From: Aggregatilineales bacterium
GTDB taxonomy: Bacteria; Chloroflexota; Anaerolineae; Aggregatilineales; Ch27
Length of the DNA stretch: 64,000 bases
NCBI GenBank assembly: GCA_029976005.1
Contig: JARKOQ010000208.1
Location: 62,001-126,000, forward strand
Direction: 5' to 3'
Shown here: positions 1 to 64,000 of the stretch, one piece after another
Layout: each line of letters starts with the position of its first letter
Position numbering within the stretch: position 1 is the first letter of the stretch
Program-made: the position numbers and the translations under genes
The notes under the pieces: generated by a model
What the model was told of the DNA's origin: nothing
Seen by the model: only the letters and a program-made list of their open reading frames with translations
Database searches by the model: none

Positions 1-454
1 CGTCCATCTGTTCCAGCGGGCCAAACTCGGAGATGCGGTAGGTGTGATTGCCGATCAAGACCTGGTCGGTGACATCCTCGACGTACAGGTAACGGTACCA
101 GTCGTCGTACCAGAAGTCAGGTCCCCAGGGGATGTCCGCGATACGCTCCACGCCCGCCGCGCCGTCAACGGCGAAGCGGATGGTATCGTCTCCGCCGCTC
201 GTCGCGGTATCGAACCCGGCCCAGTACAGGTAGGCCGCGACGACCCGCGTGCCGGGTACGTTCAGGACGATGTCTCCCGCGCCGACAGTCTCCAGACCAA
301 CACCACCTGAGACGATGGCATAGCGACCTTCGGCCGCGAAGCGCACAACCAGCGGCGCATCGGCGCGCGCCAAACCGGCGGCGGTGGCGACCAGCACCAC
401 AACCAGTGCTATGGATGCAAACTGTAGCCAACGAAGGGAATACCGCGTAGGCAT
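1..454 (-). CDS. Secreted/cell-surface protein, N-terminal part, truncated by window edge (DUF3344-like 'AYLYWAG' motif)
   Basis: Hand translation of minus strand from ATG at 454: MPTRYSLRWLQFASIALVVVLVATAAGLARADAPLVVRFAAEGRYAIVSGGVGLETVGAGDIVLNVPGTRVVAAYLYWAGFDTATSGGDDTIRFAVDG...; open to position 1; signal peptide-like N-terminus. Not in the ORF track because it has no stop within the window. Confidence 0.7.
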   Translation of the reverse strand, partial: MPTRYSLRWLQFASIALVVVLVATAAGLARADAPLVVRFAAEGRYAIVSGGVGLETVGAGDIVLNVPGTRVVAAYLYWAGFDTATSGGDDTIRFAVDGAAGVERIADIPWGPDFWYDDWYRYLYVEDVTDQVLIGNHTYRISEFGPLEQMD

Positions 455-788
455 AGGTCCCCCACTCTCTATTAAAAACGGGGAGGTGCAGCGGCGCACG
501 GGTAGGAGTATCTCAAAAACCCGTCTGCACCAGAAGTATTCGAGAATCATTTAAGTCTATAGCTGGATACTCCTCGTACCAGTGTACCATACATGCTCTT
601 ACCAATTGTGAGAAAATCATAAAAAAACTGTGATTCGGGTTCTGATATCTGGCGCGGGGGCGAGCCTGAGTCGGGGAATGGTTTGAAAAGTCCGTCAGAC
701 AGGGTGGGGTGACTGTCTCTGGGCGAGCAGCGGGCCTATACTGTTTCTTGGCCGGGCGATCGAGGTTTTAGGGGAAAGGGGCAACATC

Positions 789-2069
789 GTGGTCTTGCGT
801 GAGGTGACGATCAAGGATGTGCTGGCCGCGGCCCAGACGGTGGAAGAACTGGGAATCCCGGTTTCGCTGGTCAATGACCTGCTGCTGCGGGTGATCTACA
901 ACGAGGGGCACGTCAGCCTGGGGCGCGCGGCCGAAGTCATTCGCATTCACGGGCGCGCGCTGGATGGCTTGCTGGAGCAGATGCAGTACGAGCACATCGT
1001 TGAGGTGGCCTCCGCAGGGGCGATGGGCCGCATGAGCTACGTCTATACGCTGACGGATACCGGCCGGGCGCGGGCGCGGGACGCTTTCGAGCGCAGCCAG
1101 TACGTTGGCCCGGCTCCGGTTTCGCTGGAGCGCTACCAGATCGCCGTAACCCTCCAGACGGAGAGCCGGGAGGTGGTCAGCCCGGACGTGGTCAAGCAGG
1201 CGCTCAGTGAGATGGTGCTGCCGGAAGATTTTCACCGGCGGATTGGCCCGGCGCTCAACATGGGCAAATCCCTGTTCCTGTATGGACCGCCGGGCAACGG
1301 CAAGACCAGCGTGGCCCAGATCATGGCCCGGCTGATCGGCGGCGAGAGTCCGATCTACCTGCCGTTCGCGGTAACGGTCGGCGGGCAGATCATCACCATC
1401 TACGATCCACTGGTGCACCGGCCGCTGTCCACCGCCGCCGGGAAATCGGGCGAGCTGGGTATTGACCGGCGCTGGTCCCTGTTCCAGCGACCGGCGGTGA
1501 TGGTCGGCGGCGAGCTGACCCTGGAGGCGCTCGACCTGCGTTTCGACCCGGTGGCAAAGTACTACGAGGCCCCGGTGCAGATGAAGGCCAACGGCGGCAT
1601 GCTGCTCATCGACGATTTCGGCCGCCAGCAGATCAGTCCCTCCCAACTCCTCAACCGCTGGATCGTGCCGCTGGAGACCGGGATCGACTTCCTCCGGCTG
1701 CGCACCGGGCAGGCGATGGAAGTGCCCTTCCGCCAGATGCTCGTCTTCAGCACCAACCTGGACCCGGAGAAGCTGGTCGACGATGCCTTCGCCCGCCGCA
1801 TTCAGATGAAGGTCTGCGTGGAAAGCCCGGATGCCAATCGCTACTACCAGATTTTCAGTCTGAGCTGCCAGGAGATGGGCTTCCCCTTTGACAAGGAGGC
1901 GTTCGTTCACCTGGTGCAACAGTGGTATCGCGCCCAGAACCGCGAGATGCAGGCCGTCCACCCGCGCGACATCCTGCGGATCGCGGCTGCCGTGTGCGAC
2001 TACGAGGGCGTGCCGCGCCAGCTCACCCCGGCTCTGATCGACGAAGCCTGCCGGAGTTACTTCGTGTAG
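789..2069 (+). CDS. AAA-type ATPase with N-terminal winged-helix-like region
   Basis: 426 aa; Walker A GPPGNGKTS, Walker B GGMLLIDDFGR; N-terminal ~110 aa helical/wHTH-like; followed by terminator. Confidence 0.8.
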   Translation: MVLREVTIKDVLAAAQTVEELGIPVSLVNDLLLRVIYNEGHVSLGRAAEVIRIHGRALDGLLEQMQYEHIVEVASAGAMGRMSYVYTLTDTGRARARDAFERSQYVGPAPVSLERYQIAVTLQTESREVVSPDVVKQALSEMVLPEDFHRRIGPALNMGKSLFLYGPPGNGKTSVAQIMARLIGGESPIYLPFAVTVGGQIITIYDPLVHRPLSTAAGKSGELGIDRRWSLFQRPAVMVGGELTLEALDLRFDPVAKYYEAPVQMKANGGMLLIDDFGRQQISPSQLLNRWIVPLETGIDFLRLRTGQAMEVPFRQMLVFSTNLDPEKLVDDAFARRIQMKVCVESPDANRYYQIFSLSCQEMGFPFDKEAFVHLVQQWYRAQNREMQAVHPRDILRIAAAVCDYEGVPRQLTPALIDEACRSYFV

Positions 2070-2096
2070 TCCTCATCAACCGATCTGGAATGTACC

Positions 2097-2127
2097 AGGC
2101 CGCCCGGCAGATGGGCGGCCTTTTTTG
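2097..2127. terminator. Rho-independent terminator between convergent genes
   Basis: AGGCCGCCC-ggcagat-GGGCGGCCT followed by TTTTT. Confidence 0.8.
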
Positions 2128-2135
2128 CGGCCGGA

Positions 2136-3668
2136 TCAGGAGGTTTTCTCGCGGGAGCCGAGCGCGACCTTGCCCGTCTGCCCGTTGACGAGCACCGGCT
2201 GGCGGTCGCCGTCCTCCTCCAGCAGGAAGCCGATCCAGACCGGTAGCAGGGCGAAGCGGTAGGTCAAAAACTGGGTGGCGGCGTGGGTTTGCAGGCGGCC
2301 CGGATCGTCATCGTTGTTGTAGCCGCGCGGCTTGTTGATCCGCAGGCCCGGCTCCGCCTGGCGACAGGCCTGGCGGGTAAGGCGGGTGCGCACGTCGATC
2401 GAGGCCTGGGGCAGATCGACGCTGTACAGCAAGGCGGGATAGGTCGCCAGCAGGCGCGGATCGTAGTCCACGCCGCGCCGCAGGTCGAACGGCTCGATCT
2501 TCTCCAGTAGCTCGCGGGAGGGGGCCGGCGCGGCCAGGTAAGGCACGTCGCTGAGCAGGACGGGGTGCTTGCCGTGGGCCGGGGCGCTGGTCCACGACCA
2601 GGTCACCACCATGTCGGCGTCAAAAACCCAGAAGGGCAGGTAGACTCCTTCCAGGCTGATCCGGTCGACCGCATCCGCGAACAGGCGAGTCAGGCGGCGC
2701 ATGCCGCTGGTGAGGTGCTCGCTGATGGCGGCCCCGGCCTGGTCGCCGCTGACGCTGAAGGGCACGATCAGATCGGGCTGCTCGAAACGCAGGTTGACGT
2801 TCTCCTGAAGGACGTGCCGGGACTGGCAGAAGCGGCAGGTGCTGGTCAGGGTCTGGCGGGAGAGCGTGGTGATCGCCCCGCACGAATCGCAGCGCAGCCA
2901 GCGCGTCCCGATGTTCCAGGCCACGGCCTCTTGCTTGCGCTTGAGGTTGCCCTGGAGCAGGGTTTCGTGCCGGTCGGTGCGGGCCAGGTCGTCGGCGTCG
3001 AGGACGCGGTAGCCGCAGTGGTGGCAGACCACCTCCTTGTTGTGTTCGAGGTAGGTCAACTGGCCCCCGCACTGCGGGCACTTGAGGGTCTGGGCCGCGA
3101 GCTGGCCCGGCTCCGGCTGGGACGGGCCGGATGGCGCGGCCGTTTCTGCCAGGCTGCCGTCCAGGCGGGCCAGGGTGTGCATGGCCAGGGTATGGCCGGG
3201 CTGGCTGGCGAGGACGTGTTCCAGGCAGGCGCGCTGCTCTTCGGCGTCCTCCGCCAGGGCGGCGAGTTGGAGCCAGCCGTCGGCGTAGTCAGGGCTGATC
3301 TCCAGCGCGGCTTTCAGGGCGCGGTAGGCGGCCTGCCGCCGGCCCTGGGCCAGAGCATACATGACCGTCTCCAGCCGCCCGCGCATCCGCACCTTTTCGA
3401 AGTCGTTGAGCTGTTCGGGCAGCGCGTCGAGGTCCATCCCGACCGGTACATCGAAGGCAATCGGCGGACGCTTGCCGGAGGAAAAGACCGTGGGGGTGGC
3501 CGGATCGGCCTGAGCCGGCGGGGCGGGGGGAAGCGCCGCCAGCGGTTCCGGCGCGGCAGGCGACGGCGCGTCATCCTCGTACAGCCGGTGGCCGCAGCTC
3601 TCGCAGCGCATCGTGCCGATGGCCCAATCGAACACCAGGCGATCCTGATGGCAGCGCGGGCAGTTCAT
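2136..3668 (-). CDS. TPR and multi-zinc-ribbon (TFIIB-type) protein
   Basis: Start at MNCPRCHQDRL; three Cys4 ribbons (CPRC..CESC, CPQC..CHHC, CDSC..CRFC), TPR-like region, C-terminal 'EGVYLPFWVFDAD...LPVWIGF...VNGQTGKVALG' signature of a conserved zinc-ribbon family. Confidence 0.75.
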   Translation of the reverse strand: MNCPRCHQDRLVFDWAIGTMRCESCGHRLYEDDAPSPAAPEPLAALPPAPPAQADPATPTVFSSGKRPPIAFDVPVGMDLDALPEQLNDFEKVRMRGRLETVMYALAQGRRQAAYRALKAALEISPDYADGWLQLAALAEDAEEQRACLEHVLASQPGHTLAMHTLARLDGSLAETAAPSGPSQPEPGQLAAQTLKCPQCGGQLTYLEHNKEVVCHHCGYRVLDADDLARTDRHETLLQGNLKRKQEAVAWNIGTRWLRCDSCGAITTLSRQTLTSTCRFCQSRHVLQENVNLRFEQPDLIVPFSVSGDQAGAAISEHLTSGMRRLTRLFADAVDRISLEGVYLPFWVFDADMVVTWSWTSAPAHGKHPVLLSDVPYLAAPAPSRELLEKIEPFDLRRGVDYDPRLLATYPALLYSVDLPQASIDVRTRLTRQACRQAEPGLRINKPRGYNNDDDPGRLQTHAATQFLTYRFALLPVWIGFLLEEDGDRQPVLVNGQTGKVALGSREKTS

Positions 3669-3839
3669 CCCAGCCTCCCCCTGCTCAATCCAGCGTCCGC
3701 CTCTCATTGTAGCATGAGGCGGCGCGTGTCAGCCGGATGTCAGAAAAGCGGAGGCCAGAGACCGGGAGTCCAGAGGCCAGAGAAAGCGAGTCGGTATAGC
3801 CGAACCTGGATCAGAAGATCACACACTCTGTTTTTACTA

Positions 3840-3867
3840 ATAACCGATAACTAAGAACTGAGAACTG
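3840..3867. repeat. Degenerate heptanucleotide tandem repeat (4 units)
   Basis: ATAACCG-ATAACTA-AGAACTG-AGAACTG read directly. Confidence 0.6.
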
Positions 3868-3937
3868 TTTCTCGACGCCTGACGGGGCGCGTGTTACGCT
3901 TGGGGTGCGCACAATGGGAAGGATACGAGGAACAGGC

Positions 3938-5503
3938 ATGGCGAAGACGATCATCCTCGACGGCGAAAGCCTGAAGATTGAAGATGTATGGGCGGTGGCG
4001 GTGGAAGGCGCGGATGCCGTCCTGGGCGACGAGGCCCGGCGGCGCGTCCAGACCTGCCACGAGGCGGTGCTGCGTCTGGTGGCCGAGGGCGAAATCGCCT
4101 ACGGAGTCACGACCGGGTTCGGCGCGTTCAAGCGCAAGCTGATCGCCCCGGAGCAGACGGCGGCCTTGCAGGTCAACCTGCTGCGCAGCCACGCGGCGGG
4201 GGTCGGGCCGCTGGCCGACGAGGAGACCCTGCGCGCCATGCTCCTGGTGCGGGCCAACACGCTGGCGAAAGGCTATTCCGGGGTGCGGCCGGTCGTGATC
4301 GACACCCTGCTTGAATTGATGCGCAAGCGGGTCTATCCGGTCGTGCCGGTGCAGGGATCGCTGGGGGCCAGCGGCGATCTGGCTCCGCTGGCGCATCTGG
4401 CCCTGGTGCTGATCGGCGAGGGGGAAGCCGTGATCGACGGCGAGCGCCTGCCGGGGGACGAAGCCCTGCGCCGGGCCGGAATCCCGCCCCTGACCCTGCT
4501 GGCCAAGGAAGGACTGGCCCTGCTCAACGGCACGGCCTTCATGACGGCTCTGGGGGCGCTGACCACGCTGCGGGCCGAGCGCCTGGTCTGCGCGGCGGAC
4601 GTGGCCGGGGCGCTCAGCCTGGAGGCCCTGCGCGGGACTCCGGCTGCCTTCGACGCGCGGCTGGTTGCGGTGCGGCCGCACCCGCGTGCCATCGACGCGG
4701 CCTACCACCTGCGCCGGCTGCTGGCGGGCAGCACCTTCCTGCGCCCGCACGATCCGGCCGACATCCAGGATGCCTACTCGCTGCGCTGCATGCCCCAGGT
4801 GCACGGCGCGGTGCGCGATGCGGTCGCTTACGCCAACTGGGTGCTCAACATCGAGCTGAATTCCGCAACCGACAATCCCCTGGTCTTCGTGGACGAGACC
4901 GGCCACGCCGACGTGATCAGCGGCGGCAACTTCCACGGCGCGCCGGTGGCGATGGCGATGGACTACCTGGCGATGGCCCTGACCGACCTGGGCAGCATCA
5001 GCGAGCGGCGGCAGGCCCGGCTGGTCGATCCGACCAAACACGACGGCGCGCTGCCCCTCTTCCTGACCGAGCACGGCGGCCTGGAGAACGGCCTGATGAT
5101 CGCCCAGTACACGTCCGCCGCGCTCGTCTCCGAGAACAAGGTGCTGTCTCATCCAGCGGTGGTCGATAACATGTCTACCTCGGCCGACGTGGAGGATCAC
5201 GTCAGCATGGGGGCGACGGCCACCCGCCAGGCCCACGAGGTGCTGGTCAACACCGAGACCGTGATCGCGATCGAGCTGCTGTGCGCGGCCCAGGCGGCCG
5301 ACTTCCGGCGGCGATCCCTGCCGGCCGACGCGCGGCTGGGGGAGGGCACCCAGGTCGCCTACGACCTGATCCGCTCGGTCGTCCAGTTCTGGGATCACGA
5401 CCACATCCTCGCGCCGGACATCCAGGCCGTGCACCGCCTGGTGCGCAAGGGCAAGCTGATGGCCGCCGTAACGGCTCAGGTCGGCGGGCCGAAGGCGCCC
5501 TAA
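3938..5503 (+). CDS. hutH: Histidine ammonia-lyase (MIO-type aromatic ammonia-lyase)
   Basis: YGVTTGFGAF, GSLGASGDLAPLAH (MIO triad ASG), YSLRCMPQVHGAVRDA, NSATDNPLVF, GGNFHGAPVAMAMD. ATG at 3938 preferred over the upstream ORF start at 3905. Confidence 0.9.
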   Translation: MAKTIILDGESLKIEDVWAVAVEGADAVLGDEARRRVQTCHEAVLRLVAEGEIAYGVTTGFGAFKRKLIAPEQTAALQVNLLRSHAAGVGPLADEETLRAMLLVRANTLAKGYSGVRPVVIDTLLELMRKRVYPVVPVQGSLGASGDLAPLAHLALVLIGEGEAVIDGERLPGDEALRRAGIPPLTLLAKEGLALLNGTAFMTALGALTTLRAERLVCAADVAGALSLEALRGTPAAFDARLVAVRPHPRAIDAAYHLRRLLAGSTFLRPHDPADIQDAYSLRCMPQVHGAVRDAVAYANWVLNIELNSATDNPLVFVDETGHADVISGGNFHGAPVAMAMDYLAMALTDLGSISERRQARLVDPTKHDGALPLFLTEHGGLENGLMIAQYTSAALVSENKVLSHPAVVDNMSTSADVEDHVSMGATATRQAHEVLVNTETVIAIELLCAAQAADFRRRSLPADARLGEGTQVAYDLIRSVVQFWDHDHILAPDIQAVHRLVRKGKLMAAVTAQVGGPKAP

Positions 5504-5513
5504 AAGCATTTCT

Positions 5514-5600
5514 GAACCGCCAAGACGCAAAGAGCGCCAAGGAAAAGCATGTTGGTTTGTGCCTTTCTTTGCGTCCTCCGCGCCTTTGCGGTTCGATTGT
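5514..5600. repeat. Intergenic imperfect inverted repeat (copy 1)
   Basis: GAACCGCCAAGACGCAAAGAGCGCCAAGG ... CTTTGCGTCCTCCGCGCCTTTGCGGTTC. Confidence 0.7.
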
Positions 5601-5697
5601 CTGTTTGCCGTCTCTAATGCGGCAACCCTCTCCTGGATTTCCCCGTATAGCATTGCAGCGATGAGACATAACGAAGTTCTTGATTGGGGGGAGAGGC

Positions 5698-6672
5698 ATG
5701 AAGGCGATCGTTTGCACGAAGTATGGTTCCCCGGATGTTTTGCAGTTCCAGGAAGTGGACACACCCGCACCTAAGGACGATGAAGTCCTGATCCGCGTGC
5801 ATGCCGCATCCGTCAACTCGCGGGACTTGCGCCGGATGAGAGCCAATCCACCCTTCATCCGCCTGATGAAAGGCGGCCTGCTGCGGCCCAGCCAGCCGAT
5901 CCTCGGCGCGGACATGGCCGGGCATGTGGAGACGGTGGGTGCCAGCGTCCGGCAGTTCAAGCCGGGGGATGCGGTTTTCGGGTACCTGTCCAGGTATGGG
6001 GGGAAGACCCTGGCCGAATACGTTTGCGCCGGGGAGGACGAGATCGCGCTGAAACCCGCCAATCTATCTTTCGAGCAAGCCGCAGCCGCGCCGCTGGCGG
6101 CGATCACGGCCTTGCAGGGTCTGCGGGACAAAGGCAATATCCAGCCAGGCCAACGGGTGGCAATCCAGGGCGCATCGGGCGGGGTGGGAACGTTCGCGGT
6201 GCAGATCGCGAAAGCGTTCGGGGCTGAAGTCACGGGCGTATGCAGCACGAAGAACCTGGATATGGTGCGCGCGCTTGGAGCGGATTATGTCGTCGATTAC
6301 ACCCAAGAAGATTTCACGCGGAATGGGCGGCAGTACGACCTGATTCTGGCGGTGAACGGCGCGCACCCGATCAGGGACTATCTGCGGGCGCTGACTCCGG
6401 CGGGCACGCTCGTCATCGTTGGCGGGGCGATGTCGCAATTGTTCCAGGCGGGACTGCGCGGACGGCGGAATGCACAGTCCGGCGGCCAGAAGGTTACCAT
6501 TCTCACGCTCGTGGACGGCCGGAAGGATTTGGGCCTGGTGAAGGAATTCCTGGAAGCCGGGAAGCTCATGCCCGTGATCGACGCCTGCTACCCGTTGAGC
6601 GAAACCGCCGACGCCTTCCGGTACTTCGAGGAAGTGCACGCCCAAGGCAAAGTTGTCATCACGACCGTCTGA
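5698..6672 (+). CDS. NAD(P)-dependent alcohol dehydrogenase / quinone oxidoreductase (MDR family)
   Basis: Protein MKAIVCTKYGSPDVLQFQEVDTP...GADMAGHVETVG...GASGGVGTFAVQIAKAFGAEVTGVCS; strong RBS GGGGGGAGAGG. Confidence 0.9.
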   Translation: MKAIVCTKYGSPDVLQFQEVDTPAPKDDEVLIRVHAASVNSRDLRRMRANPPFIRLMKGGLLRPSQPILGADMAGHVETVGASVRQFKPGDAVFGYLSRYGGKTLAEYVCAGEDEIALKPANLSFEQAAAAPLAAITALQGLRDKGNIQPGQRVAIQGASGGVGTFAVQIAKAFGAEVTGVCSTKNLDMVRALGADYVVDYTQEDFTRNGRQYDLILAVNGAHPIRDYLRALTPAGTLVIVGGAMSQLFQAGLRGRRNAQSGGQKVTILTLVDGRKDLGLVKEFLEAGKLMPVIDACYPLSETADAFRYFEEVHAQGKVVITTV

Positions 6673-6678
6673 AACGAT

Positions 6679-6718
6679 GCCTCCGATCCGACGCCTTTGC
6701 GAGGGTCAGATCGGAGGC
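6679..6718. terminator. Hairpin between convergent genes
   Basis: GCCTCCGATC ... GATCGGAGGC. Confidence 0.55.
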
Positions 6719-6730
6719 TCTCTGAGCTGC

Positions 6731-7312
6731 CTAGAACAGCGATGGTTGGGTCGGGCGGGCTTCGGCGGCCATTTTTTGCAGCAGGTAGAGCGTCATGTGG
6801 CAGTCGGCGGCGGCGCGGTGTGCGTTGATGACCTGGACGCTCTCCGCCTTGCAGGCCTGGCCGAGGGCCACGTAACGTTCCTTCTGGCGGAAGGCGGCAT
6901 AGGCCCGCATGGCGCACCACCATTCGCGGGGGGCAAGCTCCGCCAGGCCGTGCTGGCGGCAGACCGCGCGCAGGATGTTCAGCTCGAAGGTGTAGTTGTA
7001 CGAGACGACGATCTGGCCGTTGAGCAGGCGCACCAGGTCTGGGTAGACCTCTGGGAAGGTGGGCGAGAAGCTCACGTCGCTGTTGCGGATGCCGTGGATG
7101 GCCGAGGCGTCCGGCGGGATCGGGTTGCGCGGTTTGATCAGGGTATTCAACAGCGTCTCGTCGCGGTGACTGACGACGGCGACCTCGACTGCTTCGACCG
7201 CCGGGTTGTCGTCCAGGCCGGTCGTCTCCAGGTCGATCAGCACGCAGCCGTCGCGCAGCAGGTCCGCCGTCGCCTGGGCGATCTCGGTCGGGCTCATGAT
7301 CTGAAAGTCCAT
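6731..7312 (-). CDS. DnaQ-like 3'-5' exonuclease
   Basis: Exo I IDLETTG; Exo III HRAAADC; 193 aa. Confidence 0.85.
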   Translation of the reverse strand: MDFQIMSPTEIAQATADLLRDGCVLIDLETTGLDDNPAVEAVEVAVVSHRDETLLNTLIKPRNPIPPDASAIHGIRNSDVSFSPTFPEVYPDLVRLLNGQIVVSYNYTFELNILRAVCRQHGLAELAPREWWCAMRAYAAFRQKERYVALGQACKAESVQVINAHRAAADCHMTLYLLQKMAAEARPTQPSLF

Positions 7313-7342
7313 GTTGTTTCCTCTTCTTTTTCCCGGATGGGA

Positions 7343-8599
7343 TCAGCGATCGGCTGTCTGGGGCGCGGGCGCGGACTCCACGCTCGCCGCTTTGGATCGG
7401 AAGGCAGCAGAACGTGCCATGGCCGCGAAGCCGCCCGCCGAGAGCAGCGCCGCCAACGCGCCAAACCACCATGTCGCCGCCGGGGCGACGCGATCGTTGA
7501 GCAGGCCGCCGACGACCGGGCCGATACCCCCGCTGACCCGGTAGGAGAGGCTGTAGAGACCCATGTAACGGGCACGCATGTCCGCCGGGGAGAGGTCGGC
7601 GACCAGGGTCGTCGAGGTCGGCGAGATGAGCAGCTCCCCGGTCGTCATGATTACCATGCCCACCCAGAACGCCGGAAAGCTACTCCCCACGGCGTAGATG
7701 CCCACGCCCACGGTGTAGAACAGCCCGCTGACGGCCATGACGGCCAGCGGCGAATAGCGCTTCGAAATCCGGGTGACGGCATACTGGAAGAAGACGACCA
7801 TCAGGGCGTTGGTGGTCAGCAGCCAGCCGTACTGCGCTTCGGGGATGTTGAACTGCTCCTTGGCGTAGACCGCCAGCAGGGTGAAAACGAGCGAGGCGGC
7901 GATCTCCACCAGCAGGTAGACCCCCCAGAAGCTCATGAAGACCCGGTCGCGCAGGACGGGGCCATAACCCAGCCCCTGGCCGCCCGGCACGGTCAGCCCA
8001 CCGCCGTGCCTGATCTCCGGGGTCAGGGATTCGCGGATCACCACCAGGACGAGCAGCCCCATCACGATCTGGAAGATCGCGGCGATGAGGAAGGTCAGGT
8101 CGTAGGAGACGGCGACCAGGAATCCGCCAATCGCCGGGCCGATTGCGATTCCCACGTTGTGAGACATGCGCAGCAGGGCATAGGCTTCTATCCGTTCTTC
8201 CGGCGGGTGCAGGTCGGCGATCATGGCCTGGCTGCCGATGCGGAACAGCGCGCCGGCGATGCCGTACAGCGAGAGCAGGGCGGCCCAGCCGAGAAAGGTG
8301 CTGGTACCGATCATGACGATCAGCGCCGCGCCGCTGCCAACCAGGCCCACGACCATGCCCCATTTGCGCCCGGAGCGATCCATCGCCGGCCCGGCGATGG
8401 CCGTCCCGACCAGGGCGGTGATCGACTGGATCGTGAACAGCAGGGTGATTTCGGTCAGGGGCAGGCCGAGCTGCTGGCGGATGAAGATCGTCAGGAACGG
8501 CCAGACCAGGCTTTGCCCCGTCGAACTGATGAGGGTGCCCCAGAACAAGAGCCAGAATTGGGACGAATAGGTAACTTCGGAGGACTTGAACAGGCGCAT
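7343..8599 (-). CDS. MFS transporter
   Basis: 12-TM-like hydrophobic protein; AGPAMDRSGRKWGM loop-2/3 MFS motif. Confidence 0.9.
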   Translation of the reverse strand: MRLFKSSEVTYSSQFWLLFWGTLISSTGQSLVWPFLTIFIRQQLGLPLTEITLLFTIQSITALVGTAIAGPAMDRSGRKWGMVVGLVGSGAALIVMIGTSTFLGWAALLSLYGIAGALFRIGSQAMIADLHPPEERIEAYALLRMSHNVGIAIGPAIGGFLVAVSYDLTFLIAAIFQIVMGLLVLVVIRESLTPEIRHGGGLTVPGGQGLGYGPVLRDRVFMSFWGVYLLVEIAASLVFTLLAVYAKEQFNIPEAQYGWLLTTNALMVVFFQYAVTRISKRYSPLAVMAVSGLFYTVGVGIYAVGSSFPAFWVGMVIMTTGELLISPTSTTLVADLSPADMRARYMGLYSLSYRVSGGIGPVVGGLLNDRVAPAATWWFGALAALLSAGGFAAMARSAAFRSKAASVESAPAPQTADR

Positions 8600-8626
8600 A
8601 AGAGGATCGAATGCTTTCGGGATGTG

Positions 8627-9514
8627 CTAGAGAATCAGCTCGCCGGTGATGACCGTGACCGCCGTGCCGGCGATGCGCACGGCCGTGATCGCGTCCGGCG
8701 TGCCTTCCAATTCGACGTCGACCAGGCCGGGGCGGCCCATGATGTGGCCTTGCTCGACCGTGAAGATGGCCCGGTCGACCAGGCCATAGCGGTACAGGTA
8801 GCAGGCCATGCCGCCGGTCGCGGAGCCGGTCACGGGATCTTCGAAGACGTTGTCGCCGGGGGCGAAGTGGCGGGCGTGGGCGGCATTGCCAGGATCGAGC
8901 GTTTCCGGCGTGAAGACATGCAGGCTGAACCAGTCGCCGCCGGCATGCAGGGCCTTGAGCTTGCGCTCGTCGGCCTGGAGGCGGCGCAGGGCGTCCAGCG
9001 AGCGGACCGGGATCATGGCCTGGGGCGTGCCGGTGGAGACGGTCTGCGGCGCGACCCCCGGCAGGAGGTCTTCCACCCCCAGGCCGAGCGCCTCGGCATA
9101 GAGAGCCGGATCGAGCCGGGCCAGGAACTGGGGCGGGCGCTGGGTCATGATCACGCGCTGGGGAACGCCATCCCACAGGTCGATATCGACCGGCAGCACG
9201 CCGACCTTGAGTTCCTGGGTGACGCGCACGCGGCCCTCGCCCTGGATGCGGCCGACCTCGGCCAGGGTGTGAAAGGTGGCGATGGTGGGGTGTCCGGCCA
9301 GCGGAATCTCGCCAAAGGTGGTGAAAAAGCGAACCTTGAAGTCGGCCACGGCCGAGCGCATGACGAAAGCCGTCTCGGACAGATTCATCTCGATGGCGAT
9401 GGCCTGCATCTGCTCGTCGCTCAGGTCGTCGGCATCGAGGACGACCGCGGCCGGATTGCCGCCGAGCGCCTGGCGGGTGAAGGCGTCAACCTGGCGGAAG
9501 GGATAGCTGGGCAT
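8627..9514 (-). CDS. PhzF family isomerase/epimerase
   Basis: MPSYPFRQVDAFTRQALGGNPAAVVLDADDLSDEQMQAIAIEMNLSETAFV; PLAGHPTIATFHTL; DPVTGSATGGMACYL. Confidence 0.9.
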   Translation of the reverse strand: MPSYPFRQVDAFTRQALGGNPAAVVLDADDLSDEQMQAIAIEMNLSETAFVMRSAVADFKVRFFTTFGEIPLAGHPTIATFHTLAEVGRIQGEGRVRVTQELKVGVLPVDIDLWDGVPQRVIMTQRPPQFLARLDPALYAEALGLGVEDLLPGVAPQTVSTGTPQAMIPVRSLDALRRLQADERKLKALHAGGDWFSLHVFTPETLDPGNAAHARHFAPGDNVFEDPVTGSATGGMACYLYRYGLVDRAIFTVEQGHIMGRPGLVDVELEGTPDAITAVRIAGTAVTVITGELIL

Positions 9515-10011
9515 GGGGGGATTGCTCCTCGACACAGGCGGGGAAAAACCGCCCGCAAGAAAGCGCACGACCTATGAACATACCAGACTTCGGGCGGAAC
9601 GACGAGTTTCCTTGCATGCTAGATCGGTGTATAGTAAGGCATGACAGATCATCACCGATCCGTTTTGGGAGCGGAAGGTTAGTGCTCTGGCCGTATGGTG
9701 AAATTCATCGACATTCGGGGTGGTTCCGGCCCGGCGGGCGATTGGCCGTGGAGAAACACCCATGCGGGACCAGGTCATAATAGATTTGCGATAGTCGCGC
9801 CTCAAGCTCGTAGAAACAGTAAATATCCTCTTTGCTCGACATAGAAACGCTTATCTGGGTGGTGCAGCCGTCCCCCGGCCGGTGGGATGCGGGGGCAACC
9901 TTTGACCATGCCGGTTCGGTTTCTATGGCCGGTTGGCGCTGGCCGGTGGCTTGCAGCGGCCAGCATGGCCGGGCGTGATGCAGGGTGTAACCTGGAGAAA
10001 AAGAGGACGCC

Positions 10012-11181
10012 ATGATCGTGGTTGGATTGATGTCTGGGGCCGCGGCGGATGGCATCGAGGTGGCGGTGTGCGAAATCGTCGGGGCGCCTCCCGGCCTGCG
10101 CGCCGAGGTCCTCTCCTCGCTGAATATCCCCTGGCCGCTGGAAATCCAGAAGATGGCGGAAAAAGCGGGCGAGCCAGGTCCGATTGATGTCGCCGATCTG
10201 TGCCTGCTGGATGTCGCCATCGGCGAGGCGTTCGCGGCTGCCGCACTGGAGGGCATTGCCCATGTGGGCTACTATCCGGAGCAAATCGATCTGATCGGCT
10301 TGCAAGGGCAGAACGTGCGCCACGAGGTCCGCGAGGATGGGCACGTCGAGACCTCGCTGCACCTGGGCCAGGCCGCGATCGTGACCGAGTGGACGGGCAT
10401 CACGACCGTGAGCGATTTCCGCCAGCGGGACGTGGCGGCCGGCGGGCAGGGCGCGCCCCTGCTGGGGTTCGTCGACTGGCTGCTGGTGCGCCATCCCCAT
10501 CGTTTTCGGGCCGTGCACTACCTCAACGATATCGCCAGCGTGTCGTTCCTGCCGCCGCTCAGCCAGCCGGAGCTGGCCCCGGTGGCCTTCGATATCGGGC
10601 CGGGCACGGTGCTGCTCGACTATGCCCAGGCCCGGCTGGATGAGTACCACCAGCCCAATGGGCACAGCCTTAGCGGCGTGATCGACGAATCGCTGCTGCG
10701 CAGCCTGATGGGGCATCCCTATCTCCACCGGCGGCCGCCCAAGACGGTCGGCCACCTGACCTTTGGCCGGGCGGTGGTGGAAGACCTGTGGCGCGAGGCG
10801 GGGGCGGCCGGGTTGTCTCCGGCGACGATCATGGAGACGTTCACAACTTTCGTGGTGGAGAGCATGCGGGAGGCGTACCAGCGCTTCGCGCCCGGCCCGA
10901 TCGAGGAGATCATCCTGACCGGCAAGGGGCGGCGCTACCCGCATCTGATGCAGCTCGTGCGGGGCATGTTCGCGCCGGTGCCGGTGCTGTCGCACGAGGA
11001 CATCGGGATGGATTCGGAGAGCAAGGAGGCCCTGGGCGTGGCGGTGCTGGCCTATGAGGCGTGGCACAACCGGCCCGGCACGCTGCCTTCCTTGACCGGC
11101 GTGCAGCGCGCGACCCCGCTGGGGGCGATCATCCCTGGGCCGAACTTCCAGACGCTGCTCAAGGAGACCTGGCAGGCCTGA
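10012..11181 (+). CDS. anmK: Anhydro-N-acetylmuramic acid kinase-like protein (divergent)
   Basis: GLMSGAAADGIEVA; VSDFRQRDVAAGGQGAPL; FDIGPGTVLLDYA; PSLTGVQRATPLGAIIPG. Confidence 0.8.
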   Translation: MIVVGLMSGAAADGIEVAVCEIVGAPPGLRAEVLSSLNIPWPLEIQKMAEKAGEPGPIDVADLCLLDVAIGEAFAAAALEGIAHVGYYPEQIDLIGLQGQNVRHEVREDGHVETSLHLGQAAIVTEWTGITTVSDFRQRDVAAGGQGAPLLGFVDWLLVRHPHRFRAVHYLNDIASVSFLPPLSQPELAPVAFDIGPGTVLLDYAQARLDEYHQPNGHSLSGVIDESLLRSLMGHPYLHRRPPKTVGHLTFGRAVVEDLWREAGAAGLSPATIMETFTTFVVESMREAYQRFAPGPIEEIILTGKGRRYPHLMQLVRGMFAPVPVLSHEDIGMDSESKEALGVAVLAYEAWHNRPGTLPSLTGVQRATPLGAIIPGPNFQTLLKETWQA

Positions 11182-11204
11182 GCGGCCAGAGTCCGGACAA
11201 CAAA

Positions 11205-11240
11205 ACACGGGCGCTTGCGATTATCCGCAAGCGCCCGTGT
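11205..11240. terminator. Bidirectional terminator, 15-bp perfect stem
   Basis: ACACGGGCGCTTGCG-attatc-CGCAAGCGCCCGTGT between convergent genes. Confidence 0.8.
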
Positions 11241-11251
11241 CGATTCAATGG

Positions 11252-12430
11252 CTAACCGATCGGCTCGGCCCGTTCGGGGGCGGTAGTTCCGGCCAGACCG
11301 CGATAGCTCAGGATCGCCGCCGCGCCGTTCGCGCCGCGCACCCAGTCCACGAAAGTTCGGGTGCTGGTGTTGGGGCTGCCGCTGATGCAGAAGTTCAGGG
11401 TGTGGGCCGCCGATCCGCTGTACAGGGTGGCAACCGGGACTGTCACGGCCGCGCCGCAGCCCGCGTCCACGGCCATGCTCAGGTCGACCACACCGACCTC
11501 GACCGCATTCGCCCCCTGCGCGTTGTTGGAGCAGATCAGGCCGGTGGCGCGGGCCGGGCTGCGCTGGACGAGGTAGTTCACCAGGGCCAGCGGCGAGCAG
11601 TCCCCACCCAGGACCATGCCGAAACGCCCCACCGGGGCGGCGGGGACGCTGGTGGGGGCGGCGGCAGCGGGCGCCTCGGTGGCCTCGACGGTGACTTCCG
11701 CGACGGCCGCCGGAGCCTGGACGGTGGCGGTCAGGGTCGGGACGACCTGCGGAGCAACGGGGGCATCCAGCACCGGGGCGGGCGGCGGCGGGACGAGAAT
11801 CCCATCGGCGGAAGGCGTCGAGCGCGGCAGGGCGAAGGCCTGCTCGCGGGTGTAGACGCGCACCCGATCCACGAAGCCATACAGGGCCAGCCCCTCGATC
11901 TGCGGCAGCCAGGCCTGGCCGGTGGTCGTTTCCACGAGCCAGTACCAGGTATCCGTGCCGCTGAAGTAGCTGCGGGCGACGATCGGGAAACTGGAATCGG
12001 TCAGAGCACGGCCGAGCACTTGCCCGCCGGGATTGGGCACGGCATAGCCCGCCATCGGCTGGCCCACGACGATCGCGCGCGGCTCCTCCAACATGCCAAA
12101 TTCGGAGACGATGGGCACGCCCCGGAAGCTGTTGCGGGTGACCACGAACTCGTTGCTGACCCAGCCGGTGCCGAACTCGGAGACGACCTGCCACCAGGTC
12201 CGGTCGCTGGTGCGGCCGATGACGGGCAGGATCGTGCCGCCGGGGTGGGTGCCCTGGATGGCATATTCCGGGCCGGGGCCGGTGCGCTGGTTGAGCGCGC
12301 TGGTATCCACCACGACCACGGGGCCGCCCTGGCCGAGCGGACCGGCCAGAGCCAGCGGGACGGCGATCAAGAGGGCTGCCAGGCACAGCAGCACCAGTCC
12401 GGGTTGGGTCCATTTCGCGTAGATGGGCAT
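11252..12430 (-). CDS. Secreted protein with SH3b-like domains and a C-terminal region resembling a periplasmic-binding-protein tail
   Basis: Signal peptide; SALNQRTGPGPEYAIQGTHPGGTILPVIGRTSDRTWWQVVSEFGTGWVSNEFV (SH3b-like); C-term CISGSPNTSTRTFVDWVRGANGAAAILSYRGLAG. Confidence 0.65.
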   Translation of the reverse strand: MPIYAKWTQPGLVLLCLAALLIAVPLALAGPLGQGGPVVVVDTSALNQRTGPGPEYAIQGTHPGGTILPVIGRTSDRTWWQVVSEFGTGWVSNEFVVTRNSFRGVPIVSEFGMLEEPRAIVVGQPMAGYAVPNPGGQVLGRALTDSSFPIVARSYFSGTDTWYWLVETTTGQAWLPQIEGLALYGFVDRVRVYTREQAFALPRSTPSADGILVPPPPAPVLDAPVAPQVVPTLTATVQAPAAVAEVTVEATEAPAAAAPTSVPAAPVGRFGMVLGGDCSPLALVNYLVQRSPARATGLICSNNAQGANAVEVGVVDLSMAVDAGCGAAVTVPVATLYSGSAAHTLNFCISGSPNTSTRTFVDWVRGANGAAAILSYRGLAGTTAPERAEPIG

Positions 12431-12586
12431 CACATTCCCCCTGGGTTGTCGAGACGGATAAAGCCTTGGGTTGGCGCGAAGGCGTCGCGCACGCCTTCAG
12501 TATAGATCAATTTGAAATTTCGCGTGCGGGCGCGAGGCGGGTGCATTGCGGGGGGGCGGGCGCGGCGATCGACGTTTCAATGCAAC

Positions 12587-12649
12587 ACGGATTGGATGGA
12601 TGAACGCGGTTTTCTTGAAGGAAAGGCCGTGTAGACCCGTCCAATCCGT
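12587..12649. repeat. Small inverted-repeat element
   Basis: ACGGATTGGATGG (12587-12599) / CCGTCCAATCCGT (12637-12649), 12 of 13 paired. Confidence 0.6.
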
Positions 12650-12686
12650 AGACTGCGAGTTGAGTAAGCCGGGGCAAGCGCCTGGG

Positions 12687-13607
12687 TCAGCGGCTCTGGT
12701 CGGGGGCGGGCTGCCACAGGCGCTCCCACAGGCCGACGCCTTCCGGGGCGAGGCGGGCGGCATAGTGGGCCAGGGCGCGGCGGGCCAGGCTTTCGGTCCC
12801 GAAGAGCATGGGGAGCTGCGACCGGTAGTCCAGCACGGCGTCGACCTTGGCAGCCAGGTTGATGGCGTACAGGTTGGCCAGCCAGCGCTCGCCCTGGGCG
12901 ATCCGGCTGGCGACCAGGGTCAGGCGCGGCCCGCTGTGGAGGCCGGGGAGGCTCTGCAGGCGGGCAACCGGCAGGGCGAGCCGTCCGCCACTGTAGCCCT
13001 GCGCGGCAGGCAGGCGCTCGGAGAACGCGGCCAACAGACGCAGGATCGGCGGGGCCAGGTTGCCCAGCAGGACATAAGGCATGTCCTCGTAGAAGCAGAC
13101 CGGCCCTGGCGTTCGCCGTGCAGCCGTGTAGACCAGGGCGTGATCGACATGCACGCCGATCCCCAGCGGCGCGTAGAACATCGCGTCGGGATTGTCGCGG
13201 CGCAGATCACGCAGCAGGCGGCCGATCTGTACCTGAAGCCGGGCGTCGCTCTGCGCAATCCGGCCGAAATAGTTCAACCCTCGATAGAGGAAGCGACCGT
13301 TTTTACCCCGGCGGTAGAGCGCGCCCTGCCAGCCCATGTGGCGGTAGTCCGCGCCCAGGCGACGCAGGGCGGTGCTGTCCTCGATGCGGCGGACGGCGAA
13401 CGGATCGATCCCGCTGCATCCCCAGGCGGCGTGCATCCGGCGCAGGTGCGCGGGCAGATTGTCGGGTTCCAGACCCGCCGTGAACATGGTCACGACCAGC
13501 ACGCGCTCGCCGCGCGCGGTCTGGGTGGCGATCAGGCCGCCGCAGGACAGCGCGGCGTCATCCAGGTGAGGCGACAAATAAATGTGGTCCCAATGTTCGT
13601 GGTTCAT
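12687..13607 (-). CDS. PIG-L family deacetylase
   Basis: MNHEHWDHIYLSPHLDDAALSCGGLIA (PHxDD motif); start chosen at 13607 instead of the ORF-track start, giving an ATGA overlap with the upstream gene. Confidence 0.85.
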   Translation of the reverse strand: MNHEHWDHIYLSPHLDDAALSCGGLIATQTARGERVLVVTMFTAGLEPDNLPAHLRRMHAAWGCSGIDPFAVRRIEDSTALRRLGADYRHMGWQGALYRRGKNGRFLYRGLNYFGRIAQSDARLQVQIGRLLRDLRRDNPDAMFYAPLGIGVHVDHALVYTAARRTPGPVCFYEDMPYVLLGNLAPPILRLLAAFSERLPAAQGYSGGRLALPVARLQSLPGLHSGPRLTLVASRIAQGERWLANLYAINLAAKVDAVLDYRSQLPMLFGTESLARRALAHYAARLAPEGVGLWERLWQPAPDQSR

Positions 13608-14257
13608 GACGCGATCGGCGTATCCAATGCTTTTCGGACGCGAATAATCCCCGCTGTGCGAAACAGCGGCCAGGTCAGCGGGGCAACCCAGTAATTGCGG
13701 TGGATGATGGCCCAGCCCTGCTGCCGGAACAGCCCGCCCACGCGATAATTGCTGCTCATCACGTCGGCCACCAGCCCCTTGAGGCCCAGCCGCCGGCATT
13801 CCTCGTATATCAGCGGGGCGGCCTGGGTGGCGATGCCCTGGCGGCGGTGGGCCGGGGCGACCACGAGGTTGTCCAGGTAGGCTTCGTCCGGCGCGACGCG
13901 CGGCCCGATGGATCGGCGCAGCACCGCCACCGCCCACCAGGCACGCCAGCGGCCCGCTTCAGACTGCAATACGTCCCTGGCGGCCTGATAGTTGCGCGCG
14001 GTCGGGGTGGTGGATGCCAGGCGGAGGGTCAGCGTGGCGACGACGGCCCCTTCCATCTCGACGACATAGATCGGGCCAGGGCACAGGATGCCGGCCGGCA
14101 GGAGGGCGAGCATGCGCCGGGCGCGGTCATGCGCCGACCAGCCCAGGGCCACGGCGTACTTGCCGCGAAAGGCGTGGGCCAGGAGGTCCGCGATGGCCGG
14201 GTCATCGTCCGGGGTGGCGCGCCGCAGGCGCAGGGGAGGGAGAGCGTCCATCACCAT
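13604..14257 (-). CDS. GNAT family N-acetyltransferase
   Basis: LRLRRATPDDDPAIADLLAHAF...EAYLDNLVVAPAHRRQGIATQAAPLIYEECRRLG. Confidence 0.85.
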   Translation of the reverse strand: MVMDALPPLRLRRATPDDDPAIADLLAHAFRGKYAVALGWSAHDRARRMLALLPAGILCPGPIYVVEMEGAVVATLTLRLASTTPTARNYQAARDVLQSEAGRWRAWWAVAVLRRSIGPRVAPDEAYLDNLVVAPAHRRQGIATQAAPLIYEECRRLGLKGLVADVMSSNYRVGGLFRQQGWAIIHRNYWVAPLTWPLFRTAGIIRVRKALDTPIAS

Positions 14258-14394
14258 AACATTCGTTCCAAAATACTTTCAAGCCCAATTTTATACCCAC
14301 TTGGCGCGGGTGCGTTACAATCTACCTGATCTGTTCCCGAAAATCGAGTGTTTGTGCCGTCCGGGGGAGTGGCGGACGCCATCCCCCGTTTGTC

Positions 14395-17300
14395 TTGAGC
14401 CGGAAACCCATGCTCCGTTCCCTCATTCACCGTCTTCCGCTCGGTTGGGCGCTGCGCCTGGCCCTTCTGCGGCTGCTGGCCCAGTGGCAGTCGCTTCTGA
14501 CAATCGTAATCGGCGTGCTGCTGGCGGCCGTGATCGGGGCCAACGCGCCGCTGTACACGGCAGCCGTGGCCCAGGTTGGGATGGTGCAGCGCCTCGACCA
14601 GCAGCCCGACGCCGACGCCAACATCTTCAGCCGGATCAGCCTGACCTCGCTCGACGTGGCCGACCTGGACGCGACCTGGACGGCCGCCGACGCGGCGGTG
14701 CGCGGGCAGGTCGATGTGGTGTTTGAGTCGGCTTTGCCCGGTTGGGCCGCCCGGACGGTCACCTGGGCTGAGTCGGCCCCGATGCTGGTCGTCAAGGATG
14801 GGGCTGACCTGGAGGCCGTCCGGATGCGGGTGGCCTACTACGACGGTTGGCAGGAGTCGACGCAGATCGTCGAGGGCGAATGGCCGTCCGCCACGCCGCC
14901 GGAAGGCGTTGACATGGAAGTGGCGCTCGGCCTGAATGCCTCGATCGACCTCGATCTGGAGGTCGGCGATGTGATCGTGCTCGACCAGCGCGGCTGGGAG
15001 AGCAGCCGGGCGATCCGGGCGCGAATCAGCGCCGTGGTGCGCGAGGCCGACGAGAGCAGCCCGTACTGGATGGCCCCCTCGCCGCTGCGCCTGGAAGCCT
15101 CCGGCCAGTACCAGGCCGAGACCAACGTCCTCGTCTCCCGCGCGGATTTCCTGCGGGCCGTCGTCGCCTTCATCCCGGAGACGCGCTCCCTGATCGGCTG
15201 GCGCGTGCTGTTCGACCATACCCGCCTGCCGTTCTCGGAGACTCCGGCGGCCCTGGCCCGGCTGGAGGCGTTCAGCCGCAACCTGGGCGAATTGTTCCAG
15301 TCGCCGGGCGGTCCGCAACTGAACTTCGTTTACCAGACCAACCTGGGGCCGCTGCTGTCCGCCTATGCCGGCGAGGTCAGTTTGTTGGGCGCGCCGTTTG
15401 GATTGCTGCTGTTGCAGATCGGGGCGCTGGTGCTGTTCTTCCTGGTGGCGACCGCGACTCTGGTGCGGCGCGGCGAACGGCGCGAGCTGGCGATGCTCCA
15501 GAGCCGGGGCGCGTTCGACCGCCAGTTGATCCTGCTGCGCGGGGTGGAGGCGCTGCTGATCACGGTCCTGGCCGCGCTGGCCGCGCCGCTGGTCGCCCAG
15601 CAGTTTCTGATCGGACTGGCCCCGGTCTTCACCGGGATCGAGCGCCTGCCGCTGGCGCTGGATCGCAGCGCATTTATCTTTGCGGCGCTGGCCGGGGGCG
15701 CGGCCCTGCTGGCCCTGATGGGCACCCTGCGCCCGGTGCTGCGCCTGCCGCTGATCCTGGCCGGGGGCAGCGCGGCCCGCAGCGACAAACAGGCCTGGTG
15801 GCAGCGCTACTACCTGGATGTGCTGCTGGTGATCGTCGGCGGGGCGGCCCTGTGGCGGCTGGTCAGCACGTCTTCGCCGCTGTCGGGCACGCAGTTGGGC
15901 GGCCTGGAAGCCGATCCGCTGCTGCTGCTGGCTCCGGCCCTGCTATTCGTGGCCCTGGGCAGTGTCTTGCTGCGCCTGTTCCCGGCGGTGATGCAGGTGT
16001 TGGCGCGCTACTTTGCCCGGCGGGATGGGCTGGGCGGGGCGCTGGCGACGTGGCAGGTCAGCCGCGAGCCGGTGCATTACGGCCGGATTGCCTTCCTGCT
16101 GACCCTGGCGATCGGGATCGGCTGGTTCGCCACCAGCTTCCGGGCGACGGTCAGCCGCAGCCAGAACGACCAGGCCCGCTACCAGGTCGGGACCGACATC
16201 CGGTTGACCGAGCGCGACGTGGCGCTCGACGTCGACCGGACGCGCCCGGCCGAAACCTTCCTGGCGATGGACGGGGTCGAGGCGGCCAGCCCGGTGACGC
16301 GCTTCGTCAACGCCGACGTCTCGATCGACCGCCGCCAGCCATTGGCCGGCGAAGTGCTGGCGATCGATTCGGATTCGTTCGGCAGCGTGGTCTACTGGCG
16401 GAGCGATTTGGGGCCGGTCAAGGCCCCGCGCGCGCCGGGCCAGCCGGTCAGCCTGCCCACGCCGGGCCGGGCGCTGCCCCTGACTCCGGCGCGGATCGGC
16501 CTGTGGGCGCGGGTGGATTTGCCCCGCTTCAGCTATTCCAGCGGAGGGCTGTACCAGCCCGACCTCGACCGGCTGCTCAACCGGATGACGATCCACATGC
16601 GGCTGCGCGACGCGACCGGGACCTTCGTCGTGGTGAAGTTCGCCCCGGTCGAGGTGGAATGGACTCGCTCCGGGCTGGATCAGCCCGGCCTGTCGATGCG
16701 GGCCTTCCTGACGACCGGCTGGGCCTATTTTGAGGCCGACCTGGCGGGACTGGCCTATACCCCCCAGGGCGAGCTGCGCCTCGAATCGATCTACTGGACG
16801 AACCGGGGGCGGGCCAACGCGGAAAACGACGTGCGCTTCTCGCTGGCCGGGCTGCGTCTGATCGACGGCGGGGGCGCGGTCACGGAGCTGGACTGGCTGG
16901 CCGAATCCGGCTGGGAACTGGTCTACGACTCCGGGGCGCTGATCCGGGGCACAACCGGGATTTATTCCGCGCCTGAACGGCCGAATCTGTCCGCCCGCCA
17001 GGTCGTCTGGGATCAGGACGGCATGATCAGCACGCTGGGGATCGTGTTCAACTACCCCAAAGCCGGGCCGATCCCGGCGGTGGCCAGCCGGACGCTGATG
17101 GCGCGCAACGGCCTCCAGCCGGGGGATACCTACGATCTGGTCAACATCGGCCGGGTCAGCCCGACCGTCCAGGTGCTGGACGTGGTGGATTATTACCCGA
17201 CGCTCTACGACGAGCGGCGGCCGTTCCTGGTGGTTGACCAGGCGGCGCTGCTGTACGCGATCAACCGGCGGCCGAGCGCCACGGCCTACCCCTCCGAGAT

Positions 17301-17865
17301 GTGGCTGCGCCTGAATCCGGGTGTCTCGTCGCAAACGTTCGCGGCGGGGGTGGACACTGAAGGCGATTCGAGCGCGGTCGTCCGCGCGGTCACGCTCGAA
17401 CGGACGCTGCGCACCATCCAGACCAACCCGCTGGCGCTGGGCCTGATGGGGCTGCTGTTCCTGGCCTTCATGGTCGCCCTGGCGCTGAGCGTGGTCGGCC
17501 TGCTGACCTACGCCGGGCTGACCGCCCAGAGCCGCCGGGCCGAGTTTGGCGTGCTGCGCGCGCTGGGCCTGTCGCTCAAGCGGCTGGTGCTCAGTCTGGC
17601 GCTGGAACAAACGCTGGTAATCCTGACCGGCGCGCTGCTGGGCGGGGTGCTGGGGGCGCTGCTGAGCGACCGGGTGGTGCCGACGCTGGCGATCGGCGCG
17701 ACCGGGGAGGCGATCACGCCGCCGTTCGTGGTTCAGGTGGAGGTCGCGGCTCTGCTCCAGTACGGCCTGATCATGCTGGCCGTGCTGGCGGGAGTGCTGA
17801 CGGCCAGCTTGCTGCTGGTGCGCCGCCTGTCGCTGGCGCAGACGCTCCGGCTCGGTGAGGAGTAG
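14395..17865 (+). CDS. FtsX-like (MacB-type) ABC transporter permease, very large extracytoplasmic domains
   Basis: 1156 aa; TM near N-term, FtsX-like cores around residues ~320-450 and the C-term (LLTYAGLTAQSRRAEFGVLRALGLSLKRLVLSLALEQ). TTG start at 14395 or ATG at 14410. Confidence 0.85.
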   Translation: MSRKPMLRSLIHRLPLGWALRLALLRLLAQWQSLLTIVIGVLLAAVIGANAPLYTAAVAQVGMVQRLDQQPDADANIFSRISLTSLDVADLDATWTAADAAVRGQVDVVFESALPGWAARTVTWAESAPMLVVKDGADLEAVRMRVAYYDGWQESTQIVEGEWPSATPPEGVDMEVALGLNASIDLDLEVGDVIVLDQRGWESSRAIRARISAVVREADESSPYWMAPSPLRLEASGQYQAETNVLVSRADFLRAVVAFIPETRSLIGWRVLFDHTRLPFSETPAALARLEAFSRNLGELFQSPGGPQLNFVYQTNLGPLLSAYAGEVSLLGAPFGLLLLQIGALVLFFLVATATLVRRGERRELAMLQSRGAFDRQLILLRGVEALLITVLAALAAPLVAQQFLIGLAPVFTGIERLPLALDRSAFIFAALAGGAALLALMGTLRPVLRLPLILAGGSAARSDKQAWWQRYYLDVLLVIVGGAALWRLVSTSSPLSGTQLGGLEADPLLLLAPALLFVALGSVLLRLFPAVMQVLARYFARRDGLGGALATWQVSREPVHYGRIAFLLTLAIGIGWFATSFRATVSRSQNDQARYQVGTDIRLTERDVALDVDRTRPAETFLAMDGVEAASPVTRFVNADVSIDRRQPLAGEVLAIDSDSFGSVVYWRSDLGPVKAPRAPGQPVSLPTPGRALPLTPARIGLWARVDLPRFSYSSGGLYQPDLDRLLNRMTIHMRLRDATGTFVVVKFAPVEVEWTRSGLDQPGLSMRAFLTTGWAYFEADLAGLAYTPQGELRLESIYWTNRGRANAENDVRFSLAGLRLIDGGGAVTELDWLAESGWELVYDSGALIRGTTGIYSAPERPNLSARQVVWDQDGMISTLGIVFNYPKAGPIPAVASRTLMARNGLQPGDTYDLVNIGRVSPTVQVLDVVDYYPTLYDERRPFLVVDQAALLYAINRRPSATAYPSEMWLRLNPGVSSQTFAAGVDTEGDSSAVVRAVTLERTLRTIQTNPLALGLMGLLFLAFMVALALSVVGLLTYAGLTAQSRRAEFGVLRALGLSLKRLVLSLALEQTLVILTGALLGGVLGALLSDRVVPTLAIGATGEAITPPFVVQVEVAALLQYGLIMLAVLAGVLTASLLLVRRLSLAQTLRLGEE

Positions 17866-17868
17866 CCC

Positions 17869-20800
17869 ATGCCTCTGGGGATGATCGTGCGCCGCATCTG
17901 GCGCGAGCGCCGCTTGCTGAGTGTGCTGCTGCTGGCCGTCTGTCTGGTGACCGGCTTCTTCGCGCTGGGGCCGCTGTACGTCCGCGCGGTCTCCGAGGCG
18001 GGCATCCGCTTCGCCGTGGAGAACGCCGATCCGCGACAGTTGAACCTGGTCTTCAGCAACCTGCAGCCGTTCGGCCCGGAGGTCTACGACCTGCTCAACC
18101 GGGAACTGGGCGGGCTGGCTTCCGATCTGGTGCGGATTACCCGCTCGACGCGGGTCGTGCCCGGTTTCGGCTACGAGCTGGGCCAGCCGGTGAGCGTCTA
18201 CAGCAGCCGCACCGAGAACAACTACCAGATGGCGGCCTTCTCCAACCTGCGCGACCTGTTCACCCTGAGCGAAGGGCGCTGGCCGGCGCGCCTGTCCACG
18301 CCGGAGGAACTGCGTGCGCTGAGTCGCGGCCTGTCGGCCGACGAGCTGGCCGAGCGCCAGTTGGGGGTCTACAGCCGGGGGCAGGTCGAGGCGGTGATCA
18401 CCCGCCAGTCGGCTGAGGAAGCCGACCTCGAGATCGGCAACCGGATCGTGATCGGGCAGGACATCGATACCACCGCGATCGTGCGCATCGTGGGGATCGT
18501 CGAGCCGGCCCTGCCGGCGGAAGACCCCTTCTGGGAAGGGATGCGCGTGGTGCTGACCGGGCAGTACGTGCCGATCAATGCCCTCCAGGAGCGTTATGAT
18601 TTCGCGCTGATCGTGCCCGAAGGCGCTTACGACGACTGGGTCGCCCCGGCCACGGCCGGGAATACCTACGAATGGCGGCTGAAGCTCAGCCCGGACGTGG
18701 TGCACGCCGATACTTTGGACGAACTGGACGCCCGGTTGAGCCGGGTACAGGACAGCCTGCGGGCGCGCTATCCCGACGTCGTGTTCATCAGCGGTCTGTC
18801 CGACCTGGTGGCGACCTTCCGCAGCACGCTGCGCAGCACCGAAGGGCCGATCGTCCTGCTCTCCGGCGCGGTGCTGATCCTGATGCTGTATCACCTGGTG
18901 ACCACGGTGGCGCTGGTGCTGGAACAGCAGGGCACTGAGTGGGCCTCGATCACCAGCCGGGGCGGGAGCATCCCGCAGTTGATTCAGATGCAACTGGTCA
19001 CGATGGGCGTGCTGGGGGCGATCGGGCTGGTCGTCGGGCCGTTCATCGCCCAGGGGATTCTGATCCTGCTGGAGCACATTGGCCCGCTGGCGCGCACCCT
19101 GAACGGTGCGACGCTGGGCGTGCGCAGCCTGCCGCCCTCGATCTTCGGCCTGAGCGCGGCGGCGGCGCTGGCCTCGGTGGTGGTGCTGACCCTGCCCGCC
19201 TGGCCGGCGGCGCGGCGCAGCCTGCTGCGCCTCAAACAGTTGATCAGCCGCCCGCCGACCCATCCCGCCTGGGCGCGCTACTTCCTGGACCTGATCTTCC
19301 TGCTCGTGGGTCTGGCGTTCATGCTGCGCCTGTACTTCCTGATCAGCGGGGATGTCGGTGGCAGCCTGGAAAACCTGCTGCACGACCCGGCTTCGCTGAT
19401 TCGGCTGATCGCCTCCGGCGCGAACGAGGCAGGCGGGCTGAGCGATCCGTTCAACCTGCTCGGCCCGGCGCTGATTCTGACCGGGGCGGCGTTGCTCTGG
19501 CTGCGCCTGTTCCCGCTGCTGATGCGCCTGATTGGGCGGCTGTTCAGCGCGGACGACGGCCTGACCCTGCCGCTGGCCCTGTGGAGCGTGGAGCGCGATC
19601 CGGGGCACTACGCCCAGCTCGTGCTGCTGCTGATCGGGACGCTGGCCCTGGGGACGGCCTCACTGGCGCTCAACGCGACCCGCGACGCCGGGGCGTGGAC
19701 TCTGGCCCGCACGGAAACGGGCGGCCACGCCCGGCTGAGCTTCGACCCGCGTACGGGGGTGGACGATGCCGCGTGGCGGGCGCTGCCGGGTGTGACCGGC
19801 GGCGAGGCGCTACTGGCGGCGGAAACCGTCCACCGCGCCGGGCGGGCGGATACGACCCTGTTCGGCCTCGATCCGGTTTCCTTCGGCCAGACCTATCCGG
19901 AACTGAGAGCGACCGTGGCCCCGCTGGCCTCCACGCCGCCACTGACCCTGCCCGGTCTGGCGCTGCCGGAGAACGCGGCCGAAGTGAGCCTCCAGGTGTA
20001 TGCCGAAGCCAGCCCGGATGAGCCGACCGAGACTGCCCTGGCCGTGCAACTGGCCGACGCGCGCGGCGTGCCGGTCAGCCTGCCGCTGGAGACGGTCGCG
20101 GCGACCGATTCGGGACGCTTCGTGACCTACAGCGCGGCCCTGCCCGAAGTCGGGCAGGCCCCCTGGCGGGTGGTGGGCCTCCAGGTGCAGAGCCGGCGCG
20201 GCGAGCTTCAGGATTTCACCCATACCCTCTACCTGGATGATCTGGCCGCGATCGACGGCGAGGGCAGCGAGACGGTAGTCGAGGACTTCGAGGCCGGGGC
20301 GTCGGGCTGGGCGCCCAGTTCGGCCCAGTTCCAGCGCCCGGACGATCTGACCGTCGCGCCGGGCGCGGATCGGGCCGCCAGCGGCGTGGGCAGCCTGAGC
20401 GTGACCTACCGCATCCGGCGGATGGGCGGAGGCGTCCTGGAGCCGCTGATCGGTGTGAACGAGACCGCCAGCACCTTTGTGCCGGTGGTGATGTCCCGCC
20501 GGATGGCGGAGAGCCTGGGCGGCCTGACCAGCGCCCGCGCCCCGCTGGAAGTCGGGGACGAGGGGTCGGTCGAGTTGCAGATGCCCTACGGGAACGTCGC
20601 GTTTCGCTATCGGGTGGTGGGGATCGCCGACTCGTTCCCGACCCAGGACGAGCGCGCCCAGTTTATGCTGGTTGAGGGCGAGACCCTGCGCGCGCTACTC
20701 AACCGGACCTCCTCCCTGACCGGTTTCTATGATTTCAACCGGGTCTGGCTCGATCTGGACGAACGCCAGCCTTCGGAGGACTTCCGCTTCGAAGCGGCCG

Positions 20801-21279
20801 GTCTGCCGGGCCTGATCGAGGCGTCGTATGCCTGGGATCGCTTCAACGAGATTCAGCGCGAGCCGCTGCCCAATTCGGTCACCGGGATGCTGTTCGCGGG
20901 GTTCTGGGTGTCGCTGGCCCTGAGCGTGCTCGATTTCGGCTTCTATCTGGCCGTCACGGCGCGCCGCCGGGCTGTCTCGTTCGCCATCCTCCAGTCGATG
21001 GGCTGGGAATCGCGCAATATCTGGAGCCAACTGGCGGTCGAACAGGCGGCGCTAATCGCCCCGGCGCTGCTGGTCGGGGTGGCGCTGGGCGGGGCATTGG
21101 CCTACCTGTTGCTGCCTTTCCTGGAACTGGTCGGCGGGGAGGCCCTGCGCTTCCCGCTGCTGGAAGTGGGCGGGCTGCTGCTGGCGCTCGTGATCTCGTT
21201 CAGCCTGCTGCTGGGGATGACCGCGCTGTTCCTGCGGCGGCGGCAGGTGCATCAGGTACTGCGCATGGGTGAGGAATAA
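17869..21279 (+). CDS. FtsX-like (MacB-type) ABC transporter permease
   Basis: 1136 aa; C-term LAVTARRRAVSFAILQSMGWESRNIWSQLAVEQ; directly follows the previous permease. Confidence 0.85.
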   Translation: MPLGMIVRRIWRERRLLSVLLLAVCLVTGFFALGPLYVRAVSEAGIRFAVENADPRQLNLVFSNLQPFGPEVYDLLNRELGGLASDLVRITRSTRVVPGFGYELGQPVSVYSSRTENNYQMAAFSNLRDLFTLSEGRWPARLSTPEELRALSRGLSADELAERQLGVYSRGQVEAVITRQSAEEADLEIGNRIVIGQDIDTTAIVRIVGIVEPALPAEDPFWEGMRVVLTGQYVPINALQERYDFALIVPEGAYDDWVAPATAGNTYEWRLKLSPDVVHADTLDELDARLSRVQDSLRARYPDVVFISGLSDLVATFRSTLRSTEGPIVLLSGAVLILMLYHLVTTVALVLEQQGTEWASITSRGGSIPQLIQMQLVTMGVLGAIGLVVGPFIAQGILILLEHIGPLARTLNGATLGVRSLPPSIFGLSAAAALASVVVLTLPAWPAARRSLLRLKQLISRPPTHPAWARYFLDLIFLLVGLAFMLRLYFLISGDVGGSLENLLHDPASLIRLIASGANEAGGLSDPFNLLGPALILTGAALLWLRLFPLLMRLIGRLFSADDGLTLPLALWSVERDPGHYAQLVLLLIGTLALGTASLALNATRDAGAWTLARTETGGHARLSFDPRTGVDDAAWRALPGVTGGEALLAAETVHRAGRADTTLFGLDPVSFGQTYPELRATVAPLASTPPLTLPGLALPENAAEVSLQVYAEASPDEPTETALAVQLADARGVPVSLPLETVAATDSGRFVTYSAALPEVGQAPWRVVGLQVQSRRGELQDFTHTLYLDDLAAIDGEGSETVVEDFEAGASGWAPSSAQFQRPDDLTVAPGADRAASGVGSLSVTYRIRRMGGGVLEPLIGVNETASTFVPVVMSRRMAESLGGLTSARAPLEVGDEGSVELQMPYGNVAFRYRVVGIADSFPTQDERAQFMLVEGETLRALLNRTSSLTGFYDFNRVWLDLDERQPSEDFRFEAAGLPGLIEASYAWDRFNEIQREPLPNSVTGMLFAGFWVSLALSVLDFGFYLAVTARRRAVSFAILQSMGWESRNIWSQLAVEQAALIAPALLVGVALGGALAYLLLPFLELVGGEALRFPLLEVGGLLLALVISFSLLLGMTALFLRRRQVHQVLRMGEE

Positions 21280-21281
21280 CC

Positions 21282-21746
21282 ATGATCATTTTCGGGACGC
21301 GCCACAAACTCAAGACGATCGATCGCGGGGAGTTCTACTGCCCGCACTGCCGGACGAAGCGGCCCTACGAGCGCAAGGAAGCCCGCCCGTATTTCGCGCT
21401 GTATTTCATCCCGGTCTTTCCGATCGGGCATGGCAGCGAAGTGATTGAGTGTATGACGTGTGGGACGCTGTTCGCGCCGGATGCGCTCAATGCCGCGCCG
21501 CCCCAGACTCCGCCCGACCTGGCGGCCCTGATTAACGGCGTGGGCAGGCAACTGGCCGGCGGTACGCCGGTGGAATTCGTGGTGCGCGCCCTGACCGGGC
21601 GCGGCCTGGACTACGACATGGCGCGGGCCATCGTCGAGCGCGAGTTGGGCGCGACCCGGCGCACTTGCCCGGCCTGCAACCTGACCTACGCCTCCGGCGT
21701 TGAGACCTGCACGGAATGCGGCCGCGCGCTAGAAAGCCCGCGTTAG
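21282..21746 (+). CDS. Zinc-ribbon protein
   Basis: Two CxxC pairs: FYCPHCRTKRPYERKEARPYFALYFIPVFPIG...ECMTCGTLF and RTCPACNLTY...CTECGRAL. Confidence 0.75.
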   Translation: MIIFGTRHKLKTIDRGEFYCPHCRTKRPYERKEARPYFALYFIPVFPIGHGSEVIECMTCGTLFAPDALNAAPPQTPPDLAALINGVGRQLAGGTPVEFVVRALTGRGLDYDMARAIVERELGATRRTCPACNLTYASGVETCTECGRALESPR

Positions 21747-21769
21747 CCCGGTGAGAGCCGAGGAAAAGT

Positions 21770-22675
21770 ATGAGCGACGTGTTTATCGAGTGTGACAATC
21801 TGGTCAAGATTTACAAGGTCGCGGACCTGGAGGTGGTGGCGCTCCAGGGCCTTGACTTGCAGATCGCCGAAGGGGAGATGATGGCCCTGGTTGGGCCGTC
21901 CGGCTCCGGCAAATCGACCCTGATGAACATCCTGGGCGGGCTGGACCAACCGACGGCGGGCAAGGTGCGGGTAGGGGACTACAACCTGCTCAACATGAAC
22001 CGCCGCCAGCAGGTGCTCTACCGCCGCCGGATGGTGGGTTTTGTCTGGCAGCAGACGGCCCGTAACCTGCTGCCCTACCTGACCGCGCAGGAGAACGTCG
22101 AACTGCCCATGTCGCTCAACCACGTCCCCGGCAAGGAACGCCGAGCGCGCTCCAGACACCTGCTGGAGATGGTCGGGCTGGGCGGGCGGCTCAACCATCA
22201 CCCCGACCGGCTGAGCGGCGGCGAGCAGCAGCGCGTGGCGATCGCGGTGGCGATGGCCAACCAGCCCTCGCTGCTGCTGGCCGACGAGCCGACCGGCGAG
22301 GTGGACAGCGAAGCCGCCAACACGATCTTCGATTCGATGCGCGCCCTGGCCGACGAGGCCAGGGTGACGGTGGTTATCGTGACCCACGACTACACCGTCG
22401 CCACTCGGGTTGACCGGGTGGTGGGCTTCCGCGATGGCCGGACGAGCATCGAGGTGCTCCGGCGGCGGGGCGATAACGGCGTCGACATCACCGAGGAAGA
22501 GTTCGCCATCCTCGACCGGGCCGGGCGCTTGCAGCTTCCCCAGGTGTTCATCGAGTCGCTGGACATGCGCGACCGGGTCAAGCTCCGCCTGCGCGAGGAC
22601 CACGTCGGCGTTTACCCGGACCGTGACGGCCAGAGTGACCGGGACGGAGCGAATGGGAAGGAAAGGGAACGCTGA
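21770..22675 (+). CDS. ABC transporter ATPase (MacB/LolD type) with C-terminal AbrB-like extension
   Basis: GPSGSGKST, LSGGEQQRVAIAVAMANQPSLLLADEPTGEVD; extension FAILDRAGRLQLPQVFIESLDMRDRVKLRLREDHVGVYPD. Confidence 0.85.
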   Translation: MSDVFIECDNLVKIYKVADLEVVALQGLDLQIAEGEMMALVGPSGSGKSTLMNILGGLDQPTAGKVRVGDYNLLNMNRRQQVLYRRRMVGFVWQQTARNLLPYLTAQENVELPMSLNHVPGKERRARSRHLLEMVGLGGRLNHHPDRLSGGEQQRVAIAVAMANQPSLLLADEPTGEVDSEAANTIFDSMRALADEARVTVVIVTHDYTVATRVDRVVGFRDGRTSIEVLRRRGDNGVDITEEEFAILDRAGRLQLPQVFIESLDMRDRVKLRLREDHVGVYPDRDGQSDRDGANGKERER

Positions 22676-23406
22676 TGAGCCAGGCTGACCCAATCATCCG
22701 CATCAAGAACCTGCACCGGGTGTATCACCTGGGCGGGGAAGATATCCACGCCGTACGCGACGTGTCGCTGGACATCCATCCCGGCCAGATGACGGCCATC
22801 GTGGGCCGTTCCGGCTCCGGCAAGACGACCCTGCTCAACCTGATCGCCGGGCTGGACGATCCGACCGAGGGCGAAATCTGGATCGAAGGCCAGCGTCTGG
22901 CCGACCTCGACCCGGTGGCCCGCCTGGCCCTGCGCCGCGACCGGATCGGATTCGTGTTCCAGAGCTTCGGGCTGCTGCCCCTGCTTAGCGCGGAGGAGAA
23001 CGTGGGTGTGCCGCTGCGCATGCGCCGCCTGAGCCGGCGCGACCGCCAGCAGGCCGTGAAGAACGCGCTGGATTGGGTTGGGCTGAACGAGCGCGCCCAC
23101 CACCGGCCCTACGAGCTTTCCGGCGGGGAGCAGCAGCGCGTGGCGCTGGCCCGCGCCCTGGCCGCCCATCCGCACTTCATCCTGGCCGACGAGCCAACCG
23201 GCCAGCTTGATAGCCAGACCGGCAAGAAAATCCTGGCCCTGCTGCGCCGGTTTGTCAGCGAGCAGGCCATCACCGTGGTGATCGTGACCCACGACCCGCA
23301 GGTGATGGAAGAGGCCGACGTCGTCCACGAACTGCGTGACGGCCACCTGATCGACACTCGGCTCAAAAACCCGGCGGCGAATGGGGGGACCGTCAACGCA
23401 CGGTAG
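22675..23406 (+). CDS. ABC transporter ATPase (LolD/MacB type)
   Basis: GRSGSGKTT, LSGGEQQRVALARALAAHPHFILADEPTGQLD. Confidence 0.9.
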   Translation: MSQADPIIRIKNLHRVYHLGGEDIHAVRDVSLDIHPGQMTAIVGRSGSGKTTLLNLIAGLDDPTEGEIWIEGQRLADLDPVARLALRRDRIGFVFQSFGLLPLLSAEENVGVPLRMRRLSRRDRQQAVKNALDWVGLNERAHHRPYELSGGEQQRVALARALAAHPHFILADEPTGQLDSQTGKKILALLRRFVSEQAITVVIVTHDPQVMEEADVVHELRDGHLIDTRLKNPAANGGTVNAR

Positions 23407-23436
23407 AAGCCTGTTTCAGGAAAGAAAGCGCATAAC

Positions 23437-23477
23437 GCACAAAAAACGGGGACCCACAGGCCCCCGCTTTTTTGTGC
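23437..23477. terminator. Bidirectional terminator
   Basis: GCACAAAAAACGGGG ... CCCCGCTTTTTTGTGC. Confidence 0.85.
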
Positions 23478-24395
23478 CTACGCTTCCTTGCGGGCTTCGA
23501 TGCCCACCCAATCGCCCATCGTGCGGCGGCGCACCGGGATCAGGCCGGTGGCGCGCAGGGCGGCTTCCACGTCGTCGGCCTGCTCGTGGATCAGGCCGCT
23601 GAAGATCGCCACGCCGCCCGGCTCGACCAGGCGGCCCAGGCCTTGCTCGCACATCGGGATGATCGTCTTGGCCAGGATGTTGACCAGGATCAGCCCGAAG
23701 GTCCGGCCAGAGGCCAGCAGCGCTTCCAGGCTGCCCTGCTCGGCGGTCAGGTGGTCGGAGACGGCGTTCAGCCCCGCGTTGCGCAGGGTGGCGTCCACGG
23801 CAAGCTGGTCGATGTCCAGCGCCCAGAGATGCTCGGCGCCCAGTTTGGCGGCGGCGATCGCCAGGATGCCGGAGCCGCAGCCGAGGTCCAGCCCGTGGGC
23901 GGGCAGGGGGCGGGGCAGGTCTTCCAGGGCGATCAGGCAGAGCTGGGTGCTGGGATGGGTGCCCGTCCCGAAGGCCGTGCCCGGATCGAGAATGATCTCC
24001 AGGTCGCCCGGCCTGGCTTCGGAGGCGCACCACTCCGGCCGGACGCAAATCTGGCGGCCGATGCGCACCGGCTTGTAGTGCACCTTCCAGGCTTCGGCCC
24101 AGTCCTGCTCCTGGACGATTGCATAGGTCGGCTGACGCGGCACGATCGGGTAGATCATCGCCAGATGGTTGAGGCCGTCTTCCAGGCGGCGCTTGAGTTC
24201 GGCGGCCTGGGCGTCTTCGGGCAGGTAGGCCCGCACGATCATGTCGGTCGGGGCGGGCAGGTCGTCTTCCCAGGCGTCGGCCACGATGCCCAACTGCTCG
24301 ATGGCGACGCCCTGGTAGCCGTACTGCTGGAGCAGGTCGGCGATGGCTTCGACGGCCTCGCCGTCGGCATGGAGTGACACTTCGATCCAGTTCAT
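23478..24395 (-). CDS. prmA: Ribosomal protein L11 methyltransferase
   Basis: MNWIEVSLHADGEAVEAIADLLQQYGYQGVAIEQ...DPGTAFGTGTHPSTQLCL...LDLGCGSGILAIAAAKLGA. Confidence 0.9.
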   Translation of the reverse strand: MNWIEVSLHADGEAVEAIADLLQQYGYQGVAIEQLGIVADAWEDDLPAPTDMIVRAYLPEDAQAAELKRRLEDGLNHLAMIYPIVPRQPTYAIVQEQDWAEAWKVHYKPVRIGRQICVRPEWCASEARPGDLEIILDPGTAFGTGTHPSTQLCLIALEDLPRPLPAHGLDLGCGSGILAIAAAKLGAEHLWALDIDQLAVDATLRNAGLNAVSDHLTAEQGSLEALLASGRTFGLILVNILAKTIIPMCEQGLGRLVEPGGVAIFSGLIHEQADDVEAALRATGLIPVRRRTMGDWVGIEARKEA

Positions 24396-24411
24396 GCGGG
24401 CATGGAATCCT

Positions 24412-24825
24412 TTAGCGGGCTGCTTCCTGGTAGCTGATGCTCTTGATGTTGGCGAACGGGACGCAATCAATGTTGGAGGTACGGCTGAATGCGCGCGACA
24501 GGCAGAAGTAATCCTGCCCGATACGGCTGATCTGGAGGGAGTTCAGATTCTGGCCCAGTGTGACGGTGCCTCCGATCCCCGACAGGGATTGGTTGAAGTT
24601 GATGGTGAACACGAAACTGGACGAGGTCGCGCCGGTCTGCTGCGTGGTCACCCGATCCCATAGCTCGGTCAGGAACTGGCCGGTTGAATCCGGGTTGTTC
24701 TGCGCGACTGCCGCGGGACGTGTAGTCAGGACAAACACCACGAGCAATGCCAGAACAAACAACGTGCTGAATAGCCAGACCGATCGCTTGCTCATCATCA
24801 TCTTCTTTCCGGCGCCTGAGCGCAC
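24412..24825 (-). CDS. Small exported/membrane-anchored protein of unknown function
   Basis: MMMSKRSVWLFSTLFVLALLVVFVLTTRPAAVAQ... signal/TM, ~100-aa exported domain; located between dnaJ and prmA on the same strand. Confidence 0.65.
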   Translation of the reverse strand: MRSGAGKKMMMSKRSVWLFSTLFVLALLVVFVLTTRPAAVAQNNPDSTGQFLTELWDRVTTQQTGATSSSFVFTINFNQSLSGIGGTVTLGQNLNSLQISRIGQDYFCLSRAFSRTSNIDCVPFANIKSISYQEAAR

Positions 24826-26031
<1,206 letters not shown>

Positions 26032-26044
26032 CTAGACGACAAAT

Positions 26045-26076
26045 CGCACCCGTCCGTCCGAGGGCGGACGGGTGCG
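26045..26076 (-). other. Strong hairpin in dnaK-dnaJ intergenic region
   Basis: CGCACCCGTCCG-tccgaggg-CGGACGGGTGCG, 12-bp perfect stem, no strong U-tract. Confidence 0.6.
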
Positions 26077-26109
26077 CAGGGAGTCAACCAGTTGTCATTC
26101 GGCGGCGGA

Positions 26110-28008
<1,899 letters not shown>

Positions 28009-28074
28009 AGTCCGTCTCCTGAAGTGTCAGATCTGAGATGATAGCCGATGTCCAATGGCCCGTCGCCGGGCGGA

Positions 28075-28620
28075 TTACTGCGCCACCCGAACCAGTGCCG
28101 GCCGCACGACGCGATCGCCGTACACGTAGCCCTTCTGCAGGACGACCGTGACGTGGCCGCTTTCCGTTTCCGTGCCGGCGTCGACCCCGATGGCCTCGTG
28201 CAGATTGGGATCGAAGGCCTCGCCGAGCGGGTCGATCTCGCGCATGCCGTAGGTTTCGAAAATGGTGTTGAACTTTTGACCGACCAGGGCGATTCCCTGT
28301 GCCCAGGCGTGATCCTGCAGATCTTGCGGCAGGTTGTCCAGGGCCCGGTTGAAGTCATCCATGGCCGGGAGGAGCTTCTTGAGGACGTCGATGTAGGCAG
28401 ACTGCCCGTGATCCTCGCGCTCCCGTTCGACGCGCTTCTTGAAATTGATGAACTCGGCTCGCGCGCGCTGCCATCCGTCCAGGTATTCCGCGGCCTGGGC
28501 GCGTGCCTTGTCCAGCTCGGCCTGAAGCTGTTCCAGCGTCAGACCTTCCGGCATCTCGCCGGGCGCAGCCGTATCAAGCGCGTCGGCGGGTGGGTTTGGC
28601 TGGTTTACGTTGTCATTCAC
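28075..28620 (-). CDS. grpE: Nucleotide exchange factor GrpE
   Basis: LDGWQRARAEFINFKKRVERE...VVLQKGYVYGDRVVRPALVRVAQ; between hrcA and dnaK. Confidence 0.92.
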   Translation of the reverse strand: MNDNVNQPNPPADALDTAAPGEMPEGLTLEQLQAELDKARAQAAEYLDGWQRARAEFINFKKRVEREREDHGQSAYIDVLKKLLPAMDDFNRALDNLPQDLQDHAWAQGIALVGQKFNTIFETYGMREIDPLGEAFDPNLHEAIGVDAGTETESGHVTVVLQKGYVYGDRVVRPALVRVAQ

Positions 28621-28747
28621 GACGATTCTCCGGTGGACACAAGCTTTTCCATCCCTATGCTGAGGGCAGTGTAACGCATCTCTAATAGAATTCCGTTAGC
28701 AAAGCATCAGATTCGTGCAAGCGTTTCCAGGCTCCGTTTGGGTCCGA

Positions 28748-29800
28748 TCAGGGAGCCGGGTCGCCGGGTTCCTCGCCGTAGATGCCGACGATCAGACTGG
28801 TCATCAGGTCCGACATGAAACGGACGGCGCTGATGGCCCGCCCGTAGCGCATCCGGGTTGGTCCCAGGACGCCCAGCATGCCGGTGGCCTGACCGGCCAC
28901 CCCATAACGTCCCAGGATGATGCTCAACAGGCTGATGCTGTCCCAGCGGCCTTCGCCGGCGATCACGACCCGGACGTCGCCCACGCTGGGGTTGGCCTCG
29001 TCGATCAGGGTTTCCAGGATCGACTGCTCCTCCAGCACACGCAGGGCCTGTTCCGCGCCCTCGCTCTGATCGAAACGGGTCAGGATTTCGGCGAGGCCAT
29101 CGCGGTAGACCTGATGGGGACGGTCGGCTTCCTCGATGAGCGCGATCACCAGGTCCATGACTTCGCGCTCCATGGTGGAGAGGCCCTTGAGCCGGTCGCG
29201 AAGCTGCTGGACGTGCAGGCCGAGGCTGAGCGTGGTCAGCCGCGCGGCGATGGCGCTGAGCTGTTCCTGGCTGACCGGCTCGTTCAGCATCAGCATGCGC
29301 TGGCGAACGTCGCCGTTGTGCAGCACCAGCACCATCAGTACCAGGCGGCCCTGGGTGGCGATCAGTTCCAGGTGCTTGAAGCGATTGACCTGGCTGTAGG
29401 GCGCGGTCACGAGTGAGGCGCCCTGAGCCGTGCGAGCCAGCACGGCGGCGGAAAGCCGCATCCACTGCTCGATGTCGAGCGGGGACTGGTGGAACTGGTG
29501 GGTGATCATGCGCCGCTCGTCCAGGCTGATCTGGCCGTTGCCGGCCAGGCGTTGGACAAAGTAGCGGTACCCGGCCTCGGTCGGAACCCGCCCGGCGGAA
29601 GTGTGCGGCGACCCGAGTAGCCCGGCTGCTTCCAGCGCGGACATCTCGTTGCGGATCGTGGCCGAGCTGACTCCCAGCGCATCCATCAGCGACTTGGAGC
29701 TGACCGGATGCCCGCTGTGGATATACTGCTGGACGATCAGTTCCAGGGTTTTTTCCTGGCGCTCCGTAAGGTCAGGTGAGTTGGCCGCGTCAGTAGTCAT
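28748..29800 (-). CDS. hrcA: Heat-inducible transcription repressor HrcA
   Basis: LTERQEKTLELIVQQYIHSGHPVSSKSLMDALGVSSATIRNEMSALEAAGLL; downstream of CIRCE. Confidence 0.95.
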   Translation of the reverse strand: MTTDAANSPDLTERQEKTLELIVQQYIHSGHPVSSKSLMDALGVSSATIRNEMSALEAAGLLGSPHTSAGRVPTEAGYRYFVQRLAGNGQISLDERRMITHQFHQSPLDIEQWMRLSAAVLARTAQGASLVTAPYSQVNRFKHLELIATQGRLVLMVLVLHNGDVRQRMLMLNEPVSQEQLSAIAARLTTLSLGLHVQQLRDRLKGLSTMEREVMDLVIALIEEADRPHQVYRDGLAEILTRFDQSEGAEQALRVLEEQSILETLIDEANPSVGDVRVVIAGEGRWDSISLLSIILGRYGVAGQATGMLGVLGPTRMRYGRAISAVRFMSDLMTSLIVGIYGEEPGDPAP

Positions 29801-29824
29801 GATCCAGCCTCGGCGAATGGATTT

Positions 29825-29851
29825 TTAGCACTCTTGTGGTGAGAGTGCTAT
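29825..29851 (-). promoter_or_regulatory. CIRCE element (HrcA operator)
   Basis: TTAGCACTC-TTGTGGTGA-GAGTGCTAT; 9-nt spacer, one mismatch to the consensus inverted repeat. Confidence 0.95.
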
Positions 29852-29865
29852 CAATTCAAAACACC

Positions 29866-29894
29866 ATGATACCATGCGCGAATTGGCGCGTCAA
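29866..29894 (-). promoter_or_regulatory. SigA-type promoter of the hrcA operon
   Basis: Minus strand TTGACG-N17-TATCAT immediately upstream of CIRCE. Confidence 0.8.
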
Positions 29895-29938
29895 AAGGGA
29901 CGCGCCCCTTTTTGCGGGGCAATCGTATCGGGCCGAAA

Positions 29939-30030
29939 AAGTCCTCTCGCCACGGAGGGCACGGAGAACGTGGAGAGAGAACAGGTTCACGCGCTTTTGA
30001 TTCGCAGCCTTGGCGGTTCCATTTGTTTTT
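29939..30030. repeat. Intergenic repeat (copy 2, degenerate)
   Basis: CCACGGAGGGCACGGAGAACGTGGAGAG ... CGCAGCCTTGGCGGTTCC. Confidence 0.5.
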
Positions 30031-30179
30031 GAGACGGCCCTGGGCCTTTTCGGGTGGATGCGAGGCCTGCGCGAGGTGTTACAATAGCCGGCGTTGCGTT
30101 GAAGATGTGCCAGTGCAATTGTCCGGGCTGGATGTGAAGCCGGATCGTTCGTGGAAGCGACCAAGAGGGAGTGTGCGTA

Positions 30180-30515
30180 ATGACTGAGTCTGTGGCTGCA
30201 TTCGATGTCACCGAGGCGACTTTCAAACAGGACGTGCTCGAGTCGGAACTGCCTGTCCTGATCGATTTCTGGGCGGAATGGTGCGTCCCCTGCAAGATGA
30301 TCGAGCCGCACGTGCTGGCCCTGGCGAGCGAATTCGCGGGCAAGATGCGGGTCGGACGCGTGGATGCGGATGCCAATCCCAACGTCATGATGGAGTACGG
30401 CATCATGGGCATCCCGACCCTAATCCTGTTCAAGGGCGGGCAGCCCGTGGAGCGCCTGACGGGCTATATGCCCAAGGAACGGATCGCGAGCAAGCTGGAA
30501 GCGCACCTCGGCTAG
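30180..30515 (+). CDS. trxA: Thioredoxin
   Basis: VLIDFWAEWCVPCKMIEPHV...VDADANPNVMMEYGIMGIPTLILFKGG. Confidence 0.92.
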   Translation: MTESVAAFDVTEATFKQDVLESELPVLIDFWAEWCVPCKMIEPHVLALASEFAGKMRVGRVDADANPNVMMEYGIMGIPTLILFKGGQPVERLTGYMPKERIASKLEAHLG

Positions 30516-30540
30516 AGCTGCTCAGGCCGCCGGGCGATCA

Positions 30541-30579
30541 AGGGTGTATCGGATGAATTTATCCCGATACACCCTTTTT
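30541..30579 (+). terminator. Rho-independent terminator after trxA
   Basis: AGGGTGTATCGG ... CCGATACACCCT + TTTTT. Confidence 0.85.
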
Positions 30580-30736
30580 GTCTTTGGCGAGACATATGAC
30601 ATCCCTTAGATGAAATGGACTAGTGTTTTTTCCTCGATTTCTGTACACTGAGGTTGTCAGGCATCACCCCAGAATCATGCTCGATGCCTGATTGCCCTCG
30701 TGTCACAGTGGTTGGAGGAGAGGAGAAAAATACTCC

Positions 30737-31969
30737 ATGACTCGTAGGTCTTTGGTGATTCTTGTCCTTCTGGTTGCGATGCTGGTTACGGCCTCCGGTA
30801 GTTTCGCTCAGGGTGGCGAGGAATTCGTGTTTGGCATGATCCTCGTCGGACCCCACAACGACCACGGTTGGAGTGAGGCTCATTACACCGCCGGGCAGTA
30901 CGTGGAGGAGATGATCCCCGGCGCGCGGATGGTGTACCTGGAGAGCCTGAACGCGGCGGACCGCCCTGAAACGACCCTGGAACAGGTCGTGGAAGACATG
31001 GTCAGCCTGGAAGGCGCCAAACTGATCCTCACCACATCTGACGAGTTCGAAGAAGATACCCTGGCCGTCGCGGCCAAGTATCCGGATGTCACCTTCATCA
31101 ATGTGTCTGGTGATGACGCCCTGACCGGCGATGCGCCCTCGAACCTGGGCAATGTCATGGGCGCGATGGAGTGGGGCAAGGAAATCGCGGGCTGCGCGGC
31201 TGCCCTGGCGACCGAGACCGGCAGCATCGGCTACCTTGGGCCGCTAATCAATGCGGAGACCCGCCGCCTGGCCTCCAGCGTGTATCTGGGCGCGCGCTAC
31301 TGCTACGAGAACTATCGTGGCATGGACCCCGCCGACCTGACCTTTACCGTGACCTGGATCGGCTTCTGGTTCAACATCCCCGGCGTGACGCTCGACCCGA
31401 CCGAGCAGAGCAACCTGTTCTTCGACCAGGGCGCGGATGTGGTCATCAGCGGCATCGACACGACCGAAGCGGTGGTCGTGGCCGGCGAGCGCGCGGCCCG
31501 GGGCCAGGCAGTCTGGGCGATCCCGTATGACTATGCGGGCGCCTGCGCCGAAGCGCCCGAAGTCTGCCTGGGCGTCCCGTACTTCAACTGGGGCCCCTCC
31601 TACGTCCAGATCGTCCAGTCCGTTATGGACGGCACCTGGGAACAGGGGTGGGCGTGGACGGCCCCCTATTGGGAAGACCTGACCGACAACAGCAAGACTC
31701 CGGTGGGCTGGGTCAACGGCGAGGCGCTGAGCCCAGAACAGGCCGCGCAGCTTGACGAGTTCATCGCCATGCTGGCCGAATCGGGCACGGGCGACATCAC
31801 CGCCGATAACATCGACGATGAGGGCCTGAGCCTGGGGCTGTGGGTCGGCCCGCTGAACCTCCAGGACGGCACTCCCCTGGCGGCCGAGGGCGAGATCGTC
31901 CCGCCGCGCAGCGTGTGGTACCTGGAACAGCTTCTGGAAGGCATGACCGGCGACAGCTCGGCTCAGTAG
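30737..31969 (+). CDS. BMP family ABC transporter substrate-binding protein (nucleoside-type)
   Basis: Signal peptide; FVFGMILVGPHNDHGWSEAHYTAGQYVEE...; followed by matching ATPase and two permeases. Confidence 0.9.
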   Translation: MTRRSLVILVLLVAMLVTASGSFAQGGEEFVFGMILVGPHNDHGWSEAHYTAGQYVEEMIPGARMVYLESLNAADRPETTLEQVVEDMVSLEGAKLILTTSDEFEEDTLAVAAKYPDVTFINVSGDDALTGDAPSNLGNVMGAMEWGKEIAGCAAALATETGSIGYLGPLINAETRRLASSVYLGARYCYENYRGMDPADLTFTVTWIGFWFNIPGVTLDPTEQSNLFFDQGADVVISGIDTTEAVVVAGERAARGQAVWAIPYDYAGACAEAPEVCLGVPYFNWGPSYVQIVQSVMDGTWEQGWAWTAPYWEDLTDNSKTPVGWVNGEALSPEQAAQLDEFIAMLAESGTGDITADNIDDEGLSLGLWVGPLNLQDGTPLAAEGEIVPPRSVWYLEQLLEGMTGDSSAQ

Positions 31970-31989
31970 TCAAACTGGTATCGAGAATA

Positions 31990-32020
31990 GGGCGACCACC
32001 CGCGGGTGGTCGCCCTTTTT
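31990..32020 (+). terminator. Hairpin plus U-tract between SBP and ATPase genes
   Basis: GGGCGACCACCCGCGGGTGGTCGCCC + TTTTT; uninterrupted 26-nt palindrome. Confidence 0.8.
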
Positions 32021-32048
32021 CCTCCGATCATCGGCTGTAGGAGTCCGC

Positions 32049-33533
32049 ATGAGCGTTGAAGTCCGCAATATCCACAAGCGCTTCGGCCCCGTTCACGCCA
32101 ACAACGCCATTTCCCTGCATTTCGAAGACGGACGAATTTACGGCATCCTCGGCGAGAATGGGGCGGGCAAGTCCACCCTGATGAAGATTCTGTCCGGGTT
32201 CTATCTGGCCGACAGTGGCCAGATTCTCGTGGACGGGCGCGCGGTCAGCGTGGCCTCGCCCGAGGGCGCGATCCGGGCCGGGATTGGCATGTTGCAGCAG
32301 GACCCGCTGGACGTGGGGCCGTTCACGGTGCTGGAGAACTTCATCTACGGACAGCCGGGCGCGGTGCGGCCTGATTGGGACGGCGCGCGCGCCCAGTTCG
32401 TCGATCTGGCCGGGCGGTTGGGATTCACGATCAGCCCGAACACGCTGATCGAGGACCTCAGCATCGCCCAGCGCCAGCAGTTGGAGATCATCCGCCTGCT
32501 GGCCTTCGGCGTGCGCCTCCTGATCCTGGACGAGCCGACGACCGGCATTTCCGCCGAGCAGAAGACGATTCTGTTCGAGGCGCTCAAGCGTCTGGCCCGC
32601 GAGGATGGCCTGACCGTGCTGTTCGTCTCCCATAAGCTGGAAGACGTCCTGGAATTGTGCGACGAGGTGGCCGTGCTGCGCCTGGGCAGGCTGGTCGGCC
32701 AGGCGCACCTGCCGGTGACGACTAACGCTCTGGTGGCGATGATGTTCGGCCAGGAGCTGGCACCCGCCTCGCGCTCCGACGTGGTGTTGGGAGACTCAAT
32801 GTTGGAAGTGCGCGAGCTGTCCCTGACCAGCGAGCGGGTGACGATCCAGGGCTGCAACCTCAGTGTGCGGGCCGGCGAAGTCATTGGTCTGGCGGGGCTG
32901 GATGGCAGCGGGCAGGAATTGCTGACGCGGGCGATTGTCGGGCTGCGGCGGCCAGCGGCGGGGCAGGTGTGCGTGGGCGGCCAGGACCTGACCGGCAAGC
33001 ACTACCGCGAATACCTGGCGGCGCGAGTCTGTTTTGGGGCGGCGGGCCGGCTGGAAGAGGGATTGGTCAGCGGGCTGACCCTGACGGAGCACTTTGCCCT
33101 GGTGGACCCGGAGCAAGGGGCCTGGATCGATTGGGAGCGCGCCCGGCGGATCGCAAGCGAGCAGATCGCGCATTACAATATCTACGGCCGTCCCGAAAGC
33201 CCGATTGAAACGCTCTCCGGCGGCAACCAGCAGCGCGTGCTGATGGCATTGATGGCCGCCGCGCCCCGGCTGTTGGTGCTGGAGCATCCGACCCGCGGCC
33301 TGGATGTCGAATCGTCGCGCTGGATCTGGGAGCAAATCCTGGCCCGGCGCGCGGAGGGGACGGCGGTGGTTTTTACCTCGGCCGACCTGGACGAAATCGT
33401 GACCTACAGCGACCGGATTCTGGTCTTTTATGCCGGGCAGATCAGCGAAGTGCCCGACGCGCGGCGGACCACGGTCGATGAGCTGGGCCATTTGATTGGC
33501 GGCCAACGCCTGACCAAGGAGTCCGTTGCATGA
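32049..33533 (+). CDS. ABC transporter ATPase, tandem NBD (BMP/nucleoside or sugar type)
   Basis: GENGAGKSTLMKILSG; second NBD LSGGNQQRVLMA. Confidence 0.9.
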   Translation: MSVEVRNIHKRFGPVHANNAISLHFEDGRIYGILGENGAGKSTLMKILSGFYLADSGQILVDGRAVSVASPEGAIRAGIGMLQQDPLDVGPFTVLENFIYGQPGAVRPDWDGARAQFVDLAGRLGFTISPNTLIEDLSIAQRQQLEIIRLLAFGVRLLILDEPTTGISAEQKTILFEALKRLAREDGLTVLFVSHKLEDVLELCDEVAVLRLGRLVGQAHLPVTTNALVAMMFGQELAPASRSDVVLGDSMLEVRELSLTSERVTIQGCNLSVRAGEVIGLAGLDGSGQELLTRAIVGLRRPAAGQVCVGGQDLTGKHYREYLAARVCFGAAGRLEEGLVSGLTLTEHFALVDPEQGAWIDWERARRIASEQIAHYNIYGRPESPIETLSGGNQQRVLMALMAAAPRLLVLEHPTRGLDVESSRWIWEQILARRAEGTAVVFTSADLDEIVTYSDRILVFYAGQISEVPDARRTTVDELGHLIGGQRLTKESVA

Positions 33534-34636
33534 CGCGAGAGTCGATACCTGCCCGGCGCTTGATCGGAATCGGCGTGGCCGTGGGATCGATCGCCGTGGC
33601 CCTTCTGTTGACGGCCCTGCTGATCGTGGCGGTCAACGCTTCACCCCGCGACGTGTTCGACAAAATCTGGGAAGGTGTGGGACTGGCCGGTGGCAGGCTG
33701 GACATGCCGCGCTTTTCCGGCGTGATCAACTTCTGGATCCCGCTGATGCTGGTGTGCACCGGCCTGCTGGTGACCTTCACCGCCGGTCTGTGGAATATCG
33801 GCGTCGAGGGCCAGATGGTGATGGGTGCGATCTTCGCCACCTGGGTCGCGCAGGAAGTGAGCCTGCCGTCCGTGCTGCTCGTCCCGCTGGAGATGGCCGC
33901 GGCCGCGCTGGGCGGGGCGCTATGGGGGCTGCTGGCGGGCGTGCTCAAGACGCGCGGCGGCGTGCACGAGATTTTCGGCGGGGTCGCGCTGAATAACCTG
34001 GCGAACATCTTTGGCATCTACCTGATTTCTGGCCCGTGGGGCAACCAGGGCGGGCAGGCCACGCCGCCGTTTCGCGAGGAAGCGCTGCTGCTGCCCGCCA
34101 GCTCGGAGTTCCGGGTCAGTCTGGTGGCACTGGTCATGGTCGGGGTGGCCTTCGTGGTCGTGGTGATGGCCCTGCGCGGCACGCATTGGGGCCTGGAACT
34201 GAAAGCCCTGGGCAAGAGCGCCCGCTCGGCGCTGCTGCTGGGCGTGCCGACCCAGCGCAATGCCCTGCTGGCGATGGCGATCTGCGGCCTGCTGGCGGGG
34301 ATCGCCGGATCGATCCGGGTGCTGTTCACCTATGGCAACCTGCGCCCGCTGGTCAGCGGCGGGATCGGATTCCTGGGCGTGCTGGTCGTGCTTCTCACGG
34401 GCACGCGGGCGCTGTGGGCGCCCATCGTGGCCTTTTTCTTCGCGGCGATCATGGTCGGCAGTACGCGCCTGAACATCGCGCTGCAACTGGATCAGAGCCT
34501 GGCCGGGGTGGTGCAGGGCATCCTGGTGCTGGTGTTCATCCTGGCCAACGGGATCAGCGCCCGGCTGCGGGCGCGGCGGCAGGCTCCGGCGGCCGAGGCA
34601 GCTTCGATCCCACCCAAGGAGGCGGCGCATGGATGA
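33530..34636 (+). CDS. ABC transporter permease (nucleoside type)
   Basis: TAGLWNIGVEGQMVMGAIFATWVA; ATGA overlap with ATPase. Confidence 0.9.
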   Translation: MTRESIPARRLIGIGVAVGSIAVALLLTALLIVAVNASPRDVFDKIWEGVGLAGGRLDMPRFSGVINFWIPLMLVCTGLLVTFTAGLWNIGVEGQMVMGAIFATWVAQEVSLPSVLLVPLEMAAAALGGALWGLLAGVLKTRGGVHEIFGGVALNNLANIFGIYLISGPWGNQGGQATPPFREEALLLPASSEFRVSLVALVMVGVAFVVVVMALRGTHWGLELKALGKSARSALLLGVPTQRNALLAMAICGLLAGIAGSIRVLFTYGNLRPLVSGGIGFLGVLVVLLTGTRALWAPIVAFFFAAIMVGSTRLNIALQLDQSLAGVVQGILVLVFILANGISARLRARRQAPAAEAASIPPKEAAHG

Positions 34637-35678
34637 GCTTTCGCGGATTCTGGGATCGGTGGTGGCCAACGCCACCCCGCTGGTGATCGCCAGCATTGGC
34701 GAGACCATCACCGAGCGGGTGGGGGTGATCAACCTGTCGTTGGACGGGAGCATCACCCTGGCGGCGATGCTGTCCTTCGTGGTGGCTTATTCGACGGGCA
34801 GCGCCGCCGCCGGTTTGCTGGCGGGTATGCTGGCGGGCATGCTGATCGCGCTGCTGATCGTCGTGGCCAGCATCGAGCTGCGCCAGGATCAGGTGGCGGT
34901 TGGCTTCGTGCTGACGATGCTGGCGGCCGACCTGGCCCAGTTCCTGGGCCAGAACTACACCCGCCGTCCGGGGCCGACCTTCCCAACCGTGCCGGTCCCG
35001 CTGCTGGCGGAGGTGCCCTTCCTGGGCAATTTCCTGTTCAATCACAACATCCTGATTTATTTCAGCTTCCTGCTGCTTTTCGCCACGTGGTACGTGATGT
35101 ACCGCACGCGCTGGGGGCTGGCTCTGCGGGCGGTGGGCGAGCGTCCGGCGACGGCCTTCGCACGCGGCACCAACGTCAACCGCACGCGCTACCTGTATGC
35201 GGCGCTGGGCGGGGCGCTGGTCGGCCTGGCCGGGGCGAGCTACTCCCTGGCGATCAAGGCGGGCTGGGCCAATCCGCCCGTGATGCGCGGCGACGGCTGG
35301 ATCGCGCTGGCGATCGTGATCTTCGGCGGGTGGCATCCGGTGCGGGTGGCCTTCGGCGCGTACCTGTTCGCCGGGCTGCGCATCCTGGCAAGCACGATCC
35401 AGCAGACCACGGATTTCCCGTTGGTGCTGGTCAACGCGGTGCCGTGGGTGTTGATGATCCTGACCCTGCTGATGGTCTCCAGCGGGGCGGTGGACTGGTT
35501 GATGCGCTTCACGCCGCGCCGGCTGCGCTGGGTGGTCCGGCTGCTGGCGCTGTTTGGAGTGCGCGGCCAGGAGGAGACCGCCGCCAGCCGGACGCCGGGC
35601 CGGCTGCGTCGGGTGCTGCGCAACTTCCTGCGCTCCGATCCGCCGGGCGCGCTTGGCTCGACTTTCTCCCGCGAGTAA
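34629..35678 (+). CDS. ABC transporter permease (nucleoside type)
   Basis: GETITERVGVINLSLDGSITLAAML...RTRWGLALRAVGERPATA. Confidence 0.9.
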   Translation: MDELSRILGSVVANATPLVIASIGETITERVGVINLSLDGSITLAAMLSFVVAYSTGSAAAGLLAGMLAGMLIALLIVVASIELRQDQVAVGFVLTMLAADLAQFLGQNYTRRPGPTFPTVPVPLLAEVPFLGNFLFNHNILIYFSFLLLFATWYVMYRTRWGLALRAVGERPATAFARGTNVNRTRYLYAALGGALVGLAGASYSLAIKAGWANPPVMRGDGWIALAIVIFGGWHPVRVAFGAYLFAGLRILASTIQQTTDFPLVLVNAVPWVLMILTLLMVSSGAVDWLMRFTPRRLRWVVRLLALFGVRGQEETAASRTPGRLRRVLRNFLRSDPPGALGSTFSRE

Positions 35679-35707
35679 GCGGGCGGGACTCTCCCCATGA
35701 ATCGACG

Positions 35708-35742
35708 CCGGCCGGGAAATTGATCTCCCGGCCGGTTGTGTT
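35708..35742 (+). terminator. Rho-independent terminator after the transporter operon
   Basis: CCGGCCGGGA-aattgatc-TCCCGGCCGG + TTGTGTTT. Confidence 0.65.
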
Positions 35743-35787
35743 TATAATGAACCCTGTTAGAAAATTTGTTCTCAGGGGTGGGTTGCC

Positions 35788-36663
35788 ATGTTGATTCTCC
35801 AGCCGGATTGGATTGCGACCGAGCGCGAGCGACGTTACCGCCGCCTGCCGGCGCTGCGCGTGCAGACCATCGAGGCCGCGACGGCATTCATCGACGACGT
35901 GGGCTTTGCCATGTTCTGGCCGATCAAGGACATCGAAGCGCCGAGTCTGTTCCATGCCATCGCCGGGCGCGAGCGCAGCGTCCCCAACGAGCACGACGAT
36001 CCGGACATCAGCAAGTGCTGGGGCTGGAAGGACGACTCGCTGGGCGGGCCGCGCTGGTACTACAGCCACCTGCTGCGCCGCAAGGCGACCCTGGTTGCGC
36101 CGCGCCTGTGGGCGGCTTTCTACGCTCTGACACGCAACTATGGCGACCTGCGCGACTATCTGGAGCAGGTGCGCGACGGGATCATGACGCACGAGGCGCG
36201 CCTGATCTACGAGGCGCTGCTGGAGCACGGCCCGTTGCACACGGTCGAGCTGCGGCGCAAGACCGGCATGACGGCCAACGAGAGCAAGGCGCGCTTCGAG
36301 CGCGGCCTGCTGGCCCTCCAGGTGGACATGAAGGCGCTGCCGGTGGGAGTGGCGGAGGCCGGGGCGTGGCGCTACAGCTTCGTCTACGACATCCCGATGC
36401 GCCACTATCCGGGCCTGGCGGAGCAGGCGCGCCAGATCGGGACGCGCCAGGCCTGGGAGCTGCTGATCGGCCAGCACATTGACAACATCGTGGTTGCCAG
36501 CACCCGGCAGATCGGCCAGCTCTTCCATGTGTTCGAGCCGACAGCCCGCGAGTTGGAGCGCGCGCTGGAGAGCCTGGTTGGGGCCGGGCGAATCGAGGCG
36601 GCCCGGATCGAGGGCGGGGGCGAGGTGTGGGTCTCCAGGCGGGTGCTGGACGGGGCGTGCTGA
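35788..36663 (+). CDS. AlkZ/YcaQ-related winged-helix protein (putative)
   Basis: 291 aa; VQTIEAATAFIDDVGFAMFWPIKDIEAPSLFHAIAGRER; W/Y-rich WGWKDDSLGGPRWYYSHLLRRKATLV; two wHTH-like segments. Recalled resemblance only. Confidence 0.5.
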   Translation: MLILQPDWIATERERRYRRLPALRVQTIEAATAFIDDVGFAMFWPIKDIEAPSLFHAIAGRERSVPNEHDDPDISKCWGWKDDSLGGPRWYYSHLLRRKATLVAPRLWAAFYALTRNYGDLRDYLEQVRDGIMTHEARLIYEALLEHGPLHTVELRRKTGMTANESKARFERGLLALQVDMKALPVGVAEAGAWRYSFVYDIPMRHYPGLAEQARQIGTRQAWELLIGQHIDNIVVASTRQIGQLFHVFEPTARELERALESLVGAGRIEAARIEGGGEVWVSRRVLDGAC

Positions 36664-36742
36664 GCGCCGGTCGAGTTGGCGGCCGGGCAGCTTTTCAATT
36701 CAACACAGATAACATGGATGAAACGGAAAGACACCGTTTGAT

Positions 36743-36786
36743 GGGGGCTGCGACTCCGCGCTGGCGGGGTGGGGATGCCCCCTTTT
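36743..36786 (+). terminator. Putative terminator hairpin
   Basis: GGGGGC ... GCCCCC + TTTT. Confidence 0.4.
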
Positions 36787-36830
36787 GATTTCTCCGCTTG
36801 CCGCTTGTTTCCTCGCCGCCTGCCTCATTG

Positions 36831-37760
36831 TCATTCCGCGCGCGGGTTGTAGGCCGGGGCGGCATACAGGGCGCGCAGGGTGTTCAGATCGCGCTGGCTG
36901 TAGCGCGCTTCGGAGCAGGTCTGCATGAAGTACATGATGTCGCCCCGGCTGGGGCTGTGCACCAGCAGGCCGAGGGCGTGGGTCAGCTCGTGGAGCAGGG
37001 TATTCGCGAAGCAGTCATCCGTTGCGTGCATCCATACCGTGTTGATCAGGATGCCCACGCTGGTGAAGATCGGCGAGGTACAACCCGCGGCGACCTCGAT
37101 GTGATTGCAACTGGCGTAGGTGTTGAACTGCTCATCGGTCATCAGCCACAGGGTGATGTGCGCGAAAAGCCGATCCTCGACGCGCTGGATGGGCACGACC
37201 TGGTTGATTTCCCGGATGGCGGCGTCGACGATGGCTTCCTGCTGCGGGGTCAGCTCGACGCCACCGTAGCCGCCGACCCACAGGTTGATTGGGAAGACCG
37301 TGAACCGGGCGAAACTGCCATCCGGAAACTGGTAGTCCCACATGCCGCCCTCGCCGTCGCCTTCCCAATAGGTGTTGGCAAGCTGGGTCGGGGAGAGCGT
37401 CGGCGCGCGAGTCGGCAGGGGCAGAGTCGCGGTCGGCGTGGGCGTCAGGGTGGGGGCCAGGGTCGCGGTGACCGTCCAGGTGGGCGGCAGCGTGGCCCGC
37501 GCGGCGGGTTCGGCGGGCGGCCGGGTGGGGGGATCGGTCGGCGTGGCCTTGGCGGCTGCTTTGGTCTCCTCGGCCCCGGCGGTCGCCGAGGGGAGGACCG
37601 CCACGGTTGGAATGGCGGCCAGGCTCGTCGGGCGCGAACCCTGGGTCGCCAGCAGCACGACCACGAGCAGAACGACCAGCGCGATCGCGGCGATTCCACC
37701 GAGCAGGAGGGCTGGCCCGATCCAGCGGGGCCGGGGGGATGGAGCGGTAGGGGACATCAC
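36831..37760 (-). CDS. Membrane-anchored metzincin/matrixin-like metalloprotease with Pro/Thr-rich linker
   Basis: N-terminal TM (ALLLGGIAAIALVVLLVVVLL), PT-rich region, catalytic LLHELTHALGLLVHSPSRGDIMYFM. Confidence 0.75.
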   Translation of the reverse strand: MMSPTAPSPRPRWIGPALLLGGIAAIALVVLLVVVLLATQGSRPTSLAAIPTVAVLPSATAGAEETKAAAKATPTDPPTRPPAEPAARATLPPTWTVTATLAPTLTPTPTATLPLPTRAPTLSPTQLANTYWEGDGEGGMWDYQFPDGSFARFTVFPINLWVGGYGGVELTPQQEAIVDAAIREINQVVPIQRVEDRLFAHITLWLMTDEQFNTYASCNHIEVAAGCTSPIFTSVGILINTVWMHATDDCFANTLLHELTHALGLLVHSPSRGDIMYFMQTCSEARYSQRDLNTLRALYAAPAYNPRAE

Positions 37761-37852
37761 ACGGACCTGTGGTGCGACATTGTGTTGACGAAGCGCAAAG
37801 TCAGTTCGATTGTATCACAATTCTTTAGTGCGCATCCCCGCCTTGCTGGCAC

Positions 37853-37881
37853 AAAAAAGCCCCTCCGGGGAGCGGAGGGGC
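37853..37881 (-). terminator. Rho-independent terminator of prs
   Basis: Minus strand GCCCCTCC-gctcccc-GGAGGGGC + TTTTTT. Confidence 0.85.
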
Positions 37882-37899
37882 CAGATTGGGTGAGGTGGA

Positions 37900-38916
37900 C
37901 TATTCGTCGAACAACTGCCCGACGCTGCTGCCCTCGTGGGCGCGGATGATGACCTCCGCCAGCAGCGGGGCGATGGACAGGATGGTCATGTTGGGCAGGC
38001 GCTTGGCCTCCGGGATCGGCACCGTGTTGGTGGTGATGATCTCCTTGATGGGCAGGGAAGCCAGCCGCTCCACGCCGGTGCCGCTCAGGATGGCGTGCGT
38101 GAAGGCCAGGTAGATGTCCTTCGCGCCGCGATCCTTGACGGTGCGCACCGCGTTGGCGACGCTCTTGGCTGTGTTGACCTCGTCGTCGACCAGGATCACG
38201 TTCTTGTCCTGGACGTCGCCGATCATGGACAGCATTTCCGGGCTTTCGGCGTTGGTGGAGCGGCGCTTTTCCACGAAGGCCAGCGGGCAGTTCAGCCGGT
38301 TGGCGTAATTGCGGGCGCGCTTGGCGAAGCCCAGGTCGGTCGTGACCACGACGGCGTCTTCGATCTTCAAATCCAGCAGGTAATCGCTGAGCAGATAAAA
38401 GGCGCTCAGCGTGTCGCCGGGGATATTGAAGAAACCCTGAATCTGGCCGGAATGCAGATCGACCGTGATGTAGCGGTCGGCCCCGGCCACCTGGATCATG
38501 TCGGCGATGAGGCGAGCCGTGATCGGGACGCGCGGCTGATCCTTCTTGTCGGAGCGGGCGTAGCTGAGGTAGGGGATCACGGCGGTGATACGCCCGGCCG
38601 AGTCGCGCTTGAAGGTGTCCATCATGATCAGCAATTCCATGATGTTGTCGCTGACCGGCGAGCACAGGGTCTGGACGAGGTACACGTCCTGGCCCCGGAC
38701 GCTCTCCTGAAGCTGGACAAAGATGTTCTCATTGGAGAACTGCACACGGTCGTATTCTCCCGGTTCCAGGCCCAGGTAGGTGCAGATTTCCTTGCCGACT
38801 TCCTGGCTGCCTGAACCGCAGAAGACCTTGATCTCGCCGTACAGGTTGCTTTCCGAGCGGGCATGATACTTGCGGAAGTACCGGGTTCCGGGAACCTTGT
38901 GCGCAGTGGGACACAT
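37900..38916 (-). CDS. prs: Ribose-phosphate pyrophosphokinase
   Basis: LYGEIKVFCGSGSQEVGKEI...VIPYLSYARSDKKDQPRVPITARLIADMIQVAGADRYITVDLHSGQIQGFFNIPGD...VILVDDEVNTAKS; start chosen at MCPTAHKVPG. Confidence 0.92.
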   Translation of the reverse strand: MCPTAHKVPGTRYFRKYHARSESNLYGEIKVFCGSGSQEVGKEICTYLGLEPGEYDRVQFSNENIFVQLQESVRGQDVYLVQTLCSPVSDNIMELLIMMDTFKRDSAGRITAVIPYLSYARSDKKDQPRVPITARLIADMIQVAGADRYITVDLHSGQIQGFFNIPGDTLSAFYLLSDYLLDLKIEDAVVVTTDLGFAKRARNYANRLNCPLAFVEKRRSTNAESPEMLSMIGDVQDKNVILVDDEVNTAKSVANAVRTVKDRGAKDIYLAFTHAILSGTGVERLASLPIKEIITTNTVPIPEAKRLPNMTILSIAPLLAEVIIRAHEGSSVGQLFDE

Positions 38917-38959
38917 GGGCTTGAATGACTCCTGATCTCTCTGTCTACCTGATGCTACG

Positions 38960-39979
38960 TCAATGCGCCTGATGGTTGGTCCGGTCGAGGAGCTGGTCCA
39001 CCGCCGCCGATGGGGCAAGTTCGCGCCGGGCGAGCCGGTCAATCGTCGTCCGCAGGGTGGCTGGCCCGACCGCGCGAACGAAATCCGCCAGCAGGGCTTG
39101 CTGGAGGCGGGCGGCCAGGTCGGCTTCGATGTGCACCCGCTCCCAGCGGGCCAGGGACCCGCTGCGCTGGAGATAGTCGCGGTGCGCGTCGATCGCGGCC
39201 AGCAGGTCGTCGATCCCGGTACCGGCAGTCGCCACACTCTCAATAATGGGCGGTTGCCAGCCTTCACCGTCGGGTTCCGCATGCAACGGCGTCTCGCTTT
39301 GATCCAGCAGCCGGCCGTGATGCCAGGCGCGGCCCGCCTGCGAACGCCCCAGGTCGAGCATGGCTTTCAACGCCCGGACGGTATTCTGGGCGTCCGGCCG
39401 GTCGGCCTTGTTGACGACCAGGATGTCGGCGATCTCCAGGATGCCGGCCTTGATGGCCTGCACATCGTCGCCCAGGCCGGGCGCTTCGACGACCAGGGTC
39501 GTGTGGGCTTCGCGGGCGATGTCGACCTCGCTCTGGCCCGCGCCGACCGTCTCAATCAGGATAACGTCAAACCCGGCCGCGTCAAGGGCGTGAACGGCGT
39601 CCCCGGTCGTGCGGGCCAATCCGCCGAGGCTGCCCCGCGTGGCCATGCTGCGAATGAAGACGCCGCGATCCCCCGCCAGATCGCGCATCCGGATGCGATC
39701 CCCCAGGACGGCGCCGCCCGAAAACGGGCTGGTGGGGTCCACGGCGATGATGCCGACGGTGCGTCCCCTGGCCCGGTAGGCATGGGCCAGGCTGTTGACC
39801 AGCGAGCTTTTCCCGGCGCCCGGCGAGCCGGTGACCCCAATTCGGTGGGCGCGGCCCGTGAAGGGATAGAGTTCGGCCAGGGCGGCGCGGGCCTCAGGGT
39901 GTTCGTCCTGGATGTAAGACAGCAGCCGGGCCAGGGCGCGGCGATTGCCAGCGCGGAGCTGTTCCACCAACTCAAGCAT
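38960..39979 (-). CDS. meaB: Methylmalonyl-CoA mutase-associated GTPase MeaB (ArgK family)
   Basis: HRIGVTGSPGAGKSSLVNSLAHAYRARGRTVGIIAVDPTSPFSGGAVLGDRIRM. Confidence 0.93.
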   Translation of the reverse strand: MLELVEQLRAGNRRALARLLSYIQDEHPEARAALAELYPFTGRAHRIGVTGSPGAGKSSLVNSLAHAYRARGRTVGIIAVDPTSPFSGGAVLGDRIRMRDLAGDRGVFIRSMATRGSLGGLARTTGDAVHALDAAGFDVILIETVGAGQSEVDIAREAHTTLVVEAPGLGDDVQAIKAGILEIADILVVNKADRPDAQNTVRALKAMLDLGRSQAGRAWHHGRLLDQSETPLHAEPDGEGWQPPIIESVATAGTGIDDLLAAIDAHRDYLQRSGSLARWERVHIEADLAARLQQALLADFVRAVGPATLRTTIDRLARRELAPSAAVDQLLDRTNHQAH

Positions 39980-39981
39980 GC

Positions 39982-40389
39982 CTACTCCGCTGCGGCTCCG
40001 ACCATCCGGTGGATATCGGCGATGATGTCGGCGGTGCTGGAGCCGGGGCCATACACTCCGGCGATCCCCATCGCCTTCAGGGCGGCGATATCTTCTTCCG
40101 GGATGATCCCGCCGATGATCACGCGGACTTCGGCCAGGTCGTTCTCGCGCAGCAGTTCCAGGATGCGCGGCGCGAGGGCCATGTGCGCTCCGCTCAGGAT
40201 GCTCAGGCCGATGAGGTCCACGTCTTCCTGGAGCGCGGCTTCGACGATCATCTCCGGCGTCTGCCGCAGGCCGGTGTAGATGACTTCCATCCCGGCGTCG
40301 CGCAGGGCGCGGGCAATCACTTTAGCGCCCCGGTCGTGACCATCCAGACCGGGCTTGGCGACCAGGACACGGAGTTTCCGTTCGGGCAT
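39982..40389 (-). CDS. Cobalamin B12-binding domain protein (methylmalonyl-CoA mutase C-terminal domain)
   Basis: [45 protein letters not shown]; 135 aa. Confidence 0.93.
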
Positions 40390-40612
40390 GAAACGCCAAC
40401 CTTTTCACATGGGCGAACAACGCTAAACTCTGGAACATTATAGCCGGATTCCTGCTATACTGAAACAGAACACACACCGGCTACCCGTCCCATGAAACAG
40501 CGACCATCCCCCGATTGTGCTAGAATCATAAGCTATCATTGACTGCGGGTCTATACCGAACCTGAGCGTTTATGGAGTTGGCGCGGAATTCCGCCGGAGT
40601 AGAGGACAAGAC

Positions 40613-43600
40613 GTGGCATCGGCAACCAGGAACGACTCGACCCCGAAACGCAAGCTACTCTGGAGTGAAGCGGCAGGCAAGCTGCTGGCGCTCGTCTCGG
40701 TGGCTGCCGCCGCGATTCTCCTGATCGTGTATGGGTGGCTGGCGCTGCGCTGGCAGCAGCAGCCGTTCGTTGGCGCGTTCTTTTCGTACATGCTGAGGGT
40801 GGAAAACATCCCGTCGATTTCGGGCGAGGCGCTGCCGGCATTCGCCGTGGGCGTGCGGCCCGGCGACCGGCTGATCGCCATCAACGACGTCAGGCTCAGC
40901 CAGAACCCGCACGTGGCTCAGGCCCAGTTCCAGCAGGAGCTGTCCCGTCTGGAGCCGGGCCAACTTGTCACAATGCGGCTGGCGCGCGCCGCCGGGGGGC
41001 CGACGGTCCAGACGCGGACGCAGTGCGCGCCGGACAGCGCGTCGGGGGCCGGCGACCGCCTCCTGTGCAGCACGATGTACCGCCTGGCGCCGATGCAGAC
41101 CATCGATTTCGTCAGCCTGTTCGTGGTCAGCTTCGGGGTGGGCGTGCTGGGGGTGATTTTTGCCGGCGTGCTGCTCTGGAAGCGCTGGAATCAGCCTGTC
41201 GCGCGCCAGATCGCCGTGTTGAGCGCTTTGTTGAGCGTGGTGGCGAGCGGCCTGTACGACACGTATACCGGCCATCAGATCACGCCGCTGGTGCAGCTTT
41301 CCGGCATGGTGTTGGTCGGGGGCATGCTGTTGATCCTGGCGCTGACTTTCCCCTCCGCGCAGGCTGCGTTGCGGCGGCGACCGGCCCTGCGCTTCGCGCC
41401 GCTGGCTCCGGTGGCGATCGTGCTGGGATTGATGGCGCTGATGCTGTATTCTCCCAGTCCGGACCGCGTGTGGTTCCCCGGTCCGCTGGCCTACAGCTTC
41501 GTGCTGATCTGCGCCGCGATCTATGTCGTGGCGCTGGCGCGCCGCCTGAATCAGAGCGTTTCCCCAACGGCGCGCGATCAAACCACGATTGGTCTGGTAA
41601 GCCTGCTGCTGGCGATCGCGCCGAGCGTGGTGTGGGTCATCACCATCGGGCTGCAATCCCTGTTGCCGGCGGAGAATCTCACGTTTCACTTCTCGCTGGC
41701 GACGCCGTTTTTCCTGCTGCTGCCGCTGGGATTGGTGTACGCCCTGGCCCAGGACCGGCTGCCTGACAGCGACCGGGTCATCACGCGCGGGATCGTATAC
41801 GGCCTGATGGCCGGGGGCGTGGGGGTGGGATACGGGCTGGTCGTGGCGGGCGCGACGCTGTTCGCCGGGTCGGCCGTCCAGATGAACAACCCGGTGGTGA
41901 TCGCGGTCCTGGTGTTCCTGATGGCGCTCCTGTTCGTGCCGGTGCGCAACCTGCTGGAACGACGGGTCGACAGCGCGTACTTCCGGACGCACCGGCTGTA
42001 CCAGCAGCGGGTGGAAAGCCTGGCGCAAGACCTGACTCGCGTCAATACCCTGGGCGGCATCGTGGACGCCATCCGGCGCCATCTGACCGAGACCCTGGCT
42101 CCGACTCACGCCTTCCTGTTCTTCCCCGACCCGGAGTCCGAGCAGTACATCGCACACGGCGTCCCGGTTCCGGAGACGGATGTGCGCTTCAGCGCGCGCA
42201 GCCCTCTGGTGCAGCTTCTGGGCCGCCAGCAGCGCGTTCTGTACCTGGAAGCCGGGCAGCCGCTGCCGGCCGATCTGGCCCCGGAACGGGCGCGGCTGGC
42301 GGTGCTCGGCGCGCCGGTGCTGGTGCCCCTGCGCGGGCAGGAACGGTTGAGCGGCATTCTGTTCGTCGGGCCGCGCCAGTCGTTCGAGCGCTACCACTAC
42401 GACGACCTGCGCTTCATCCAGAGTCTGGCCGATCAGGCCGCGCTGGCGGTCGAACGCGCCCAGGTTATCGCCAACCTGGAGCAGCGCGTGCGCGAGATGA
42501 ACGTGCTCGGCCAGGTGGCCCAGGCGGTCAACTTCACGATCGAATTCGACGACCTGCTGGAGCTGATCTACGCCCAGACCAACCGCGTGATCGTCGCGCC
42601 GAATTTCTACATCGCCCTGCGCGACCCGAATACCGACGAGATGTACTTCGCTTTCTACTCCGAGAGCGACGAGCGCATCCAGGAGAACGAAGGCGATCGC
42701 TGGCGCATGGGCCGCGACCTGTTGAGCGAGATCGTGCGCGGCGGCCAGCCGATGCGCGTCGAGAACTACGCGGCCGAAGCGGCCCGGCGTGGCGGATTCC
42801 AGCCGCTTAAGAACCCGAACCTCAAAGCGTGGATCGGCGTACCCCTCAGCGCGCCGGGCACGGCGATCGGCGTGATGTGCGTGGGCAGCACCCAGGCCAA
42901 TGTGACCTACGGCGACGACCAGTTGAAAATCCTGTGGCAGATTGCCGACCAGGCCGCGACCGCCATCGACAAGGCGCGGCTGTTCCGGGAGACGCAAATC
43001 CGCGCCCGCCAGCTCAGCGCCCTGAACCAGATCAGCACCCAGCTTGCCAATGTGTTCAAGGAACCGGAACGCCTGCTGGAGCTGATCACCGAAAGCGCGG
43101 TCACCATTCTGGAAGCCGAGGCCGGGTCGCTGTTGATGATCGATTCGGAAACCAACGAGCTTGAATTCAAGGTGGCGATCGGCAGCGAGGCCGATCACCT
43201 GGTCGGGACGCGCCTGGCCCCCGGCACGGGCCTGGTCGGCACGGTGGCCGACCGGGGCGAGCCGGTGATCGTCAACGATACCACCCGCGACCCGCGCTGG
43301 TTCTCCGGCGTGGACGACGACATCCAGTTCCGGACGGATACCCTGATGGCTGCGCCGCTGATTGGCTCGGCCGGCGTGATCGGGGTGCTGGAAGTGATCA
43401 ACAAGCACGATGGCGGCGTGTTCGTCGAGGATGACAAACGCCTGCTGATGACCTTCGCGGGGCAGGCGGCCATCGCCATTGAAAACGCGCGTCTGTTCCA
43501 GATGACCGACCAGCAGCTTGCGGCGCGCGTGGAAGAGCTGGACACCATGCAGCGCATCGACCGCGAGCTGAACGAGACCCTGGAACTGCGGCGCGTGCTC

Positions 43601-44785
43601 GACCTGACCCTGGGCTGGGCCATGCGCGAGAGCGATGCCGTGGCCGGGGCGGTGGCGATGCTCGTGGGCGAGGGCGATGCGCTGGAGGTGGTGGCGCACC
43701 AGGGTTATCCGGACGGGGTCGAAACCGGGATGTTTGGGATGCCCCTGCCGGTCGATCACGGCGTCGCCGGGCGCGTGGTGCGTTCCGGCCGTCCGGAGCT
43801 TGTCTCGGACGTCCGGTTCGACGATGACTACATGGAAGTTCTGCCGGGTGGACGCAGCCAGCTCACGGTGCCTCTGGTGACCGGCGGTAAAGCCAGCGGC
43901 GTGATCCTGCTGGAGAGCGACCGTGAGAACGCATTCTCCTTGCTGGACCTGGACTTCGTGACCCGTCTGGCCGAACATGCCAGCCCGGCCATGGCCAACG
44001 CCTCGCTGTTCGACCAGCTCCAGCGAGCCAATGCGGCCCGCAGCGAGTTCGTGGGCGTGGTGGCGCACGAGTTGAAGACCCCCATGACCAGCATCCGGGG
44101 CTTCGCCGACCTGCTCCTGGGCGGCGTGGTTGGCCCGATGAACGAGCAGCAGCGCAACTTCCTGGGCACGATCCGGTCCAATGCAGATCGACTGACGTCC
44201 CTGATCAACGATCTGAACGACGTGACCAAACTCCAGACCGATCGCATGGCTATGGAGATGGCCCCGATCAACTTCGGGGATGTGGTTCAGGAGACCCTGC
44301 GGCCATTGCAGCGCCTGATCGAGGACAAGGGACAGCGCATTGATCTTCAAGTCTCCGACAAACTGCCGGCGATCTATGCCGACCAGAACCGCCTGATCCA
44401 GGTGATGACCAACCTGATCACCAACGCCCACAAGTACACGCCGGACGAGGGCACGATCGTGATCACGGCCCGGCCGGGCCGCAACGTGTGGGATTCGAAG
44501 GGCGCGCCGGAAGTCCTGCACGTGACCGTCAAGGACGATGGGATCGGGATCAGCGAGGAAGACCAGGCCCAGCTCTTCAAGCCCTACTTCCGCACGACCA
44601 ACCCGGAGGCGCTCGATCAGCCGGGGACCGGGCTGGGGCTGGTCATCGTGCGCGGGATCATCCAGCAGCACGGTGGCCAGATCTGGCTGGAGAGCAAGCT
44701 GGGCCAAGGCTCCACCTTCCATGTCACGATTCCGCTGGCTTCGGCCGTACCGGAGGCTCGCCAGAAGGCGACCGCAGCCGACTGA
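40613..44785 (+). CDS. Multi-GAF sensor histidine kinase with PDZ-like and multi-TM N-terminus
   Basis: GTG start; GVRPGDRLIAINDV (PDZ-like), ~8 TM, several GAF segments, EFVGVVAHELKTPMTSIRGFADLL H-box, VKDDGIGISEEDQAQLFKPYFR...GTGLGLVIV. Confidence 0.88.
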   Translation: MASATRNDSTPKRKLLWSEAAGKLLALVSVAAAAILLIVYGWLALRWQQQPFVGAFFSYMLRVENIPSISGEALPAFAVGVRPGDRLIAINDVRLSQNPHVAQAQFQQELSRLEPGQLVTMRLARAAGGPTVQTRTQCAPDSASGAGDRLLCSTMYRLAPMQTIDFVSLFVVSFGVGVLGVIFAGVLLWKRWNQPVARQIAVLSALLSVVASGLYDTYTGHQITPLVQLSGMVLVGGMLLILALTFPSAQAALRRRPALRFAPLAPVAIVLGLMALMLYSPSPDRVWFPGPLAYSFVLICAAIYVVALARRLNQSVSPTARDQTTIGLVSLLLAIAPSVVWVITIGLQSLLPAENLTFHFSLATPFFLLLPLGLVYALAQDRLPDSDRVITRGIVYGLMAGGVGVGYGLVVAGATLFAGSAVQMNNPVVIAVLVFLMALLFVPVRNLLERRVDSAYFRTHRLYQQRVESLAQDLTRVNTLGGIVDAIRRHLTETLAPTHAFLFFPDPESEQYIAHGVPVPETDVRFSARSPLVQLLGRQQRVLYLEAGQPLPADLAPERARLAVLGAPVLVPLRGQERLSGILFVGPRQSFERYHYDDLRFIQSLADQAALAVERAQVIANLEQRVREMNVLGQVAQAVNFTIEFDDLLELIYAQTNRVIVAPNFYIALRDPNTDEMYFAFYSESDERIQENEGDRWRMGRDLLSEIVRGGQPMRVENYAAEAARRGGFQPLKNPNLKAWIGVPLSAPGTAIGVMCVGSTQANVTYGDDQLKILWQIADQAATAIDKARLFRETQIRARQLSALNQISTQLANVFKEPERLLELITESAVTILEAEAGSLLMIDSETNELEFKVAIGSEADHLVGTRLAPGTGLVGTVADRGEPVIVNDTTRDPRWFSGVDDDIQFRTDTLMAAPLIGSAGVIGVLEVINKHDGGVFVEDDKRLLMTFAGQAAIAIENARLFQMTDQQLAARVEELDTMQRIDRELNETLELRRVLDLTLGWAMRESDAVAGAVAMLVGEGDALEVVAHQGYPDGVETGMFGMPLPVDHGVAGRVVRSGRPELVSDVRFDDDYMEVLPGGRSQLTVPLVTGGKASGVILLESDRENAFSLLDLDFVTRLAEHASPAMANASLFDQLQRANAARSEFVGVVAHELKTPMTSIRGFADLLLGGVVGPMNEQQRNFLGTIRSNADRLTSLINDLNDVTKLQTDRMAMEMAPINFGDVVQETLRPLQRLIEDKGQRIDLQVSDKLPAIYADQNRLIQVMTNLITNAHKYTPDEGTIVITARPGRNVWDSKGAPEVLHVTVKDDGIGISEEDQAQLFKPYFRTTNPEALDQPGTGLGLVIVRGIIQQHGGQIWLESKLGQGSTFHVTIPLASAVPEARQKATAAD

Positions 44786-44805
44786 TCCAGTTGCCTGGAA
44801 ACGCG

Positions 44806-44838
44806 ACGGCCCGCCACTCACGGCGGGCCGTTTTGTTT
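44806..44838 (+). terminator. Rho-independent terminator of kinase
   Basis: ACGGCCCGCC ... GGCGGGCCGT + TTTGTTTT. Confidence 0.8.
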
Positions 44839-44915
44839 TGTGCCGGTTCGACCGTGCGAAGTCAGGGCCGCAGCCAAAAGCAGCCGGCGCGGGCCATGAG
44901 GGCGAAAAAGGGTGG

Positions 44916-44939
44916 GGCCCTGCCGGTGAGGGCAGGGCC
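44916..44939 (-). terminator. Putative terminator of trpB-like gene
   Basis: GGCCCTGCC-ctcacc-GGCAGGGCC, U-tract a few nt downstream on minus strand. Confidence 0.55.
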
Positions 44940-44982
44940 TTGAGGAGGAGAGAAGACTTCCGGGACAGACAAGGGGTGCGGA

Positions 44983-46365
44983 TCAGTCCGCCATGGCAGG
45001 CTCGACCGCCGGCAGGGCGGCGATGGCCTTCTGGACGTCCTCGACCGGGTATTCGTAGTCGTCCAGGTTGCCGGACAGGTAGGCTTCGTACGATCCCAGG
45101 TCCAGGTAGCCGTTCCCGCTCAGATTGAACAGGATCACGCGCTCCTGGCCGGCTTCCTTCGCTTCCAGGGCCTGATCGATGGCGGCCTTGATGGCATGGG
45201 CGCTTTCCGGCGCGGGGGTGATGCCCTCGGCACGGGCGAAGGTGATGGCCGCCTCGAAGACCGGATTCTGATGGTAGGCGACGGCCTCGACGATCCCCTC
45301 GTCGTGCAGCAGGCTGACCAGGGGGGACATCCCGTGGTAGCGCAGACCGCCCGCGTGGATGCCGGCCGGCATGAAAGTGTGGCCGAGCGTGTACATCTTG
45401 ACCAGCGGGGTCAGGTGAGCCGTGTCGCCGAAGTCGTAGGTGTAGGTGCCCCTGGTCATGCTGGGGCAGGCCATTGGCTCGACGGCCAGGAAACGGGTCG
45501 CCTTGCCGTTGACCAGCCGCTCACGGATGAACGGGAAGAGCAGGCCGGCCATGTTGCTGCCCCCGCCCGCGCAGCCGATCACGACGTCCGGGTAGTCGTC
45601 GGCCAGGGCCATCTGGAGCAGGGCCTCTTCGCCGATGATGGTTTGGTGCAGCATGACGTGGTTGAGGACGCTGCCCAGGCTGTACTTGGTGTCGTCGTGG
45701 GTGGCGGCGACTTCCACCGCCTCGCTGATGGCAATGCCCAGGCTGCCGAGGCAGTCCGGGTTCTGCGCCAGGATGCCACGTCCGGCATTGGTCAGGTTGG
45801 TCGGGCTGGCGTGCACGGTTGCGCCGTAAACTTCCATGAGATTGCGGCGGTAGGGCTTCTGCTGGTAACTGACCTTGACCATGAAGACTTCGATGTCGAT
45901 TCCGAAGAGCGAGCCGGCCATGGCCAGGGCCGATCCCCATTGGCCCGCGCCGGTTTCGGTCGCGATCTTGCGGATGCCTTCCTCGCGGTTGTAATAGGCC
46001 TGGGCGATGGCGGTGTTGGGCTTGTGGCTGCCCACCGGGCTGACGCCCTCGTTCTTGTAATAGATGCGGGCCGGGGTATCCAGGGCCTTTTCCAGGCGGC
46101 GCGCCCGGTAGAGGGGCGAGGGCCGCCACTGGCGGTAGATGTCCCGCACCGGGGTGGGAATCTCGATGTAGCGGTCCTGGCTGACTTCCTGCATGATCAG
46201 GGCCATCGGGAACAGGGGGGCCAGATCGTCGGGGCCGATCGGCTGGTGGGTGCCGGGATGCAGGACGGGGGCGGGCGGCACGGGCAGATCGGGCACGATG
46301 TTGTACCAGGTCTTTGGCATCTGGTCTTCGGTCAGGACGTATTTGATGGTACTCTTGTCGGGCAT
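44983..46365 (-). CDS. trpB: TrpB2-type tryptophan synthase beta chain-like PLP enzyme
   Basis: [84 protein letters not shown]. Confidence 0.93.
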
Positions 46366-46424
46366 GGCAAACCTCTCTCGTTAAAAAAAAACCTTCCGGC
46401 GAGCAGGAATGCGGCCTTGCCGTG

Positions 46425-46490
46425 CGAATTCGGGCCAAACAAAAGAGCACCCATCCCCATGCGCCGCACGGATGCCGCATGAGGACGAGT
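46425..46490 (-). other. Second terminator-like hairpin between T-box and trpB
   Basis: Minus strand GAGCACTCGTCCTCATGCG-gcatccgtgcgg-CGCATGGGGATGGGTGCTC + TTTT; 19 paired positions including G-T wobbles. Confidence 0.7.
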
Positions 46491-46529
46491 GCTCCTTGCC
46501 AGCCGGAGAGGGATCGATCCCGACCCGAC

Positions 46530-46800
46530 CAACAAAAAAGCCCGTCCTCGACAGAGGACGGGCTTAGAGCTTACCCGCGGTACCACCTCGTTTGACAGCG
46601 TTTGATGGGGTGAACCAACACCAAACGCCATCCTCTCTGGCCGTGTAACGGCGGCAAACCCGGCGCGGGATTGCCCCCGCGCGACTCCCCGGCCCATTCA
46701 GCGCTCGTTCACACGCCGGGCCTTGCAGCCTGAGGGTCCGGCTCTCTGGGAGGAAACACCGCGCTTACTTTTCCGGTTCAACGTCTTTATTGATTCAATT
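46530..46800 (-). promoter_or_regulatory. T-box leader, probable tryptophan specificity
   Basis: Minus strand: AGTA motif; AGAGAG...GGCTGCAAG stem I elements; candidate UGG specifier in TGAATGGGCC (46694-46696); hallmark GAGGTGGTACCGCGGGTAAGC (46576-46590 core); terminator AAGCCCGTCCTCTGTCGAGGACGGGCTTTTTT (46535-46565). Confidence 0.93.
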
Positions 46801-46807
46801 ACTGAGC

Positions 46808-46836
46808 ATGATAACGGTGCTCGGCAAGCCTGTCAA
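46808..46836 (-). promoter_or_regulatory. SigA-type promoter of T-box/trpB transcript
   Basis: Minus strand TTGACA-N17-TATCAT. Confidence 0.85.
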
Positions 46837-46861
46837 GCATTTTGTGCACGATAACAACAAA

Positions 46862-46935
46862 AACGCCCACCGCAGAGAACGCAGAGACCACAGAGAGGCG
46901 AATTGCTCATCCCTGCGTCCTCCGCGGTGAGATGT
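46862..46935. repeat. Intergenic imperfect inverted repeat (copy 3)
   Basis: ACCGCAGAGAACGCAGAGACCACAGAG ... CTGCGTCCTCCGCGGTGA. Confidence 0.6.
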
Positions 46936-46940
46936 TCTCC

Positions 46941-48605
46941 TTAGCGGCCGATCCCGGCGCTGCCGCCGAAGGCCGCCGAGATTTCGGCATAGATGGCGCC
47001 GATGTTGCCCACGTTGCCCTCGTAGAAGATGCCGTTGGTCGCCAGCGCGATATTCCGCATGGTCGTCCGGTCGGCGTCGTCGCCGTAGGCGATGGTATAG
47101 ACTGACGCGCCGGAGTCGAAGACGATGCGGGAGAACGTCGCGTCCGGGCTGTGGAAACGGCTGCTGGACGTGTCCTGGCCGTCGGTCAGGACGACCATGG
47201 CGTTGGCCGTATCCGCCCGGCTGGTCTTGAGCATGGCCTCCGCCGTGAAGGCGATGCTGTCATACAGCGCCGTGCCGCCCCCGGCGGTAATGGTGTTGAT
47301 CTGGTTGATGATGTTCTGGCGGTTGCCCTCGATTCGGGTGGCGGGAACCAGGATGCGCGGGTAGTTATCGAAGATGATCACCGTCACCTGGTCACGGTCG
47401 CCCATCTGGGCCACGAACTCGATCGCGGAGAGGCGCAGCAGTTCGATCTTCTGGCCTTCCATGCTGCCGGAGATATCCAGCACCATCGCCAGATTGACGT
47501 TCTTGCGCTGGGCCTGCCACAGTTCCTGGATGGCGAAGACGCTTTCCGGGCTGGTGGAGGCGAACACGCGCGCCGGCTGGGCCGGATCGGCCCCATGCGC
47601 GGCGTCGATCGGCGCGCCGAGGGCCACCGCGTCGTTGATCGGGCGCAGGCCCAGCGCCAGGGCCTGGGTCTGGGCCGGGACATCGCGCAGGTAGGCCAGG
47701 AACGTCTCGGCTGCGTGGGTGGTCGTGTCGTCCATTTCCGCCCTGACGCAGGTCGGGAAGGTTGCCACGAAGGTCCCCTCGTAGGGATAGATGGCGACCA
47801 GGCGCGGGTCGCGCTCGCCCTGGGTGATCACGGCGTTTTCGTACATGATCCCAGCGTTGAGGTAGGTGATTCCGCGCTCCAGCATGGTCGCGGCGAGCTG
47901 ATCCGTGCTGGTGCTGAACCACGCCACGGCGCTCTCGAACGCGCCGACCGAGGCCTGGACGATCGGGTTCTGGACTGCGTCGACCGAAATCTGGTCGGGC
48001 GAGGCTTCGGCGGCATAAACCAGCGCCAGCAGGGTTTGCGCGCCGCTCTCCGACAGGCCGGGATGGCTGTGGCCGAGACGCAGGGTCTGGCCCCATTCCC
48101 CGCCGCTGTAATAAGCCCAGCCGGAGGGATCGGCGGCCAGACTGGCCGTGTCCAGCCAACCCAGGGTGCTGCCCGGCCAGCCGAGGGCGCGCGCGACCGG
48201 CTCCCACATGGCGATCACCAGCGGGCTTTCGGCGATGCTGACGCAGTTGGGCAGGAAAATCTCGCGCCCGGCCGACTGGTGCAGCACCTCGCGCCACTGG
48301 GGATCGGCGGCCGTCCACAGGACGGGCAGTTCGGCCCCGGCCAGCATGTCGGCCACGGCCTGGCCGGCGTCGGCGCTCACGGCCTCGATGTAGATCGGGC
48401 GGCCATCTCCGGCGTTGATGCGCTGCCGGTTGAATGCATCGGTGACCTGCGCGGCCCAGGCGTTCAGGCTGGTGCTGTGCACCCAGCGCAGCACCAGGGC
48501 ATTGCTGGGCTGGCCGCCCAGGCCGCTGCCGTCGCAGGCGGCAAGCAGCAGCACGACGGCCAGCAGCCCCAGCGCCAGCCGGCGCGGAAGGTTCGAGTGA
48601 GGCAT
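46941..48605 (-). CDS. Lipoprotein: solute-binding-like domain fused to C-terminal vWA domain
   Basis: LLAACDG lipobox-like; SBP-like N-terminal half; NVNLAMVLDISGSMEGQKIELLRLS (MIDAS DxSxS) and MVVLTDGQDT. Confidence 0.82.
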   Translation of the reverse strand: MPHSNLPRRLALGLLAVVLLLAACDGSGLGGQPSNALVLRWVHSTSLNAWAAQVTDAFNRQRINAGDGRPIYIEAVSADAGQAVADMLAGAELPVLWTAADPQWREVLHQSAGREIFLPNCVSIAESPLVIAMWEPVARALGWPGSTLGWLDTASLAADPSGWAYYSGGEWGQTLRLGHSHPGLSESGAQTLLALVYAAEASPDQISVDAVQNPIVQASVGAFESAVAWFSTSTDQLAATMLERGITYLNAGIMYENAVITQGERDPRLVAIYPYEGTFVATFPTCVRAEMDDTTTHAAETFLAYLRDVPAQTQALALGLRPINDAVALGAPIDAAHGADPAQPARVFASTSPESVFAIQELWQAQRKNVNLAMVLDISGSMEGQKIELLRLSAIEFVAQMGDRDQVTVIIFDNYPRILVPATRIEGNRQNIINQINTITAGGGTALYDSIAFTAEAMLKTSRADTANAMVVLTDGQDTSSSRFHSPDATFSRIVFDSGASVYTIAYGDDADRTTMRNIALATNGIFYEGNVGNIGAIYAEISAAFGGSAGIGR

Positions 48606-48624
48606 GGTGATGGTCTCCTCCTGG

Positions 48625-50232
48625 CTAGCGGCCGACCGTGATCAGCGACATTTCGACGAAACGGTCGAGCGCCTGAAGATCGGGATCGTCGGTGTTGCGG
48701 CGCTCCTCCGGGGGGAGGGCGGCATCGACCACGAAGCGGGCCGGGTCGAGGCCCTGCGTGACGAGGTAATCCACGACGGCCTGGCCGCGCGCCAGCCCGA
48801 AGTCGTAGATGTCCTGCTCGGTGTAGGTGCCGGCCGGGCCAGGCCAGGCCGAGGAGCCGGTCACGCGCAGGAAGATGCCCACGCTGCTGCTCATGATCGG
48901 GATCACGCAGTCGTCCAGGATGCGGCGCGATTCAAGCGTCAGCTCGGCCGACTCGGGCAGGAAGGTGAAGCGCCGGCAGGGCAGCACGCCCAGCGTCTCG
49001 CCGGATTCGGGCGCGATCGTGGAGAGGTCGGGCCGCGAGCCAATCGAGAAGGTGGTGTTGATGGGCAGGGCGCTGGTTTGAAGCTCCGGGCGCGCCCCGG
49101 CTTCCAGCACGAAGCGGGGATCGATCAGGTCGGCCACGGCGTCCTGCGGCACCGCGACTCCGGAAGCGGCCCACACCCGGCGGGCCACGTCCAGGCGCTG
49201 GGCCAGGGCGCTGGTATCGCGCATCACGGTCAGGTTATTGAGCAGACTGGCCTGGGCGATGTGCTCCAGCCAGGCGGTCAGGTCGGCGCTGGCCGTTGCG
49301 GTGTAGACGAACGTCCAGTCATTATGCCCCCAGGCCGCGATCTGGCCGGCGGCGGTGTCGAAGTCCTCGAACTGGGCCTTGAGGGTCTGGAACCAGGCGT
49401 TGTGGAAAGCCTGGACGACGTCCGGCTTGCCTTCGATGGCCTGTTTGGAGGTGGCGATTACGTCGATGATGATGCGAAGCTGCTCGGAACTGAGCAGGGA
49501 TACGCCGCCGCTTTCCGCCGCGTCGTAGATGTTCGGCTCCCAGCCGGATACCGCGTCGGCCTGCCCGCGATTGAACAGGTCGACCGCTTCGCTGACCGAG
49601 CTGGCCGGAACGAGCGTCACGTTGGAGCGCGGGTTGAGACGGGCGACGTTGAGGGCGAACAGGGTGAAATACTCACCCACGCTGCCCCGCGAAAAGGCGA
49701 TGCGCTTGCCGCTCAGGTCGTTGATCGTGGGGATATCGCGCACCCAGAGCTGGTCGGCCCCGGCGCTTTCGTCCACAATGGCCGTGATCACCCCGGCGCT
49801 GCTGAGGGCCAGGCTGTTGGCGGTGGTCAGCAGGCAGTCCCATTGCCCGGCGCTGAGCGCGGCGATGCGCCGGTCTTCGGTGATGCTGAAGTCGCTCATG
49901 CCGTCCAGATCGAAGGGAATCAGGCCCAGGTGAAAGCCGTTCTCGACGTCGATCCCCGCCACGACCATCTGCTGGAGCGTGAAATAGCTGCCGAAGGAGT
50001 CGGCGGCGCAGACGTAGGTCGGCAGCCCATCATTCCGGTTGACGCCAGCCGCGAACAGCGGCTCGGCCAGGATGGGCACTTCGGTGGGCAGCGGGGCGAT
50101 GACGGCGACGGTGGCGCTGGGAACAGGGGTGGGGCCTTTCAGAATCCCGGTCTGGCTGACCAGGCTCGCCCCAATCACGATCAGCGCAACGACGATGATG
50201 AACAAAAATAACACGACTCGGCCACGATTCAT
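48625..50232 (-). CDS. Membrane-anchored solute-binding (NMT1/SsuA-like) protein fused to OmpA-like C-terminal domain
   Basis: N-terminal TM; AADSFGSYFTLQQMVVAGIDVENGFHLGLIPFD...DLSGKRIAFSRGSVGEYFTLFAL; C-term RFTFLPESAELTLESRRILDDCVIPIM...YDFGLARGQAVVDYLVTQGLDPARF...DRFVEMSLI. Confidence 0.75.
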   Translation of the reverse strand: MNRGRVVLFLFIIVVALIVIGASLVSQTGILKGPTPVPSATVAVIAPLPTEVPILAEPLFAAGVNRNDGLPTYVCAADSFGSYFTLQQMVVAGIDVENGFHLGLIPFDLDGMSDFSITEDRRIAALSAGQWDCLLTTANSLALSSAGVITAIVDESAGADQLWVRDIPTINDLSGKRIAFSRGSVGEYFTLFALNVARLNPRSNVTLVPASSVSEAVDLFNRGQADAVSGWEPNIYDAAESGGVSLLSSEQLRIIIDVIATSKQAIEGKPDVVQAFHNAWFQTLKAQFEDFDTAAGQIAAWGHNDWTFVYTATASADLTAWLEHIAQASLLNNLTVMRDTSALAQRLDVARRVWAASGVAVPQDAVADLIDPRFVLEAGARPELQTSALPINTTFSIGSRPDLSTIAPESGETLGVLPCRRFTFLPESAELTLESRRILDDCVIPIMSSSVGIFLRVTGSSAWPGPAGTYTEQDIYDFGLARGQAVVDYLVTQGLDPARFVVDAALPPEERRNTDDPDLQALDRFVEMSLITVGR

Positions 50233-50457
50233 ACCATTGCTCCTTATGCGCTAATGCCCGTTGCTTGGCAGTGAAAACGTGTTGTATTCCAAAAACAGAC
50301 GCAGACTCAGTGTATCTCGCCAGGACGGCCGTTTCCTGATGCGGAGCAGTCAAAGGCCCGACTTTTCGGCCGCGATCCGTCAGGATCATGCCCCAATGCT
50401 AGGTTGGAAGGGCGAGAAAATCAAACGTCCCGGCGGGGGGACTACCCATGTCGAATC

Positions 50458-50490
50458 AAAACCGGGATGGCATCCGCGCCATCCCGGTTT
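50458..50490 (-). terminator. Rho-independent terminator of pdh operon
   Basis: AAACCGGGATGGC-atccgc-GCCATCCCGGTTT (13-bp stem); T-tract on minus strand. Confidence 0.75.
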
Positions 50491-50509
50491 GCTATCCGGT
50501 GACTATCGC

Positions 50510-51781
50510 CTAGATCAGCAGACTCAGCGGGTTTTCGATCAGGCGCTTCATTTCCTGCATGAACTGGGCCGCCTCGGCTCCATCGGTGACGCGGTGATCG
50601 GCGCTGATCGTGATCTTCAGGCGCGCGCCGGCGCCCAGCGTGCCGTCCGGGTGAACGACCGGGACCTGTTTGGCCGCGCCAATCGCCAGGATGGCCGCTT
50701 CCGGTGGGTTGATGATGGCGACAAAGGTGTCGACGTCGAATGGTCCCAGGTTGCTGACCGTGAAGGTGCTGCCTTCGACGTCATCCGGGCGAACCTTGCC
50801 ATCGCGGGCGCGCTGGATCATCTCCCTGGTCTGGACGGCCAGCGTGCCGAGCGCGGTTTTGTCCGCGTCCCTGGCGACCACGTTGATCAGGCCGCTTTCC
50901 AGGGCGACGGCGATCCCGATGTTGATCCGCTTGTGGCGCACGATCTTGTCCCCGTAGAAGTGCGAGTTGAGGTTGGGGAACTTGCGCAGGGCCAGGGCGG
51001 CGGCCTTGACGATCAGGTCATTGACGCTGATCCGGGCTTCTTCCGGCAGGGTCGCGTTGATCTGTTTGCGCAGGGTCAGCAGGGCCTGGACATCCATTTC
51101 GGTGGTCACGTAGAAGTGCGGGACCTGCTGTTTGGCCTCGACCATGCGCTTGCCGATCCGGGCGCGCAGCTTGTTGGTGTCGATGATCTCGACGTCCGGG
51201 CCGGAAGGCAGCGCGCCGAAGCTGGGAGCCGGGATGGCCGCCGGAGCTGCGCCAGCCGGGGCCGCCGGACGGGCCGCGCCGGGCCTGGCGCTCTCGACGT
51301 CCTTCCTGACGATGCGGCCGCCGGGGCCGCTGCCCGCGACCTGGGCCAGGTCCACCCCGCGATCGGTGGCGATCTTACGCGCCAGGGGGCTGGCCTTGAC
51401 CCGGCCTCCCTCCTGACCATTGCCTCTGGGGAGCGAGGGCGCGGCGGCGGGGGCGGCTGGTTCCGCCGGAGCGGTCTGTTCCGCCGGAGCCGGAGCGGCC
51501 GCCGCCTTGGGCTGGGGCGCTGCCCCGCCTTCCACGGCCTCGCCGGCCTGGCCGACGAGGGCGATGTCCGCGCCAACGGGCACCACTTCGCCGGGGTTGG
51601 CCAGATGCTTGAGCAGCACGCCGCTGGCGCTGGTCTCGATTTCGATCGTGGCCTTGTCGGTCTCGATCTCGGCGATCACGTCACCCTTGTTGATCGTGTC
51701 GCCCGGATTCTTGACCCACTTGACCAGCGTGCCTTCGGCCATGTCGAAGCCCAGCTTGGGCATCTGAATGGGTTCCGCCAT
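50510..51781 (-). CDS. pdhC: Dihydrolipoamide acyltransferase (E2)
   Basis: Lipoyl domain (EIETDKATIEIETSASG), E3-binding domain (ASPLARKIATDRGVDLAQVAGSGPGGRIVRKDV), catalytic ISADHRVTDGAEAAQFM. Confidence 0.92.
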   Translation of the reverse strand: MAEPIQMPKLGFDMAEGTLVKWVKNPGDTINKGDVIAEIETDKATIEIETSASGVLLKHLANPGEVVPVGADIALVGQAGEAVEGGAAPQPKAAAAPAPAEQTAPAEPAAPAAAPSLPRGNGQEGGRVKASPLARKIATDRGVDLAQVAGSGPGGRIVRKDVESARPGAARPAAPAGAAPAAIPAPSFGALPSGPDVEIIDTNKLRARIGKRMVEAKQQVPHFYVTTEMDVQALLTLRKQINATLPEEARISVNDLIVKAAALALRKFPNLNSHFYGDKIVRHKRINIGIAVALESGLINVVARDADKTALGTLAVQTREMIQRARDGKVRPDDVEGSTFTVSNLGPFDVDTFVAIINPPEAAILAIGAAKQVPVVHPDGTLGAGARLKITISADHRVTDGAEAAQFMQEMKRLIENPLSLLI

Positions 51782-52770
51782 TAGAGCACCTCTTTCACCG
51801 CCGCGACGACCTTCTGCGCGTCGGGCAGGGCCATCATCTCGATGTTGCTGGCATAGGGCAGGGGGTTATCCAGGGCGCTGACGCGCTTGACCGGGGCGTC
51901 CAGGTAGTCGAAGACCTGATCCTGAATCTGGGCGGTCACTTCCGCCCCCACATTGTAGCGCGGCAGCGATTCCTCGACGATTACGGCGCGGTTGGTTTTC
52001 TTGACGCTTTCGAAGACCGGCTCCAGGTCCAGCGGACGCAACCAGCGCAGGTCGATGATCTCGGCCTCGATGCCGTCCTTGGCGAGGATGTCGGCCGCCT
52101 GGGTCGACCATTCCAGACCCTTCTGGTAGGTGACGATCGTGACGTCCTTGCCCTGGCGCTTGACATCGCTCTTGCCGATGGGCAGCACGAAATCGGGGTC
52201 ATCCGGAACCACGCTGCGGCGCTGGAGCATAGTCGAGTGTTCAACGAACATGACCGGGTTATCGTCGCGGATGGCGGCCTTGAGCATGCCCTTGGCGTCG
52301 TAGGCGGTGCCGGGAACGGCGACGTACATGCCGGGGAAATGGGCGAAGACGACTTCTGGCGCATGCGAGTGGGTCGCGCCAAGCTGCTTGCCGCCGCCGG
52401 TCGTGGTACGCAGGACCATGGGCACCTTGAACTGGCCGTTGAACATGTAGCGCACCTTGGCCATGTGGTTGACGATGGCGTCCATCGCCACGAAGGCGAA
52501 GTTGATGGTCATGATCTCGGCGATTGGCCGCAGGCCGGCCATGGCCGCGCCCACCGCCGAGCCGGCGATAACCATCTCCGAGATGGGGGTATCGCGCACG
52601 CGGCGCGCGCCGAATTCGTCCAGGAAGCCGCGGGTGACCGCGTAGGTGCCGCCCCAGACGCCGACTTCCTCGCCCATGATGAAGACCCGCTCATCGCGGA
52701 GCATCTCTTCGCGCAGGGCGGCGCTGAGTGCTTCGCGAATGGTGATATTCTTCTCAGCCATGACAGTCAT
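51781..52770 (-). CDS. pdhB: Pyruvate (2-oxoacid) dehydrogenase E1 beta
   Basis: ITIREALSAALREEMLRDERVFIMGEEVGVWGGTYAVTRGFLDEFG. Confidence 0.93.
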   Translation of the reverse strand: MTVMAEKNITIREALSAALREEMLRDERVFIMGEEVGVWGGTYAVTRGFLDEFGARRVRDTPISEMVIAGSAVGAAMAGLRPIAEIMTINFAFVAMDAIVNHMAKVRYMFNGQFKVPMVLRTTTGGGKQLGATHSHAPEVVFAHFPGMYVAVPGTAYDAKGMLKAAIRDDNPVMFVEHSTMLQRRSVVPDDPDFVLPIGKSDVKRQGKDVTIVTYQKGLEWSTQAADILAKDGIEAEIIDLRWLRPLDLEPVFESVKKTNRAVIVEESLPRYNVGAEVTAQIQDQVFDYLDAPVKRVSALDNPLPYASNIEMMALPDAQKVVAAVKEVL

Positions 52771-52775
52771 TTCCT

Positions 52776-53753
52776 TTAGGCGTAAACGTAACTGACCAGG
52801 TCTTCGTAGGTGGGAACGGGGCTGCTTTCGGCGAATTCCACCGCTTTGGCGATTTCGTCCACGACCTCGACCTCGATCTTGTCCAGGGTGGCCTGCACGC
52901 TCTTGTGTTTCTCAATCAGCCGGTTGCGCAGGACGCCGATCGGGTCGCCTTCGGCATAGCGGGCGACTTCGTCCTTGGTGCGGTAGCGCTCCGGGTCGCC
53001 CATGCTGTGACCCTGGAAACGGTACGTGCGCGATTCCATGAACAGCGGGCGGCCGTTCCTGGAAATCCACTCGATGCCCTTGCTGACTGCCTCGTGCACT
53101 TCCACGACATCCATGCCGTTGAAGCTGAGCGAGAAACCGGGGTCCTGCTCCAGGCCGTAGCCGATGCCTTTCTTGACCAGATCGGCCTGGCCGCTGGCGC
53201 GGTCGACCGCGGTGCCCATGCCGTAGCCGTTGTTTTCCACCAGCCACAGGACGGGCAGACCCCACACCGCGCTCAGGTTCAGGGACTCGTGGAAATAGCC
53301 GATGTTGGTCGCGCCGTCGCCCATCATGGCGACCACGACTTCATCTTCTTCGAGATACTTGGCCTTGAGGGCGATCCCGGCGGCCAGGGGCAGATGGCCG
53401 CCGACGATGCCGTGGCCGCCCCAGAAGTTCTTCTCACGGGAGGCCAGGTGCATGGAGCCGCCCTTGCCGCCGCTGACGCCGGTGCGCTTGCCGAGCATTT
53501 CCGCCATCACGGCGTTGACGTCCAGGCCCATCGCCAGGGCGATGCCGTGGTCGCGGTAGGCAGTGATGGCGTGGTCATTCTGACGAAGCGCCGCGGCGAT
53601 TCCGACGCCCGTGGCTTCCTGGCCGATATAGAGATGCAGGAACCCGCCGATTTTGCCTTGCTGATAGAGTTCCGCGCATTTCTCTTCGAACCGCCGGATC
53701 AAAACCATCTGGCGGTACCAGTTGATCATGGTTTCCTTCGTAGGTGCTGCCAT
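52776..53753 (-). CDS. pdhA: Pyruvate (2-oxoacid) dehydrogenase E1 alpha
   Basis: MVLIRRFEEKCAELYQQGKIGGFLHLYIGQEA...GDGATNIGYFHESLNLSAVWGLPVLWLVENNGYGMGT. Confidence 0.93.
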   Translation of the reverse strand: MAAPTKETMINWYRQMVLIRRFEEKCAELYQQGKIGGFLHLYIGQEATGVGIAAALRQNDHAITAYRDHGIALAMGLDVNAVMAEMLGKRTGVSGGKGGSMHLASREKNFWGGHGIVGGHLPLAAGIALKAKYLEEDEVVVAMMGDGATNIGYFHESLNLSAVWGLPVLWLVENNGYGMGTAVDRASGQADLVKKGIGYGLEQDPGFSLSFNGMDVVEVHEAVSKGIEWISRNGRPLFMESRTYRFQGHSMGDPERYRTKDEVARYAEGDPIGVLRNRLIEKHKSVQATLDKIEVEVVDEIAKAVEFAESSPVPTYEDLVSYVYA

Positions 53754-53985
53754 AATACTCCTCGATGCGCAAATAATGAGTGTGTCTTAACACTCTTCAA
53801 GGGGGGATATGCGCTTGGTTCGATTCGCCAGTTTACCGTAAGAAAACGGGGCTTGGCAAACCGCATCCGCGATTTTATCCAATTCTAATAAAAACTGTCT
53901 GAAACGGGTCCCGCGCCCGATTTATCTTGTATTGGCAGCGGTGCTAGAATACAGGCGGGTTCCTGATTCACTCGGAAGGTATTTC

Positions 53986-56900
53986 ATGCCTCAGGTTCGT
54001 GTCGGCCGGTTCGATGCGCGGTGGCGGGCGCTCTTGCTGGCGGCAGGCGGGCTGTTGCTGGCAGGGTTGCTGAGCCTTGGCATTGGCGGCTACCGCAGTG
54101 TGTTGATCCGGCAGGCCCAGCGCGACCTGCGCCAGAATCAGGCGGACGCGCTGCTTCGGTTTGAGGCCGAGCTGGAAAATACGATCGACGCGCCGCTCTG
54201 GCTTCAGATGACTCTGACCGGAGCCGGCGGCTCCGATCTCCAGACGCCGGACCAGGTTTTCGAGCAGATCATGGCCGAGCGTCCCTGGATCCGGCTCCTG
54301 GCCGCGTTTTCCCCGGAAGGCGAGGTGCAAATTCATCCGGTCGGGGAGGCGGCCCTGCTGGACCGGCTGCCTCTTTCCGAGGGAGAGCCGAACGTGCCGC
54401 TGGTGGGCCGTCCGGTGGAACTCGCCGCTGGGCAGTGGCTGATTGGGGTGGACTACCTGATCCAGACCGGCGGCATGCCGCCAACCCACCTGCGAATGGT
54501 CGTGGACATCGGCTTGCTGATCGAGCGCATGCTCCGGCCTGAGTCTGGATCGGGCCTGGAGATTGGGCTGAGACTGGCTGATGGGACAGTCCTGATCGAT
54601 CCGGGCGTGTTCGAGCAAGAGCCAGTCCTGGAGTCGCTCGCGGTTCGCGCGCAGCGTTTGGAGATCGGCCTGGCGCCGGCAGGTGGATGGGCGGCCCAGA
54701 TTCAAGGGCCGCTTCTGGCGGCGATCGCCGTGACGCTCGGCTCGATTCTGCTGGTTGGCGGACTGGGATATGTGTTCGTGTCCAGGAACGCCTATCTGAG
54801 ACAGCGGACTCGAACGCTGGAGGAGCTTAACCAGGCGCTGCGCGACAGCGAAGCGCGCGCGCAATCGCTGGTGGAAATGGCTTTCGACGCGACCCTGGGG
54901 CTGGATTCCACTGGCCGCGTGGCGTTCTTCAATGCCGCGGCTCGCCAGATGTTCGGCCATTCGGCCGAGGAAGCGACTCACCTGCCGCTGGCTGCTCTGC
55001 TGCCCGCTCTGCCGCTGCCCGAGGATGGCTCCAGTCCGGTCGACGCGCTGATGCGGCTACAGCAGAGGCCGGATGCGTCCAACGCGCCGCTCGAAACCCA
55101 GGGGCGGCGCGCCGATGGCACCCGGTTTCCGGTGGAAGTCTCGATGGTCACCATGGATTGGGAGGCGGGCGAGCGCCTTGTGGTGATGAGCATTCGAGAC
55201 ATCACCCAGCGCGTGCGGCAGGCGGAAGCCCTGCTGCGCAGCGAGGCGGTGTACCGTTCCCTGGCCGAAGACGTGCTGGACAGCTCCGCCGTGGGGATTT
55301 TCATCCTGGATTCGACGTTCAGCGTGTTCTGGATCAACCAGGCCATGGAGCGCTACTTTGGTATTGACCGGCTGGAGGTGATCGGCCAGGACAAGCCGCG
55401 CCTGATCCGGGAACGGCTCCGGCAGAAATTCGAAGCGCCTGAGGAGTTCGAGGCGCGCGTGCTGGCCACCTACGCGAACAACACCTACATCGAAAACTTC
55501 GAGTGTCACATTCTGGCAGGGCCTGAGCAGGAGGAGCGCTGGCTGGAGCATTGGAGCCAGCCAATCACGAGTGGTCTGTTCGCGGGCGGCCGGATCGAGC
55601 ATTATTACGATATCACGGCCCGCAAACGGGCCGAGCACGCGCTGCTGGCGTACCAGGAGGATTTGCGCAGCAAGAGCTATTCGCTGCAAGTACTGAATGC
55701 GGTGTCCGATCTCCTCTACCAGTCTCTCGATTTTCGGACGGTGGCCCAGCAGGCTCTGAATTTCGCACAGGCCTATACCGGCGTGCCAGGGATTGCCCTG
55801 TATTTTCTGCCGGTGGAAGGCGACCAACTGCGCCTGGTGGTTTCGCGGGGCTTCTCACCGGCGATGCAGACCGTCATGGCCACGCTGCCGATGCGGAGTC
55901 TGACCGGCACTGCCGCGATCGAGGGGGAAATCCTGGTCGTCCCCGACATGATGCAGGACGATCGCACGGCGGTGACCATCCGGGACCAACTGCGGGAAGA
56001 AGGCTATGTCGGTGGGGTGTTCATCCCGCTGTTGTACCAGGGGCAAAGTCTGGGGGCCATTAACCTGCTCTACAAGGACGTCTACGAGCCGGTGCCGCAG
56101 CAGTTGGAGACGCTCGAATCGATCGCCAAGACGATCGGCGTGGCGCTTTCCAACGCGCGCTACGTGGAGCAGATCGAAGCCGAAATCAACGAGCGGGCGC
56201 GCGCCCAGGAAGCCGAGCACGAGCAGCGGATGTGGGCCGAGGTCTTGCAGGACAACGCGGCCGCGATCACCCGCACCCTGGACCTGGAGGAAGTTCTTGA
56301 CCGGATTCTGGACGGCATTCGAAGTGTCATGCCAGAGTACGAGGATGCGGTCCTCATCCTGGTCGAAGAGGGCGTAGGACGGGTCATGCGCTTGCAGGGT
56401 GAATATCCCCTGGCCTTCGACGACGATCCCTTACACTGCGATATTCAGGTGTATGCCAACCTGCGCTGGATGCACGAACACCAGCAGGCGCTGGCGATCC
56501 CCGATACAAAGGCGTATCCGGGCTGGGTGATCCGTCCGGGAACGGGCTGGGCGATGTCCAGTGTTGGGGCGCCGATCTGTATGGAAGGGGTGGTCATCGG
56601 GTTCCTGCTGCTCTACAGCGACCAGGTGGGTGCCTTTACCGATCAGCATGCCCGGCGTCTGCAATCCCTGGCGGACCAGGCCGGGATTGCCATTTCCAAT
56701 GCGCGGCTGTTTGGCGCCGTCCAGCGCCAGCGCGGGATCGACAGCGCCTTGCACGATCTCAGCATGCTTCTGAACAGTTCGCTCTCGCTGGAAGAAACGC
56801 TCGATCGGCTTCTGGCGGGGGTGCGCACGGTGGTGGCCTGTGATGCCGCCAATCTGCTGATGATCGAAGGCGATAGAGCGCGTGTCGCGCGCGCGTTGGG

Positions 56901-59358
56901 ATACGAGCAGCGCGGCCCCTTTGATCCGTTCGGCCTGGTCATCGAGATGAAAAACGCGCCTAATCTGAAGCAGGTGTTGGATCAGCGCGGCGTCCTGATC
57001 ATTCCCGATGTCACCCAGTACCCAGGCTGGCTGCCGATCGAGGGGGTGGAGTGGATCCGATCCTGGGCCGGCGTCCCCATCGTCCTGAGGGATGGCAAGA
57101 TCGCTGGCATCCTGGCGCTCGACAGCGCGTTGGCCGATGCCTACAATGATGCGCAGCGGCCCGTGCTGATGTCGTTCGCCAATTCGGCGGCGATCGCCAT
57201 CGAGAACGCGCGCCTTTTCGAGGCGGAAAAACGGGAACGTCATTTTGCCGAGGTGCTGCGCGACATCGCGCTGCTGCTCTCGTCCTCCCTGGATCGGACC
57301 AGCATCTTCACGGAAGTGCTGCATCAGGTGCGGCGCGCGCTGCCTTTCACCACGGCTGCGGTCTGGCTGCCCAGCCCGGATGGCCTGCTCAGGGCGGTGG
57401 CGACTGTCGGCTATGAGGAACTGGGCCTGTACGAACAGGTTCTTTCGCTCGCCTTTCCACCCGCCATTAATCTGTCAGACTACGGTGACCTGAAAGACTT
57501 CCCGATCGTGATCCGCCCTGACGTGCGAGATTACCCAGGATGGCGCCGCGAGCCGGGATTCGAGTGGATCCGTTCCTGGGCGGCCGTGCCATTCGTGATT
57601 CGCGGCGAGCTTGCTGGCCGCCTGACCCTGGATGGCGATCAGGTCGGCATGTATCAGACCGAACACGAGCCATTTTTGACTGCCCTGGCCCGGCAGATGT
57701 CGCTGGCGCTCCAGAACATGCGGTTGTTTGACAAAACCCAGCAGTATCTGAACCAGATGTTCGCCCTGCGCCACATCAGCCTGGAATTGGCGGCCAGCCA
57801 GCAGGCTCGCCTGGCGATTCTGGACGTGGTCGCCGACCGGTTCGTGGAGCTGCTCGACGCGGACGAACACGTGGTCTGGCTGTGGGATGGGATGGAGGAC
57901 GCGCTCTACCCGATGGCATTCCGGCGCAGCTTCGAGCACGGCGGCGAGGATCTGCCCCGGCTGGAATGGGGGGAAGGGATGCCTGGCCGGGCGCTGGCCC
58001 AGCGCCAGACCTTGCGGACCAATGCCTATGCCGGATCGGTCGGCCAGCCCGATCCGCTGCGCGGGATGCCCTATCACGCCATGCTGGCCGTGCCGATGTG
58101 GTGGCAGAATGCGCCGGTTGGGGTTCTGACGGCGGTGATGGCGCGCCCTGACCGGCGCTTCAGCGAGGACGACGAGCGCCTGATCCAGCTCTTCGCCGGG
58201 AACGTGGCTTCGGCGCTGGTCAATGCCCAGTTTTACGAGGAAATCCAGGGCTATGCCTCGACGCTGCAAGAACTGGTCGATGAAAAGACCGTGCAGCTTC
58301 AGGCCGAGCGTCGCCAACTCGATGCCATCCTGAACGGCATGGCTGAAGGCGTGACTTACGTCGAGAACGGCGTCACGCGTTACGTCAACCGGGCGTTGAG
58401 CGAGATGACCGGGTATTCAATCGAAGAACTGCTTCAGATGAGCGGGCATCCCCAACTGCTGACCCTCGGCCATGACTCCGGCCAGAGCCGGGAATACTCA
58501 GAACGACTGGCGCGCGTCCTGGCGCTGGGTGGGGTGTGGCGCGAGGAAGCGCTCCTGCGACGGAAGGATGGCAGCGAATTCGACGTCGGAGTAACCACAA
58601 CGCTGGTCAGCCCGGACCAGACAGGCAGTGGAACCGTGACGATTCTGCGGGATATCAGCCAGGAGAAAGCCCTCCAGGAACAGAAGGACCAGTTTATCGC
58701 GCATGCGTCGCACGAGCTGCGCACTCCGATCGCCAATATCAAAACCCGGCTGTATCTCTCCCGGCGGCAGCCCGAACGGCTGGAAGAGCACCTGGCGGTG
58801 CTGGACTACGTTTCGGAGCGGATGCGCCTGCTGGTGGAAGACTTGCTGGATTTCTCGCGGTTTGGCCGGGGCAAGATCACGCTGCATCTGGAGGAGATGA
58901 TCTTGCAGACGGTGATCGAGCATGCCGTGTGGGTGCTCCACTCCGACGCGGAGCAGAAGCAGATTCAACTGGCGGTCGATCTGCCGGTCGAGCCGGTCGT
59001 CGTCCTGATCGATCCGGGGCGCATGGAGCAGGTGCTGACCAATCTGGTGGCGAACGCGATCAACTATACGCCGGCCGGGGGACGAATCGCCATCCAAATC
59101 GAGCTGGAGACTCAGCCGGAGTCGCTCGTGCACGTTCGGGTGAGCGATACCGGGATCGGGATTCCGGCCGATCTGCTGGAGCATATCTTCGAGCCGTTTT
59201 TCCGCGTCAACGAGAAAGCGGTCGGCGGCACCGGGCTGGGCCTGCCCATCGCCCGGAACATCGTCCGGGCGCACGGCGGCGAACTCAGCGTGGAAAGCAC
59301 GCCGGGCATGGGCAGCACCTTCCACTTCACCCTCAAGCGCATTGTGAACCCGGAGTGA
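53986..59358 (+). CDS. Giant sensor histidine kinase (extracytoplasmic sensor, PAS, multiple GAF, PAS, HisKA, HATPase)
   Basis: RBS GGAAGG before ATG 53986; ~1,790 aa; DQFIAHASHELRTPIANIKTRLYL H-box; DTGIGIPADLLEHIFEPFFRVN...GTGLGLPIA. Confidence 0.9.
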   Translation: MPQVRVGRFDARWRALLLAAGGLLLAGLLSLGIGGYRSVLIRQAQRDLRQNQADALLRFEAELENTIDAPLWLQMTLTGAGGSDLQTPDQVFEQIMAERPWIRLLAAFSPEGEVQIHPVGEAALLDRLPLSEGEPNVPLVGRPVELAAGQWLIGVDYLIQTGGMPPTHLRMVVDIGLLIERMLRPESGSGLEIGLRLADGTVLIDPGVFEQEPVLESLAVRAQRLEIGLAPAGGWAAQIQGPLLAAIAVTLGSILLVGGLGYVFVSRNAYLRQRTRTLEELNQALRDSEARAQSLVEMAFDATLGLDSTGRVAFFNAAARQMFGHSAEEATHLPLAALLPALPLPEDGSSPVDALMRLQQRPDASNAPLETQGRRADGTRFPVEVSMVTMDWEAGERLVVMSIRDITQRVRQAEALLRSEAVYRSLAEDVLDSSAVGIFILDSTFSVFWINQAMERYFGIDRLEVIGQDKPRLIRERLRQKFEAPEEFEARVLATYANNTYIENFECHILAGPEQEERWLEHWSQPITSGLFAGGRIEHYYDITARKRAEHALLAYQEDLRSKSYSLQVLNAVSDLLYQSLDFRTVAQQALNFAQAYTGVPGIALYFLPVEGDQLRLVVSRGFSPAMQTVMATLPMRSLTGTAAIEGEILVVPDMMQDDRTAVTIRDQLREEGYVGGVFIPLLYQGQSLGAINLLYKDVYEPVPQQLETLESIAKTIGVALSNARYVEQIEAEINERARAQEAEHEQRMWAEVLQDNAAAITRTLDLEEVLDRILDGIRSVMPEYEDAVLILVEEGVGRVMRLQGEYPLAFDDDPLHCDIQVYANLRWMHEHQQALAIPDTKAYPGWVIRPGTGWAMSSVGAPICMEGVVIGFLLLYSDQVGAFTDQHARRLQSLADQAGIAISNARLFGAVQRQRGIDSALHDLSMLLNSSLSLEETLDRLLAGVRTVVACDAANLLMIEGDRARVARALGYEQRGPFDPFGLVIEMKNAPNLKQVLDQRGVLIIPDVTQYPGWLPIEGVEWIRSWAGVPIVLRDGKIAGILALDSALADAYNDAQRPVLMSFANSAAIAIENARLFEAEKRERHFAEVLRDIALLLSSSLDRTSIFTEVLHQVRRALPFTTAAVWLPSPDGLLRAVATVGYEELGLYEQVLSLAFPPAINLSDYGDLKDFPIVIRPDVRDYPGWRREPGFEWIRSWAAVPFVIRGELAGRLTLDGDQVGMYQTEHEPFLTALARQMSLALQNMRLFDKTQQYLNQMFALRHISLELAASQQARLAILDVVADRFVELLDADEHVVWLWDGMEDALYPMAFRRSFEHGGEDLPRLEWGEGMPGRALAQRQTLRTNAYAGSVGQPDPLRGMPYHAMLAVPMWWQNAPVGVLTAVMARPDRRFSEDDERLIQLFAGNVASALVNAQFYEEIQGYASTLQELVDEKTVQLQAERRQLDAILNGMAEGVTYVENGVTRYVNRALSEMTGYSIEELLQMSGHPQLLTLGHDSGQSREYSERLARVLALGGVWREEALLRRKDGSEFDVGVTTTLVSPDQTGSGTVTILRDISQEKALQEQKDQFIAHASHELRTPIANIKTRLYLSRRQPERLEEHLAVLDYVSERMRLLVEDLLDFSRFGRGKITLHLEEMILQTVIEHAVWVLHSDAEQKQIQLAVDLPVEPVVVLIDPGRMEQVLTNLVANAINYTPAGGRIAIQIELETQPESLVHVRVSDTGIGIPADLLEHIFEPFFRVNEKAVGGTGLGLPIARNIVRAHGGELSVESTPGMGSTFHFTLKRIVNPE

Positions 59359-59540
59359 TCCAGGTCGCCCGCCGGCTCAACTGGATAGTCTCCCCGACAA
59401 TTCGAAGACGATATTTCTTGTAGAACTCTTATTTTGTTTCCTCCTAAAACTGTCTAGAATGTTGAGCGATGGCCCGGCCAGAACAGCGTGCCCGGCCGGG
59501 GGCCTGGGATTGTGCGTGGCGCGGCATTCTGGAGGATGGC

Positions 59541-59990
59541 GTGTATACCTTGCTTCTGACTCTGCATTCGTTGGTCCGCTGGCTGGTGGTGATCGCAGCC
59601 GTCGTCGCGGTGATCCATGCCTGGACGGGCTGGTTGGGCAAGCGGCCGTGGACTTCGCTGGCCGACCGGCTGGGCCTGATCTTCACCGTGGCTATGGACG
59701 TGCAGCTCTTGCTGGGGGTGATTCTGTACTTCATCAGCCCGCTGATTCAGGGTGCGTTCGCCGACTTCGGTCAGGCGATGGCGACGTCCGGGGTGCGCTT
59801 CTTCGCGGTGGAGCACGTCGCGTTGATGATCGTGGCGGTGATTGTCGCTCACGTGGGGCGGACGCTGGCAAAGCGCGCCCAGACCGGAGAGGCCAAATAC
59901 AAGCGGGCCGCGCTGCTGTTTACGCTGGCGGTGGTGCTGGTGCTGGTCGCGATCCCCTGGCAGGCGCGTCCCCTGTTCCGGCTGGGATAA
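59541..59990 (+). CDS. Small four-TM membrane protein
   Basis: GTG start after GGAGG; MYTLLLTLHSLVRWLVVIAAVVAVIHAWTGWLGKRPW...RFFAVEHVALMIVAVIVAHVGRTLAKRA...AIPWQARPLFRLG; ~149 aa. Confidence 0.7.
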   Translation: MYTLLLTLHSLVRWLVVIAAVVAVIHAWTGWLGKRPWTSLADRLGLIFTVAMDVQLLLGVILYFISPLIQGAFADFGQAMATSGVRFFAVEHVALMIVAVIVAHVGRTLAKRAQTGEAKYKRAALLFTLAVVLVLVAIPWQARPLFRLG

Positions 59991-60083
59991 CCGAGCGGTG
60001 AAGCCGCTTCAATGACTGCCCTGGCCGGGCTGGTGGCGCGGATGATGCGTGGCGCCAGCCCGGCCGGATTGCGTGGACTTGCA

Positions 60084-61085
60084 TCAAAGATTTTCGAGCA
60101 ACTGCGCCAGAGTCCCCATGCCTTCCTGCAATGTTTCGCCCAGATAAACCCCGGACACGCGCTCGCGCCAGGCCGGCTCCTGGGTGAAGATGCGCCCTCC
60201 GAAACACACCACGGGATGTCCGCTCTCGGCGGCTTCAGGCAGCCAGCGTGGCCAGTCCAGCAGATTGCGAGCCGTTTCCTCGCGCATGGCGATCAGCACC
60301 ACGACTGAGGGCTGGGTCTCATCGACGAAGGCGGCCAGATCGGGCAGGGGCAGCGACTGGCCCAGGTAGGTCACGGGCCAGCCCTGGCGGCGCAGGAGCA
60401 CGCCCAGCATCAACAGACTGCCCTCGTGGAATTCGTCCGGCGCGCAGGCCAGGATAACGGGCGCGGCCGAGCGCGGCTGCGGGCCGGTGGCCATCCACAT
60501 CAGCAGCCGGTGGCGCAGGAAATTGCTGGCCAGGTGCTCGACCGCCACATTGATCGTACCGTCCCGCCAGGCTTCGCCGAGGTCGGCCAGGGTGGGCTGG
60601 ATCAAGTCCAGGATCAGACTTTCCAGGGGATAGAGGGCCAGGGCTTCGCCCAGCAGACGATCGGCTTGCTGGGTGTCGGGGACGAGCAGCGCCTCGGTCA
60701 ACTGGCGGCGGTAGGAAGCCAGCGAGGTGTCGACGGGGTAGGGCGCGGGGGTGGGCCGCTGGACCAGGCGGCTTGCCGGAGCCGCCGGAAGGGCGGCGCT
60801 CAGGCGATTCTCCTGCTCCAGGTGCTGGAGGGCGCGGATGGCCCGTCCGGTCTGCATCCCTTCGTCGATCCGGGCCTTGATCCAGCGCAGGCGAAGGATC
60901 TCCTGTTCGGAATACAGGCGGTGGCCGCCGCCCGTGCGGGCCGAGCTGGGGAAGCCGTAGCGGCGTTCCCAGACGCGCAGCGTGGCGACCGGGATATCGG
61001 TCATGCGGGCGACGACGCCGATGTTGTAGAGCGGCTCGTCACTGGGGTCTTGCGATTTGGGTGGGATCATGGTTGGATACATCAT
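60084..61085 (-). CDS. MerR-family regulator with B12-binding domain (CarH/LitR-like)
   Basis: YNIGVVARMTDIPVATLRVWERRYGFPSSARTGGGHRLYSEQEI; INVAVEHLASNFLRHRLL; CAPDEFHEGSLLMLGVLLRRQGWPVTYLGQSLP. Confidence 0.88.
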   Translation of the reverse strand: MMYPTMIPPKSQDPSDEPLYNIGVVARMTDIPVATLRVWERRYGFPSSARTGGGHRLYSEQEILRLRWIKARIDEGMQTGRAIRALQHLEQENRLSAALPAAPASRLVQRPTPAPYPVDTSLASYRRQLTEALLVPDTQQADRLLGEALALYPLESLILDLIQPTLADLGEAWRDGTINVAVEHLASNFLRHRLLMWMATGPQPRSAAPVILACAPDEFHEGSLLMLGVLLRRQGWPVTYLGQSLPLPDLAAFVDETQPSVVVLIAMREETARNLLDWPRWLPEAAESGHPVVCFGGRIFTQEPAWRERVSGVYLGETLQEGMGTLAQLLENL

Positions 61086-61138
61086 TTCAATCGATGTTCA
61101 AGAGTCTGTGGTTGAGCTTAACTACCGGACGATGTTTT

Positions 61139-61177
61139 GTCAAGATAATCTATACAAAAAATCTCCAATATCTTGAC
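61139..61177. promoter_or_regulatory. 9-bp inverted repeat, candidate CarH-like operator
   Basis: GTCAAGATA (61139-61147) - 21 nt - TATCTTGAC (61169-61177), perfect. Confidence 0.6.
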
Positions 61178-61201
61178 GTTACTTGATCAGAATGTTATCA
61201 T
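61173..61201 (+). promoter_or_regulatory. SigA-type promoter toward TIGR01777/CrtI-like cluster
   Basis: TTGACG-N17-TATCAT. Confidence 0.7.
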
Positions 61202-61469
61202 GAAAATCGTATTTTGACAATAATGATAGAAAAACGCCGGTCAGGGATATGCGGCGGGAATGGATGCCCCTGGCCTCGCGCGGCCGGCCGCGCCGGCCAC
61301 GGTTCATTGTTTGCGCGGTATGGCGTAGAATGAGACTAACGCCAGACGCGCCCAAGACTCCCTTTGGCTGGAAACAGGCCGGACTCTGATTGCCCGGACG
61401 GAGCAAGGGCGTCTTTTTGCCGGAACGAATGAACAAGTCCTGATCGCTCTTTTCACAGGAGGCAGTCGC

Positions 61470-62405
61470 ATGCGTGTCGTGATCACTGGAGGGACGGGCC
61501 TGATTGGCCGCGCGCTGGTGAACAGCCTCGCCGCGGATGGGCACGAGGTTGTCATTCTCAGCCGCAGCCCCGGCAATGCGGTCCGGTTGCCGCATGGGGT
61601 CGAAGCCGTGTTCTGGGATGGGCACTCCGGGGCGGGCTGGGCCGACCGGGTGGATGGCGCGGGGGCGGTGGTGAACCTGGCGGGCGAGTCAATCGGCGGG
61701 AGCGGGTTCTTCGACGTGCGCTGGACGCCCGGCCGCAAGAAGCGTATCTACGAGAGCCGGATTCAGGCCGGGCAGGCCGTGGTGGAGGCGATCAAGGCCG
61801 CGAAGAACAGACCCGGCGTGCTCGTCCAGGCCTCGGCGGTGGGCTACTACGGCACGGAGACGGGCGACACGGACGTGACCGAAAGCGCCGACCCGGCCAG
61901 CGACTATCTGGCCGAGATTTGCGTGGCCTGGGAACGCTCCACCGCGCCGGTGGAGAAGCTCGGCGTGCGGCGGGTGATCCTGCGCACGGGGGTCGTGCTC
62001 AGCACCCGCGGCGGCGCGCTGCCGCGCCAGATGTTGCCCTTCAAATTCTTCGCGGGCGGCCCGGTGGGCAGCGGCCGGCAGTGGTACCCCTGGATTCACA
62101 TCGCCGACCAGGTGGCGGCGATCCGCTTCCTGATGGCTAATGAAGAAGCCAAAGGCGCGTTCAACCTGTCCGCGCCAAATCCCCTGACCAACGCCGAATT
62201 CGGCAAAGCCATCGGCCGGGCGATCGGCCGGCCGTCGTTCCTGCCGGTGCCAGCGGCGGCGTTCAGACTGCTGTTTGGAGAGGCATCGGTCATCCTGCTC
62301 GAAGGTCAGAAGGCCGTGCCCCGGCGGCTGCTGGACCTGGGATTCCAGTTTCAGTTCCCTGAGGCCGAGGCCGCGATCCGCGACCTGGTGGAGACGAAGC
62401 GATGA
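61470..62405 (+). CDS. TIGR01777 family NAD-dependent epimerase/dehydratase-like protein
   Basis: [34 protein letters not shown]...[10 protein letters not shown]...[10 protein letters not shown]. Confidence 0.9.
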
Positions 62406-62842
62406 AGTACGTCCACCGCTTTCGCGTCCGGGCCGGGCGGGAGGCCGTGGCGACCTTCCATAGCAGCGCGGCCAGCCTCAAAGCCATCACCCCGCCGCCG
62501 ATTGTGATGCGGGTTCACGCGGCCCCGGCCCATCTGGGCGAAGGCGACACGATGGATTTCACGATGTGGCTGGGGCCGATTCCGGCGCGCTGGGTGGCCC
62601 GGATTGAGGATGTGAGCGAGGCGGGCTTTGTCGACCGGCAGATCAGCGGGCCGTTTGGCGCGTGGGTCCACCGCCACACCTTCCAGCCGGTGGACGAGCT
62701 GACCACCGACGTGCTGGACGAGGTCACGGCCGAACTGCACCCGGCCCTGGGCTGGAAGCTGATCGGGCTGGGGATGTGGTTGGGGCTGCCAATCCTGTTT
62801 GCGTTCCGGGGATGGAAGACGCGCCGGATTTTGGAAAAATGA
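62402..62842 (+). CDS. SRPBCC family (cyclase/dehydrase-like) protein
   Basis: [39 protein letters not shown]...[24 protein letters not shown] overlap with previous gene. Confidence 0.8.
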
Positions 62843-62884
62843 CCGGCGGGTGTGCCGCCGGATGGACTTCCGAGGCTTACTGGG

Positions 62885-64000
62885 ATGCATAAAATCGTCG
62901 TGATTGGCGCGGGCGTGGGTGGGCTGACGACCGCTGCCGTGCTGGCCCGCGCCGGGTTGGACGTGACCGTCCTCGAATCGCATATCTATCCGGGCGGGTG
63001 CGCCGGGACGTTCTTTCACAAAGGCTACCGTTTCGAGGTCGGGGCGACGCTGGCCGGCGGGTTCTACCCCGGCGGCCCGATGGATCGCGTGGCCCGCGCG
63101 GCCGGGATTGAAGCCTGGCCAGCCCACGAATCGAACCCGGCGATGATCGTCCACCTGCCGGATGGGGCGCGGGTGCCGCGCTGGACGGACGATGCCCGGC
63201 GTGAAGCGGCTCACCGGGAAGCGTTTGGGACGGCCGGGGACTCCTTCTGGCGCTGGCAGGAGCGCACCGCCGACGCGCTGTGGGCCCTGGCCTTGCGCCT
63301 GCCGCCCTGGCCGCCGCAGACGATCGGGGAGGCGCTGCGCCTGGCCGGGCACGGGTTGGGCTGGCTGGGCGAGGATGGACGCCGGATCGATCCGGGGCTG
63401 GCGGCGGATGCCTTCCGCCCGGTAGCGGCCCACCTCAGGAACGCCCCGGAGCGACTGCGCCTGTTCGTGGATGGGCAGCTTTTGATCTCTGCCCAGACGA
63501 CGAGCGGTTTCGCCAATGCGCTCTACGGCGCGTCGGCGCTCGACCTGCCCCGGCGGGGCGTCGTCCATCTGGAGGGCGGGATCGGCCGCATCGCGGAGGA
63601 GCTGGCGGCGGCGGTGACCCGGGCCGGCGGGCGGGTGATCCATCGCCAGCATGTCACGCGGATCGTGCGCGAGGGTGGGCGGCCGGTGGCGGTGGAAACG
63701 AAGCGCGGCGATTCTTTCCCGGCGGATGTGGTGATTGCCAACCTGCCGCCCTGGAACATCGCGCCGCTGCTGGCCGGGGAGGATGGCCGGGGCGATCTGC
63801 CCCCGGCGCTGCGCCGCCTGTCCCCCCAGCCGGAGGATGGCTGGGGCGCGTTCGTGGTCTATCTGGGCCTGGATGGCGGTCTGATCCCGGCCGACTTCCC
63901 GCTGCACCACCAGGTGATCGCGCGCGAGCCGTTGGGCGAGGGTAACACGGTTTTCCTGTCGCTCAGTCCGAACTGGGATGCAAGCCGCGCGCCGGCCGGG
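62885..64000 (+). CDS. CrtI-like phytoene desaturase-family FAD oxidoreductase, truncated by window edge
   Basis: Hand translation [59 protein letters not shown]...; 372 codons open to the window end. Absent from the ORF track. Confidence 0.88.

Follow-up and report, generated by a model that had tools for sequence, protein, structure and literature searches.

Two adjacent genes from an uncultured member of the Chloroflexota each join a solute-binding protein (SBP) domain to a non-transport module, and their products are predicted to form a receptor rather than a transporter. They lie in a stretch of 64,000 nucleotides from contig JARKOQ010000208.1 of an Aggregatilineales bacterium (hereafter, the window); gene A encodes an SBP–vWA lipoprotein and gene B a membrane-anchored SBP–OmpA-like protein. 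With a probability that we put at roughly 0.5, the two proteins constitute the extracytoplasmic arm of a PspA/TelA-type envelope-stress or surveillance module. We favour a receptor over a transporter because the two-gene core is conserved, ABC genes are missing from its surroundings, related loci are linked to PspA, TMcc (a membrane coiled-coil protein of about 280 amino acids) and TelA, and homologous partners are fused to a kinase.

Domain architecture of the pair

The initial annotation had proposed two consecutive minus-strand genes, each combining a solute-binding-like domain with a vWA domain bearing a MIDAS in one case and an OmpA-like domain in the other. Its coordinates are exact, and both modules are supported by the matches given below the feature list.

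48625–50232 (−): gene B, membrane-anchored TauA/SsuA-like SBP with a C-terminal OmpA-like domain, 535 amino acids
50152..50226 (−): N-terminal transmembrane helix of B, residues 3–27 (structure model)
49093..50031 (−): SBP domain of B, residues 68–380, with 42% of positions at least 95% conserved
48637..48999 (−): OmpA-like domain of B, residues 412–532; R482 kept, S460 invariant, C terminus always ..GR
46941–48605 (−): gene A, lipoprotein with SBP and vWA domains, 554 amino acids
48534..48605 (−): signal peptide of A with lipobox LAAC and predicted lipidated Cys24 (C24 invariant in the alignment)
47571..48500 (−): class-II SBP domain of A, residues 36–345, with a sulfate-binding-protein-like fold
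47016..47510 (−): vWA domain of A, residues 366–530, with a complete MIDAS (D377, S379, S381, T445, D475)
46944..47015 (−): C-terminal tail of A, ..SAAFGGSxG(I/V)GR, residues 531–554, the most conserved segment of A

Protein A matches the Pfam families VWA (PF00092, 6e-19) and SBP_bac_8 (2e-5). In its fold model (mean pLDDT of 89), the first part matches class-II binding proteins, for example 1sbp, a sulfate-binding protein (TMt 0.71); the second part matches vWA domains, namely those of alpha2delta, ITIH4 and CMG2. All five MIDAS residues (D377-x-S379-x-S381, T445 and D475) are invariant among 28 aligned sequences. With its lipobox (L-A-A-C24), class-II SBP domain and C-terminal MIDAS vWA domain, A has the full composition of the SBP–vWA lipoprotein family, in which the N terminus carries either a lipobox or a transmembrane helix.

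The sequence of B matches NMT1 (4e-6) and the SsuA family (3e-19), and the SBP part of its model matches TauA 6ssy (TMt 0.74). Taken alone, the B protein of the window matches OmpA (PF00691) weakly, at E = 0.06 and under the Pfam cut-off; the same Pfam model is matched by 27 of 27 members of the B family (best E of 1e-5), and a profile built from the C-terminal part finds OmpA-type solved structures at E = 7.7e-5. On these profile matches, the C-terminal region has the fold of the OmpA C-terminal domain, established at the family level. A lipoprotein nature of B was ruled out for most members, which have no lipobox.

In OmpA of A. baumannii, diaminopimelate is bound by Asp271 and Arg286 (PMC5974059). 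We looked for this pair in the OmpA-like domain of B and found the Arg (R482) retained and the Asp of the GxTD motif replaced by an invariant Ser (G459-S460-S-A-W), so that peptidoglycan binding is without residue-level support. At the threshold of at least 95%, 42% of positions are conserved in the SBP domain of B and 44% in its OmpA part, from which we infer that the clefts of B may still bind a ligand. Both proteins terminate in an invariant Gly-Arg, within ..FGGxxGxGR in A and ..GR in B.

Conservation and genomic context

Genes B and A are separated by 19 bp in the window. Scanning species genomes with B yielded 39 loci, all of them assigned to Chloroflexota by title and 55–79% identical; for most relatives, identity to the window is 55–60% for B and 44–50% for A. 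In each of the 33 loci where the contig continues (window included), A and B are same-strand neighbours; some of these loci are near-duplicates (L010, L014), which leaves fewer than 33 independent cases. A follows B at a median distance of 40 bp (range −11 to 292). Loss of this neighbourhood, or domain searches that did not back the vWA or OmpA assignment, had been set beforehand as possible refutations; neither occurred. Because identity is moderate and the outer neighbours of the pair vary among loci, recent synteny alone does not explain the adjacency. A strong match to B occurs in only 5 of the 101 genomes sampled from the order, so the B–A form is dispensable. One genome (G340) carries an expanded set, SBP–OmpA, SBP–vWA and SBP–OmpA (L148 7072–11914(−)); in another (G354), a SpeA-like decarboxylase gene is followed by two SBP–OmpA genes (L149 4435–9443(+)).

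The initial annotation had also noted that no ABC genes are adjacent, and a motif screen agrees. The screen, which detects ATPase motifs (Walker A/signature) and is blind to permeases alone, found no ABC ATPase-like ORF within 20 kb of the pair in the window; the nearest (21755–23406) is about 24 kb away. Among 39 relatives, such an ORF was present in the fetched DNA of one, about 7 kb from the pair. By this ATPase motif screen, the linked permease and ATPase genes of an ABC importer are not found at the pair, and a transporter was rejected as the main explanation.

Three genes for a 2-oxoacid (pyruvate-type) dehydrogenase complex (E1 alpha, E1 beta and E2; 50510–53753(−)) lie 277 bp upstream of the pair on the same strand, an order shared with L003; at that place, L002 carries a SpeA-like decarboxylase gene. 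The region is flanked on the opposite strand by two very large sensor histidine kinases of 1390 and 1808 amino acids (40613–44785(+) and 53932–59358(+)); in the second, Pfam recognises five GAF domains and three PAS domains. Downstream of gene A, a hairpin of 12 pairs with a T-run (46538–46565, minus strand) resembles an intrinsic terminator. Two long ORFs (48604–50211(+) and 40655–44821(−)) each lie exactly antisense to a real gene; these seem to reflect the high G+C content and not to be genes.

Decarboxylase, PspA and TMcc genes

A gene for a SpeA-related, PLP-dependent decarboxylase is found upstream of the pair in 33 of 40 loci (the 40 include the window), directly so in 25. The protein matches SpeA at 1e-47, yet falls far under the family cut-off; nearly all copies keep the PLP-lysine motif YASKAN and a C-D-S-D-D motif. 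A close relative of the window's genome (L002/G324) has the gene, and the L003 pair has none beside it. When the window's genome (82% complete) was searched with a relative's sequence, no match was obtained.

PspA genes share an operon with these proteins at L007, L009, L028, L034, L084, L086, L122 and, weakly, L123. At the first four of these, PspA/IM30 comes directly after A, and at L009, L028 and L034 it is followed by TMcc; L064 has copies of TMcc on both sides of the pair. PspA adjoins the pair in a minority of loci only and does not do so in the window, the genome of which has its PspA gene elsewhere. There, on C143 (L147 3734–9778), the order is response regulator/histidine kinase, PspA, Ser/Thr kinase, TMcc and NfeD; the genes from PspA to NfeD are contiguous, and the Ser/Thr kinase bears a zinc-ribbon-like motif and TPRs. 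TelA (PF05816) is absent from the window's genome, and control genomes gave matches. Since the decarboxylase is unmatched in the genome and PspA and TMcc are at another locus, the window locus is a bare two-gene core.

Related loci in other lineages

Full-length homologues of the SBP–vWA protein are widespread in Chloroflexota. We fetched 47 other SBP–vWA loci from the phylum; they were chosen among the top hits, and some come from closely related species. Within 400 bp, 30 of them have an SBP partner on the same strand (21 stand-alone, 9 joined to a kinase); within 2.5 kb of the SBP–vWA gene, TMcc occurs in 20 and a PspA-like gene in 5, and 14 loci have no SBP partner, TMcc or PspA-like neighbour. 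PspA, SBP, SBP–vWA and TMcc genes occur together at L122 and L123. Pfam confirmed the PspA label at L084, L086 and L122; the L123 protein falls under the cut-off, and the label that a small profile had given at L128 was not upheld.

The kinase of the nine kinase-joined loci is of the Ser/Thr type; in the window's genome, a kinase of this type is found with PspA and TMcc at the separate locus. We examined the whole of the L080 and L081 partners, which consist of a zinc ribbon, a Pkinase domain, a linker, one transmembrane helix and an SBP domain. The partner SBP belongs to SBP_bac_11 in other lineages, in contrast to the NMT1/TauA-like domain of B; the partnership has therefore been re-formed and not simply inherited. 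Single chains of the zinc ribbon–kinase–TM–SBP_bac_11 type are encoded at L080 10874–13294(−) and L081 5687–8215(+), and also at L096–L099, L101, L102 and L131, with the kinase/SBP frame split at L096. These genes sit directly upstream of the SBP–vWA lipoprotein gene, and the SBP domain is predicted to be extracellular.

A distant SBP–OmpA gene in G229 (L060) lies between genes for a TMcc-like protein and a coiled-coil protein that resembles PspA by eye and has no Pfam match. Outside Chloroflexota, the pairing recurs in proteobacteria: a Thiodictyon plasmid encodes an SBP–vWA protein followed by an SBP protein, and a Sphaerotilus plasmid encodes, in a row, an anchored protein that resembles these SBPs (a putative SBP), TelA, SBP–vWA and a transmembrane protein, so that TelA is directly upstream of the SBP–vWA gene. 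The hint in the initial annotation that TelA-like or band-7 genes might be neighbours is thus borne out by Sphaerotilus and by the PspA–kinase–TMcc–NfeD cluster of the window's genome. Actinomycetota have full-length SBP–vWA proteins that are 28–31% identical to A (for example, WP_332880827.1), followed by a transmembrane/coiled-coil protein.

A proposed receptor and the alternatives

As a receptor, the pair would work as follows. A small extracytoplasmic ligand would be captured by the SBP domains, and this would promote a metal-dependent contact of the vWA/MIDAS domain of A, either with B or with a component of the wall. B would pass the signal on, through the membrane or along it, to PspA and TMcc and also to a Ser/Thr kinase, which in the window's genome is encoded at a different locus; the output would be adjusted membrane protection. 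Against this reading stand the position of PspA beside the pair in only a minority of loci, the lack of a decarboxylase match in the window's genome (82% complete) and the 14 bare loci among 47. Sequence comparison adds two points that also weaken it, namely the different partner SBP family between lineages and the dispensability of the B–A form in the order.

The initial annotation had left the choice between surface receptor and envelope tether; the receptor is the better supported of the two, and the tether is weakened by the loss of the diaminopimelate-binding Asp. A structural tether or adhesin is unlikely. The SBP folds would then be rigid extracellular domains, and the vWA–MIDAS and OmpA-like domains would join a surface layer or the wall to the membrane with no signal passing. 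This would suit the lipid anchor on A and the helix anchor on B, the structural roles that are common for OmpA-like and vWA domains, and the very strongly conserved C-terminal tails of the two proteins; however, the SBP domain of B is conserved like its OmpA part, unlike a mere spacer, the GxTD Asp is lost in B, and relatives have a kinase-fused partner.

We consider it quite improbable that the pair is a polyamine- or arginine-linked sensor, for which the SpeA-like decarboxylase would produce or consume the measured ligand, within the link between PspA and polyamine genes that has been reported for other operons (PMC11237479). The frequency of the gene upstream of the pair and its retained active-site motifs speak for such a sensor, but the decarboxylase is so far under the SpeA cut-off that its substrate is not inferable from the family, the gene is missing from the window's genome and from beside the pair in L003, and kinase- and TMcc-type loci elsewhere show no such gene. 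It is very unlikely that A and B are orphan SBPs of an ABC importer encoded elsewhere, delivering an anion or a sulfonate-like solute: orphan SBPs exist in bacteria, the TauA/SsuA-like and sulfate-binding-like folds are in keeping with this role, and ABC ATPase-like ORFs occur about 24 kb off in the window, but 38 of 39 relatives have none in the fetched DNA, the vWA and OmpA-like fusions are kept in all, and the partner SBP is kinase-fused in another lineage.

The receptor reading may extend beyond the B–A family. Tentatively, we suggest a widespread and undescribed class of bacterial receptors made of two SBPs, in which a lipoprotein SBP–vWA would present the ligand through its MIDAS to an anchored SBP co-receptor. 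The other half of the co-receptor would be swapped between lineages (OmpA-like, Ser/Thr kinase or nothing), and the co-receptor would report to PspA and TMcc.

Relation to known systems

Each element of the pair has a precedent, and the description of the system as poorly described was only partly right. PBPB–OmpA proteins in PspA/Snf7 operons have already been reported (Ravi et al. 2024, PMC11237479), and an SBP–vWA family has an NCBI name. The published PspA/Snf7-AAA+ operons resemble the present family in having an SBP (PBP type II) fused to OmpA near PspA. They contain an AAA+ ATPase, an ABC ATPase and a permease, whereas the window pair is without ABC genes and its family has an obligate SBP–vWA lipoprotein partner; 'vWA' does not occur in the main text of that paper. 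The NCBI 'substrate-binding and VWA domain-containing protein' of Actinomycetota has the same SBP and vWA build as A and is uncharacterised; unlike for A, no OmpA-type partner was seen.

Action of an SBP on a Ser/Thr kinase is established for GlnH–GlnX–PknG of mycobacteria and corynebacteria, and the authors of that work also note kinase–SBP fusions (PMC6069109). There, as proposed here, an SBP lipoprotein serves as a kinase sensor and not for transport; the differences are another SBP family, the lack of a vWA domain and signalling through a separate membrane protein, GlnX. The TelA/XpaC-type stress genes are approached by the Sphaerotilus locus, with TelA between the anchored putative SBP and SBP–vWA, whereas the window's genome is without TelA. 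The alpha2delta subunit of voltage-gated calcium channels, among the best vWA matches of A in both sequence and structure, likewise joins an extracellular vWA/MIDAS domain to a small-ligand-binding domain; it is eukaryotic and offers an analogy only. The ligand domains of alpha2delta are Cache domains, not SBPs.

Searches of the open-access literature did not turn up the two-SBP pairing, the exchangeable partner or the kinase-fused form of Chloroflexota, which is weak evidence, and gave nothing useful on SBP–vWA proteins with TelA or in Chloroflexi.

Implications

Outside proteobacteria, the extracellular cue of PspA-type systems is largely open. The conserved unit of two SBPs combines ligand clefts with a metal-dependent adhesion site, and one lineage adds a kinase within a single polypeptide; it offers concrete proteins in which to study ligand, contact and output. 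In Chloroflexota, where few stress pathways have been studied, transport proteins have repeatedly been turned to what are likely receptor roles.
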